Source: Daphnia pulex (Eukaryota; Arthropoda; Branchiopoda; Diplostraca; Daphniidae). From it: 64,000 nucleotides of DNA. Made by a program: the position numbers and the translations under genes. This document shows, piece after piece, positions 1 to 64,000 of the stretch (position 1 is the stretch's first letter; each line of letters opens with the position of its first letter). A model generated the notes under the pieces. It saw only the letters and a list, made by a program, of their open reading frames with translations, did no database searches and was not told the DNA's origin. The DNA lies in NCBI RefSeq assembly GCF_021134715.1, contig NC_060023.1:11842001-11906000 (forward strand), given 5' to 3'.

Positions 1-344
1 CAGCGAATGATGATCTTTGTTATTTCGCTGATGTCGATTGTTTTTTGGGCGATTCACCCAATTGGCCAGGGTCTGTTCGCTTCCAATTTCGCTGTGCAAA
101 ATGGATGACATTTGAATCGCTCCGTTTTCCTGGTTTTTGGGTTGCCAGTTATCAATGAAATCAAGTTGATAGTTTGGATTTGATATGAATGTGATTTGTT
201 ATTTCCGCTTACCATTAAAACATTGAAGGTGACGACGCAAACCGTGACAAAGTAAATGGTTGCTAAAGCACCAAGGAGAAACCAATGGGCTGTCGTCATT
301 CTCCTACAGCAGATGAGGACAAGCCGTCGGGTCTGTTGTAACAT
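1..344 (-). CDS. 5' end of a type II membrane protein (partial)
   Basis: The gene runs off the left edge. The likely start is the ATG at 344–342. Exon 1 is 344–213 and ends at a GTAAGC donor; exon 2 starts at 27 after a CAG acceptor, and the reading frame continues in phase 0. The visible protein has a basic, Cys-containing N-terminus and one strong hydrophobic segment at about residues 18–42, followed by a short luminal stretch. That is the layout of a type II Golgi protein. It lies head-to-head with the galactosyltransferase-like gene that begins at 992. A glycosyltransferase is therefore plausible, but nothing catalytic is visible and the family is not identified. A longer open frame extends upstream to 452; I prefer the internal ATG because it directly precedes the basic and hydrophobic segments. 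Confidence 0.5.
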
Positions 345-991
345 GTTTTCGCCACTAAATTTAGGCCCACTCTGAACCGATCGAACCCATAATAACTTTG
401 TCAACCACCCGAGACTTTTGAAACAATCACAAGCGAAATATTCAGGTCGCAACCAAAACTGAATAAGCCGAAACAGAACCTACTGTGTCACGATTATTGC
501 GTCCGCGGAGTCAAATCTTTTTTCTCATGCGAAGCTAAGAAAATGTTCCAGCAGCACATTGACTAGCAGACCAATTAGATTCAAGTCGACGATTGCTGGC
601 TTGAGGATATAACATCAAGGGCGATGGTTGTGGTGGCCTTGTGCATATCCTCGGGAAGTCTGGAATCGATATCTGCTTCGTCATCATCAGACATTTGTGT
701 TCATGACGATCAATCAGATTCTTATCGCAGCTCAAGGGGGAATTAAACTCCAAATTATATCCCCTGAGCACTTGAAACCTACAGAATAAAATCTAATGCA
801 TTAGTGTAGATCAATGCCACTGTTTCAATTGATGGCCCTCCAGTCTTGCCGAAGGATTTCTCAATCACTCTGCAATTATTATCTCGTCAGAGTTGAGAGA
901 AACGACCTTATCACCCTTGATATGATCCTGCTGTTCAATCTGTTCAATTCCAGATTTCACTTGTTGTTAGTGCAGGTCTCTTTCAGTCCGG
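345..991. other. Intergenic region between divergent genes
   Basis: No convincing coding exon, RNA gene or repeat is visible here. The stretch should hold the 5' UTRs and promoters of the two divergent genes on either side. The short open frames on both strands lack splice partners and homology. Confidence 0.4.
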
Positions 992-2160
992 ATGAAAAGT
1001 AATTATTATGTGAAGGTGATGCCCAGGTTCAATGTCGGAGGAGCTTTATTCTTCGACTGCTGGAATCGATCAATCGGATTGTTACGACGCCATCGTTTCA
1101 TCTCATTCGTCGTCTGTTTTTGTCTCAATGTCTTTTTTGTCCTCGACATTTTGGTTATTTGCGGCTTATTTGTCAATTTAAATTCCGCCCATGGCCGAGT
1201 CCATCCATCGCCGTCCTTCCGTCCGTCAGAGTAAGATTTTGCAATTTCTAGAAAATTAGATATTTTCTGAACTCATTTTTCTCGTCAGTTTTCTATTGGA
1301 GGGACCGCCAAATAAATTAGACGTTCGCCTGTTGTGTTGGATTTCGTCCACCAGCCGTGACAAGGAGAATTCGATCCGGGAGACGTGGGGCAAACGGTGC
1401 GACAAATTAATTTTCGTTGCCAACTCGCAACCGTTGGGAACGGCAAATCCAACAGAAGGTCAAAGTGAGGCTGGTGCTGGAATAGCCCGTTTATTTGCCA
1501 GGACGACATTGGACGTTTTAAAACAATTGCACGATCATTATTTGAATGACTCGGATTGGTTCCTCAAAGCTGACGCTGCAACGTGAGTTTACCCAAAATT
1601 AGAAAATTGATTTCAAAATTCTCTTCTCACTTGTACTGTATATAAACAGCCTTTCATTTCACTCTGTCAGTTACGTAGTTGTCGACCAATTGAAATTGAT
1701 GCTCTCAACCTACAACCCTGCCACACCCTGTTACATGGCTGGTAACAACAGAAATAATTCGGAGATTATCGGCGACGCTTACGTCTTGAGTCGAGAGTCC
1801 ATCCGCCGACTGGTGCGCCAATTCCGGCGGCGGAATCCGGGCGTAGCGCCAGCTGATTGCGACAATTGGAGACATTCCCCGACAGCCCTTAAATCAGTGC
1901 CGACCAGTTCCCGCTGCTTGGATCGACTAGGAATCGTCTCCTTGAGCACGCAGGACGATCGAGGTTGCGAGCGATTCCTCAGCCAGGGTCTTGCCAAAGA
2001 ATTAATTTTAAATGATAATGAAGCGAATGCCGATGGTTCTAAGACTCGCCGATGTATTTCAGATCGAGTCGTCATCTTCTCCCGACTTGGTGGACATGAC
2101 TTTTATTTTTACGAACATTTGCTCTACCGTTTGAAAATGCCCGCCAATGTTATGAAGTAA
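992..2160 (+). CDS. Core-1 beta-1,3-galactosyltransferase-like protein without DxD motif
   Basis: Three exons join in phase: 992–1230, 1289–1582 and 1671–2160 (340 aa). The N-terminus has a single membrane segment (about residues 35–62), giving a type II Golgi topology. Downstream are landmarks of the C1GALT1 family: an RLLCW strand, the ETWGKRCDKLIFV block, the WFLKAD strand and YVLSRE. Active enzymes read KADDDTY at the metal and UDP-binding site; here the junction of exons 2 and 3 reads KADAATY, so the second and third Asp are Ala. The GGAGY block is replaced by EIIGDAY. The fold looks kept while catalysis is probably lost, as in the C1GALT1 chaperone Cosmc. The first ATG (992) and a second one (1019) are both possible starts. 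AATAAA-like signals follow near 2237. Confidence 0.75.
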
Positions 2161-2550
2161 TAAGACGTAATAATGCCGGTTAATTCTTGACTAGCACCAC
2201 CAATAGATGTGATCGTTTTACCTAAGATGCTTCAAATGAATAAACACGCCGATGGGTAGATGAAAGAATGTCGTGTTACAAGTGAAAATACTTTCATTCG
2301 GGCGGAGCTTCGTTTATTCCGATAACCAATGAGAATAATGAGCTTATTTAAAAAAGCAACGCCCCATAGAACTTTGAGGCTTTAACCTTCGGCTATTCCC
2401 CGCCATCATGCATTTTTCGTGAGTTCCATTTAAAAAAAATGTTTGCTCCCCAACCACCAAAAATGATTGTCAGTGTGTGGTATAGCTAACGTCAACCATC
2501 GTACATATTGTAGCTAATACGATAGTCTAATATACTTTACGTGAAAGCTT
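2161..2550. other. Intergenic spacer
   Basis: This spacer includes the 3' UTR of the galactosyltransferase-like gene (AATAAA near 2237) and the presumed promoter of the Star-like gene. I see no other feature. Confidence 0.4.
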
Positions 2551-4008
2551 ATGATGAGGCGACTTGTACCCATTCGCTTGTTTCATTTTCGTTTGTCGCT
2601 TTCTCGGCTTCTACTTGCTTCGCTCTTGTTCATGTTCTACATCTTCAGCCTCGTCGTGGTAGACTCATTTCATGCAAGAGATTGTCGAATAGAAATTGTG
2701 TCGCCTCAACTGCACGAGTCAATACAAGTAAGGCTTATAATTATTACAGTCTATACATTCTAATTGCTCATTCCTAAATTCATTTTGGACAGTTATCTCA
2801 CGAGTCTCCTTCGCTGCAGCAAAATTCTGGCAGTGATGACGAGCTGCCACCAAAGTACAATTTGATGGAAGAAACGTATGGTAGAAAATGGGCAAAGAAA
2901 TCGGATGACAATTATTTCTCGCCTGACGATTGTACTGAAGGTAATTTAAAGTTTCACCTTCATATTGACTTGCAAGTTTTTTTATTGTTACAACGAATTG
3001 ATGGATTTTCAGAGTATGCCAACAAGAATCAACTGCAACAGGACCATCCGTGTGTCATTCGGCTAATCAAGGAGAAATATCTGCGCCAACCAGCACCCAA
3101 AACTCTTCCTTATCGACTGGGCGATCCCCAACCGCTCAATCCCTCTGACGGTCCAGCTCAGGGAATATTAAGGATCTTACGCAATCAAGTGAATTTTCCC
3201 CTTCGTGTGCTATTCGTTTGTGAATTTGTCTCGATTTTTAATTTCTCCTGCTTTTGCAGACCAACGGATTTTTCGTCGAATGCGGTGCCTACGATGGCGA
3301 ATTCCTATCCAACACGTTATACATGGAGCGATCCTTCCAGTGGAGCGGACTGCTCATCGAGGCCGATCAAATATCGCACAGTCAACTCGTGAACCGCCGT
3401 CGTCGAGCCTACACTTCGCCCGTTTGTCTCAGCACCAAACCTTACCCCATGGAAGTAAGTCGGCTGGTTTACTTTAATTAGGAAATCATTATCTTGATGC
3501 CTTTACTTGTTATTTGTAGGTATTCTTTAACGGAACGTTCGGGACTCTGGGAATGATCATCGAGGATCAAGAAGATGCTCAACAGACGTCTGACAAGAAG
3601 AAGACGGAATCTGCAAAAGGCTCAGAAAACATTTACAAAGTGCAGTGTTTCCCGCTGTACTCGATGCTAGTCGCTGTGGGTAGAACTCGAGTTGATTATT
3701 TCAGTTTGGACGTCGAAGGTTCCGAGTACAAAATATTGGCCACCATTCCTTGGCATAAAGTCGACATCAAGGTATGTATAGCCCGAACATATTCAGTCAG
3801 ATTCTGGATTTTAATTTCTTAAAAACATTTTCATTTGTAGACGGTAACCGTTGAGTATAATCACGTGCCTGAAGGCGAGGCCGCCATGACTCGTTTGATG
3901 GAGAAGAACAAATTCGTCAAGTTTGGTTTCATTGAAATGAGGTTTTCCCACGAAGTAGTCTACGTCCAGGATTTCCTGGACGACTTGAGGAAGTACGCTG
4001 AATATTAA
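2551..4008 (+). CDS. Star-like FkbM (Methyltransf_21) type II membrane protein
   Basis: Six exons join in phase: 2551–2727, 2793–2940, 3013–3188, 3260–3454, 3520–3771 and 3841–4008 (371 aa). A basic N-terminus is followed by a membrane segment at about residues 14–37, so type II topology is expected. The C-terminal half has FkbM-family features: TNGFFVECGAYDGE (the SAM-motif-like strand and Gly turn), WSGLLIEAD, and later DYFSLDVEGSEYKIL followed by TVEYNH. In arthropods this combination of a membrane anchor with an FkbM domain is seen in Star, which helps EGF ligands leave the ER, and in many lineage-expanded relatives. I infer a Star-like family member; whether it methylates anything is unknown. 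Every donor is GT and every acceptor AG, with introns of 60–75 bp. Confidence 0.8.
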
Positions 4009-4168
4009 ATAACACCTGCCGACTTGAACTAATTGAAAATCGTCCAAAAACGTAAAAATGGGCGTATATGTATTCATCAATTACTGTAATAGCCTGCATC
4101 AACAGGTTTCGAACGAAAGAAATTCAATTATTTCATGGCATTAACTAAATACTGCTTGAATTATTGCA

Positions 4169-5866
4169 CTATTGGCGTGGCTTGGCGTTCTGAAAGTTCC
4201 AGTTGTTGGCAAATTGAAACCGCTCGACTGGTCTCGACTTTTTGTCCTCCTCTTCATAAGTGTCCTCTTCCTTGTAGACGGGCCTTGCCGGTCGGGCCGT
4301 TAGCGCTGGGCGACGGTCGATCACGATATTGTTGTTACTCTGTTTATTAGGAATCACGGCCGGTTGGCGGCTGTCGTTTTCGTTATCGAAACCGTCAAAA
4401 TCAACGTCTCTCCGACTGATACCCCATGGTTGGCACCTGTCGCAGAAATGACATAGTAATTTTCCCTTTTAGAGACTTAAACAATTAATTGATTCCAAAT
4501 TCATTACTTGCAGATTTCTTCGTTGAAGTAGAACCCGGTGGAACATTGTTTATTGTAGCCGTCGTCTCGGCATCTGCACATGCAATTTCTCGAATCCCAA
4601 TACCTTTGGTAATTGGTCAATTTCAATGTCAGATGGGAATAGCAATTAAGTTATACTGTGATAAAATTACCTGGTTTGGTTGTCGGATTCGCATTTGCGA
4701 CGGTCTTCGATATTGGAACATTCGCAACGGCACGCATTCGGCACGTACGCTTGATTAATCGTGCAATCCTGCAGTAGAACATTTGTAAATTAATTGGCGT
4801 ATTTCTAAAATGTTATTCCTTCAAAACTCCCTACCGATTCCTTGACCTTGCATTGGCATTTGCAAGCCGTGTGCTTCTCAACTGGCACCGACTCTTTTCC
4901 GGCGAATTTCATCCGACTGCCACCGGTGTATTGGGTCTTGAGCACCTGGAAGTGGACGATTTCAGTGCGGATGGGCTCGCAAACGAGGAGGTCCGAGCTG
5001 CAACATCCACCGCATCGTTCAATCCGCGTGCAAGTCGGATAAAAGAGAACTGATGAATCCGTGTTGGGCATGAGTGGAACTGTCGTCAGTTCCGGCATGC
5101 AATGCGCCGGTTTGGCCGGAACGCTAGCATCTGAAAAGTTCATTTTTAAACAAATATGATTTAATCTAAATGTTTATAATTACAGAAAGAAATGCGAAGC
5201 AAATATTTACCTCTTTCTTCACCAGCTTGGCCCTTTGTACGCCCTATGCAAATAATTGCGTTAGAAAATTCTATTTTAGTCCAATTCTAATTTCTAGCGA
5301 GTTATTTTACCATCGACTTCCCAAGCGCCGTAGACGTATGGAGTATCGCCAGGGGCTTCACCTTCAACAACTGTGACATTGTCGACGAATTTCAGGAATT
5401 CAGACCAATCGCCGGCTTCGTTCAATTGATTCAACAAACTCATAGGAATCTATTTTACAAAAACAAATCAAATCATTATTTAAAAAAAAATTTATGAAGA
5501 GTAAAAACCGGATCAACATACTTGTTGGTGCATTTTTCTAGGTGATGAATATCCGGCATCCTGTTCGTCTGCATTGACGGAAATGTTGAAATGGTTTTTT
5601 TTTTTTTAGGAATGACTCAATCGAACCAAATAGTTGACTTAAAAGGACACAATTATACCTTGTGGAAAGACGACAGTTGCTGAATTTCTGGCTTCCGGAT
5701 GTCGTTTGATCTTGCTGCTTGTTGTTGTTGTTGTTGTCCTCCTCGTTGTCGCAGTCGGTCTAAACCAGTTCTGCTGAGCCTTGACAATCTCAGAAAAGTA
5801 CGTCAAGACCAAAACGAAAGCGATGAATGTCACCCGGCGATGTTGAAAGCTCTGGCCGTTCGCCAT
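4169..5866 (-). CDS. Pvf: PDGF/VEGF-related growth factor (PVF)
   Basis: Eight exons on the minus strand join in phase: 5866–5659, 5568–5522, 5449–5311, 5243–5211, 5130–4835, 4768–4671, 4603–4508 and 4436–4169 (394 aa). A signal peptide (hydrophobic core FIAFVLVLTYF) ends before QQNWF. A Thr-rich linker and an acidic pro-region follow. The exon at 5130–4835 encodes the cystine-knot domain with the diagnostic RCGGCC core and the later CKCQC pair. Two short exons then add CxC-type Cys clusters (CRCECS, CMCRC) like the C-terminal tail of VEGF-C/D and insect PVFs. The last exon is charged and disordered. Expected role: a secreted dimeric ligand for the PVR/VEGFR-like receptor, acting on haemocytes and epithelia. 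The start Met was chosen because it directly precedes the signal peptide; an upstream in-frame ATG at 5941 is less likely. Confidence 0.9.
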
Positions 5867-7022
5867 GTCCTGCTCCCGATCTGCAATCCGGTTCTTAATG
5901 GAGAATAATGGCGTTAAATGTTGAAGTGATTTTCCTAGCAACGTTTCAGGTTCGGTGTCTGAATGTCGACTGGGAAAAAAACTTTGGTCGCAGTTGTCGT
6001 CTTTCTTCTTCCTTCGCTTCGTTCTTTTTTCTTATTCGCCTCGGTCACTTCCCGTTTACAAAAGTCAAACGATGCCCGGCTATCTCGGCTTTCAATCGCT
6101 TCGTAATTGACTGTGGAAGGCGCTGGAAGGTCTGCTGTTGCGCACCAGAGTCACGATGCAGAGTTTCTCGTGACGTTCGAACAAGAGAATTCAAATCAGA
6201 TAAATCAAATACTATTTAAATTTAAAAAAACGAATAAAGTGGTTGTTTGGAACGTTTTAGAGAGCCAGCAATATGCTGGTTTCACTCAATACTGAAGGCT
6301 GTGTGTGTTGCTGATACGAATATTGACTCGGGAGAAAGTGTCGGTTATTTGTAGATATTTTCAGAGAAAGTATATAGTCTACTAACTTCACGGACTTTCC
6401 CTTTTAGTTTATGGCTGTACGTCTAGCAGCTGTAAAGAGAATGAGTTGGGTACTATTGCGGTTTCGAAAAGTTCGGGGCGGATATTAAAGTCGAAAGCGG
6501 ATGCGATGATGTTTTGTAAACTGTTATCTGCCTCTTGAAAGTTTGTCGCTCAACACTTTTTCCGGTATGTGAAAACCCATTTAGAATGATTCATCTCTTC
6601 CCTATTACAGAATTTTAAATTTGATTCATTATTTTTCTTTTGTTTATTGGACAGCCATGTCACGTCCATGATCCATATCCATTCACAGCATCCGCGTAGT
6701 GTACGATTTCATTGTGCAGAAAATTATGTTGATAAATTTTCACTTTGGTATCTTAAATACTTCAAATTCAAAATTTTCTAACATTCATTCAACAAAAAAT
6801 GTGAAGTAATTTGTTTCAATTTGAAATTTTTAAACGTGAAAAATAATATGGTGAAAACAGAAGAGGCTTCGGTTAGTGTTGTTGCCCTGATTCCTTTCCC
6901 ATCCTCAGAAAATAATTTTTTGACGGGACACCGCGACTCAGCATTATTCATATTCGTTCGTTTTTCGATTCCCGGCTCGGATTTCTTAACAGATTGAAAG
7001 TTTAATTCGTACTCATCAAACC
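5867..7022. other. Intergenic region between Pvf and PSMA1
   Basis: This 1.15-kb stretch separates the divergent Pvf and PSMA1 genes and must contain both promoters. It is AT-rich in the right half. No coding exon or RNA gene was recognised. Confidence 0.4.
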
Positions 7023-8359
7023 ATGGTAAATATTGTACTTAAACGTCTTGAATTCTACTCATAAATTTTGAGGTTTGACTTGAATGTCTTGACTAAACGG
7101 CGTTATGAAAGTAACGTTACTTTTCTTCCAAGGCTGTGTTTCATTTCTCCTTTCAATTCAAATTGTTTTAAAGAAGTCAGTCATCTATGCTCAAAAGATG
7201 CTCACTACATAATAATAAACACATAGTTGAGGATTGTGCAAAAGTTTTGAATTTGGTACGACTGTAAGCGATTTGTGGATTAGATTTAGCCTCTTATTTT
7301 CATTTGACAGTTCCGAAACCAGTATGACAATGATGTCACAGTGTGGAGCCCACAAGGCAGAATCCATCAAGTTGAATATGCCATGGAGGCAGTCAAACAG
7401 GGATCAGCCACCATTGGTCTGAAGAGCAAGACACATGCTGCAATCGTGGCTTTGAAACGAGCAACATCTGAGCTGTCTGCTTACCAGAAAAAGATCATTC
7501 CTATTGACACACACATGGGTATGACAATTGCTGGTTTGACAGCTGATGCCCGTTTCCTCAGTCGCTACATGAGAACCGAGTGCCTCAACCATCGCTATTC
7601 TCACGATGAACCTCTGCCCGTCTCCCGACTCATTGGTAATTTGGGCAACAAACTTCAAGTCTGTACCCAACGCTACGATCGTCGTCCATACGGAGTTGGC
7701 CTTCTTGTTGCTGGCTACGATGTAAGTACACAGATTAATTTGAAGTTTGTATAGCAGTTTTTTATAAATCGTTTATTTGTAAAACAGAGCAAAGGTCCTC
7801 ATATCTACCAGACGTGTCCGTCAGCCACGTATTTTGATTGCAAAGCCATGGCTATTGGTGCTCGATCACAATCAGCACGCACGTACCTGGAAAAGCATTT
7901 GAATGAATTTTTGGAGTGCTCTGTCGAGGACTTGGTGCGCCACGGACTGCGAGCTCTTCGCGACACGTTACCCAACGAAGTCGAACTTACTTCAAAGGTA
8001 ATTTATAATTCGTTGGGTTTAAATGGCTTTGTAAACTAATGCAATTATTTACTCTTAGAACGTCTCAATTGGTGTTGTCGGCAAAGGCATGGATTTCACC
8101 ATTTACGATGATGGTGGCGTCGAATCTTTTCTGGCTGGTTTGGACAAGGAGGACCGTCGTGGTGGAAGGCCCCTGCCCCCCGATGTTGAAGAAGAATTGA
8201 AGGTACGAATATATTAAAACTAAAGCGAAAGTAATCCTGTGAGTAAAACAAATGTATTGTATTGTAAAGGAGGTTCCAATTGGCGAATCTCCAGCACCCG
8301 ACCAAGATCCGGTTATGGCAGTTGAAATGGACGTTGAGCAGCACAGTGGTAAAGACTGA
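7023..8359 (+). CDS. PSMA1: Proteasome subunit alpha type-1 (alpha 6)
   Basis: The protein is co-linear with PSMA1 throughout: [91 protein letters not shown] and [10 protein letters not shown]. Exons are 7023–7025, 7311–7721, 7788–7997, 8059–8202 and 8270–8359 (285 aa, a little longer than the vertebrate protein). The first coding exon holds only the ATG, and a GTAAAT donor follows immediately. The start is fixed because the second exon opens with Phe-Arg-Asn, the residues that follow Met in the family. The subunit forms part of the alpha ring of the 20S core in cytosol and nucleus. The acidic C-terminal tail ends EQHSGKD. Confidence 0.96.
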
Positions 8360-8653
8360 TTTCAGAAAAAAAAGACAAGTGATTTGGAATGTCATTTTTT
8401 GGTATTGCGCCCAATACAACATGATCCGAAGTTATCGGGCACATTGGTTGTAAATCTGTTTTTCATTCACTGGTTTTTACTTGGTTAAATAAGTTGCAGG
8501 TAAAATCATTTTATTACAATTCGGTTACAGGTGTGTAGATTCCGTTACCATGGTTACACCCGTTATAAGAAACAATAACACAAACTATAACCTCCTTGGA
8601 AGTCCCTTTTACTCTGACAAATCAGGTTTAGATTGGAGAGTAAAGCAGTCAAA

Positions 8654-10396
8654 ATGGATCCATTTTATACGGCCATGAGTCTTTACCGGAAAAGAAATTT
8701 TGTTCAGTGTGCACAAGTATGTTCGGATATTTTACGAGACGACGGACAACATCAGGCGGCGTGGGTATTGAAAGTGAGAGCCTTGACTCAACGAGTAGCC
8801 TACGACGACACGGATGTTTTGGAAAGTTTAGCCGAATCTACCTCGATAGAAAATCACTGGACTAAAACTGCGCCACCTGGAACGTCTACTGTTACTAAAA
8901 CAGCTCGTCGGGACCCGACCACAGGGACGAACAGACCACCGACTCAATCTCGACCTTTGAGCGGTGTCGTTCGTCTAAATCACAGTGGGTTGGGAGGATC
9001 ACACGATATTAATAATAGCCAAACAACTGCTAAGAGTCGAGTTCAAACGAGTCGATTGTTAAGTCGGCTGGGTACAGCTTCGTTGTCAACAGAAGCAGAA
9101 TCATTCATCAACGTGGCGCGTTTAAATCTGGCACAATATGCAGCTTTATCCCAACTAGCCAAACCACTTTTCGAATACCTTTACTATGTTCAAGGAGATG
9201 TCAAAAATGTAAGTTTAAATAGTCTTTTTTGTTTGTCTAATTGTGCCAAATTTACATAAATGGTAAATGTTATCCGGCTAGGCATTGGAATTGGCGAATC
9301 AAGCTCAACACCACTCATCTACTCTCCATCTGCGCAACAGCGACGAGAAAAATCATTACTGGAAATTTGCAATAGCTAGATGTTTGGTATACATCAGGAG
9401 TCAAACTGTTTAAGAGGTTTTGGCGGATAATGTTTACAAATTATCTTTAAAGGTACGTCTAGGGCTTGTACGTCAAATAGTTCAGACTACGTCGGATTGG
9501 TACATCCAAATGAATAGTTCAGACGGTGTGCTATTAATGGCAAAATCATACCTGATTGTCGATCAACCACTTACTGCCCTGGTGATTTACAAAAAAGGAT
9601 TAGAGAAGTTTCCTAAAGATACGGTTATCCTATCAGGAATCGGCAGGTGAGGGTCCATTCAAACATGTAACCACTTTTAAGGAACTAAAACTTAATAACG
9701 CGTGCCTTTGAGCAATTAGGATATATGAAGAGCTTCGACAACCGGAAGACTCCGTTTCAACCTACAAGGAAGTCCTGAATTACGATTGCAGCAATACTGA
9801 AGCAGTGGCTTGTATTGCAGCACATTTCTTTTATACTAGCCAGCCAGAATGGGCACTCGTTTTCTACAAGTTAGGCTTACTAAAATGTTTACAGTATTAT
9901 TGGTGGCTAATTGTTAACTTTTCTCTAAGGCGGCTACTTCAAATGGGAATTCACACAGCTGAAGTTTTTTGTAATATTGCACTATGCTGTCTGAAAACGC
10001 AACAATATGACATGATCGTTCCTTGCATTGAAAACGCCCTGACTCTTGCTGTAAAAGATGATTTACTGGCTGAAGTATGGTACAACGCTGGTCATGTAGG
10101 TCTTGCAATGGGAAACTTGGAACTGGCGGATAAATGCTGGGAGCTGACACGTCGCATTTCCCCAAATCATAGTGAGGCTTGCAATAATTTGGCTGTTTTG
10201 GCCTTACTGGAAGGCAAAATACAAGAAGGAAAAGCACTACTTAATGTAAGGATAAAATTCAATTATTTATACAAACACCTAATTACTCATTCATTTCTAG
10301 GCATGTTTATCTTTAAATGAAGATCTTACTGAAGCCAAACTTAATCTTAAGCAACTATCAAACCAAGATAACGAAATGATGGAATGCTTAATATAA
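8654..10396 (+). CDS. TTC8: Tetratricopeptide repeat protein 8 (BBSome subunit BBS8)
   Basis: Six exons join in phase: 8654–9208, 9282–9386, 9453–9646, 9720–9869, 9930–10245 and 10301–10396 (471 aa). Matches to BBS8 run in order: the N-terminal repeat with QAAWVLKVRALT, a low-complexity middle ending RLGTASL, then FINVARLNLAQYA, ALFEY-like FEYLYYV, LDQPVTAL-like VDQPLTAL, RRLLQMGI-like KRLLQMGI, QQYDM, and EACNNLAVL. The protein is a TPR subunit of the BBSome, which carries membrane cargo in and out of cilia; in an arthropod it should act in ciliated sensory neurons. Intron 2 (66 bp) must be spliced because it contains an in-frame TAA. The C-terminus stops about 30 residues earlier than the vertebrate protein, so the last helical pair is shortened. 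The upstream in-frame TTG at 8633 was not used as start. Confidence 0.93.
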
Positions 10397-10465
10397 ATTA
10401 TACCATGAGTGTGACCAGCAAATTTATGAATGCTCTTTTATTACACTGCATTGTTGACTTTGATA

Positions 10466-11074
10466 CTAGCATTTAATTGTTGTTTCATCCCAATAAGAAT
10501 TCCACTTCTTGTGTTGAAATCTTTTTCTGGGGTCTTTATGGCTCCAAGACGGGTTGATGTTTGACATCAGTCCAGCCTTCTGTGCCATAGTCACCATGGT
10601 CCCAATACGCTTCTGTTGTCTTTTGCATAGATTGGTTACTCTGCGGGGCAACATACACCCATCAGTTCTTACAAACTGACTTAGAATGAGAACATCCTAA
10701 ATAAAAACAAGACTGAGAATATATTATAACATAAACATTTAAAAACTTACTGTGTGTTTCACATCTAGATTGAGTTTACACATGTAACAGCAGGAATTGC
10801 AGTGTCCCTCACTATCTAATTTGACTGTAACTAGCTGGGTAACTCTGGAAGATGGGAGGTAAGACCCGGCAATCACTACAGTTCCGTCCGGTGTTTCATT
10901 TTGGGTAACTATAAGTAAGTAGATCAATATGTGAATTTTTAAAAATAAACTAAATGAAGTAGGAATATTACCCTGTTTAATATTTCGAGTACTCACTGCA
11001 AAAATATTACTAGTTTTCATAACATTTCTTTCAAAAATCTTTCGGCCTATTTGGGACAAGTTTCGCAAAGCCAT
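10466..11074 (-). CDS. MRPS18A: Mitochondrial small-subunit ribosomal protein S18a
   Basis: Three exons on the minus strand join in phase: 11074–10972, 10908–10751 and 10696–10466 (163 aa). The N-terminus is basic and Arg/Asn/Ser-rich, as expected for a mitochondrial targeting peptide. The S18 domain follows, with the Cys cluster CNSCCYMC, then VLILSQFVRTDGCMLPRRVTNLCKRQQKR, which is the S18a signature. The C-terminal extension is rich in Trp, Lys and Arg (RKRFQHKKWNSYWDE). The product is a structural, zinc-type protein of the mitoribosome. The gene is tail-to-tail with TTC8, only about 70 bp apart. Its 5' side faces a partial copy of the COA8 promoter, another nuclear gene for a mitochondrial protein. 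Confidence 0.93.
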
Positions 11075-11139
11075 GTTGTTTTTTCTTTGAGTCTTCTTAT
11101 TCAACTCGATGTTATGACAAAGCATTAGCTTTGATTTCA

Positions 11140-11275
11140 ATCGCTAGATGGAAATGTTGAGGGTAACTTTGAAATATCGAAGTGGCACTAGAGGGACATG
11201 TGATGTTTACATTTTGAACCGACAACTCGTTTTTTGTTTCAGTTTGTTTTTCGACAAAGTTAAAGGCCTTAAAGC
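11140..11275 (+). pseudogene. Partial copy of the COA8 promoter and first exon
   Basis: This stretch aligns by eye with 22,110–22,280, the upstream region and first coding exon of COA8, in the same orientation. Shared blocks include CTAGANGGACATG, ATGTTTACATTTT and GACAACTCGTTTTTTGTTT, in the same order. The part that in COA8 carries the start codon and most of the targeting peptide (about 25 bp) is absent here, so no COA8-like protein can be made. It could still work as the promoter for MRPS18A on the other strand, whose ATG is about 70 bp away. Confidence 0.55.
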
Positions 11276-12857
11276 TAATTATTCTCCTAATTTAATTAAA
11301 AATTTTATTTGTGGCGCTCACGTTGAAATAGAAGTAAACAAAAAATAAGTAATTTATTTCTTTTATTTCAGAGCAATCAGTAATACGTATTAATATGAAT
11401 CCATGTCTCTGTGTTGCTCTGAATTGTGATACTGGTTGAATAGTTGAAATGCACTAATGCAGCCAGAGCCAGTTAAAGGCTCTGATGCAGCCTCTGATCT
11501 GATCTTCTTCACATTTGATTATTAGGTGGCATCAAGCTTCATCAATTGGCAACATCCCTAGTTCGCTAACTAGTTCAACTTAGTTTGACGAAAGTTAGTC
11601 TGTACTCTGTAGGCTGCGTCTTCCGGTCCAGACGGATTAAAAATTCACGTCGGTCGACGGTCATAGAGTAGACCTGGAGTAGACCCAGGATTGAGGCTTC
11701 CAAGTTCCAACTCAACGTAGTGTCATGTACACTGAAGTTTCATCATTTGGACATTTGAATGATTTAATTGTAGTAAGCAATTGCCCAATCTTATATCTTA
11801 ATAACTGCGAACGGGTGTACACGTGGTGGAGCAGTCAAGGAAATGTTGAAAACACAACCGGATTCCCTCGCCAGAATTCCAGAACAAGAAGCCAGGCATA
11901 AATGGTTTGGATTGGATTTCAATTTCTGCATGTTGAAAACATTTTGTGCCACAAGAAAATTAAATTCTGTGAGTACATCTAGGGCTTATCACCATCGTTC
12001 ACCTAAGTCTAGGTTTTTTCCACTTCATTACAGCATCCAGTGGTGAAGAACAAGTGAACTTGGGCATTCAGTGTATGCCACACCCCAACCTGAACTGCTG
12101 GAGGTACACAAAATGTTTTGCCCTGAAGTTTACATGTGTATCAATGCTGACCATAGTTTCTCTTCCACATCAGGCCTAAATGTATCACTGATGAAGACAA
12201 ACGAGAAAAACTATGGCAACTGGATATATCGACGGTGGTGCCGGTGCTGTGGGGGCAGTCAGCAGTAAGCCAGGGGTCGCCGGACCGAAAAGTGGAGTTT
12301 GATGACTTAAAAATCTTTTGACTCTGCAGACACACATGAGCAACATGATTATTGGGTAAGGCAATTGCAACCTTTCATTGTGTGTGCGTTTTCATTAAAA
12401 AAAATTAACATGTTCTATATTGATTAATGAAATTTCTCTTCTCAGCTAATCGTTTGATCTACAAACATCCAACTGAACAGGTATTGAAGGATAGTGTTTA
12501 AAAGGTGGGAAATGGATGGAAAATTTTGTACGATAAAATGCTGCATATCATTATAACGATGGCACAGGTATGCTGTATTTCTTCAATGGCCAAAATTTAA
12601 ATTCAATTCTCTGGTTGTGAGAATAGTGAGTGTTGGTGGCCCAACCTAATTTGAATAACATTAAGCTTTTGAGTCGAATCTATAGAGTAACGTGATGGCT
12701 CGCAGTCCTTTTAAAGATGATAATTTAACTTGTATTTTACAATTGATACATTGAATTGCAATCCTAAAACTTTTGACAGGATAAATTTGTGTCATCCACT
12801 GCTTCGTGAAGATGTGTTAGAGTGAAACACTGTTCAATTGTTGACTTTGTTTCCTTT
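11276..12857. other. Region without a recognisable gene
   Basis: About 1.6 kb between the COA8-like fragment and the outer edge of the left palindrome arm. There are splice-like signals and short open frames, but none joins into a protein with family features. It may contain an untranslated transcript or decayed sequence. Confidence 0.35.
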
Positions 12858-12875
12858 AAGTGAGTTTTAAGCCAT

Positions 12876-13212
12876 TTGGTATTAATTTGATATTGTTTTT
12901 TGTAAACCCATCCCCGGCAACGTCAACCTGCAGAAGGAAGAGGCCAGTTTGCATGTCCTTCACTTTCGAAGGTCACTGAGATCATTACGTAAAACTGTCA
13001 ATGTTGTGGTGTAGAGGTTGGGTAAGAAAGGCAAGTTTTACATAACCATTTGGTATTAATTTGATATTGTTTTTTTGTAAACCCATCCCCAGCAACGTCA
13101 ACCTGCGGGAGGAAAGGCCAGTTTGTACGTCATTCAACCGAAGGTCACGGAGATCATTACATAGAATTGGTAAAACTTTCTTGCAGTGGTGTAGAGGTTG
13201 GGTGAGAACGAC
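12876..13212 (+). repeat. Tandem ~170-bp duplication upstream of the repeat gene (left arm)
   Basis: Two adjacent copies, about 12,876–13,046 and 13,047–13,212, each begin CATTTGGTATTAATTTGATA and end near GTGTAGAGGTTGGGT. They share the CCCATCCCC and CAACGTCAACCTGC blocks. The doublet lies just upstream of the TATA box, so it may carry regulatory sites. It is mirrored at about 21,330–21,670 in the right arm. Confidence 0.7.
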
Positions 13213-13288
13213 ACGTGTTGCAACATTATCAAGTAGGTCTACAATTGCCGCAAGGCTTGAGTTGAGAGGTAAGGGTGAGAAAAAGTCG

Positions 13289-13324
13289 TATAAAAGGAGA
13301 GAGAAAAGGCCACAGTGATCAGTC
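13289..13324 (+). promoter_or_regulatory. TATA box and TCAGT initiator (left arm)
   Basis: TATAAAAGG starts at 13,289 and a TCAGT arthropod initiator lies at 13,320–13,324, a spacing of about 31 bp. This is a textbook focused core promoter for the repeat-protein gene downstream. Confidence 0.75.
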
Positions 13325-13398
13325 GAGTTAGGATCTCCGACACGGGAACAACTGCAGCGCACCAGATGACTTCTTCATCTCATTATCAGTTCGCAATC

Positions 13399-13790
13399 AT
13401 GGGTAAATAATCAATTTTAATTCGAGTCGTGAATGAATTCTATCTTATGTTAGTTATTGAAATGACTAGTTGTATTCGAAAATTAATTTTTAAATCGTTT
13501 ATTGTATTGTTAACTATGACGCCGTGCTGCAGTTGGGTGTTGCATCGTTGATGTCGACCACGAGAGAAAATCATACTGCAACATACTCTGCTCCATCTTA
13601 AAACATGGGTAAATATTCTGTTTGTTTTTAACATGGAGTTGTGAATCATTCCATATTTTTCTATTCGTTAATTTACTAGTTCTAACTAATAATTAATGTT
13701 AAATTATTTTTTGTCTAGTTGACTATGGGTCGTGCTGCTGTTGGGTGTTGTATCGTTGATGGCTGGGGCGATCACGGGGTACCGATGTAT
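13399..13790 (+). repeat. Duplicated first exon and intron of the repeat gene (left arm)
   Basis: The segment from ATGGGTAAAT (13,399) to the GTTGATG block (about 13,555) is repeated from ATGGGTAAAT (about 13,607) to GTTGATGG (about 13,762). Each copy contains an ATGG|GTAAAT start-plus-donor, an intron with an ACTAGT block, and a GTGCTGC/TTGGGTGTTG stretch. Read in one frame, that stretch would encode a hydrophobic signal-peptide core. Confidence 0.6.
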
Positions 13791-14401
13791 TTGAGTGTGG
13801 TGGTACCAAACCGCAACGCCGCCGCTTTACTACACAACGAAGTCAACATACGGAACATGTACTTCTCGAGGCCCCTAAATACTACACCACCAAGGCTCTA
13901 AGTATTAAACTAAAACCTACCGATGCCTCATCTAACTATACTAATGCTCCCATGTACTATTCTGTTCCCAGCTACTACACCGAGGATCTAACTTGTTACA
14001 TCACCGAAACGCCCAAATACTGCACTACAACCTACGTTGCCCCAGCTTACACCACGAAGGGAGCCGAGTACTACACCACGAAGGGAGCCGAGTACTACAC
14101 CACGAAGGGAGCCGAGTACTACACCACGAAGGGAGCCGAGTACTACACCACGAAGGGAGCCGAGTACTACACCACGAAGGGAGCCGAGTACTACACCACG
14201 AAGGGAGCCGAGTACTACACCACGAAGGGAGCCGAGTACTACACCACGAAGGGAGCCGAGTACTACACCACGAAGGGAGCCGAGTACTACACCACTACTT
14301 ACGCTACTACCACTTACTACACCGAAGCACCTAAGTATTACTCTGCCCCGAGTTATTACAACACTAAGGCAGCCGCAACTTACTACATGGAGCTTCCTTA
14401 A
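13760..14401 (+). CDS. Tyr/Thr-rich tandem-repeat protein, left copy
   Basis: The open frame from 13,760 (first ATG 13,952) to the stop at 14,399–14,401 encodes 149 aa from that ATG. After MYYSVPSYYTED there are ten perfect 8-residue units TTKGAEYY (14,051–14,290), then TTYATTTYYTEAPKYYSAPS and a short tail. The composition (Tyr, Thr, Lys, Pro) resembles extracellular structural or adhesive proteins, and similar YYT/EAPKYY repeats are, from memory, common in Daphnia; the function is unknown. A good TATA/initiator promoter lies upstream. However, the hydrophobic, signal-like stretch at 13,729–13,775 is in a different frame from the repeats, and the repeat frame meets a stop at 13,757. The 5' end is therefore either decayed or reached by splicing I cannot resolve. 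AATAAA is at about 14,494. Confidence 0.55.
   Translation, partial: WLGRSRGTDVFECGGTKPQRRRFTTQRSQHTEHVLLEAPKYYTTKALSIKLKPTDASSNYTNAPMYYSVPSYYTEDLTCYITETPKYCTTTYVAPAYTTKGAEYYTTKGAEYYTTKGAEYYTTKGAEYYTTKGAEYYTTKGAEYYTTKGAEYYTTKGAEYYTTKGAEYYTTKGAEYYTTTYATTTYYTEAPKYYSAPSYYNTKAAATYYMELP
14051..14290 (+). repeat. 24-bp coding minisatellite, 10 units
   Basis: Ten head-to-tail copies of the 24-bp unit ACCACGAAGGGAGCCGAGTA plus CTAC, identical to one another, each encoding TTKGAEYY. The perfect identity suggests recent unequal exchange or slippage. Confidence 0.97.
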
Positions 14402-14855
14402 TGTCAGAGCCGACTATTTGAGTTTATTATTATTTGTCGGTGGTCTTCATGATCATTGGTCACTGGGAGTTAATTGTTGATCTTAAATGAGTAAATAAAA
14501 ATATTAATGCGGGTAATTCTTTTGCAAGACTTCAATGGTAGTAACTTCAAGCCTGTCAACGTTGTTTCATGTCTCAATGGTGATTACTGCCATAGTCACT
14601 CTACATACGGACATGTTCTAGCGGTTTAACGATGATATTTCAAGGGTAAGTTACGAACAAACTTGTAACTGTTGGATCTGTTAAAGGGGAAGTGACTGAT
14701 CTTGGTAATTCCTAAACAAGACTTGGTATAAATTAAAAGACAATGAACAAAAAACTTATAAAAAGAATTGTGTTATATTGTCCCACCTCCACCCACAATT
14801 CCACCACATTTTACAATCACATACACATATACATACATACATACACTTGAGTTAA

Positions 14856-15118
14856 CCCGTTGGCTGCCACGCCATACAACCCGTAGGTTGCTTTCTACTA
14901 ATCTACGTGCCACGTCTGAAGGATCCATGACCAAGTGGGACTTGCCATTGCTGACAAGTCCGTGCTGACAAGGGGAGGACTAAGGTGCATTGCCTTTTAA
15001 CAGGCTTGCCTTGCGGCAAAGTTTGGGCTTGGCGACTCCCCGACCCTGCGGCTTTTAAACCACGAGACCGAACAGCGCGGCCCGTGCAGTGGAGGACAAA
15101 GGTGTGGCAGCCAACGGG
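14856..15118 (+). mobile_element. piggyBac-type MITE in TTAA (left arm)
   Basis: This 263-bp element is bounded by TTAA on both sides (14,852–14,855 and 15,119–15,122). It has perfect terminal inverted repeats CCCGTTGGCTGCCAC / GTGGCAGCCAACGGG. A TTAA target duplication and ends that begin CCC are the signature of piggyBac transposition. There is no transposase ORF, so it is non-autonomous. Confidence 0.85.
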
Positions 15119-15340
15119 TTAACTAACACAAACACAAACACAATACGATGATCCACATTGATGACGAGTCTCGGTGTCGGTCGCGATTTCACCGAGTTTC
15201 GTTCGCACCAGGAGCAGGGGCAACATCCAACGGAGACCGGTGACGATTGTCAAAGATGAGAAAATCCATCTTCTCGACGTCTCCTCTGCATTACCTGAAT
15301 CAAGACAAACAATTCTTATTAAGTGACATGCCAATAAAAG
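15119..15340. other. Transcribed-looking block with splice-like end (left arm)
   Basis: The mirror copy at 18,813–19,013 is open for about 66 codons, and here a similar frame is open on the minus strand. I do not recognise the protein and cannot show it is coding. Confidence 0.2.
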
Positions 15341-15459
15341 TTACATAATAGTCACATAATACATATGGGATCATTGATCTGTTTTTTTTTGCTCAAAACT
15401 TCAAAGGCGCGCTTTAAATTGCTTAAAATCTACCTAAGAATATTGAGAACTGTACACAT

Positions 15460-15847
15460 AACAAAGCTCACTTGCTAGTCTAAAAAAAAAATTCCGGAAG
15501 TAGACCGGAAGTAACCACAGCGCCTCAACCATTGAGCTGTCATCAAATTAAACCACATATTCGTGATCTCCATGAAATTTGGGGTCGATTAGGTGTGATT
15601 TAAACGAAATCCAAAATTTGGCCAAAATCGAGAATTTTCCTGAACTATAGTTCAGGAAAATTTTCGAAACCGGAAGTACGAAAACGTAAAAAAGATAACA
15701 TGAACTTTACCACAAATTTTACGAGGATCACGAATATGTGGTTCTTTTGCTCCTCAAATGAATATTTACTGAACTACAGACTGAAATGAGCAAACCGGAA
15801 GTAGAAAAAAAAGCAAAATTTCGAAAATTTAACAAGTGAGCTTTGTT
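15460..15847 (+). mobile_element. Fold-back MITE (left arm)
   Basis: A 388-bp element with terminal inverted repeats AACAAAGCTCACTTG / CAAGTGAGCTTTGTT. Its interior is also largely self-complementary: CCACATATTCGTGATC near the left pairs with GATCACGAATATGTGG near the right, and the centre is a perfect palindrome around CCTGAACTATAGTTCAGG (about 15,641–15,658). There is no ORF. The superfamily is not clear, since no certain target duplication is visible. Confidence 0.75.
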
Positions 15848-16991
15848 GCTAGCATAGTAATCGTCAGTTATCACTAAATATTTCAAAAAAATAACTGCCG
15901 ATAAATGTTAAAAGACATGTGCAAAGTTCCTGAAACTGACTGTTTTGACAGCTGCAAATTTTCAAAAAGCCATCTAGCGTTGGAAAAAAGAAACTTCAAT
16001 ATTAAACTTCGTTGGCGCGTAAGAAGGGCCTGATTTTGGAAACTACTACACGGACAGAGTCTAACTCAACTAGACTATTGGTAGATAACCTACGAAAATA
16101 AGTCAAATGTTGGGTACCTGGGCATAATCCCGTGGTGAATGATGACAGGTGTGTCACAGGCTCACAGCGGGCGGAAGCGAACACTGAAGTAATTTAATTC
16201 GTCAATGAAGCACAAGAAGCAGCGTACGTCGTGAAGATAAGGACCCAGACGTTGGTAGAAGTCCTTCTTCTTTCTTGGATACAAAAACCAGCGTTGGCTC
16301 AGGACTCACGATTCCATGAAGAATCTGCGTTGTAGATTGAAACTGGCGGCCGACTCGCGATCTCAGAGGACGTCATAAATAGTTCTGTAAAAATGAGTTG
16401 GGAATTAAAAGGAAGCTTAAACAAAATTAACTCATAGTAGCATGGCAAAAGGTGATAATGATGTTTACCTTTATCATTTGGGTGACGAATTCAGAAAGAC
16501 ATTAGACTTTGATCAAGCAGATCTGGAAATGTACTAAATACACCTCTTCATGTACATTCACTGAAACTGGAACTGTAATTAGCAATTGGATAAGGAAAAT
16601 TATTTATATTATTTACAAATTTACATATGAAAAACAAAACTCTACCTATCTCTCAGCTGGGTTGCCTTCTGAGCGGCTGTAGAAACAGTTGTACACTCGA
16701 CAAACAATCTGACACAGGTTACACTTGCAACTTGCAAGATTCAGAAAAGATCCTATGGTCCATGCACAAGAACTTTGTCTAATTCCACTGTATGTAGGCT
16801 TCAAATATGAGTTTCAGGGTTTTGACAGCATAAGGATCCAATGGATGGAAAGCAACTTTAGCACTAAGTCAACTTGTTGGAATGACGGACTGACTTTCTA
16901 GAATTTAAAGAGATGGATGTAATATTTCAAAATAAAGAAACAAGGTCAAGATAAACCTACACCATAAACCTACAAACGAAGTTCAATTGAG

Positions 16992-17156
16992 TATTCGGAA
17001 TCACAAAAGGGTTCTATTAACGGTGGAGTTCTTCTGTCAGCAACCCTTATTTACTGACCGCTAGATGCCACTGTTTTCAATTGATTTTGTCATACGGCCT
17101 GCATCATGAAACATGGCGAAACAAATTGTTGCTATTTACTTATTTTTCTGTGAATT
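16992..17156. other. Spacer (loop) of the inverted repeat
   Basis: About 165 bp that does not pair between the arms, although a few bases at each edge still resemble each other. No gene or mobile-element feature is visible in it. Confidence 0.7.
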
Positions 17157-18284
17157 CTCAATTGAACTTCGTTTGTGTAAGTTTATCTTGACCTAGTTTC
17201 CTTATTTTTTTATCTATTACATCCATTTCTTCAAATTCTAGAAAGTCAGTCCGTCATTCCAACAAGTTGACTTAGTGCTCAGTCACTTTCCATCCATTAA
17301 ATCCTTATGCTGTCAAAAGCCTGAAACTCATATTTGAAGCCTGCATACAGTGGAATTAGACAAAAGTTTTTGTGCATGGACCATGGATCTTTTCTGAATC
17401 TTGCAAGTGTAACCTGTGTCAGAATGTTTGTCGAGTGTCCAACTGTTTCTACAGCCGCTCAGAAGGCAACCCAGCTGAGAGATAGGTAGAGTTTTGTTTT
17501 TCATATGTAAATTTGTAAATAATTTAGATAATTTTCCTTATCCAATTGCTAATTACAGTTCCAGTTTCAGTGAATGTACATGAAGAGTGTGAAGTGTATT
17601 TAGTACATTTACCAGATCTGCTTGATGAAAGTCAAATGCCTTACTGAATTCGTCACCCAAATGATAAAGGTAAACATCATTATCACCTTTTACCATGCTA
17701 CTATGAGTTAATTTTGTTTAAGCTTCCTTTTAATTCCCAACTCATTTTTACAGAACTATTTATGACGTCCTCTGAGATCGCGAGTCGGCCGCCAGTTTCA
17801 ATCTACAACGCAGTTTCTTCATGGAATCGTGAGTCCTGAACCAACGCTGGTTTTTGTCCATGACAGAAGAAGGACTTCTACCAACGTTCGGGTCCTTATC
17901 TTCACCACGTACGCTGCTTCTTGTGCTTCATTGGCGAATTAAATCACTTCAGTGTTCGCTTCCGCCCGCTGTGACACACCTGTCATCATTCACCACGGGA
18001 TTATGCCCAGGTACCCAACATTTGACTTATTTTCGTAGGTTATCTACCAATAGTCTAGTTGAGTTAGATTTAGTCTGTCCGTGTAGTAGTTTCCAAAATC
18101 AGGCCCTTCTTTCGCGCCAACAAAGTTTAACATTGAAGTTTCTTTTTTCCAACGCTAGATGGCTTTTTGAAAATTTGCAGCTGTCAAAACAGTCAGTTTC
18201 AGAAACTTTGCACATGTCTTTTAACATTTATCGGCAGTTATTTTTTTGAAATATTTAGTGATAACTGACGATTACTATGCCAGT

Positions 18285-18672
18285 AACAAAGCTCACTTGT
18301 TAAATTTTCGATATTTTGCTTTTTTTTTCTACTTTCGGTTTGCTCATTTCAGTCTGTAGTTCAGTAAATATTCATTCGAGGAGCAAACGAACCACATATT
18401 CGTGATCCTCGTAAAATTTGTGGTAAAGTTCATGTTATATTTTTTACGTTTTCGTACTTCCGGTTTCGAAAATTTTCCTGAACTATAGTTCAGGAAAATT
18501 CTCGATTTTGGCCAAATTTTGGATTTCGTTTAAATCACATCTAATCGACCCCAAATTTCATGGAGATCACGAATATGTGGTTTAATTTGATGACAGCTCA
18601 ATGGTTGAGGCGCTGTGGTTACTTCCGGTCTACTTCCGGATTTTTTTTTTAGACTAGCAAGTGAGCTTTGTT
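18285..18672 (-). mobile_element. Fold-back MITE (right arm)
   Basis: The mirror copy of the element at 15,460–15,847, with the same length and the same terminal and internal inverted repeats. Confidence 0.75.
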
Positions 18673-19013
18673 ATGTGTACAGTTCTTAATATTGCAAGCT
18701 TGTTTTTAAGTTTTAAAAATTGCATTTCTAAATGTTTGAGCTAAAAAACCAGATCGATGTGCCTATATGTATTATGTAACTTTTATTGGCATGTCACTTT
18801 ATTAAGTAAGAATTGTTTTGTTTTTATTCAGGTAATGCAGAGGAGACGTCGAGAAGATGGATTTTCCCATCTTTAACAATCGTCACCGGTCTCCGTCGGA
18901 CGTTGCCCCTGCTCCTGGTGCGAACGAAACTCGGTGGAATCGCGACCGACACCGAGACTCGTCATCAACGTGGATCATCATATTGTTGGTATTATTGTGT
19001 TTGTGTTAGTTAA

Positions 19014-19276
19014 CCCGTTGGCTGCCACACCTTTGTCCTCCACTGCACGGGCCGCGCTGTTCGGTCTCGTGGTTTAAAAGCCGCGGGGTCGGGGAGTCGC
19101 CAAGCCCAAACTTTGCCGCAAGGCAAGCCTGTTAAAAGGCAATGCACCTTAGTCCTCCCCTTGTCAGCACGGACTTGTCAGCAATGGCAAGTCCCACTTG
19201 GTCATGGATCCTTCAGACGTGGCACGTAGATTAGTAGAAAGCAACCTACGGGTTGTATGGCGTGGCAGCCAACGGG
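19014..19276 (-). mobile_element. piggyBac-type MITE in TTAA (right arm)
   Basis: The mirror copy of 14,856–15,118: 263 bp, TTAA at 19,010–19,013 and 19,277–19,280, same CCCGTTGGCTGCCAC inverted repeats. Confidence 0.85.
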
Positions 19277-19752
19277 TTAACTTAAATGTATGTATGTATA
19301 TGTGTATGTGATTGTAAAATGTGGTGGAATTGTGGGTGGAGGTGGGACAATATAACACAATTCTTTTTATAAGTTTTTTGTTCATTATCTTTTAGTTTAT
19401 ACCAAGTCTTGTTTAGGAATTATCTCAACTTTTAAGTCTTTCATTTATACCAAGATCAGTCACTTCCCTTTAACAGATCCAACAGTTACAAGTTTGTTCG
19501 TAACTTACCCTTGAAATATCATCGTTAAACCGCTAGAACATGTCCGTATGTAGAGTGACTATGGCAGTAATCACCATTGAGACATGAAACAACGTTGACA
19601 GGCTTGAAGTTACTACTATTGAAGTCTTGCAAAAGAATTACCCGCATTAATATTTTTATTTACTCATTTAAGATCAACAATTAACTCCCAGTGACCAATG
19701 ATCATGAAGACCACCGACAAATAATAATAAACTCAAATAGTCGGCTCTGACA

Positions 19753-20586
19753 TTAAGGAAGCTCCATGTAGTAAGTTGCGGCTGCCTTAGTGTTGTAATA
19801 ACTCGGGGCAGAGTAATACTTAGGTGCTTCGGTGTAGTAAGTGGTAGTAGCGTAAGTAGTGGTGTAGTATTCGGCTCCCTTCGTGGTGTAGTACTCGGCT
19901 CCCTTCGTGGTGTAGTACTCGGCTCCCTTCGTGGTGTAGTACTCGGCTCCCTTCGTGGTGTAGTACTCGGCTCCCTTCGTGGTGTAGTACTCGGCTCCCT
20001 TCGTGGTGTAGTACTCGGCTCCCTTCGTGGTGTAGTACTCGGCTCCCTTCGTGGTGTAGTACTCGGCTCCCTTCGTGGTGTAGTACTCGGCTCCCTTCGT
20101 GGTGTAGTACTCGGCTCCCTTCGTGGTGTAGTACTCGGCTCCCTTCGTGGTGTAGTACTCGGCTCCCTTCGTGGTGTAGTACTCGGCTCCCTTCGTGGTG
20201 TAGTACTCGGCTCCCTTCGTGGTGTAGTACTCGGCTCCCTTCGTGGTGTAGTACTCGGCTCCCTTCGTGGTGTAGTACTCGGCTCCCTTCGTGGTGTAGT
20301 ACTCGGCTCCCTTCGTGGTGTAGTACTCGGCTCCCTTCGTGGTGTAGTACTCGGCTCCCTTCGTGGTGTAGTACTCGACTCCCTTCGTGGTGTAGTACTC
20401 GGCTACCTTCGTGGTGTAGTACTCGGCTACCTTCGTGGTGTAGTACTCGGCTACCTTCGCGGTGTAGTACTCGGCTCCCTTCGTGGTGTAAGCTGGGGCA
20501 ACGTAGGTTGTAGTGCAGTATTTGGGCGTTTCGGTGATGTAACAAGTTAGATCCTCGGTGTAGTAGCTGGGAACAGAATAGTACAT
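19753..20586 (-). CDS. Tyr/Thr-rich tandem-repeat protein, right copy
   Basis: The mirror paralogue of the left-arm gene: 277 aa from the ATG at 20,586. The N-terminal MYYSVPSYYTED block and the C-terminal TEAPKYYSAPS tail match the left copy, but there are 26 instead of 10 eight-residue units. Most units are identical TTKGAEYY; the variants (TAKVAE, TTKVAE, TTKGVE) cluster at the 5' end of the array, so expansion was in the middle or 3' part. Upstream, the same TATA/initiator and duplicated first exon occur in mirror image, with the same mismatch of frame between the signal-like stretch and the repeats. Two convergent copies across a palindrome can pair and convert each other. The function is unknown; a secreted structural role is a guess from composition. 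Confidence 0.55.
   Translation of the reverse strand: MYYSVPSYYTEDLTCYITETPKYCTTTYVAPAYTTKGAEYYTAKVAEYYTTKVAEYYTTKVAEYYTTKGVEYYTTKGAEYYTTKGAEYYTTKGAEYYTTKGAEYYTTKGAEYYTTKGAEYYTTKGAEYYTTKGAEYYTTKGAEYYTTKGAEYYTTKGAEYYTTKGAEYYTTKGAEYYTTKGAEYYTTKGAEYYTTKGAEYYTTKGAEYYTTKGAEYYTTKGAEYYTTKGAEYYTTKGAEYYTTTYATTTYYTEAPKYYSAPSYYNTKAAATYYMELP
19864..20487 (-). repeat. 24-bp coding minisatellite, 26 units
   Basis: Twenty-six head-to-tail copies of the same 24-bp unit as in the left arm, read on the minus strand. Variant units sit near the 20,350–20,487 end and the rest are almost perfect. Confidence 0.95.
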
Positions 20587-21218
20587 GGGAGCATTAGTAT
20601 AGTTAGATGAGGCATCGGTAGGTTTTAGTTTAATACTTAGAGCCTTGGTGGTGTAGTATTTAGGGGCCTCGGGAAGTACATGTTCCGTATGTTGACTTCG
20701 TTGTGTAGTAAAGCGGCGGCGTTGCGGTTTGGTACCACCACACTCAAATACATCGGTACCCCGTGATCGCCCCAGCCATCAACGATACAACACCCAACAG
20801 CAGCACGACCCATAGTCAACTAGACAAAAAATAATTTAACATTAATTATTAGTTAGAACTAGTAAATTAACGAATAGAAAAATATGGAATGATTCACAAC
20901 TCCATGTTAAAAACAAACAGAATATTTACCCATGTTTTAAGATGGAGCAGAGTATGTTGCAGTATGATTTTCTCTCGTGGTCGACATCAACGATGCAACA
21001 CCCAACTGCAGCACGGCGTCATAGTTAACAATACAATAAACGATTTAAAAATTAATTTTCGAATACAACTAGTCATTTCAATAACTAACATAAGATAGAA
21101 TTCATTCACGACTCGAATTAAAATTGATTATTTACCCATGATTGCGAACTGATAATGAGATGAAGAAGTCATCTGGTGCGCTGCAGTTGTTGCCGTGTCG
21201 TAGACGTTCACTCGACTG

Positions 21219-21249
21219 ATCACTGTGGCCTTTTCTCTCTCCTTTTATA
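21219..21249 (-). promoter_or_regulatory. TATA box and initiator (right arm)
   Basis: The mirror of the left-arm promoter: TATAAAAGG on the minus strand starts at 21,249, with the initiator about 30 bp downstream near 21,218. Confidence 0.7.
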
Positions 21250-21686
21250 CGACTTTTTCTCACCCTTACCTCTCAACTCAAGGCTTGCGGCAATTGTAGA
21301 CCTACTTGATAATGTTGCAACACGTGTCGTTCTCACCCAACCTCTACACCACTGCAAGAAAGTTTTACCAATTCTATGTAATGATCTCCGTGACCTTCGG
21401 TTGAATGACATACAAACTGGCCTTTCCTCCCGCAGGTTGACGTAGCTGGGGATGGGTTTACAAAAAACATTATCAAAATGAATACCAAATGGTTATGTAA
21501 AACTTGCCTTTCTTACCCAACCTCTACACCACAACATTGACAGTTTTACGTAATGATCTCAGTGACCTTCGAAAGTGAAGGACATGCAAACTGGCCTCTT
21601 CCTTCTGCTTCTGTAGGTTGACGTTGCCGGGGATGGGTCTACAAAAAACAATATCAAATTAATACCAAATGACTTAAAACTCACTT

Positions 21687-22195
21687 TATCCAAATTTACA
21701 TTTAAGTAAATTGACTCGTTTCTTCGGTGAATGAATAAATCTTCCATTTCGAACCACTTTTTTTTCTTCCATATTGTTTGAAGGACACTCGACTTTTTTG
21801 AAGATGTTCCACTGCTAACTTATCTAAAAAGTTTCAAACACATGATCAATCCATATTCATTTCATAATGTGCACACGGTTGACCCTTGTTAGAAACCTCT
21901 TTTCTTAGTCAATAAGTTCTCAACAAAAACAACAGTAACAAACCAATAATCTACATTCACAACTTAAAAGAATATAAGGAAGAATTACCATTTTTTTTAC
22001 AAAAATGTCAGGAAAAAAGTACACCGTAGAGGCGTAGAGAAATTTACTTGCATTTACGATCAGCGTCTCCAAATTAAATGGCGAATAATACAATTCTTAT
22101 TTGTTCATCGCACACCATCTATGGGAATGTAGCAAGAAATTTTAAATTGAGAAAGTGGTCACTAGATGGACATGAAATGTTTACATTTTACAAGG
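21687..22195. other. Intergenic region upstream of COA8
   Basis: Unique DNA outside the palindrome, up to the COA8 start. From about 22,110 it is the stretch copied at 11,140–11,275. No other gene is seen. Confidence 0.4.
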
Positions 22196-22820
22196 ATGGC
22201 GACTCTAGCTACAGCCACACGCGTCTCGACAACTCGTTTTTTGTTTTATCGTTGTTTTTCTACAGAGGTAAAGCACTATTTTTTGAAATTTCCCACTTTG
22301 TGTTATAAGCCTTATAATTTATAGGTTCCAGAGGCTGTTTCTAAAGCCATTGCCACAACAGATGTCTACGGCCCTCCAGACCCAAAGTCAAGTCTTCGCC
22401 TAATCACCTTCTATATCGCCCCTGATGAAACTGAAGCTGAGAAAGAGTACAGACTTAGACGGGCTCAGGTACAGGAATGGAACCACTTATTTTGGACTAT
22501 CCATAATGTTCAATTTACCCAGGTGATTAATTGTCTAATTACTATAAATTTGAATTTACTTTTGATAACGCTGCATCCATGAGCAGGCCAAAGAAGAATT
22601 TGTGACATCAGTGTTAGAGAGAAGAGGTAAAGATGCCACCACAACAGGGCAACCCCTAACTGCTGATGATTTATCTGAATTCTACAGGGCATTCCTAGAT
22701 CAAAATAGGGAAAAGCACTTGAAGTATAATGTAGAATGGCACATGAAAAACATGGGTCTTCTATGGCCTGGAATTAAGGCAAATTTAAGTAGATTTAAAA
22801 AGGGTTTTTCTACTATGTAA
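22196..22820 (+). CDS. COA8: Cytochrome c oxidase assembly factor 8 (COA8/APOPT1)
   Basis: Three exons join in phase: 22,196–22,267, 22,325–22,522 and 22,587–22,820 (167 aa). Exon 1 encodes a typical mitochondrial presequence (MATLATATRVSTTRFLFYR: Arg/Ser/Thr-rich, no acids). The mature part follows the COA8 family: YGPPDPKSSLRLITFYI, then EYRLRRAQVQEWNHLFWTIHN, KEEFVTSVLERRG, LTADDLSEFYRAFLDQN and KHLKYNVEWHMKN. The role is complex IV assembly or turnover in the mitochondrial matrix. The start was chosen because it gives the presequence and an exact splice into the conserved GPPD region. The ATG and 5' flank were also duplicated, in part, near MRPS18A. Confidence 0.93.
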
Positions 22821-23067
22821 AGTTATGTAACATAGGTCCCAGTACAGACTTATTTAATACATTGTGTTAAGATTGTAATTGTCATTATTAGTTGTCACTT
22901 CTTTTCAGCTTCATTTAGAAGCTCAGTATTGCCAACAAGCAGAAAAGTAGGGAAGTGGCAATTAGAAAAACAGAGACTTGCAGCAAAGTACAGAGAGAAG
23001 GGCCAGAAAGCATACAAAATTATACTTGAACTCTTATGTATTTCATCCCCATTGTTGGTCATCACAT

Positions 23068-23722
23068 CTATGACTGCAGATAACCACTAAAATAAAATAA
23101 TAAAAACATTTAAATTGGTGTCATGGAGTTGAAGAAACGAATAACTTACGGCAGTTTCATTCTCATGAAAATCCATGTGGTCAGGAATGAAATAACAATG
23201 CAGATAAATCCAAGAAAGATGAGAAGCAGTCTGTTGAACTTAGGCATGGTAGTAGATTGGGTTTGGTCAAGTATTACATAGCCTAATCCACCAAGGGTAA
23301 ACATGAAACTGGATGCAAGACCTTCTAAAATGTATTGGCCATTGACTCTGTATGGCATGAAGGCAACCTATTCAAATTAATAAACCATCAAGCATTTAGA
23401 AACACATAGTGGGAGTCTTTGATATGGTAAAACTCACTGGACGAGAATGTCCTCGCTCATCAGTTGTTGACCCAATTGAAGGTGGCTCCACAATAACATC
23501 ATAGATTATACCTGATTAGATCAAAATAATATTAAACAATCATGATTTTATATTTGTCAATAACAGCAATATTCTATACACACCTCCTGTAACCATGAAA
23601 TATGACAACAGAACGATAGAGAACACGGTCATTGCTGAGGGCTGGTGAAACCATGTCGGTTTTTTTATTTTCAAATTGGGTACTTCCAACACGGAAAAAG
23701 GAATGCTGTATAAAACTTCCAT
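23068..23722 (-). CDS. OSTC: Oligosaccharyltransferase complex subunit OSTC (DC2)
   Basis: Four exons on the minus strand join in phase: 23,722–23,584, 23,511–23,438, 23,367–23,150 and 23,086–23,068 (149 aa, the same length as the human protein). Conserved features run in order: [74 protein letters not shown] and [11 protein letters not shown]. There are three membrane segments. The subunit docks the STT3A oligosaccharyltransferase onto the Sec61 translocon for co-translational N-glycosylation. The last coding exon is only 19 bp and adds GYLQS plus the stop; without it the conserved KLPGY end would be lost. Confidence 0.95.
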
Positions 23723-24373
23723 TGTGCCTTTATAGAATAATATTTTTCTCAATTAAGCATCCGTCCAAAATAAACCGGCTCAAACGTCAACTGACTGCAC
23801 GCCACGTAGTGACAGCTGAGAGGTAGCTACGCTTTGCAGAGATGCCGATAACACAGAATATGATCATTAAAAAAAAACAACTCAATAATGAAAAAATATA
23901 GATTTGATCAATAACAAAATACTATTATCGCTCGACAAAGCCAATTTTAAAAATAAAACTGAAAGAAAATGATGGCTTCATTGTTAACATTTTGGAGAGA
24001 AGAGAAGAGAGATAGGATTGGTCGAACAAAAATGTTTTCAAGCGGCGAACCACCAAAGCTTGGAACTACGTTTAATGAAAATTGTGGTAACAAAATAAAT
24101 CAATATTTTGGAGGCAAAATCAACTAAAACAATTCTCAATTTTTTAAATATTCGCGTATTTATGGACCTTGAATTATCTTATTTCAACCATTTCAATAAC
24201 AGACTCCTATTGTTATCTCGCCAAAAGGTGGCGCGTATTTTTAGCGTTGCTAGTCTACATTTTATATCTATGGTACGGACCATTTGACGTCAGTTTCCAA
24301 AAAAATTTCAACACAGACTGCTTGTGCATTCGTTTGGGTGTGTTTCTGTTCTGTAGTTCACGTTTCGAAAAAA
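23723..24373. other. Intergenic region between OSTC and Mlc-c
   Basis: Divergent promoter region of two broadly expressed genes. It is AT-rich and no coding exon is recognised. Confidence 0.4.
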
Positions 24374-25173
24374 ATGGTAATTGATTTTCTAATGACAGTT
24401 AAACGGTTACAATTGGTTGAAATAAATAATCTAACTATTTCTTATTCTTCTGCTTCTATTTAAAGGCCGGATACAGTGAAGATCAACTTGCTGGTAAGAA
24501 AACTTTTAAAGATGCAATTTTCATACCTTATATGGTAATGAAAGTTGGTGCAGACCTTTGACATAATCGGCCTAGATTTCCCTTGCCGTTCCCTTTCTGA
24601 TGCATTAATTGAATATTTCTCTTGTAGACTTTCAGGAAGCATTTCAACTTTTTGATCAAAAAGGAGATGGTTGTGTTCAGGTGTCTCAGATTGGTGACAT
24701 TTTGCGTGCCTTGGGACAGAACCCCACAGAATCTGATGTGAAGAAGTTGACCCACAATCACCGACCAGGTAATTACATTGAAAGAGATCTTCCGGTTCAA
24801 TCAGTTCATGTTCTTTTGTAATTCTTTAGAGGCTCGTGTCAACTTTGAGGTGTTTTTGCCAATCCTCCAAGCCATTTCCAAAAACCGTTCAGCCGATACA
24901 GCTGAAGATTTCATTGAAGGACTGAGGCATTTTGACAAAGATGGCAATGGTTACATTTCATCTGCAGAACTCAGACATCTCCTCACAACCTTGGGTAACG
25001 CCTAATGACTTGCATTCAACATTGGGTGTGTCATTTATAATAAACAAACAATTATTTTGAATTTAGGTGAGAAGTTGGCTGATGAAGAAGTTGGAGAACT
25101 ATTGAATGGCCATGAAGACTCCCAGGGCAACGTGAATTATGAAGAATTTGTTCGTGCCGTCATGAGCGGTTAG
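24374..25173 (+). CDS. Mlc-c: Non-muscle (cytoplasmic) essential myosin light chain
   Basis: Five exons join in phase: 24,374–24,376, 24,466–24,493, 24,628–24,768, 24,830–24,994 and 25,067–25,173 (147 aa, as in Drosophila Mlc-c). The protein begins [22 protein letters not shown]-hand 1 is degenerate; [15 protein letters not shown] and [13 protein letters not shown] follow. EF-hand 3 is canonical ([12 protein letters not shown]), then [17 protein letters not shown], and the protein ends [12 protein letters not shown]. It binds the first IQ motif of non-muscle myosin II and unconventional myosins. The start codon sits alone in its exon, directly followed by a GTAATT donor, as in PSMA1. The boundary of exon 2 may be off by one base in my count. 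Confidence 0.95.
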
Positions 25174-26721
25174 ATCGGGGGATTATACGACTTATTTTAT
25201 ACTTTCATATTACCCCAGTTCTCGATTTAATAAATTCATTAAATTCCTCGTAAAAAAAAACAAAAAAACATCTCTAATTAGTACTTATGTTCTGATCCAA
25301 TAACAAAGCCCTAAAACATCTTTCCTACCCCCACATCTATATTCTTATCTCTCTGGTGTGTATTGCAGTGCCTTTTTCATCATAATATTACCGCACATTC
25401 CACAATACACTTTGGCGCTTCCTCAACTACCTATCGGATCTATTACATTTGGCAACATCATGTGGAGCAAACATCCTGTGTACACGCAATTCATTAGTAA
25501 CGAGATATTCATCGCAAAGTTCACTGGCCGTTTCTTTTTTAAAAGATAAAACAAAAAGGGACGCTGCCCCACTTGACGAATTTTCTTAGTTGGTAACATC
25601 AGCCGCCAGATGGCAGTCATTTAATCGTGAAAAAAGAAAAACGGCCGATTGTTGGTAGTATTATTAATGTCTAGGAATATTCATTTCATCATGCGATCAA
25701 TTGAGTGCGATGACGCAACTCGGGGCGGAAGGAAGGAAGCGAAACGGTAGCGGGTACGACTTCAGTCGGACGTGCCAAGTCGAAATTAGACGTTTCCTAC
25801 GGGTGGAAGAGTTCCAAGAGGCCAGCGAAAGGAAAAAGAATGATGGGACATTTCAAACACTCGAGGGTCAAATATAGAAAACAACCTCAAGTGGCGAAAT
25901 AGAAATAGCCGCGCGCACAAACTTTTTTGGCTTCTAGACTTTGTGTGTTCTTTTAATAACGAAAAAAAGAAGACACTCTTATGGCAACAACAACAAAACA
26001 AAAGAGATAGAGAGGATTGATGGCAGATCAACAATGCTTGACGATGACTCGCAACAAATTATAAACACGAGGCGCAAACAAAAACAACCATCCAGTCTAT
26101 TCGGCATTCGCTTCCGCACGTGTTTTTGGGTGGTGCCCGGATCGGTGCGCATTCCCCACGTTGGCGTTTCGAGGTCGCCACTAATAATCGACATGCCACG
26201 CGCATTCATTCCTTGGACGTCGTAACAGCTGCCAACTCGAGTATCCAATTAGCTGTTGAATTAGTTCACTTGCGCTCGGCAATCAATCAAATATTCGCAA
26301 ATCGACTTTTCGTTTGACTTAAAAATCAACTTTTCAACAGCAGAGCCGCGAAATGTTTTGAGAATCGATTTCTTACAATCGATCGACATCTACAAGTTTT
26401 CATTTTATTTTTATTATTTCGTTCCAGATGATCCCGACGGCGCCATTTCGGATTAGAATTGGAAAGGAGCCGAGAGTCTTTTTTTTATCACCGACACAAT
26501 TAAGTAGGGGCCTAGCTACTTAGCGACGGGATTACTCGTCGATGTGCACGACGTAACACATGTTCAAATGCGCAGTAGATTGCAATCCGTTTCAACTGTT
26601 GTTGAATGACTTTTGTTTGTGTGTATCGGGAACGGACAAACAAAAAGGAGAGACCCCCCCTAATTCATTATCAAGGTTAGAACACAAGATATCAGCTGCT
26701 GGAAGAGATTATTAGTGTAGC
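25174..26721. other. Intergenic region
   Basis: About 1.5 kb with the 3' UTR of Mlc-c (AATAAA near 25,229) at its start. The rest has no recognisable exon or repeat; it is probably upstream regulatory DNA of the peptide gene. Confidence 0.35.
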
Positions 26722-26728
26722 TATAAAA
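26722..26728 (+). promoter_or_regulatory. TATA box of the small secreted peptide gene
   Basis: TATAAAA about 300 bp before the peptide start codon. A 5'-UTR intron (GT at about 26,931 to AG near 26,998) lies between them, so the distance fits. Confidence 0.5.
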
Positions 26729-27019
26729 TCGTCTCGTTTCTAATCTTTGCGGCCGGGAGATTTGGTAACGATGACGTTCGATTTCGTTCTGATATGAAAG
26801 TTCACGTTGTACCCGCTATTCTTACACGTCAAGTCATAAAGGTCCACAAGTTTCTGAATCAATTCTTAATACAATTGTTGACTCATTCCAGACTGTACGC
26901 GCTCAACATTTTCGCTTAAAAAACGTTCAGGTACGAATTTAATTTCCATTGAAAAATATTTCAATCGAAAATTTCAAATTTCTTAATCTAATTTTAGAAC
27001 TAAAAGAGAAAATTGAAAA

Positions 27020-27309
27020 ATGAAACTGACCGTTTGTTGCGTCCTCGTCGCTTTCATGTCGGTCATGTTGGTCTCGGTGCAAGCCAATTCCATCGCAGTC
27101 CGAAGCATCGGTAAATTTCATTAAACGATTCAAATTTCCATCGCTTAAAATGAAATTTTTTTTTATTCTTAGAGGGCCGTGCGGAAGTGGTTACGGTGGC
27201 GACGACAACGACAACTCGTGACTGGGGCCAAGTCTGCGCTGATTTGTGCAAGACGGGCGACGGAGGAGTATTGTGTAATTGCGAATTAGTTCCGGTCCGA
27301 CGTCGCTGA
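27020..27309 (+). CDS. Small secreted four-cysteine peptide precursor
   Basis: Two coding exons, 27,020–27,110 and 27,173–27,309, join in phase to give 75 aa. The N-terminus is a clear signal peptide (MKLTVCCVLVAFMSVMLVSVQA). The mature part has a Thr-rich linker and then DWGQVCADLCKTGDGGVLCN, with Cys spacing C-x3-C-x8-C-x-C, and a basic end VPVRRR. A Gly-Gly and a Trp sit inside the Cys region. I do not recognise a named family with certainty; arthropods have small peptides with a similar W..C..C..GG..C.C pattern and unknown function. A hormone-like, antimicrobial or enzyme-inhibitor role are all possible. It has its own TATA box and polyadenylation signal (AATAAA near 27,370). Confidence 0.75.
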
Positions 27310-28518
27310 ATCAAAGAGAAAAATCACATGTTATCTTGAAACGAATTACACCAAATTTTGTATCCAGCCAATAAACTCCCTTGTTTATAAAACATCTATT
27401 GCTTGGTTTTAGTTTGAATTGATCTTTCCCGATCGATTAAATATCTCGCAGTATCCTTCCCGCCCTCCTCTTATACGTGGAGAAATTATTAACAGACGCA
27501 ATACATCAATTACAGCAACAGCAATAACATCTTGACGTTCGTAGTCGTCTCGAGAAAGATGAAGAAAAATTATTCGAATTAAACAGTCGAGAATATTCTA
27601 CGAAACAACAACTGAACGAAGGGGGAAAATAACAAAAGAATTTGAACGACAGGTTCCAAATGGAAGAGAAATATCATCAACAATTTGAACAAGCAGGGAC
27701 CCATGTACCATAACGTGAATATTAATTAGTTTAGTGCCTGGAATTTGGACCCTGAAATCTCTCGCCATATGTAACGCGGGAGGGGTGACGCTGGTGATCT
27801 CTGCTGCGCAATTCCATAAGTCTTAAATGCAAGTAGCGAAGGTTTTAGATACGATATCGTGATATTGTAAACGGTTGAGTTGCTGCTGTTCCTGAGCGAT
27901 GACGCCCAGCTGTTTCACGCATGTTAGCTCCTTCTCTCTCACGGGTATAGATAGACCCTCCCTCCCATCGGCCCAGTCATAAAAATTGTACAGCATCCAC
28001 AATACAACACCCCCGCACATGTGCGACGTTTCCAACATGCCGGAATAAAAATCTATGCCCGAGATTTATCAATATTCAATCGATCGACATTTAATCACGG
28101 AGAAATCTAAACTATACTAACCCGTCTGTTATTATTGGATCCCACGTGGGAGGAATGAAACGACCGTCGGTGATGAATCAAAGTTGTCTGAAATACAAAA
28201 TTGGGTTTATTGGGGTTGCCAATAAATTTCTTCGATCCAGGATTCATTTTCGACTCAGTTTCTTGTTTGTTTGTTACGAGGTTGGAAAAGAGGATTGGTC
28301 GATTGCAGACGTCGTCATCATCTCACGGCCTTTCTTGGGTGGGGGTAGAGGAGGATCTCGATGGCGTGACTGGTTGGAATCCACTCACAAACTCCTCCCA
28401 TTTCAAACATCTTGAGGGAAGGATTTTGCGGCACAAGCGCAGAGGCAGCCGACGGCATCCAGCAGCATCTGTCAGCATCTAGCACGGAGGAGGAGGAGGA
28501 TGGACCCTACACAGATGG
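27310..28518. other. Intergenic region upstream of Gad
   Basis: Contains the 3' UTR of the peptide gene and about 1.1 kb before the Gad promoter. No further gene was recognised. Confidence 0.4.
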
Positions 28519-28527
28519 TATAAAAGG
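28519..28527 (+). promoter_or_regulatory. TATA box of Gad
   Basis: TATAAAAGG about 190 bp before the Gad start codon. Transcription would begin near 28,550. Confidence 0.6.
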
Positions 28528-28716
28528 CAGGGTTAGCAAATGGCACATATCCATCGGTCGAGTCAAGTTCAAGTTGAATAGAAGCGCCAAATCTATAAAT
28601 CACGACTGGGTAGCAGCTGGTTATTATTAAAAAAACTTTTTCTCCCAACAACCAAAAACAACAGAAATTGAAAAGTCGTTTTCATATTTCATTCCGTAAC
28701 AGAACAGAAAAGAAAA

Positions 28717-31700
28717 ATGTCCGTCCAGGAGGAACAGGGAAACCGCAGGTTGGCCAAAGACATTGGCGCCCTCTACTATTCCGGTAAGTTTGTCCATTTT
28801 CTCAAAATTGAAATGTTAAAATAAAAATCAATCGAATAATTTTCAATCCGAGAGGGTTCGAACAACAATAGCTCTCACATATTGGTAGTCAATTCTTCAT
28901 TGAAAAGTTGATGTCGTAATAACAACTCTCAATGTTGTTGTTGTTGTGAAATTGTTGAATGCATATTACAAACTCTGGTCCGTCGCTTTTCTCTCTCTAA
29001 AAAAAAATTCGATGGAGGGGTGCAGAGGGAGAGAGAGAACGCGCCGAGCCATTGATTATTTGCCTCTTTGTAGTTTTCGTTTAATTAAAGTGAAGAATGC
29101 ACAAGCTGCTGCCCCCCCCCCCTGATCTCAATTCCCCTCCCCATTCTTGGAAACGGGTGGGGGGGATGATACGACTGAGACACAATGCATCCACCAAACT
29201 GTTGTGTTGCAGCAGCAGAATATATATACAACGTAGACTGAGAATACATATCGAGATATGTACATCCATCCTTCCGCATATAGAGATATATATATGACTA
29301 TTATTATTCCATTGTTGCTTTGTCGGGGGGGTAGAACTAGGAGCTTCCAGTACGATGAAATGTTTTGGGGGCCCTCCACATATATTGGCATTCCATTCCC
29401 CGATGTTGAACATCCATTTAGTCAATTCCGGATCCCGACATACGCCACATAACTCGCAACAATCGATTACAACTTTGAAAATAATAATCAAAAATTCTAA
29501 TTAAAATTTCCATGTAGAAATGCCCTCAACTTCAGCCAGTCCTAAACATATAATTTTAATGTATGCCGACACACAGAGAGTGTGTCTTTTGTGTCTGTGC
29601 GTGTTTGTGTTGACACCAACAGATTTCGGTATCGTCACAAACCAGAAGGGGCTTTTCTCTCTCTTGCAGTAGCAGCTACCACAGTCCCCCCTTCACTGTA
29701 TGTGTATAGGCCCCGAAATTACTATTCAAATTGGGCTCTTCTGTTTACTCCGCATGATATTCTGCCATGCCGTGTGTTTTTTCTTTCTCTGAGCGTAGAG
29801 GGAGGGGTGAGAGAATGATGGATGATTATAGCCTATCCATCCGGATTCAATAAATCAAAGCCTATACCCCCCGAAATAATTAAATACACAGGCGCGATAT
29901 TATTAGTATTTTAAAAAAATAAGATGTCGCTGATTGGAGACTTATCAAAGATATGAATGGCGCTATAAATATCCCCCGACGGGTAGGAAGGAAAAGGGGG
30001 GGGGGACCACCAGGGTGTTATCATTCCAATCAATCTCCAATCACACACGACCGCAGATCAGTTCCCTCGCCCTTAAATAAACAGGAAATTTCCTTTTTTC
30101 TTTTTTCTATAGAAAGAAATAGATGATTTTTCTACTTACAAGTTATTTTTTCTTTTTCTGGTGGTTGTAGATTTGCTGCCACATGTCGGTGATAGCGAGC
30201 CGGAGACGAGGGAATTCCTCAACCGGATGACGGAGATCCTGATGGATTTCCTGCACAAGACGTTCGACCGTTCCAGCAAGATCCTCGACTTCCATCATCC
30301 GGAGCAGCTGCTGGAGATCATCGACTTGTCTCTGCCCAACCAGCCCAAGAACATCGACCAGCTCCTGGCCGATTGTCGCGACACGCTCACCTATCAAGTC
30401 AAAACAGGTTCAAATGAAATTCAATTAAACATTTCAGGCGCTTATAAATGTCCTAGTGCCGACTGCAGTCAGCAGTCTGTGAAATAATTCGGTTGTGCGA
30501 CGGGATTATTTCCGCTTCAACCAGCGCCAATCCTTTTCGATGCGGCCCAAGGCCCTTCAATAAAGTTGCAACTGTAAATGTCGCAGCCCCCCCATGCCTT
30601 ACGTACACAAGTCAACGTCCATTTTCTGTTCTTCCTCGTCCCCCTAAATCCTTTCCGTCTCTGTTTAGGAGCTCCTGTTGTGTCTTTCTCTTTTGTTTTC
30701 AGCCCCAAAAAATGACGATGGGCTTCTCTCTCTCTCCGTACGGAGGGGAAAGACATTCAGGGACCGGAATAAAAGCCTTCCGGGAGGAGGAGAAGGGGTT
30801 TGCGGATCAGGAGGATTTCAATGTCTCTTTAGATTTTTATAAATGGGAAATGAAAACACACATGTCTCTTTCTGTCAAAAAGTTTCGGAGGGGATTTCCA
30901 AATGTACGACTTGATCCATTTGACATCAAATTATTTTTTGGGAGGAGGAGTGAATCAAGGAACCTCAGATCCATCGATCCGAATCACACAAAAACAAACG
31001 AATGGTAATAACAGCGAAAATAGGGCGACGTTTTATAGCCCTGGCAAGAAGAAGAAGAGAGATCAATGATGATGGTCTTATTCATTCCGGCCGCCGGAAT
31101 AGAAATGCTGGATCAAGCCCTGGTGGGTCTAAGGAAGCCTGTCGATCCGTAATGGAATAAAAATAGGAGGCTAACTATTACTTTTCTTTCTTCTTCTTCG
31201 TTACGAATAAGCCGTTCCTTAACACCCTCCCCGCTCTGTCGGCCTGTATATCTCTCATTACCCGCTAGATTGTTATTTGTTCCTCCTCTTCAGACACTCT
31301 TCTGTCCCCTCTCTAGTGTCCAGCTGAATCCTAAAGCCTCTCCTCCTCTTCTCTAGTAGGGCCTAAATCTAGGAGCTAAAGGGAACAAGATTGAAATGAA
31401 TGGCTGTCGCTGTCTGTATGAGACGACAACACTGGTGGAATGCCCATCCAATTAGCCGCAGCTCAAACACAAAAGAAAAAAGATCCTTGCCACGCTGAAT
31501 TAATAGGGTGGATTAAATAGTAGTTTAGGCGTTTCTAAACAAGATGGAATAATATTGATACAACCTTCTATTTCGGATATATGTGACGAACCGCAGCTGC
31601 TGTTTAACCCGAAATGTCAAACCTATCCGAGGTATAGGAGTGTAGGCGGATGTGATGGAGGGATCCCCCCCTTCATCCTTGTGGGTGGAAATGGCGTGTC

Positions 31701-34700
31701 AGTTGTGTGTGTGTGCGCCCACCAAACAATTGGACAGCGCAGGAGGAAATGAAGTGGATGATATCCCTCAGACTCTTATCGCCGGACCCGATCCTCCAAT
31801 CACTGCTACAATACTACTAACTCGGGTGGGGGGCCACGAGTGTTTGACATTTCCAGTTGAGGCTCCTTCTGCCGCCTCTCGGTGCAGCCTATTCGAAATC
31901 GAATTCAATTTGAAGGGAAATTAACAAACATTTTCTTTTAGTTTGGAGATGATAAGGAAAAATTGAACTCCCTCCGGGAATGGCAGCACATGGCAACGCA
32001 CCATTTTAATATGCTTCCAGCTCCTCTCTCTCGAATAAGATTTTCCACTCTTTTTCCATGGCGTATGTAATAATATTCAAAGGGAATGGGCGTCTGATGG
32101 AAAAGTTGCGTTTCGTGGTTTCGGCCTCCTTCGCTTTTCCATATGGGGTGGGGTGGGGAGAGATGGAAGCAGCTGCTATCCATTCGATTGGCTCCTTGTT
32201 TTCTCATCTAGGAGCTCGACGGAAATAAAAAAGGAGCGAGAGAATTTTTGCGGATCGATCAAGAACACAGTCGCTGGTAATCGGGAACCAACCAGTACAT
32301 CACATCTATAAGGATCAAAATCGGTTGATTGATAGATTTCCATCCGTGTGTCTTTTTTGGGTGGGTGGGTGGAATAGATTTTGATCCTTTGTCTTTCCGC
32401 TTGACGTCCGCATTCAAGACGGTCCGTCTCACGCCCGCAGCTGCGTAGCGTCTCACGCGGATTGCCACGACCCGTTCACTCCTTGCTTTTTTATTCCAAG
32501 TGTTGGAAGAAAGAAGTGAGCGACAGCCGACGACGACGTACAACACGTTATTGAAAGCTGAGGGGTGGAGAGAGAGAGATGTCAGCAGCTTGAGCAGCCC
32601 GTACAGTCTGCGATCCTTTTTCGATCAAAGAGAAAAAAGAAGAGAAAAAGGGAAACAAGTCCAATGGATCATTTCTTCACCATATAGGGAGAGAAAAAGA
32701 GAGAAAGAAAAAGTATTATTATTACAAGTAAAGTGAGAAAGAGGGATCACAAATCGGGAGATTGATCTCCCCTCCTGGGGGCCAACACAATGGAAGGCAG
32801 AGCTCCTATATATATAGAAATCATTAATAGGAAGAGAGAATGGGGGGGGAAATGTCAAAAGCCAAAAACACTGCTAAACAATACGCAAACAAAAGCTGGA
32901 AATCCTTTGGTAAAACTCTCTCTCGAAAAGTTTCTTTCGCCAAAAGATTATCCCCAGGGATCACGACACACTAAAAGTTGTTGACCGTCAGAAAAAAAAA
33001 AACGGAAAATCAAATTTCCTTGTGATTAATATCAAGGCCCATAGAATGTTATCCAGTCGGTTATTACTCCTCGAGAGCTGGATATGTTCCTATTATCCGA
33101 CAGCGAGGGAGGGGGAGGCACTGGTAACAGATTGCGATAACGGGTCGGTTAGCTTTTGATATCAAAACGGGAGATGACCAATTGCGAGCCCAGCAGAGCC
33201 AATATAACGTGAAGATGATGAAAGGGAAAAGCCAAATTGCATTTACTCGGCCATCAACATCAAAAAGTGTTTCCACATTTGATTCAATTCGCGGTAGAAA
33301 TGATGACAAAAATAAAAAACCCTCCGGCAAATCACTGGGGTTTTTTTTATTGCTAAAGTATCAACTTTCTGGTGTTGACACATTTGGCCCACCCCTTCAC
33401 GTGACAAATGATTCTTTTCTTTATTCCCGTACAAGAGAGTGTGGTATTTTTGAGAGGGGTGGGGGACTTATAAAAGGTTAAATGCTGCTCATATGAAGAG
33501 AGAGAGAGAGAAAAGATATACGGGGCATACTGCAGCCGACATATCCCGATGAATTATGGGCGTCCTCGTGATATTCTTTTGTGTGTGCAACGATATGGGG
33601 TGTAGTAGTAAAGCGCGTGCCGATGACATTCGACCCCATTTCTTACCCAACAGCCCTAGTGCCTTTTCTTTTGCCAAAAAATAGAAAATGTCTGATGTCG
33701 ACAGATATCTCACCCGGTGCGGAGTGCGGAGGAGAGGAAGAAAAAAAATATTATATTAGGCCATACCGAAATGGTAAATAGTGGGGGTGTGGTTGGTTCT
33801 CCTGGGACCGCGTTGATGACAGGTCTCATCCGCATCTATAAACATTTGGGTGTTATCTCCTCTGAAGGGCAAAGAATAGATTTTCTTTGCCAGAAGGGGG
33901 GATTGTGTGTCTCTTGATGGGTGTACTAAAAAAAACAAACAGAAGAATTTGAAAAGAATTGAATTATTGGAAATTGAAAAATTATTGACAGGTCACCCAC
34001 GTTTCTTCAATCAACTGTCCAATGGAGTTGACGTCATTTCCATGGCCGGTGAGTGGCTGACGGCCACGGCCAACACCAACATGTTCACCTACGAGATTTC
34101 GCCCGTCTTTATCCTCATGGAGCACATGACACTCAAGAAAATGAGGGAGATTATCGGCTACAAGGGTGGAGATTCGATCCTGGCTCCTGGTAAAAACACA
34201 ATTTGACATTCTAATTCATTTCCACACGGATGATGTGATGAAATTTGAACGCGCAGGTGGAACCATATCCAATCTGTACGCCGTCCTGGCCGCCCGTTAC
34301 CGCAAATATCCACGTGTCAAGAGCGAAGGATTGCAATCCTTGCCCGGCCCACTCGTCATGTTCACATCCGAACACGTACGTGAAAATTCCATTTGAAATT
34401 CAATCCAAATGAATGAACGAATATTCAAATGTTTGTGTAGAGTCACTTCTCCATGATGAGCGCAGCCGCTGCTTCAGGATTGGGAACGGACAATTGCATC
34501 AGCGTTCCTTGCAACGAAAAGGGACAAATGATTCCGGAAGAGTTGGAGCGGTTGGTCCTCAAGAGCATCAGCGATGGAAAGATCCCGTTCATGGTGACTG
34601 GCACTGCAGGATCGACCGTTTTCGGAGCCTTCGATCCCATCAATCCCATCGCCGACATTTGCGAAAAGCATCACCTCTGGCTGCACATCGATGCCGCTTG

Positions 34701-35563
34701 GGGCGGGGGTCTCCTCATGTCCGAAAAGTTCCGCTACAAATTCGAAGGCATCACAAGGGCCGACTCGGTCACCTGGAACCCCCACAAGATGATGAACGTT
34801 TTGCTCCAATGTTCAACGGTCCATTTCAAGCAAAATGTGAGTCTCGATTTCCGTCCAATTTGTTTGATCCAGAGAAACTTCATTTTCGATTCGTTTCCCC
34901 AGAGTTTGCTGTACCATTGCAACCGGATGTGCGCCGATTACTTGTTCCAGCAGGACAAACATTACGATGTCACCTACGATACGGGAGATAAAGTCATACA
35001 ATGTGGTCGCCACAACGACATTTTCAAGTTCTGGTTGCTGTGGAGGGCCAAGGTATTGAACAAAATTAACTTAATAAAAAGAAATCTAAACTTTAAACAA
35101 TTTTTTCCAAATTTAAAAGGGAACTGAAGGATTTGCCAAGCAAATGGAACGCTTTATCGAACTAACTCAATATCTAGTCGAAGGACTGTTAAAGAGACCG
35201 GAACGTTTCCAGTTGATTGTAGCCGAACCTGAATGCACCAACGTCTGTTTCTGGTATGTCCCCACTCGTTTCCGCACCATGGCTCCTGGCCCCGAACGTG
35301 ATCGTCTCCTTGGACAGGTAAAAAACAAAATGTCATTAATTAAATAATTGAAATAGGAAATGAGAGATGTTTATCAACTTGCCAAACAGATTACGCCCAT
35401 TCTCAAGGGACGAATGATGTCGACTGGAACTCTCATGGTGGGATACCAACCACAAGGCAAGCTGCCCAACTTCTTCAGGTGCATCATCTCCAATCAGGCT
35501 GTCACCGAGGAGGATGTTGACTTTCTGGTGGAGGAAATGGACCGTTTGGGCCATGACCTCTAA
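28717..35563 (+). CDS. Gad1: Glutamate decarboxylase
   Basis: Eight coding exons join in phase: 28,717–28,783, 30,171–30,407, 33,992–34,189, 34,257–34,375, 34,441–34,836, 34,903–35,052, 35,120–35,317 and 35,390–35,563 (512 aa, the usual insect Gad1 length). Signature blocks: [92 protein letters not shown], the PLP-lysine motif [35 protein letters not shown], and [12 protein letters not shown]. It makes GABA from glutamate in neurons. The identity is GAD rather than cysteine-sulfinate decarboxylase, because of the DIFKFWL and YEI contexts. Introns 1 and 2 are long (1.4 and 3.6 kb), unlike the short ones elsewhere. The last exon was placed at 35,390, not at the nearer AG at 35,356, because it restores [13 protein letters not shown] and a 72-bp intron. 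Confidence 0.95.
30408..33991 (+). other. Intron 2 of Gad (3.6 kb), low-complexity
   Basis: A long intron with many purine/pyrimidine-rich tracts and short open frames on both strands. I find no nested gene or mobile element with ends. Intron 1 (28,784–30,170) is similar and includes a run of C near 29,111 and poly-G near 29,997. Confidence 0.5.
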
Positions 35564-37739
35564 ACACTATCACTATATGATTATCAAGTAGCAGCACGGT
35601 CTTACATAATTGTTGTTGTGGTCATTATTGCACACACCACTTGCATGCGCTCTCCATGTTACTTGCCGTCTATGTTAACACAGCTGTGTGATGGCTGTTT
35701 TCGTTGTCCAGTCCTTCCCCCACTCAGCATTTGCTGCATTGTTTTCGTCACTGATGCACTTTACACTGCACCTTTAAATTTTCTCTGCACTGGCACAGCA
35801 CTGCACATTTTGATGTGGGCTCTCCACTCCTTGTTACTGTCCAGCACACTAAAGCACTCGTGCAAAGGTCAAGGTGTCCCGAGACATACGTCTCGTTTCA
35901 CCTGACCTTGCCGTCACATTTTTTAATATTATAATCTCTAATAAGTGTGTCTTTGTATAGAGTTTCTTCTTCTTCTGTTATACTATACTCTCTGGGATCC
36001 CCCATCATTAGAGAAAGTGGCTTTGACCTCGTTCACATTTAATGTTTCATGGCCACCAACATGCACAGTCTAAACCTCAATTTATACGTTAATCATTTCC
36101 TTCTTACGTCTTTAGTTGGGAACAATATTTGTTCGAATAATTTCAATTCCAGTTTTATTCATTTTTTGCTTTTTCCAATTGTGTTGTTCAAAGATGATTA
36201 TTGCTACTGCATTCCAGCGGTGGCGCTATATAACTGTTTTCCAATTATATTTAAATGTTTATAATTAATTTAAATATGCTGTATTTAATTTATTATTTAC
36301 TGCAACAACCAAGAAAGTGCACTACATATCACGTAATAATTGCACATATCCAAATTATTGAAATTTCCATAATTCGTTTTTTTTTTTCTCGCTCAGCTGT
36401 TTTCATTTGTTTGGGTGTGTCCCTATTCAAATTAGCGTGTGATTTCTTTTTGTTTCAAAATAAATTCGTGTCGCCGGGAATAACAACGAGACTCGTGCCA
36501 TATAGGAGCACGTGGACAGCAAAACCAAAAGTCTTCCAAAAATTGCAGTAAAATGTCTCTCGCATTATCCGTATAACATGTGAGAGATCATCTTTAACTG
36601 TTAAATTGACGTTTTGTTCTGTCTTAATTTGTCAGTGTCCTTTTGTCTTGCTCGCTAATTATGTCTTCATTGTACCAAAGTGTGTGTCAATATAATAACC
36701 AACTACATATCCCTCCCCCCCAGCAGTTCAATATTTGTATATCATCTTCGTTGATTGTTGTGTCACTTTCATTATAACTGTCGTTAACATTCCGCCGTAA
36801 CGTGTGAGCAGCAATAAGACTACTAAAATAGACCGTTAAATATAAATGAGTAAACAAGAATGACAGAAATATACTCAACAGAAAAAGAACAATATTACGA
36901 ATTGATTTATCTTTTAATTTGAACTTGAGAAAGCGGAGAAAGTTAATCACGCCATAACGAGAAAGTAGCTCGAGGGTTATTACACGAATTCCTCAAGATG
37001 CTGTAATAAAAAGAAAAGTGAAACGAGTTCCTCCTTGTAATAATAACAACTGTCGTGTATTTTATATATAGTTACCCCGTTGAATTGCAACTCCTTTACA
37101 ATCGTTAATTTTTTCTTCCTCTACAAAAAGTTGAAGAGAGAAAATGAAATGATTTTCCCTGATGGAAAAATGAGTAGAAGAATTTTTAAAAACAAAATTA
37201 TCTTTTCGCTTGGCGCTCGGAAAAGATGTTTTCCTGTTTTTCACAAATGTTGTGTAAAGTGTACAAGAATTGGGGGGAAAAGAAAAAAAGAACATCACGT
37301 TAATCGACACACATACACACAACCAGCAGTAAAAATTGATCATCAACGGTAAGGCGCAAAACACACGAAATATTTCGGATGAATTATTTTGTTTGGAAGG
37401 GAGATACCAAAAGGAGGGGGAACGAGGGAATTTCTGTAATATCCGCAGTCATGGAAATTCTTTTTTAAAAAAAAGTGGGGGGAGGAAAATCTTCCATAGA
37501 AAAATATATCAAATATTATGTATATAAAAAAAGTCAATAAATTTGTCTTTTTTGTCTTTTCTTTTTTGAGTTTGAAATTTCCCAGTTAAGTAGAAGTAGT
37601 AGCAGCACCCATTTTGTGGTAAACGGACGAAATCTAGAAGAAGATTTTTTAAAAAAAGGCAAATAGTTGTTTAATTAAAAGAGAAACGCTGTTTTCTTTG
37701 TTGTCTGCATGTTTGTGATGGTTTTGACGGACATTTCTT
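35564..37739. other. Region between convergent Gad and ACBD5
   Basis: About 2.2 kb downstream of both genes, AT-rich, probably 3' UTRs. No gene or repeat recognised. Confidence 0.4.
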
Positions 37740-39654
37740 CTAGACGGCCGAGTGGCGATGATGTAACCGCGCGTAGAGGTATTGAGCGAGTAGCGGCCAG
37801 CCAAGGATGACGGCGATCGTAGCCACATTCACGTTCCTGAACGGGAACCACGAAGGCAGAGACAGCTGGTTGACCGAGGGAATGGAACCGTAGGTGACGG
37901 CGAACGAGCCCACCTGTTCCACCGTGCTGTGTTTCGTGCTGCCTTGCTGCTGCTGTTGCCTCGGCTGCCCATTTTCCATCAACGTCGACTCCTTCCGGTG
38001 TATTTCCAACGCCTCCAATCGACTGTTGATGGATTGCAAATCGGCCTGAAGCCGCTGAATGGCCATTGTGACGTGTAGCTGCTCGCCCGAATCGATGTTG
38101 GATGACTTGTTCATGGCCTGAAATGAATTCACAACAGTCAGACAAGACTTTTCTTTTTAAAAATTAGAATAAGAACTATGGTATTACCGAATGGAACGAT
38201 TTGGATTGCGGATAGACGTCTGGCAAGGGATCCTTGTATTCGTCGTCGCTCTCGGCATCACTATAAAACTTTTCAGATGCGTAAAGTGAAGTCGAACTGG
38301 TAGCAGGCGAAAGTGTAGTAACTGGTTCTTCTTCTTCAATTCTCAGCGGCTTGTTGTTGTTCTCCGTTTCCAGATCGGCGCTTTCTATTTCGTGTTAATG
38401 TCGGACACGAACAACATTGACGTTAAAAAACGATGCCAACGCACAAAACCAAAATGTTTAAGGGGGGAAAAATGTGTCGAGAATCAATAGACCACCTATG
38501 TCTGGTGAGCGACTGAGCAGATCTCTCCTCAAGATCCGACTCTATGTACAGGCAATAAGCTCCTCCCTCCCACTTCCCAAGAGACCCATACCCGTCAGAC
38601 CACGACAACTTGTGTGTACCTGGTGCTGGCTCAAGGTCAACTCGTTTCTTTCCAACATTTCCATTCGTCGTTTAACCTACTGTGTCTACTTTTAATTTGG
38701 CTCTTTTTTCTTTGTCCCGTTTCTTGTTTTAGTGGCTCCTCCTCAGGTATTTATTCAAATCATTTGTACCTGTTTCTTCCGCCCCTGTGCCGTTGATGCT
38801 GCTGCTGTAGCCACTCTCGTCTTCCTGTTGATCTTTGTCCATCCCTTCCGACAACTGGGGAGACGGATTTCGGCGCAGATTCTCCGGCTCCTGGCCGTCG
38901 TAGACTGCTTCGTAGAAAGGGCCCAAGACGTGCATGAAATTGGCCACATTCTCAGAGTAGGACATGGTCTCAATGATCTGGAAACAGGAGAAAGAAAGCA
39001 CAATAAAAAATGTAGTGGGAAATTTATCTGTGCCATCACGGGAAAAAGGGTAGCAAACAAAATACCTGCTTGAGCTCATCCACATATTTCTTCATTGCCT
39101 CCTCCTTTGGCATGTTTCCTAGATTCTTCCACGCATCCCATTTCGCTTTGGTAATCACTGCCCAGAAGGATGGTTTTGGCAAGTTGTTTTTTCCTAGGGT
39201 GGCCTGTTTGAATAATCCATAGAAGCGAAGCATCAGGTCGGGCGAAGGTTGAAAGGGCCCTGCATGAAACACCAACAAACATCTTGTTTACTCTAACTGT
39301 CTCGAGATTGTCAAGACTCAGATTACGTCTTATCAGTGCAAGTGCACAAATACATACATATTGATTAAAAAATGGCTGCACACAGACAAAAACCAATTAT
39401 CGGGGATATTACTGTAGAATATCTGTCAGCTCGCTGTTCTTGTTCTTACCTGGAGGCAAATTTTTGACCTCATTTCATATACCGATGGAATTTGCAGTGG
39501 TCAGCGCCGTCAGAAGACACTCACACCCACCATACGTCAGTCACTCGGCAATAACAAACACAAAAACGGGAAAAATAAACCTCAATAACCTACCATCTTT
39601 TGGCATGGATCGGATCACGTTGACAGCAGCCTGAAACGCTTCTTCTGTCGACAT
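37740..39654 (-). CDS. ACBD5: Acyl-CoA-binding domain protein 5-like, tail-anchored
   Basis: Five exons on the minus strand join in phase: 39,654–39,594, 39,259–39,066, 38,977–38,770, 38,384–38,188 and 38,117–37,740 (345 aa). Residues 1–90 are an acyl-CoA-binding domain: EEAFQAAVNVIRSMPKDGPF, LMLRFYGLFKQAT, KPSFWAVITKAKWDAWKNLG and EAMKKYVDEL. An acidic, Ser-rich middle follows, then a coiled coil (about residues 235–265, LQADLQSINSRLEALE) and a C-terminal membrane anchor (VATIAVILGWPLLAQYL) with a basic tail. This is the ACBD4/5 architecture: a peroxisomal tail-anchored receptor for very-long-chain acyl-CoA. The acidic segment contains EKFYSDAESDD, which matches a phospho-type FFAT motif. 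An extra exon between 38,384 and 38,770 cannot be excluded. Confidence 0.88.
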
Positions 39655-41685
39655 TTTCGTCTGGATTTCGTGCGTAATAACTGGAAGCGTGAATCAATAA
39701 CAATCAACGCTACTCGATAGAACCACTCACAGTCTCAGGGAATACTCGACTCGAAAGAGAAAAGTCGAGAGTAAGTATGCAAGAGTCCTCAACATGCCAT
39801 ACGCAGGTTGAGAAGTGAATTGACACAAGGCGATCGAGACGCCATCTGTCGTCCTCCGTATCAAATGCTATACTAGTCGTCGAGATGAGATCGGTGCGGC
39901 CAAAGTCCGAGTATCGTGAAATCGGTCAATGTTATTTTACACGACATCAAATTATTCAAGCGTGAATTACTCTTGTAAAAATTGTAAGGATTTCCTTTCA
40001 TCCGCACGTTTAATAATAAAACGACAAACAATTGAATAAGCGGTTGCAAAAGACTTATTTGGTTATACGTCTAGGATTATTTCTAGTGTTTTATTTTTAT
40101 AATAGACAGACGGATGAAAACCTAGTCGAAGAAACCAGGTCATGACCGTGACTGAATATCATTAGCCTAATAATGTGTGTGTGTGTAGCTGCTGGCGTCC
40201 TTCTTTTTTTCTTCTTTCAGGTTTTCTTTTCTCTTTCTCTCTACATATCACGCCATGTCTTGTTGTCCCATAGGAATGAATGAATGAACGTATGTACACA
40301 ATCTAAAGACAACTGTATAAATTATAGAGAGAGAGAACGTATTCTGTAATGACTCACAAATTTCGTTCCAAAATTCAATATGGGGCGATCAAGGTCTCTC
40401 AACAGTCCGAAAATAAAATATAACATTTTCCTTCAAATTTGTTTTGTTTTGTTTTCAATTTTCAAAATATTGTTGACATTTCCAGGGACGAAAAGATTAT
40501 CGGAGAAAAACAATATTGATTCATTCACCTTGAAAAAGTATACGCGTAATATAATAATTCTCCGCAAAAGCAATAACCGTGTTCAGTGGTTTTTCCAAAA
40601 AAGATTTATAATACATTCCCTGGTTGTTTCTCGAGCAACAGAGAGACTATAGCTGTGACGTCAAACGAAACAATCGAGGAAAGAGGTGAAGGATGCCGGA
40701 TCTCCGGCTTGTTTTTCGGTCGTATAGCTGCTGCTGCTGCTGCTCCATGTGGTCAACACGTAGGCAACAACTGCGCGTCATGTGGCAAAATTGGGTCCCA
40801 TGAGCTTCGGGTTTTACACTGTGCCATAAAAGCACATCAGCAGCAGCCCTTATGCTGTTGCACACGGTGCGAATTGAGATGGGCGACACGATTTTCCGGG
40901 CTATTTCATGGTGGATGGATGATGTACTACTACTACACTCGAGATAATAATTAGAGCGCGCCTACACAATCACCAGGAAGAAATTATTTCCAACTGAACA
41001 AGATTGGCAGCTTTCTTTTAAATCGCTGCCGTGCTTCATTAGTTTTAATTCCATTTTTTTAAAATAACTTATTTGAAAGTTGGGACATGGTTTTCCCGAG
41101 GAAAACAAAAAAACCAGTCTACAGACGCCTAGTTATTCGCAAAAGATAACACAAACAAAAAATAATCAGGAATTTGGTTGTTGGGCAATTCTAGAATATC
41201 AAAATTCCCTTCCCCCTTGTTATGGCCATCGTAGTCGACGTAGGATCCGACAATAAATAAATAAATGAATAAATAGATGGTTATTTTTATTGTTTTTTCG
41301 TCTGGCCGACTTTGGACAGCTTTCACTTTCTCGAGACATGCAGCTGCTGCACACGTCGGTTGGGTTACGAGTGGCTTTTGGCCCACAGGTATAATATTAT
41401 TACCTGGGAGACGGAACGGCGCAGCTAGACATAGGCATCACTGCGCTGTGTAATATGTTTAGAGATCCTGTTGCGACGTTTTACAATTGTGGGAAATAAA
41501 TGATTGTGCAATTTCCGTGAATCAAAAATTTAAGGTTTTATGTTATGACTTTCGTGGTTCACCCCTTTTCATATATTATGATTGACCACTTTGGGGATTT
41601 TCGCGTCATCATTTTCACACAGGTAGAGACGCACAGGTATATCGTGGTGCCACCTGTTAGTCGAATAACGAACTCGATGCAACCG
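39655..41685. other. Intergenic region before the gustatory-receptor array
   Basis: About 2 kb with a short GCT microsatellite near 40,725–40,743 and no recognisable exon, RNA gene or element ends. Confidence 0.4.
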
Positions 41686-43098
41686 CTACTTCGATTGGAA
41701 TTGGCTCAGAATAATCAAGTAGGTTAACGTTGTCCCCACCAACTGGTCCCAATAGAATTTCCAATTAAAAAGTTGGGGAGAAAATTAAATGAAAATGAAA
41801 GACTAACCGTTGGGAAAAGAGTCAAATTGACTTGAAATAAATCCATGGCGGTCATCTCGGTCGGTGATTGCAAGACTTCCATCGTCAACGTATCCAACTG
41901 AATAAAACATAATTTATAGTCAAACATATAAAACAAATTTAAAAATTAAAATTAAAATATTGCACCTGACACTGCAGCGATGAATCATCGAAACTAATTC
42001 TCCGTAACGATTTCCAGGTGTTCAACGACTATACAAGGACATTAATTATGCGCAATCAATTAATTAATCTTAATAAATCTATAGAAATTAATTTTTACTT
42101 CACGCTGGAGGGTAACTGGAATGGATGCCAACACGAAAAGAAAGATCAAATTCCTTATTAATAAGGAAATCCAAAAGGGCACCTCCGACATAAGTTCCAC
42201 GCGAATGTGGACGCTATTGACCAGGTAAAACGAATTGGCGATGACGCTGATGAAGATGTAGACGATCCAGACGAACACTAAAGGACCGAAACAGTTTCCG
42301 ATGTGCAAAACAATTTCGGAGAGTGTCAGGAAATCGCGTCTCAACTTTTTCAGATCGGAAGTAGTAACGGTAGGATTCGGGTGGATGGCGGGATCGAGAG
42401 CCATGACCTGATAACGAAGTTGAACGAATCCTTCGGACGTTATCCATCCGATGGTGGCGAATAATACCAGACCGCTGACTCCATAGATTTGGGTTAAGGA
42501 AGAGACAAAACCTGCCAACCTGGTTATCATCGGACGGTCATCAAATTTAATGTCCGAAAAAATCGCTTGGATCGTGTTATTACATCCATCCTGTAAATGT
42601 CAAATTTAGGTTATTCAATTTGGAATGAAGTAAACATTTTAAAAATACCGCTATGATGAATAGTAGTGACGTTAGGACAGTTTTGCGGGACTTGGAGTAA
42701 AACGGTTGGCCATTTTCAGACGCCAGTTGTTGCAAATTGGTCCACAAGGATCTCCACTCGGAATTTTGTGGAATGGCTAGGAGCGTGGTATGGGCGCCGA
42801 TGGCCAGGACGGTGAAACTGCCGATATCGATGACCAGCGTCCAAAAATCACTGGCCGATCCTTTGACATTTGAATTCGGTAGGATGAACAGGAGTTGCTG
42901 ATTGAACGAATTGGCCATGCATGCGAGATTACTAAACAGGGTGATGGAAAACATCAAGAAACTGAAGGATCGGCCGCAAAAGATCCTGCGCTTCGGTAAA
43001 TCAAACGGATCCAACTCGATGCCGAGTACTCGCATCCAAACAGCCAGCGGTTTAAAACAAGTTAAATAAAATTCATTCTCCTTATTGCTTGAAGACAT
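41686..43098 (-). CDS. Gustatory receptor 1 of the array (divergent member)
   Basis: Five exons on the minus strand, all joined in phase 0: 43,098–42,649, 42,590–42,099, 42,028–41,966, 41,897–41,808 and 41,742–41,686 (383 aa). There are about seven hydrophobic segments, and the C-terminus is the Gr signature: NLTLFPT then TTLTYLIILSQFQSK (consensus TYhhhhhQF). Exon lengths and phases match the four receptors that follow (second coding exon 492 bp, fourth 90 bp), but the sequence is much further apart, and the third exon is 63 rather than 69 bp. It is expected to be a chemosensory ligand-gated channel subunit in gustatory neurons; the ligand is unknown. It is the 3'-most gene of the array by chromosomal position relative to its strand. 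Confidence 0.88.
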
Positions 43099-43716
43099 TT
43101 TTCTAGCGCGAATTTTGAAAAGCTTCTTCCAACTGGCTTAGACGTAAAGAGAATAAAGCGATTACCCCCATAAAAATTGTGTACGGCGCATAAATGTTTA
43201 TTGATTCATTGAATGACGTCCATCGCTATATGCGATCGATCGGACAAACAACTTCTCGTTTATTAAATAGCGCTTATCTTATGAAAAAATAATAAATGTT
43301 TAAACTCGGGAAAATAGTACGGCATCAAGTGCATCTATCTGCAAATTCACTCAGAATGAATTCGATTTTTACTTAAAAGCTCAGGGGGGTCGTTTTCATG
43401 GAGCGCGGTGATGCATTGCCGATCCTACTACACATAACCTATATATTGCTTGGATATATAAGTAGCTCTCTCCGCTCGGGGATTTTAGAGTGCTCCAACA
43501 ACAACACGACGCCATCACCTCCTCCGTGCGGCTGCCGAGATGCCGTCCCGCTGGATAATACGTGAGGATTACGATAGAAAGTAGCCTAAGGCTCCGTGAA
43601 GGAGAATTTGAAAAGAGCTATTTTTGGTAACGTCAACATTTTGCTTTGATATGAAGAAGCCCCCCGTCGTCCTTTTCAGCGCATCAGTTGGTCGACAACA
43701 GCAAATTGAATTGATT
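43099..43716. other. Spacer between Gr1 and Gr2, with plus-strand TATA-like site
   Basis: Contains TATATAAG at about 43,455 on the plus strand, followed by a GC-rich transcribed-looking stretch with a 14-codon reading frame starting ATGCCGTCC near 43,540. It could be a promoter for a non-coding RNA antisense to the upstream side of Gr1. No conserved gene is seen. Confidence 0.3.
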
Positions 43717-45147
43717 TCATTTAAATGTGGAGTGGGTCGATGAGGCTTGGCAGAGGATGGCGACGTACGTCAGGGTACTTCCAATCAACTTGACAAGGAA
43801 AGAAAAATAATAATTGTCCTATTTGTGCTATTTTATAGTAATTTCTCACAACGTACCGTTGGCAAAAGTCTGCGGTTGACGTCGAAGAATTCCATGGCCG
43901 TAATTTTGGGACTGGCATGGGTTACCTCAATCACCACGGTATTCAACTAAATTGCAAGAGTAACCAGGACAGACGCAATCACGAGCTATTCATCAAGTTG
44001 AAAACTATACGAAAACTAGTTACTACGTACTTTGATTTGGGATAGGAGATCCGCAGTGGAAGGTTGGAGTTTGCGGAGAGACACGGCAGTCCGTCCAGCC
44101 TAGAAACAACCAGAATTGAATTACATTTTCAAACAATTGAAAGTGAATTACCTCGGCCTGCAAGCGGTAGGGTTCGTAAATGATGATGGAAAGCAGAATG
44201 GATTTCTTGGCAAAGATGAAAACAAACAGGACAGGGATCGTGGCATCTTCCTGCATGGATCGGACGATTTCGAATGTCGTCGTGATGAAACTGACAAAGA
44301 CGTTGACTACGGTGACGAGCATCACCACTCCGAAACATTTGTTGACCATCTCGACCAGTTCGCAGGCTAAAGCGTGATTCCTTCGCCATTTTTCCAGACG
44401 GCCATTCCAGATCCTGCCGGTCAAATAGAACGGGGAAAATTGCTCGGCTTCATCTATGCGAGCGATTTGCTCATTCAGTCCCTGGAAGACGAGCGTGATG
44501 ACCCTGGCCATGACGCAAAAGAGCAAGAAGACGCTGATGATGGTCGTCCTGGAAATGTTGGCCAGAACAATAGCCAAAGGACTCATCAATCCCATGTCCC
44601 AGTAAATGGAGCGCATCGAGACCAATAAATGGCTGAGGCAGTCCTATAATTATTAAATTACAATCAATAAAGAAACAGTGAAATTGAATAAATAAATTGT
44701 TACCATAAGCAAAAAGGCGAATCCGACCAATAAACTTTTCCTGCACTTGGCGTAAAATGTCGAATTGAATTTCAGATTCTTTTCAAGCACCAGCAGCGAG
44801 TCCCACAGTTCCGTCCAGCTGGAGGTGAGCGAAACAAAGAAGAAGGTCGTGTGGATGGCGATAAGGACCCAGGTGTAATTCAGGTGTTCGATGCCGATGT
44901 TGAGGAGGTTGGCCGTCGTCAAATTGGTGCCGTTGGGACCCAGTCCGTTCGCCTTGAGCCTCAACACGCCGTAAACGAATGAGGTACAATGGAGAGCAAC
45001 GGTCGACAAGACCATCAGCGATCCCGTCAGCAACAAGCCAATGGAATAGCGACTCGATCCCGATTTCTGGCTGGGACCCATGTGAAATCCAAAGATTCTC
45101 AATCCGACCATCAAAGGCCAAAGACTCGTCTCTATGCTGAGTAACAT
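43717..45147 (-). CDS. Gustatory receptor 2 of the array
   Basis: Five exons join in phase 0: 45,147–44,704, 44,643–44,152, 44,099–44,031, 43,946–43,857 and 43,788–43,717 (388 aa). It has about seven membrane segments. Family blocks shared with Gr3–Gr5 are LSTVALHCTSF, TTFFFVSLTSSW, YWDMGLMSPLAIVLAN, GLNEQIARIDEAE, LEKWRRNHALACELVEMVNK and YEPYRLQAE; the end is GSTLTYVAILCQAS. The Gr C-terminal motif is present, but Phe after Gln is replaced by Ala. Intron positions are identical to the neighbours, so the gene arose by tandem duplication. Confidence 0.88.
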
Positions 45148-47066
45148 GACCGATCGTGTAAGTTATAGCGTTATGGCCGAGGTAGGTGGGTTCAAGGAGA
45201 CAACTTGTTGGTGAGTGATGGCGTCCATCTGCCTCATCGATCAGCTATATACAGGACGCAAGCTGCACACTCTTTTGCCAGTGCGCAGTTCCCGGGCCCG
45301 TTCACTCTAATCGGCCTCAACATACATTGTACCGCGCATTTACTACGTGGTCGCCTGGATTTATCTGTTGCCGATGGAGTGAGACAAAGTGTCGTCACAC
45401 ACACTCGAAACCTTTTCCCTTTAGACATCCGGAATCAGACGGAATCGGTTTACTTGGTTGTCTAAACAAGTTGATTGCTGATGGGGGATGTTATGTCTAC
45501 AAGATCTCCCCAATGCGCCGAGTGGTTTAAATTCAATTAAAGTGAAATGTTTGATTGAATTGGTGGATTTTGAATGGCAAAGGGAAGCCGTGATATTCGG
45601 AAGTGAAACTTTTGATCTTGGGAAAAGCGTTTAGAAATTCTGTACAGTGCAGAGTTAATTGCTTTTTGACAAGCCAACGTTAACTCTAAAATAACAAATA
45701 AGAATCGTTGCCTATGTAATCTCGTCTAGGGGGAGACATTACGTAAGTTTCTCATTAAAGAAAGAATGTGTTCATTACCTAGTATTTTGTAATTCAGCTA
45801 GTCAATATGGGCAAATGAGAAGGTGGAGAGTGTGGCGGTAAGTTCCTTCTGGTCGTGAAAATTTCTAGTTCCATTTTCCTTAAAGAGTAAAAAAAAAATA
45901 TAAATTCAATTGTTTACCCACAGACAAAGTTGTGAAGTACAAAACTAGGGCCTGATCTCAGTCGTTCTACAAATGAGTTTTTGAATGAACCCCAACTGAG
46001 TAAAAAAAAATGGCAAGGGGAAACAGTTCCATTCAATCGCATAACTCAGGAATAATCGAACTCCGTAATATGTCACGCGATAATCAACGCCACCAATCAG
46101 TCAAAAAGGACGAATAGAGATAGATTTGTCCTACCTTTATGCCTGGGAAATACGGCCAGGCATCCATCCACAGGTGCTCCATCCATCCGATGCAAAGTTG
46201 TATACACCAGGGCGAGATAGTGACGTCCTCGTGAATACCCCCACACTCACATGGGAGTACAAGACGACATTTAAAGATGGGGGAAGAAGAGATCCGTCCC
46301 ACTCGACCGACATCGGTTGTATCTCATACAGGATGCTGTTTATCTAAAATAAAAATAAAAAAGGGTCACGAATAAATATTGACAGAAACAGCAAGGAAGG
46401 AAAAGTTGAAAATAAGACACTTAATTGTAAATAAATGGGAGAATTCAGAATTGAAGCCTTCCATGCAATACTGCAAGTCATGCTTCATTCAAATATCTAG
46501 CACGACAGAGGAATAAAACAGTAATGAAAATCAATATCCTGACGATGATAAGACTGAGAGGTACTTTGCTGCTGATGACCATGGCCAGCACAAGCATAAT
46601 TTGTACATCTTGTGGTTATGATTCTGGCCTCAAATTTGCACAAAAGAGAAGGTTACACATGGTGCAAACAAACTGCCATGCATTGACAGGGGACTTACAC
46701 GATAAATGTTATTAGATGCTATTAGTCAGGAACTAACATTTTACCAAAATTTTTAACAGGTAAAAACTCTTCTATTTATGCTCTCAACTTCCATAATCAT
46801 CCTATTTGTTGTATTTACCCTCCAAACAGCATGGAGTGGAGAGAATTGTGAGCCGCCATGCAAGTTCACACGACGATCACGTTTTGTAACTTTATTTATT
46901 ATGCTTTTCAGGTTTTTTTTTTGATAGCCACTTGTACATTTCCAAAAAGTAATTGTTTCGTTTTCTTTAATATTTTAAACTTTGACTCTTTTTCGAAACT
47001 TGTAGCATGTTATATTAGCTTGCTTGTAGATTGTGGAAGTAGAACCAAATGGAAAGCAGACGACAC

Positions 47067-48086
47067 TAGTGGTGTCGATATGAGACTTTTGATGCAGATA
47101 TATCTGTTTTTTGATCAATATATCAAAGTATCGATATATTAGATATATCTGTATCAAAGTCCGCTTCTCCTGCCATCTAGGAGTCAGAAATACAAACTAC
47201 GGGTTATTGGACGAAGTGTATAAAATTTCTATTGTTTTTATAAAAAAATTTTAAAAGAACAGTCATTTTGCCCCTTCTCAACTCGTATCTATGTTTTAAA
47301 CCCGTTTGAGATCGAACAGTCGAGCTGATTGCTATGTGTCAGTATCTTTTTCATCAAGTGCAATCAGGAATAAGTTAAACGGAAAATGGCTAGAAACGTT
47401 GTTATGCTTCATTTCGAAAAAGAAGTGAAACCGGCAAAAATGACCTGAGCTTTCCTACTTGCAAACGTATAATCGTAAGACCGACTATTAAGACGCACAT
47501 CTACAATTTATGGACACTCTTAAATGAAATATGAATGATAGGATTGGTATAGTGGCTAGCGTCCGCATGTCAGAATCTCGAGGGCTAAATTTCAACTCCA
47601 GCTGCCAGCTTTGGCTAATACAAAAATTAAAAATAGTTCAATATGCTGTGATATGTTTTTTTTTCTATGTTATCATTTTAACTAAATACCTGGCGACAGA
47701 AACTCGTTGACAGAAAATAAAAACCGTCATCTGAAGCATTAAAACAGTGAATTGCATCATTTTCTTTTTCCGCACAATAACGCCTGACTTTTCCTCGTGT
47801 TTTTTCCCCACTCATTGGAGCTTTATACGTTTAATATTTGTTCATTTGATTAAGCTAGCATTTTTATCTTTAAAAGATTGATTATGAGCAATTAAATATA
47901 AATAAACCTTGTCGTCTTTTTCCTTTCATTAAACAATCGAAAATGAAGAGATACAACCTATTTAAAAATTTTGCCACTTGGCAGCGTTGTTAGTTTGATA
48001 TTTTCCCGATACAGATATATCAGAATATCGCGATCGATTTTTCTGATATCAGATAATCTAAAAAATATCTAATATCGACAACACTA
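47067..48086 (+). mobile_element. hAT-like non-autonomous DNA transposon
   Basis: A 1,020-bp insertion bounded by an 8-bp direct repeat GACGACAC (47,059–47,066 and 48,087–48,094). Its terminal inverted repeats TAGTGGTGTCGATAT / ATATCGACAACACTA are imperfect. The 8-bp target duplication is typical of hAT elements. Copy B of the surrounding repeat shows the empty site (one GACGACAC followed by AAATATTC, near 56,353). No transposase ORF is present, so the element is non-autonomous. The interior holds a tRNA-like stretch near 47,540. Confidence 0.8.
47540..47605 (+). other. tRNA-like (SINE-head-like) stretch inside the hAT-like element
   Basis: GGTATAGTGGCTAGC resembles a tRNA A box and D arm, and CTCGAGGGCTAAATTTCAACTCC is a weak B-box-like match about 30 bp later. 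No clean acceptor stem can be drawn, so it is not a functional tRNA. Confidence 0.25.
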
Positions 48087-48564
48087 GACGACACTAATAT
48101 TCTAATTAGCAATGCTTTAAGATATCGATACAAATTATTACAAATCGACCCAGCCCCCAAAATACGAACCGCTGAAAAGCGATAAAAACAATTTTCTCAC
48201 CTGCGCTCGAGATCCATAGAAAGGCTGAATGGATTTAGTTTACATTATTTTTTTAATTCTTCTGGCTCTTGGAAGCCGAGAGCGGTAATAATAGTGTGAT
48301 CGAGTTCGTTACTTCGTTTATTAGACAATTTTTCGACGTTAACAAGTTGATTAAATTCTATAAGAGCAAAGCACATGCAGTAAATTAAAGATTAGTTCCT
48401 ATGAAAAGACGTGGCGTGTGTAACTGACGAGATTCGGATGAAAACGTCCGTAAATACTTCGGCTAAATGTTGTTGCGTCATCAGCAGCTGTTAATCAATT
48501 TAACGTGATGGTGATAGTTTTATCAAATCAAGTTATGTAATTAAGCTAACAATAAGTTACTCTG

Positions 48565-49965
48565 TTACTGTGAATGCGATGAAACTTGGTGGAGGATGGC
48601 CACATACGTCAGTGTACTTCCAATCAACTGAAAGTAAAAATTAATTCAATCACGTACGTCTACGTATGCAAATCAAAATGGAATACCGTCGGCAACAATC
48701 TGAGATTGACATCAAAGAATTCCATGGCTGTAATTTTGGGACTGGCGTGAGTTACCTCTACCACCACAGTGTTTAGCTGTAAACATTTTGAAATATTAAT
48801 TTAAACCCAATTTAATTAAATCGTATACTAGTAATTATACTTTAATTTGCGTCAAGAGATCGACAGTCAAAGGATGGATATTGCGGAGTGCGACTGCAGT
48901 GCGGCTAACCTACATCATCCCAAAATCATTAAAGCGGAATCAAATTATAAATTATAATCAATAATTTAATTAAACCTCGGCCTGCAGACGATAGGGCTCG
49001 TAAATGATGATGGTGAGCAGACAGGATTTCTTGGCAAAGATGAAAACGAACATGACGGGGATCGTGTCGCTTTCCTGGATGCAATTGACAATTTCGAACG
49101 TCGTCGTGATGAAACTGACAAAGACGTTGATGACGGTGATGACCATCACCAGACCGAAACATTTGTTAATCATCTCAATCAGCTGACATGCCAGCGTGTG
49201 ATTCCTACGCCATTTCTCTAGACGGACATTCAAAATCCGGCTGGAATAGACGGAAGAAAACTTTTCCGGCTCGTCCAGGTCATTGATTTGCTCGTTAAGT
49301 CCTTGGAAGATGAGCGTCAGGACCCTGGCCAGTACGCAGAAGAGCAGGAAAACGCTGATGATGGTCATCCGGGAGAAATTGGCCAGAACAATAGCCAATG
49401 GACTCATCACTCCCATGTCCCAGTAAAAGGAGCGGATGGAAAGGAATATGTGGGTGACGCAATCCTACACGATAATCATCCGTTACACAAACAGCAAAGG
49501 TAAAAGAATAAAATTGCAGGTAATTACCATGAATAAAAAGCCGAATCCAATCAGGACGCTCCTTCTGCACTTGGCGTAAAATGTCGCATTGAATTTGAGA
49601 TTCTCCTCGACTAGGTGTAATGTGTCCCACAACTGGGTCCAGCCGGAAGTGAGCGAGACAAAGAAAAAGGTCACGTGAACTCCGATGAGGACCCAGGTGT
49701 AATTGAGATGCTCGATTCCGATGTTGAGCAGTTTGGTGGTCGTCAGGTTGGCGCCGTTGGGTCCGATTTCGTTGGCCTTGAGTCGCAAGACGCCGAAAAC
49801 GAAGGAGGTACAATGGAGAGCAACGGTCGAGAGGACCATTAGCGATCCGGCCGATAACAGCCAAACGGAATAACGACTGGATGAGCTGGACGACGGCCCC
49901 ATGTGAAAGCCGAGGAGTCTCAGTCCGGCCATCAGAGGCCACAGACTTTTCTCAAGGTTCAACAT
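48565..49965 (-). CDS. Gustatory receptor 3 of the array
   Basis: Five exons join in phase 0: 49,965–49,528, 49,464–48,976, 48,909–48,841, 48,776–48,687 and 48,627–48,565 (382 aa). It has the same intron positions and family blocks as Gr2, with which it is closest (both begin with a WPLM segment and share GVLRLKANxxGPNG and the NIGIEHLNYTWVL block). A Ser run (SSSSSSR) replaces the basic loop after the first segment. The C-terminus is GSTLTYVAILHQVSSHSQ. The second coding exon is one codon shorter than in Gr2, Gr4 and Gr5. It lies 3.4 kb from Gr2, the gap being filled mainly by dispersed repeat copy A. Confidence 0.88.
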
Positions 49966-50783
49966 GTTGGATTTCTATTTCGGAATAACTAAATTTGGGA
50001 TCTCGACGGCCAAGTCACTGGTGCGTGAATGACCGCGGAAATTATCTGCTCGTCGACATCAACTTGTGGACACACGGGCGAAGCTGCTGGGCCATACTCC
50101 TGCGCCAATTTGTATCCATTGCGCATCGTCACATAAGGAAAAGAGGCTCGTCCACATGGCAACCGATTTTTCTATCAAACAAATTGACGCGGGATTATGG
50201 TCGACGACCGGCTCCTGGTGAGAAATCGACGCCTGTTGCGATGGGTAACGCGACTCTGTGAGGGGAGATCAATCACCAGGGAGTGTGTTGCATGGAGACC
50301 CCCAGCCGTCTCGATCCTTTTTGGTGTTGGAAAAATAATATTGAAAAAAGAAAATACCTCTCGTGTTCTCTCAAATTGATTTCGATAGAAACCCCAGACG
50401 ATCCTGCATTTAAAAAAGAAAAAAAATCCTTGCATTGGTTATTCAATCTGTGTATACAAGGACGCGGGATTTTTCTTCTTTTTCCCAAGGATATCTCATG
50501 GGAAGAAATGAAAACTTTGGCGTCGAATGGCGTCCTATTATTGATGGAGAGACGTTTCCAAGGATCAGCTTCATGTTCGTGGGATTTCTTTTTGCTATGG
50601 GATAACTTGTAGGTACCAAGGGGTCCGCCGGAAGAAAATATTAAAAAAAGAAAAAGCTTGTACAACATCAGACTGTTTCTATGCCGAATTCATAGGAACT
50701 GACAAAACAAATCAATTGATAAATAGATTAGGTATAACGCAAAATATGTATTGAATTGATTGAAAAATGTGTGGAATGATTTT

Positions 50784-52244
50784 CTATTTGGAATGCGAAG
50801 CCACTTGATGTAGAATGGCCACATACGTCAGGGTACTGCCAATTAACTGAAACCAAATCAAGACCAAAATGAATTAAATTGATAATAAAATCGAGAGATA
50901 ATTATAATACCGTTGGTAACAGTTTGAGATTCACGTCGAAAAACTCGATGGCCGTGATTTTGGGACAGGCGTGAGTGACTTCCATCACGACCGTATTCAC
51001 CTGAATAAAAAGTAATTTATGCATTTTTTAATCAAATAGACCACACAGCGTGTGAACGAATTCTTAGAAATTTTCAATCTATATTAAATTACTTTGATTT
51101 GCGTGAAAAGATCGGCGGTGAACGGGTGCAGCCTCCTGAGCGACGACGCCGTCCGTCCGGTCTGCATATCATCACGCAAGAAAACGTGAATTGAATCAGA
51201 TAGAAAGGAATAATGGCAGTAGTTATACCTCGGCCTGCAATCGATAGGGCTCGTAAAACATGATGGTGAGCAGGATCGACTTTTTGACGAAGATGAAGAC
51301 CAGCAGAAATGGCAACGTCTCATCGTCTTCCATGGATCGGACGATTTCGAACGAAGTCGTCACGAAACTGACGAAAACGTTGACCAACGTGATGAGCATG
51401 ACGAAGCCGAAACATTTGTTGACCATCTCGACCAGTTCGCAGGCTAAAGCGTGATTCCTACGCCATTTCTCTAGGCGGACGTTCAAGATCCGGCTGACGG
51501 AGTAGCACTGCGGCACCTGTTCCACCTCGTCCAGGTGAATGATTTGCTCGTTCAGTCCCTGGAAGACGAGCGTGATGACCCTGGCCAGAACAAAAAAGAG
51601 CAGAAACACGCTGGAAATGGTCGTCCGGGAGATGTTGGCCAGGACGATGGCCAACGGACTCATCCATCCCATGTCCCAGTAAAATGAATGGATCGAAATA
51701 AACAACTGGCTGGCGAAATCCTGAAATCAAAATTACCATTAACAAATGTACAATTAAAACTAAAACTTGAGATAATTACGACGAATAAAATGGCAAATCC
51801 GATGACGACACACTTTTGGCACTTGCGATAAAATGTGGAATTGAATTTGAGATTGGCCTCGATCAGCTGCAGTGAATCCCACAGTCCCGTCCAGTTGGAC
51901 GTGAGAGAAACAAAGAAGAAGGTCGTGTGGACGCCGATGAGGACGCAGGTGTAATTCAGGTGCTCGATGCCGACGTTGAGCCGATTGGCCGTCGTCAAAT
52001 TGGCTGTCGTGCCGTTGTGCTGGGCCATCCCGTTGGCCCTGAACTTGAGGAAACTGCGAACGAACGAGGTACAGTGGAGAGCAACGGTCGACAGGAGCAT
52101 CATCGATCCTGTCATTAGCAGACAGACGGAATAGCGATGACGATTGGGAGATGCCGATTCTTTCTTCCGGCTGGGACCCATGTGGAAGCCGACGATCCTC
52201 ATCCAAACAATCAGCGGCCAAAGGCTCGTCTCGATTTTCAACAT
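50784..52244 (-). CDS. Gustatory receptor 4 of the array
   Basis: Five exons join in phase 0: 52,244–51,780, 51,720–51,229, 51,161–51,093, 51,000–50,911 and 50,846–50,784 (392 aa). The domain order is as in Gr2 and Gr3. The first loop is longer and basic (SRKKESASPNRHRYS), and the extracellular loop carries an NGTTANLTTANR stretch with possible N-glycosylation sites. The C-terminus is GSTLTYVAILHQVASHSK. The start was placed at the Met of LKIETSLWPL, which aligns with the starts of the paralogues. The open frame continues far upstream (to 52,613), but that part is not conserved. Confidence 0.88.
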
Positions 52245-53282
52245 TTCCGGCAAACGGGAGCGACCACTTAGAAACGGAACAACTTGAACGAGGAGATAAA
52301 TGAAAACACACTGCTGAAGGGCATGTTGCTGGTCTATAGAGAGAATCAGCTCTACACACAGCATTCGACAAAAGATGCCCGTCCAACCAGTGCGCACCTT
52401 ACGGTTCCAGACATTTGATACGGCCAGAGGAGGAGGGAATAAAGATATATAGCGGGACTGTATGAACGAAATATTTTTCAGACGACATGTAAGAATAGGA
52501 AAAGGCGTGAAAGGTTCGTTAGGAGCACCAAAGTCGAATTGATTGTCGTGCCCTGTTGTTATTGTGTGTGCGCAATTCGCACGACGTCGCCGGAAACCCA
52601 ATAAAAACATCAAAGTGTGTCTGGCTGTTTCCTTCTTTTTTAGCTGGGGGTTTTTTCATAATCGACTGGACTGTTGGTGACAAGCCGAGTTGATCACGAT
52701 GGATATATATATATCTGTCGCGACTACACATTTAGGGCAAGCTGCAACTCGGGATTGTTATTGTCGTCTGTACAAGAGAAAATCGATAATGACACAGCCG
52801 CTGCTGCTGGACGCCCTGGAAATATAAATTTGTTGGGATATAGGATTATTACACAGTTTATAGCACTAGACGGCAACTACGCGACGGCCACGGTCTAGTT
52901 GACGTTGAGCTATTAAAAAAAGTGGAAACGTTATTGATTGCGCCACATAATTGACTTGAGAAAATAACTCTTTTAAGATATCTAATACAACCCAGCACTC
53001 CAAACTATTTGAAATTTCGCGCGTCAATTTTGTTTTTTTAAATCTAGAATAGAACGGCGGGAATTTTTGATTCGTTTGAAATAATTTTAACTTATATTGA
53101 CGTTTCTATCTGACAAAGGCTCATCTCATGGCAGCTTTTACGGTTGTCTTTTTTCTATAATATTAGAAACTGAAACTTCAGCGTGTTTTGTACTCGGCTA
53201 GACATCCGGTTACGTGAATGGGGCGACTAAAGAAGAAAATCAAATAAGAAAATCTAAAAAAAAAAAAGGTTTTGACATTGAA

Positions 53283-54714
53283 TTATTTGGAGTGTGCCGC
53301 AACTTGGTGAAGAATGGCCACGTATGTCAGGGTACTTCCAATCAGCTGAAAGGGGGGAACAATAGAAAGATCAATAACAATCAAATACAAAAAGAGTTGT
53401 TGTGCTGTGCAATGAGAGTAAATGTACCGTCGGCAAGAGTCTGATGTTGACGTCGAAAAATTCCATGGCAGCAATCTTGGGGCTGGCGTGCGTGACTTCC
53501 ATCACGACCGTATTCACCTGTATTGTTTGTTATTAGATGTATGTTTATAGAAGGTTGTTGTTGTATTACTTTGATTTGAGTGAAGAGATCGGCAGTTAAT
53601 GGGTGGAGCTTCCGCAGAGAGGCTGCAGTCCGGCCAGCCTTGTGACCGCAATTCAAATTAAACGATTAAAACAATTAAAATTAAATTCTAGACCATTATT
53701 AGTCACCTCAGATTGCAACCGATAGGATTCGAAAAAGACGATGGCCAGCAGGATCGATTTGTTGACAAAAATGAGCAGGAGCGAAAATGGCAGTGATTCG
53801 TGATTGCCCATTGAGCTGACGATCTCGAACGAAGTTGTCACGAAACTAACGAAAACATTAATGATGGTGACGAGCATGACTAGTCCGAAACATTTGTTGG
53901 CCATGTCGACCAGTTCGCAGGCTAAAGTGTGGTTCCTACGCCACTTCTCCAACCGGAGATTCAGGATCCTGGCGGATAGATAAATGGGCAGAATTTTCTC
54001 GGCTTCTGTTAAATTAGCAATTTGCTTGTTGAGGGCCTTGAAGACGAGCGTGATGACTCTGGCCGTGACGCAAAAGAGCAGGAAGACGCTGATGATGGTC
54101 ATCCTGGAGAAATTGGCCAGGACGACGGCCAGTGATCTCATGACGCCCAAATCCCAGTAAGACGAGCGGACAGAGATGAACAAATGCGTCACAAAATCCT
54201 GAATTCAATTAATTATTTAAGGATATTGATTTTAAAATAATAATTCGACTAATAGTACCAGCAAGAGACAACCGAAGCCGATGGAAACGCTTTCCCGGCA
54301 CTTGCGATAAAACGACGATTTGAATTTCAAATTCTTCTCGATGAGGAGCAGCGAGTGCCAGAGGCTCTTCCAGTTGGAGGTGAGCGAGACAAGGAAGAAA
54401 GTCGAGTGCACTCCGATATTGAACCAAGTGTTGTTGAGGTGCTCGATGCCAGCGTTAAGGAGATTGGCCGTCGTCAAGTTGTTGCCATCGTTGCTGCTGG
54501 GTCCCAGTTTGTTGACTCGGAGGACGCCGTGAACGAACGAGGTACAGTGGAGAGCAACAGTCGACAACAGCATCAGCGATCCTGTTAGCAACAAACAAAT
54601 GGAATAATTCTTCGATCCGGATTTCCTCTTCCGGGTGGGGATTTCCATGGGAAAACCAAAGATTTTCATCCAGACGGTCAGAGGCCAAAGACTCTTTTCA
54701 ATTTTCAACAACAT
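53283..54714 (-). CDS. Gustatory receptor 5 of the array
   Basis: Five exons join in phase 0: 54,714–54,259, 54,198–53,707, 53,638–53,570, 53,517–53,428 and 53,345–53,283 (389 aa). It shares exon pattern and motifs with Gr2–Gr4 but is the most changed of the four: PTRKRKSGSKN in the first loop, SNDGNNLTTAN in the outer loop, NLTEAEKILPIYLSAR where the others have a DEPEKF-type loop, and FFESYRLQSE instead of YEPYRLQAE. The C-terminus is GSTLTYVAILHQVAAHSK. It is the 5'-most gene of the array; dispersed repeat copy B begins about 550 bp upstream. Confidence 0.88.
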
Positions 54715-55264
54715 GATTTGATTATTCAAATATTTATAGACGGTTTTATAGACTCGTTGAACCTGTGACAACGAAGCTCTGACGGTGAATGGCGACGGAT
54801 GTTGGCATCCACCTTTTTATAGAGGAAGAAGAATAGGTGACGGTAATTGACACGTGCGCTGCTGCCGGACTCGGCCAACAAATATTCCGGAATCGACGGT
54901 CAGACACACTTGCGAGTAACCGAATTGAGAGTTTCTAATTGGTCAGGATCGAAAATATATGAACGTGGCAACAAATTCGCCGCGCCTTCTGTGAAAAAAA
55001 CATTCTCAGGGTCTCTCCGGTTTGATTAGAAACCCGAGCCGTGCAAAAATCCCGCGGCGTGATAAAAAAAACAACATCTATAATCATGTATAGAGAATCG
55101 GTGGGCTGCTGTGTGGTACTGAGAACTATATACACGAGCCATAACATCAAAGTGGCAATTTTTGTTTGTTATTTTTCTGTCGTGATTTGATCAGGCGACC
55201 GGTCGGCAATGTCTTCCATAAACTGTTATTCTGTATAGCTGTTGGTATAGGTATTATTTAACGA

Positions 55265-56405
55265 GAAAGTGCCGGTGTGGCGGCAGGTCCCTCTTGGACA
55301 TAGAATTTTATAGACTTTGCACATTGTTTGAAGTGTTTAAAATGAAACAACTTTTTTGAATTTGATCGTTGACCCGCAGACAAAGTTGTGGGGTATAAAA
55401 CAAGCCTGACGTGCAGTCGCTCTACAAATGAGTTGGTTAATTAACCCTGATTGAGACAACAGAAATAGCAAGAGAAAGCAGTTGCAGTCAGCCGTCTATC
55501 TCACAGGAATAATCGCAACTCCGTACTACGTTTTGTAACAATCAACGCCACCAAATAGTCAAAATGAGGAAGAATAGAGAGACATTTGTCCTACCTTTAA
55601 GCCCGGGATATCCACAGCCAGGCATCCCACAAGTGCTCCATCCTCAGTAAAGTTGAATCCACCAGGCAGGTTATAGGAAAAGGGGGTCATCATGAATATG
55701 CACACAACTTCACATGGGTGTACACGAGGACAGAGTTTTCCAAATTCAACTAGGAGCTCAAACAAAACATAAAAATTGGTTACGAAACAAATCTTGCAGA
55801 CTGTGAGTAAGGAAGAGTTATAAAGAAGACGGTGGGTTTTTCGTAATAAACAGGATTACTTAAGGTTTAAATGTATACCCTTTGATGCAAGTTTCAGACA
55901 CCATTAAAATATACGGCAGGTCACAGGTTGATTAATAAGTAACCAAAATCATTACTCAATTCTGAGATTGTTGATGAGAACATATCAGTATCAAAACTTA
56001 TTGCACATCTTGTGGTTCCAATGGCTGGCTCAGACCTGAAATCTGCACAAAGGTAGAGGTTACAATAGAGCAAACAAAATCTGCCATGCACCAACACCGA
56101 GCATACATGATAAATGCTAATCACTGTAGTAGGACACCAACATTTCACACATTTGGAATAGGTTTAACTCTTCTGTAAAAGCCCGCAAAATCATTCCATT
56201 TGTATTCTTAGTTTTATTTACCTGAGAAACAGCATGGAGTGGAGAGCATGGGGAGTCTCGACATCAAAGTTATTCACACGACGACCATATTTTCCTTTGT
56301 TCTACCGTGGTTCTACTGAAATAGCTTTTTCGAAAATGTGAAATGATGCAGACGACACAAATATTCTAATTAACCACGCGCTTTAAGATATCGATATTAA
56401 AATTC
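55265..56405 (+). repeat. Dispersed repeat, copy B (uninterrupted)
   Basis: The full-length-looking copy, about 1.14 kb, with the same block order as copy A but with the empty hAT target site. Minus-strand open frames at 55,559–55,765 and 55,921–56,148 are not conserved in copies A or C. Confidence 0.7.
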
Positions 56406-56746
56406 CAAGAGGGAATAAATCAAAGTAAAAAAAAATAATTTTAAGTAGTAGACAATTAAATTGTGTATTGACTTTGGTAATATAAGAGAAAGTATTTTGC
56501 AGGATATTCAATCGTTCAACATCAATGTGGCAGCAATGAATAACAAATCACAACATATTGTACTTTATTATTATTTTATATACTTGACTATAATTTGATT
56601 TTCAAAAATCGCGGGAGTGTTGAAAGGCTTGTCATATAATTGCCCAGTGTCTGTTGCTGCAGCTGCTTGACGTTAATTTGATGCAACAGGATAAAAATAT
56701 AGTTTTTAAAAAAGAGGATTTGAATATAAGAAATGGAGAATTTCAT

Positions 56747-57426
56747 TCAGTTGCCGACGAGACAGACGGTGAAGAATTCATAGCACTGGTAACAGTTGCC
56801 CTGGTAAGCCTGTCGTGATTTCTTCAACTTCCTTGGATTAACTATAAATCAATCAAAATAATTATTTCATCCTGTTTATTTTATTTGGATTTAAATTCAT
56901 ACTTAAACCCATGCCACCGGCGCCGGGGTAGTCGGTGAATTCCCTGGAACAGCATTCGCCGCCCATTTTCGTGCAGTTTCTTGCATCCATCGTCGGCGTC
57001 AAGTAGCCGGAGCAACACGGCACTCGCCTCTCCAGGGAAGGACTAGGACCCTCAGCCACTGTCACTCCGATCCTAGTGACAGCTAGGATGTGTGATGGTT
57101 ATATAATTATTTGAACTGGAAACCAATTTTGTTAATAGATGCAGTTGATTATATATACCTGCGCCTCCGTAGAGGCCGTTCATCCATCGGTAAATGGACG
57201 GGGCGACTTTGAGTCCGGCAAAGGATTGGGGGATGTTGAGCTGGCCGCGGTAACCAGTGCGATTGCGGTGATCGATGGTCGGCGGCCGGGCTTGAAGAAA
57301 AAGCCGATTGGGATTCTCCTGGATGCGCTGGAGATCAGCCATCATCACCAGCCACGAAACCATCGTGACCAGAACCAATGCCAGCGTCCACTTTTGATAT
57401 TTCCAACCCGGAGCAAAAAAGTACAT
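56747..57426 (-). CDS. Unrecognised Cys-rich secreted or signal-anchored protein
   Basis: Three exons on the minus strand join in phase: 57,426–57,159, 57,082–56,903 and 56,841–56,747 (180 aa). A hydrophobic segment at about residues 13–30 (TLALVLVTMVSWLVMMA) is a signal peptide or type II anchor. The ectodomain has Arg/Asn-rich stretches (NRTGYRGQLNIPQSF, one N-glycosylation site). It then has a Cys-rich C-terminal half with CCSGY, CTKMGGECCSREF and CYQCYEFFTVC, about nine Cys in all. The CC pairs and short loops suggest a disulfide-rich fold. I cannot assign a family. It is not related to the receptors next to it. Confidence 0.7.
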
Positions 57427-58263
57427 GGCGGGATCAAAGGATCAACACAGATCAAATTAAAGTGTAATTTTAAAAATTCTAAATTTAAACGACTTACTCT
57501 GATATTGTTTGACATAATAATTGTTCGGGAAGGCCGGAAGTTATCAAAGAATAACGATGGATGGGGTGGCAACCGGTCGGAAGTTGAGAAGGAATGTGAC
57601 TGATGGTCGAGTGCAAACGGCAGCTCTAATATTCTATTCTATTAGCCAGCAGCATCAGTACTAGTAGCAGGCGTATCTATTACAACCTTGACTCTGGTGG
57701 TGGTGGCAGGCTAATCTTATACAACTATCGTCCGCCACCAACACCCACAACCTCTGCTCTTCTATTGCCTTTGATGCATTTTGCGTCACATCTTTTTTTT
57801 TTTACTATACTATACACGCTTATTGCCCTAAGAAGATAAGAGGGCATTGAATCCAACACATATCTAAATGGCGCTGGTGGTTTCTTCATCAGCGTTTTCA
57901 TGGTCATCTCCTCTTCACGCTGGTCCGTTTTTATCACGATACGAAATGTTTGGTGTGCTCTGCTGCTGCAAAAGGCGGAAGAATGGCGCCAAGATTCCAC
58001 GCGACGTACATCATCCCAAAAACAGGAAATGCAAGACGGAGTATAGACTACTCCCGCAGCAGCGATTATCTCACACGATTGCGCACAGCCACAGATTTTT
58101 CTTTTTGACTTTTGAGGCCTTGACGGTCACAACATGTCGTCATTCGTTTTTAATTATTCAAAAATTCATTGGGATCATTTGATAATTGAAATAATTACAT
58201 CAATTTAATTTGATTAAATAGAAAAATGTCAATTTTAGAATAAATGTTTGAGGGGGGAAATAT
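57427..58263. other. Intergenic region
   Basis: No recognisable gene. Short open frames on both strands lack homology and splice partners. Confidence 0.4.
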
Positions 58264-60299
58264 TTACAAGATAAAGGAAGCGATCGAGGCGATGGCCAAG
58301 AGCAATGCCAAATGATTGGCAGTTTGGGTGTGGCCGGTGCTATAAGGAACGGGACAGTTGCGAACTTTGCCGGTCCACACGTCAGAACATGTTGCGTTGT
58401 CGTTGCCCGGGTAAATGGTCGTCATGTCGATGGCTTTGCAAGAGTTTTGATTATGACTGCACATAGATAAACGGAATAACGATTAGAATTAAAATTCATT
58501 GAACTGGACACTTAAACTCACAGGTTTGGCGACAAGATTCCACTGGTCGGATACAAACTGTTTATTTGACGTGATTCACTTGGTCCGTGAGCCGAATGGG
58601 CGTTGCATTTAAACACCTAGTAAATGTTATTGATCTTGTTATATTTATTTAGTGTGATTTTAAGTGTCGATAAAAATTCTACGATTATACTTTAGGCGGG
58701 AGATAGGCAAATGGGATCATGGCAGTGCCTATCCAGCGCTTGCCATCAGTACTATTCTGCCAGTCCACTTGATAAACAATTTCCGGATGGAAATAGCTCA
58801 AATTTGAACTTCCGCTCCAGAAAATAACGTCGTAATGGCCCCAACTATCAAATAAAGTCATGTGGCCGCTTGTTTACTATTTCTTAGCTTTTTAACATTT
58901 GATTGCGTAATTATTGCTTAAGACTTACGGCCCAAGTTGAATTTCAAGGGCTTCGACGTTGTTTCCTCCTACCAGAAACAAACTGGTAAACTCGTACGAG
59001 GAAAGAGAATTGAAAGGCCATCCACTGGGCCCGGGTGGTGGCGGAACGTCGTCGTAAAAAGGAGCGCTGACTTTGACCACCAATCCCGTGCCGGATCGAG
59101 TTTCAATTTCCAAATCGACCGCTTCATTCTCGCCCAAAAATGCTCCATTCCAAGTGTGATCGATTTTCAATCTCCGAATCCTTGTCAAATTCATTTCAGG
59201 GTCATTTTTTTAATTAATTCTATAAAAGATTTGAATTTTTATTTGTGTTAGAAAATAAAATACCCTTCGAATGAGTCGGTCCATGTTTGTGAATAACTGC
59301 TGACATCTGTCGTCAAAATAATGTTCCGATCGAACGGTTGGAAGGCGTCCAGTTTATGGCTTTTATAGTGCATAATTAATTATAAAAGAAGTCATGAATT
59401 GGTGTTAATTAAATGAAAGCGATTGATTGAGCTCACAAATCAGCTCCGGCGGTCGAATTGAACGGGACAGGATAGAGGGACTCGTAGACCGTCTTGTCAC
59501 CCGAGCCGTGAATGGCGTAAGCGTTCATTTTAGTCACGTTGGGCGGAAGCAAATCGGCCGGAATGATGGCCTCACCTTTCCAATAATCTTCAGTCCGATT
59601 AATGACTTTGAAGTCGATGAACAAACTGTGGCGAATCATTTTTCGGTAGCCGTTCAACAGTAAAACAATGTGCTGACCCCATCTGTGAGTTGTGATAGTT
59701 TTCCAAATCAATACTAAATCATTAACAGTTTAAAATGAAATTGCATTTTAATCACTTACGGGCATAATTCGATTTCGACGTACTGGTCCTGGTCATTGAG
59801 GAAAAACACTTCGACCACTGAAATTTAGTACCAAAATGTCGTGAACAAACTTTTAAGCGGTTTTAAACAATTTTGTATTAGTTTATTACCTTCGTAGTCC
59901 CATAGGCCGTAGAAAGGCTCACCGACTTCACCGGGCGGTTTTGGAGGATCTTTGAAAAAAGGAGCGGCAACGGAGATCTTGAAAGACGAGGCGTCTTTGA
60001 GATCCAGTTGGACGATGACGGGCTTGTCGGCGTGATCGATGGTTCTGTTGTCCCAAGTCGTCACGATTCGGTACTCTTCGGCGCTAATATTTTCACAAAT
60101 GATGATGTCAGATTTTTATTATTAAAAAAAGGAGCTGGACATTTGAAAACGGAATAAGGAATTTTACCAGGCGGAAGAGATAATGAAAAGGAGGAAGACG
60201 AGCTGGAAGCGTTTATGAAAATCGAATTTGGGCAACCTGAAAAGAAAATATGAAACTCTATAACATATAAAATAGGAAATTAAGTCTTAAACATTACAT
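58264..60299 (-). CDS. Secreted, GPI-anchored protein with two UPF0462 (C4orf33-like) domains
   Basis: Ten exons on the minus strand join in phase: a first exon ending 60,298, then 60,236–60,168, 60,083–59,890, 59,817–59,760, 59,682–59,437, 59,359–59,264, 59,180–58,929, 58,844–58,691, 58,616–58,522 and 58,456–58,264 (452 aa). The start codon is split across the first intron (AT|G). A signal peptide (FQLVFLLFIISSACA) leads. Domain 1 matches UPF0462: TWDNRTIDH, VAAPFFKDPPKPPGE, EVFFLNDQDQYVEIELCPWGQ, LPPNVTKMNAYAIHGSGD and YESLYPVP. Domain 2 repeats the plan (DHTWNGAFL, VSAPFYDDVPPPPGPSG, LEIQLGPWGHYDV, MIPFAYLPPKV, NAHSAHGP, INSLYP) but is more diverged. A short Cys-containing stem and a hydrophobic end (LALLLAIASIASFIL) predict a GPI anchor. 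UPF0462 proteins are usually single-domain, cytosolic and uncharacterised. Confidence 0.85.
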
Positions 60300-60836
60300 G
60301 GCATTCGGCAGTGGATTGGGTCTTAAAGTGCCAACTGAACTAAGACTCACAAAACAAATGGCACGTTACTTTATAGCCTATAAAGCGATACGCTCGGGGC
60401 CTAGGGGAAATTTTTTAACAGTCCGCCGACGAGATAAAGAATTCAATTTCGACACAGTTGACACCGTCGTGCGTAATAACAAGTGTGTGCTGCGCAACAG
60501 ATGCGTCACAAGTGTTTTTGTGGTGCTGGGCTTAAAGTCTCTACTAAACTCGTCAAAAATTCATTTTTATCATTTCAGTGCAAATTGCTGTTGAGCCATA
60601 TGTGTTATCACCTTATCACTGACAAGGAGGGTTCTATTTCGAGCGCCTACGTTAGTTGATAGACGGGGACTGGACTTATTATCTAAAATAAAGTCATCTT
60701 AAACTGCTGCGCATATGTGATAACGGCTTTTGTGTCTTTCAAATCGGCAAAGGCATAACGAGTTCTTGCCCAAACTGTTCGAGAACCCTTTGCAAATCAC
60801 TAAACAATCATTTTCGTGGTAATTATTACGGAAAGG
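60300..60836. other. Divergent promoter region
   Basis: Between the double UPF0462 gene (minus) and the first Gly/Ala protein gene (plus). The plus-strand open frame at 60,298–60,594 has no family features. Confidence 0.4.
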
Positions 60837-61355
60837 ATGACTGTTTTCACTGTAGGAGTGGTAGCAGCCGTCGCGACTGCAGGACTAGCAGCTCCCGTAG
60901 TGACCGCCCCGGCCTTAAGTGGGATGGTGGCTGGATCAGCCTCAGCCGCTTCTGCGGCAGCAGCAACAGCCACAGCCACAGCGACAGCGGGAGCAGGAAC
61001 AGCAGCTGGTGCCGCCGGTTCAACTGCCGTGATCGCAAGCGGCCCAGTCGGCTGGATCGTACTCGGAGCTGAAGACTGGGGATTGCAGCATCACTGGGAA
61101 GTTGGTGGCTTCACGTTCGACTGCTGGAAACCGGTGGTACGAGACTATTCGACCCAACTGTCGAGCGGGAAACTCTTGAAGGACTTTTTAAAGGATCAGC
61201 GCGTCAAGGAAATCATCGTTCACGAGAGCCGAAACAATTGGAATCTACCCGAATTACGTCTGGTCAACATTTGGGACGAGCAATTTGACATCAATTATCT
61301 CGTTTTGCCCTATAATAACCAACTGGTGGCTCACGCCGTCCGAGTGATGGCATAA
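60837..61355 (+). CDS. Gly/Ala-rich protein with FDCWKPVVRD domain, copy 1 (intronless)
   Basis: A single open exon, 172 aa. Residues 1–75 are a hydrophobic Ala/Gly/Thr-rich region (VGVVAAVATAGLAAP, then long Ala/Thr runs), which could insert in or associate with membranes and loosely recalls ISG12-type proteins. Next is GPVGWIVLGAE, then a compact domain: FTFDCWKPVVRD, SSGKLLKDFLKDQRVKEIIV, LPELRLVNIWDEQFDINYLV and LVAHAVRVMA. Copy 2 (62,034–62,796) is strikingly similar in this C-terminal domain but has two introns and a different N-terminus. From memory, uncharacterised fungal proteins carry the same GPVGW..LG / DCWKP combination; I cannot verify that here. The function is unknown. Confidence 0.75.
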   Translation: MTVFTVGVVAAVATAGLAAPVVTAPALSGMVAGSASAASAAAATATATATAGAGTAAGAAGSTAVIASGPVGWIVLGAEDWGLQHHWEVGGFTFDCWKPVVRDYSTQLSSGKLLKDFLKDQRVKEIIVHESRNNWNLPELRLVNIWDEQFDINYLVLPYNNQLVAHAVRVMA

Positions 61356-62033
61356 ACAAGGGGTCCGCATCTCAAATTCCCTTTTCCCTCCCCCCCATTT
61401 TTGTTATTCATTTGCTTTACCTTTTTTCTGTTAAAGAAAATTTGAGTTGCGGGCCCATAGAAAGAAACAACGTCACCCTTTCCATCACTTTTTGTTAGTC
61501 AAAAGACATTGAAGCATTGGCTAATGTAGTTCATTTTTTTCAGATTTTAACCACCAAAATATTGTACAGTACTTACCTCATTTTATGTACGGTATCCTAC
61601 CTAATTTCTTCATGTGTTCAATACACTGAATTATTTCTGGGAAATTCACTCCATGTCAATTTGTGTTTGTTTGTTTTCTTTCGTTTTAAATTCCGACAAT
61701 ATGCAGAAGAATCAATTCAAAATCAATCAACAAGATGCTGTGACCCTTTCGGTTGTGGTCACTGACCTATCCCATCTTCTTTTTTCAAAAACCTTTTCTT
61801 GTTTTCCCGTTAGAAAATGAGAGGTCAAATCAGTTCAGATTTTGACCCAGTGGCTGGCCGAGGGTTATCGAACTCGAAACATTTTCCATTTGAAAAGCTC
61901 AGAGCTTTCCATCGCAGACGCCCATCAGGTATAGATATATTCAGTTTCTCTCTCCATTGCATTGACATTTGACGTTTGGCTTATATTATCTGTTTGATTC
62001 TTTTTCTTTTGTCTCGTCGCACCAAACCAAAAT
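61356..62033. other. Spacer between the paired Gly/Ala genes
   Basis: 3' UTR of copy 1 and promoter of copy 2. AT-rich, with no further gene. Confidence 0.4.
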
Positions 62034-62796
62034 ATGACCGTTTTGACGTTCGTTGTAGCGACGACCATCTCCTTTACCGGAAGCACGGCGCCGTTTGCGG
62101 CCCCCGCACTGGCCGGAACGCTCACCGGTACTTCATCCTCAATCTGAAACATTTAAATTCATTTGTAATCGCCAATCTACACATTTAAAAAAAAAAAAAA
62201 ACAGGAATTGTGACCATATCGGCAGCACCGGATTCGGGTGGAATAAATGCAACAGTGGCGGGATCAGCCGGAGCGGGAGCCGTGGTTGGCGCCATCAGCG
62301 CTGTTGCTGGTTGGATATTTTTTCGCCTATCTTAGTATTATTTTTAAAATTGAATTTAAGCTAATTATTATTCAATTGCATTCCAGAAAATGGTTCAGCT
62401 TTAATTGGGGCGGTTCTCGGATCAGCTTCGTCTGCTGCCGTGACTTGCTGCAGCGCAGGTTTCGCCGGGGTAGTCAATACCGGACTCACGACCGGCCCCG
62501 TCGGATGGCTGCTCCTCGGAGCACAACAACAACCCGACCGCCAAGACATTGGTGCCACGTTCGACTGCTGGAAGCCGGTGGTACGAGACAATTCGACCCA
62601 ACTGTCGAGCGGGAAACTCTTGAAGGAGATTTTAGAGGATCAGCGCATCAAAGAAATAATCGTTCACGAGAGCCGAAACAGTTGGAATCTTCCCGAATTA
62701 CGTCTGGTCAACATCTGGGAGGAGCGATTCGACATCAACTATCTCGTTTTGCCCACCAATAACCAACTGGTGGCTCACGCTGTTCGTGTGTCTTAA
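62034..62796 (+). CDS. Gly/Ala-rich protein with FDCWKPVVRD domain, copy 2
   Basis: Three exons join in phase: 62,034–62,127, 62,205–62,309 and 62,387–62,796 (202 aa). The first half is again hydrophobic and Gly/Ala/Thr-rich (MTVLTFVVATTISFTGSTAP, VAGSAGAGAVVGAISAVA, GAVLGSASSAAV). The C-terminal domain matches copy 1 almost residue for residue: GPVGWLLLGA, TFDCWKPVVRDNSTQLSSGK, EDQRIKEIIVHESRNSWNLP, LRLVNIWEERFDINYLVLP and LVAHAVRVS. The DNA is also very similar in the domain and much less so in the N-terminal part. The two genes are direct tandem copies about 700 bp apart. Confidence 0.78.
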
Positions 62797-63007
62797 GTTT
62801 TTTCCCGAAATAAAAAAAGGAAGTAGCGGACACGGCCCAAAGACAAATTCGTGTTTCATCCAGCAGTTGTGGAAAATCGTTTGCTGCACATTTAATATTG
62901 TAAACGTATTTGAATTTCTCATCGCTGTCATTATTTTCTTGCATTGCTCAATATAGAATTAATTCGTAATCAAATTGTCTCAATTAATTTTTAAATAGTT
63001 CCAAACC

Positions 63008-64000
63008 AAGAAGTGCCAGTGTGGCGGCAAGACCCTCTTGGTGGGAAAAAATTGTTCACAAGTTTCATTCAAGTGTTTCAAGTTCAAAAATATTTGAATT
63101 TGATTGTTTAACAATAGACACAGTTGTGAGGTGACAAAAACAGGCCTGATCTGCAGTCGTTCTACACGTGAGCTATTTAATGAACCCTGACTGTGAAAAA
63201 CAAAAATGGCAAGGGAAAACAGTTTCAGCCAACTGCATGGCCCAGGAATAATCGTACTCCCAAGTCCCCAATGATTTATAATAAACGCCACTCAGAAAGG
63301 AAAGATAAAATTAATTTGTCCTACCTTTAAGCCTGGGAAATACAGCCAGGCATCTACGTCAGTTGCTCCATCCATTCTCAGTAAAAGGGAATTGAAGAGA
63401 TCCGTCCCACTCGATCGACATTGGTAGTTTCTCCAGTTAAAGAAGATGCTGTTTATCTAAATAAAAAAATTTCAACAATGAGTTACGAAAAATATTTACA
63501 GTTTAAACAATAACAAGCAAGGAAAAGTTGAAAATGAGACAGATTGAAACCAGGGGTATACTCTAATTGTTAATTAACAGGAGAATTAAAAGTTTCCACT
63601 GCATTTATAATGCAAGTCATGCGTAATCACAAAATCTGGCAGTTCACATGCAGGTCAATAAAAGCTGATAAAAGTAACGGAAATCATTACCTAAGCAATG
63701 ATACTGTGATTGTTGCTGATGACAGGAGGTCATCGGTCAAATCATATGACTGGAGGTCCAGCACAAGCAAAACATTGCTGTTACGATGGCTGGCTCAGGC
63801 CTCAAATCTGCACAGAGAAAAATGTTACATTTAGTGCAAACAAACTGCCATGCTCCATGCATAGACAAGGGGATAAATAATTCTAGCAGGAAGTAAAATT
63901 AAATTTCCAAACTTGGAACAAGTTTGACTTTGCTATTTAGCTCCAATAGTCATCCCATTTTTATTTTGAGTATTTATTACCTGCCAAACAGGTATGGAAT
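63008..64000 (+). repeat. Dispersed repeat, copy C (runs off the right edge)
   Basis: Starts near GAAGTGCCAGTGTGGCGG and follows copies A and B block by block to the window end (CCAAACAGGTATGGA corresponds to the GCATGGAGTGGAGAG block of A and B). Orientation is the same as A and B. There is no conserved ORF. Confidence 0.7.

Follow-up and report, generated by a model that had tools for sequence, protein, structure and literature searches.

The palindrome of the window and its genes

The gene family considered here encodes a secreted-type, tyrosine-rich Tyr/Thr/Lys repeat protein, and each of its palindromes holds two convergent (tail-to-tail) mirrored copies. One such palindrome lies in the window, which is the whole stretch of 64,000 nucleotides of Daphnia pulex DNA that was analyzed. 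Its features are as follows (position, strand, feature and, in brackets, basis).

12858..16962, +, left palindrome arm, 4105 bp (self-BLAST, opposite strand)
12868-13028 and 13043-13208, +, two direct repeats in the outermost part of the left arm, upstream of its gene (self-BLAST)
13289..13294, +, left gene's TATA-like box (motif match alone)
13399..13402, +, putative end of the first exon, ATGG before a GT donor, with a second one at 13605 (prediction)
13952..14401, +, left repeat-protein ORF, 149 aa (ORF list)
14048..14295, +, 24-bp minisatellite, 10.3 copies (repeat search)
14852..15122, +, MITE1, terminal inverted repeats adjoining TTAA (arm comparison)
15124..15470, +, arm-difference island, 39 of 335 sites differ (arm alignment)
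15459..15848, +, MITE2, inverted ends AACAAAGCTCACTTG (arm comparison)
16963..17174, no strand, non-palindromic spacer, 212 bp (homologues in six further palindromes, with both orientations represented)
17175..21686, -, right palindrome arm, 4512 bp, matching the left in reverse complement (self-BLAST)
18284..18673, -, mirror copy of MITE2 (arm comparison)
19010..19280, -, mirror copy of MITE1 (arm comparison)
19753..20586, -, right repeat-protein ORF, 277 aa (ORF list)
19859..20490, -, 24-bp minisatellite, 26.3 copies (repeat search)
21330..21671, -, mirror set of the outer direct repeats (self-BLAST)

The initial annotation had described a near-perfect palindrome with mirrored gene content and a spacer of about 165 bp. 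Self-BLAST of arm against arm confirmed the inverted arms, and we judge a palindrome of this length to be far beyond chance. The TATA-like box, the repeat-protein ORF and the two MITEs were indeed found in both arms. BLAST places the spacer at 212 bp, but its ends resemble a short inverted repeat, so the unpaired core would be approximately 150–165 bp, in agreement with the annotated length. The term "near-perfect" was too strong, as the arms are approximately 97.4% identical, with 106 mismatches over 4067 aligned bases and 24 gap events in one alignment and 113 over 4068 in another. Furthermore, the minisatellite gives rise to a length difference of 384 bp. Identity is also uneven along the arms: approximately 99.8% in the gene part, 88% in the 347-bp island and 94% in the innermost 360 bp.

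An intact gene model was rejected for the copies in the window. With exon 2 at 13719, the predicted spliced product of the left copy ends at a stop after 14 aa, and an identical early stop is predicted for the right copy, a frame break common to both. At another locus, C7:11594, no canonical first-exon donor was found and a stop lies in frame, and therefore no intact member of the family is claimed. The repeat protein matched no Pfam family at the cut-off (Cornifin and AraC_binding appeared below the cut-off only). Membership in the cuticle protein family PF00379 was considered and rejected, as the protein has no Chitin_bind_4 domain at that cut-off.

A dispersed family of mirrored loci

The palindrome of the window is not alone. 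A homologous non-palindromic spacer was found at six more loci, making seven palindromes on two contigs, and the main arm blocks at these six loci are 98.4–99.96% identical. The seven palindromes that were measured span 8.8–13.6 kb, and palindrome spacers range from approximately 0.15 to 0.9 kb. Judged by coordinates among the matches listed, with equal scores required in only part of the match lists, at least 61 convergent mirrored loci of the family are present on 10 contigs, and they are thus not confined to one chromosome. One list contributed 29 of its 30 convergent pairs to this count; the pair at C7:9.93 Mb was omitted as doubtful.

All nine mirrored loci that were read in letters are palindromic, C11:1988 over its central 2.4 kb only. 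The nine comprise the window, six loci chosen for both-strand matches in a search with the central sequence, C11:3300 and C11:1988; only the last two are near-independent checks, and C11:3300 also matched on both strands in the central search. Seven of 13 loci that were retrieved are not palindromic, and single-arm units occur at C6:2.06, C9:7.67 and C1:4.047 Mb, among others. Three dissimilar palindrome centres were found, which suggest more than one origin.

Among the 150 matches listed, score-matched pairs were convergent in 44 cases, divergent in 2 and on the same strand in 5, and none of 10,000 strand shuffles reached 44 convergent pairs. The 70 matches left unpaired are partly an effect of counting listed matches only, and a tally of 38 "distinct axes" was set aside because it includes crossed pairs. 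As a control for layout, one family, the cuticle proteins (PF00379), gave 9 convergent, 2 divergent and 73 same-strand pairs, and is thus mostly arranged on the same strand. This family was used in place of the WAP family, which was too small.

MITE1, whose TTAA-flanked ends we take to be piggyBac-like, and MITE2 are present in both arms of all eight palindromes whose arms were read (C11:1988, read at its centre only, is outside this count). In addition, MITE2 is present in all seven single-arm loci. The MITEs therefore probably predate the palindrome of the window, and they cannot serve to date the copying of its arms, as had been proposed.

Arm identity within and between loci

Five of the seven spacer-sharing palindromes contain long interior stretches with 0–1 mismatches per 250 bp, and their differences are concentrated mostly at the centre and the outer ends. 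The low-mismatch pattern is restricted to the inner part in C7:11.990 (at C7:11.99 Mb) and to the gene part in the window. Differences in mutation rate along the arms could account for part of the gradient from centre to interior.

Two central segments, S1 and S2, were compared within and between loci. For S1, seven of eight palindromes have arms that resemble each other more than they resemble an arm from any other locus; in six of them, the divergence is 0.00–0.68% between their own arms versus minima of 1.15–7.33% to other loci. In the window, the corresponding values are 3.90% and 2.03%. For S2, the divergence within a locus is lower than that to other loci in only four of the eight palindromes. 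The window (4.31% between arms versus 1.32% to another locus) and 11753 fail clearly, and 3015 (3.38 versus 3.26%) and 11594 (1.47 versus 1.32%) fail narrowly. An account based on exchange between arms must therefore also admit either exchange between loci or conversion that is weak near the centre.

Within one locus, the arms can mix divergences of 0–0.1% with those of 8–16%. For example, the outer arms of C11:3300 are 99.91% identical over 3325 bp, and the adjoining inner 1143 bp are 83.6% identical. In C7:11.990, which is 94.45% identical overall with strongly diverged outer arms (its outer limits were placed by hand), 0 of 1150 positions differ around an island in which 26 of 341 do. The window and C7:11.990 have the same pair of island versions, distributed over their two arms; exchange between these two loci could be an alternative reason. 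At C7:11594 and C11:3015, the outer flanks match on opposite strands and the spacers on the same strand, so that the centre of one is inverted relative to the other. All conversion tracts were inferred from one assembly, and the age of the palindromes relative to their arm identity was judged against paralogous loci.

Proposed origin and maintenance of the palindromes

From the sequence comparisons, we consider it likely, with a probability of roughly 0.85, that these are old palindromes that were duplicated as units and whose arms were homogenized through gene conversion between them, accompanied by occasional crossovers. First, two inverted arms of high identity (98.4–99.96% in the main matched blocks of six relatives, 97.4% in the window) enclose a single-copy spacer. 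Second, the spacer is shared by seven loci, identity is patchy and changes in sharp steps, island versions are shared, and for most segments two arms from one locus resemble each other more than arms from separate loci do. Third, an inversion of spacer relative to arms, as expected of a crossover, was found in one pair of loci, C7:11594 and C11:3015. Collectively, the common spacers, arm versions and MITEs and the one flank-sharing pair with an inverted centre indicate that the layout predates the identity of the arms. The initial annotation had offered conversion or a very recent origin; the comparison with other palindromes of this genome gives good support to the former, and the six further loci with the spacer, together with the central segments, speak against the latter.

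According to this proposal, the window contains one member of a palindrome family dispersed over many contigs. When a break occurs in one arm, the opposite arm may serve as the repair template, and kilobase patches would be copied from arm to arm, bringing lesions and MITEs along. Occasional crossovers would invert the centre. Near the loop and at the outer ends, there would be less conversion, and the arms would diverge. Whole palindromes would also be duplicated to other sites. Through conversion, the two genes of each pair may evolve as a single unit, regardless of whether the gene is functional. It is tempting, if still tentative at somewhat less than even odds, to regard the palindrome as the working unit of the family, with mirrored pairs arising repeatedly from the same genes around unrelated centres, copied intact to approximately 61 sites on 10 contigs and with each pair correcting itself, as an autosomal counterpart, in tens of copies, of the ampliconic palindromes of the Y chromosome.

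The palindromes might instead be very large transposable elements of the foldback type, moving as a whole with the gene as cargo. Foldback and Galileo transposons have long inverted arms with sub-repeats near their ends, and the inverted arms found here are likewise long and bear short repeats at their outer ends. Dispersal over 10 contigs, an outer limit near 12858–12874 that is common to many relatives, and flank homology confined to approximately 0.6–0.7 kb around two copies are also compatible with such elements. However, at the outer ends of seven palindromes (six with measured edges, one with hand-set limits), candidate target-site duplications were either absent or matches of only 6–8 bp whose offsets were inconsistent, and no Pfam transposase was found in the 7 of 10 listed ORFs of the window that were searched. 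Arm lengths and outer ends vary among loci, and single-arm copies exist. We therefore regard transposition as such elements as unlikely.

It is also improbable that the palindromes arose recently and independently, each by inverted duplication of a single-copy unit, with arm identity due to youth rather than conversion. Single-arm units that could have been duplicated are known, and the three dissimilar centres fit several origins, but one spacer is common to seven loci on two contigs, near-identity and strong divergence are mixed within the arms of one locus, and the same two island versions lie on the two arms at two loci. A single recent duplication fits these data poorly. So does an assembly artefact, in which a hairpin-type or collapsed read made the mirror arm, and which we consider very improbable since the arms differ by approximately 2.6% and by the 384-bp array, the two flanks are different sequences, the C7 contig reaches 12.28 Mb, and the architecture recurs at nine of nine loci read, with one control family mostly on the same strand.

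Comparison with known palindromes

The best-known cases of gene conversion in palindromes come from sex chromosomes, which have few palindromes, each of them large. Tens of small palindromes with one type of gene on many contigs would provide replicates for conversion rates, tract lengths, loop limits and the relative frequency of conversion and crossover, and clonal Daphnia lines should allow conversions to be counted directly. They also raise the question of why mirror pairs prevail in the repeat-protein family and not in the cuticle-protein family tested alongside. In the open-licence literature, no report of these palindromes was found; a D. magna paper uses "palindrome" for read trimming only.

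The arms of human Y palindromes are more than 99.9% identical, and most palindromes described here fall below this value. As outlined for palindromes P1–P8 of human and ape Y chromosomes, arm-to-arm gene conversion is accompanied by rarer crossovers that invert arms (PMC3723533). Gene-bearing inverted arms, a single-copy spacer and identity kept by conversion are features common to both systems, but the Y palindromes in that account are few, large and on a haploid sex chromosome, whereas those of D. pulex number in the tens, are small, and carry one gene family on 10 contigs.

Among invertebrates, 19 palindromes in Adineta vaga and 15–16 in Folsomia candida were found by gene collinearity, in a survey in which D. 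pulex could not be screened (PMC7953838). These are likewise palindromic gene blocks discussed as sites of conversion; as described there, they do not represent one repeatedly mirrored family, unlike those of D. pulex. The heat-shock modules of Caenorhabditis elegans are inverted around a spacer of 416 bp, comparable to the spacers of a few hundred base pairs here, at one small locus, and the relevant part of that source reports no dispersed family (PMC3966223). The Hsp70 and amylase genes of Drosophila form palindromic pairs, and their mirror orientation is suggested to limit changes in copy number by crossovers (PMC3924832). Compared to these pairs, which share mirrored arrangement and concerted evolution with the present family but occupy few loci per family in that account, the D. 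pulex family comprises at least 61 mirrored loci by coordinates, several with a common centre in either orientation.

Layout of the Window Palindrome

Self-comparison resolved the palindrome into two inverted arms with a 212-bp spacer between them, each arm carrying a copy of a Tyr/Thr/Lys repeat-protein gene and two MITEs (MITE1 and MITE2).

Features of the palindrome (window positions)
12858-16962, left arm
14048-14295, 24-bp minisatellite of the left arm, 10.3 copies
14852-15122 and 19010-19280, mirrored MITE pair
15459-15848 and 18284-18673, mirrored MITE pair
17175-21686, right arm
19859-20490, 24-bp minisatellite of the right arm, 26.3 copies

The arms are 97.2-97.4% identical over ~4070 aligned bases, and this identity is uneven along their length, with only 3 substitutions per 1301 aligned bases in 13400-14700, 20 in 354 in 16600-16962, and 39 of 335 sites different in an "island" at 15124-15470. 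The coding minisatellite differs by 16 units between arms that are otherwise similar. Its arrays are also unequal in the palindromes at C11:3.015 and C7:12.071 Mb (C denotes a contig; the window lies at C7:11842001-11906000), by 288 and 264 bp (12 and 11 units, respectively). Either homogenisation does not reach this array or the array changes more quickly.

A Family of Palindromes

A search of the genome (133.19 Mb, 13 contigs) with 1 kb of the palindrome centre gave paired matches on opposite strands at six further places. When 13 loci were fetched as 20-kb stretches and examined for inverted repeats, palindromes were present at C7:11.594, 9.805, 11.990, 12.071 and 11.753 Mb and at C11:3.015 Mb; their main arm blocks are 98.4-99.96% alike, and outer blocks are lower at some (minimum 83-84%, at C7:11.990). 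No inverted repeat longer than 250 bp was found in the other 7 of the 13, which are single-arm relatives. The spacer is common to the window and these six palindromes, and its plus-strand orientation is one way in four and the other way in three.

An eighth palindrome, C11:3300 (kb), has outer arms 99.91% alike over 3325 bp, inner arms just 83.6% alike over 1143 bp, and a centre unlike that of the seven. A ninth, C11:1988, was forecast by gene coordinates. Over 1073 aligned positions its inner arms are 95.2% alike, and the 2.4 kb read there matches neither the window palindrome nor C11:3300. Palindrome centres of three dissimilar kinds were seen. At several single-arm loci mutual homology runs on past the spacer, and the palindrome junction may lie inside an array of GGAGTTCTACTGTC-like motifs. 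Such motifs are repeated left of the spacer, and run past it, in the C6, C9 and C4 single-arm loci.

The initial annotation proposed that the shared MITEs either date the copying to after their insertion or show homogenisation. The dating does not hold, as MITE1 and MITE2 sit at matching positions on the two arms of all eight palindromes whose arms were read and MITE2 is found in all seven single-arm loci. MITE1 passes a 180-bp filter in one of these (C1:4.05 Mb), with shorter pieces in others. Both MITEs are probably old passengers.

Genome-Wide Mirrored Layout

When the window protein was the tblastn query, the 150 matches listed grouped into 102 gene-like clusters. Of the neighbouring clusters no more than 12 kb apart, 30 pairs were convergent (tail to tail), 1 was divergent and 1 same-strand, the convergent pairs taking in 60 of the 102 clusters. 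With another family protein as the query, score-matched neighbours within 22 kb among 150 listed matches were convergent in 44 cases (37 with identical bit scores), divergent in 2 and same-strand in 5, convergent pairs taking in 80 of the 150 rows; none of 10,000 strand shuffles of these matches reached 44 (maximum 26). For seven loci found by two queries, axes agree to within 1 base at six; those of C11:3015 are 156 bases apart, an offset that its unequal arrays would produce. Pooled by coordinates, the family searches yield at least 61 mirrored loci, spread over 10 contigs.

Cuticle proteins of family PF00379 in the same genome, treated likewise, served as a control. Among its 150 listed matches, score-matched neighbours were convergent in 9 cases, divergent in 2 and same-strand in 73 (1, 0 and 27 for identical scores). 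Judged by this single control family, the mirror layout is therefore not general to the genome or assembly.

A mirrored-pair subfamily with near-equal scores (73.6-75.2 bits) on C1, C7, C9 and C11 looks like a recent spread between chromosomes. A divergent mirrored pair, rare in the family, lies at C1:4613068-4617277, both copies being equal in score.

Probable Arm-to-Arm Conversion

Two central arm segments were compared among eight palindromes: S1 (window 14700-16190 and its counterparts) and S2, an inner segment.

Divergence between arms in S1
C11:3015, 0.00%
C11:3300, 0.13%
C7:11594, 0.07%
C7:11753, 0.68%
C7:11990, 1.74%
C7:12071, 0.00%
C7:9805, 0.00%
Window, 3.90%

The smallest S1 distances to another locus are 1.15-7.33%, and arms within a locus are closer than between loci in seven of the eight palindromes, the window being the exception. 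For S2 this is so in only four of eight, failing clearly in the window and 11753 and narrowly in 3015 and 11594. At 11594, 3015, 9805 and 12071, arm-interior 250-base blocks are mostly mismatch-free, with mismatches lying mostly at the centre or outer ends; at 11753 mismatches increase in a gradient toward the centre.

The high S1 divergence of the window arises mostly from two versions of the island, one on each arm. C7:11.990 also carries two versions, with 26 differences between arms (39 in the window), and matching versions differ between the two loci at 8 and 10 sites. Outside the island, S1 arms are identical at C7:11.990 (0/1150) and differ at 18/1125 in the window. The simplest reading is that both loci descend from a palindrome whose island already differed between arms, and that C7:11.990 was later homogenised around it. 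Alternatively, the shared versions could reflect exchange between the two loci.

The predicted product of the window gene copies ends after 14 residues in both arms, so they may be pseudogenes; if they are, homogenisation would be blind to coding intactness. Upstream lie a TATA-like box and putative ATGG first exons. Several family members, read by eye, have a hydrophobic, signal-peptide-like stretch followed by Tyr/Thr/Lys repeats, and a Pfam search of the repeat protein gave no family at cut-off.

Palindromes maintained by conversion are described for primate Y chromosomes (PMC3723533), and mirrored pairs with concerted evolution for Drosophila Hsp70 and amylase (PMC3924832) and for C. elegans (PMC3966223). 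A survey of parthenogenetic animals reports few palindromes besides those of Adineta and Folsomia and was unable to screen D. pulex (PMC7953838). Our search of open-licence literature found no account of this palindrome family.

A Probable Crossover Between Inverted Arms

C7:11594 and C11:3015 share outer flanks of ~0.6-0.7 kb per side (88% over 709 bp on one side; on the opposite side, two blocks of 88% over 266 bp and 75% over 307 bp), and the matches are swapped, left of one corresponding to right of the other. Both spacers are plus-strand, and an 8.4-kb plus-strand alignment spans them. One of the two therefore has its centre inverted with respect to its flanks, the outcome expected when inverted arms cross over. 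Divergence of the flanks (~12% in the better-matching blocks) exceeds that of the 8.4-kb alignment (5.65%) and of S1 (2.2%), which hints at exchange between loci; constraint could contribute too.

Other Repeats in the Window

Four direct repeats, each ~1 kb and all on one strand (44150-45127, 48974-49947, 51226-52232 and 53705-54694), are 73-78% alike and probably represent a cluster of tandem genes or elements. A 235-bp direct repeat, 91% alike, occurs at 61112-61346 and 62556-62790.
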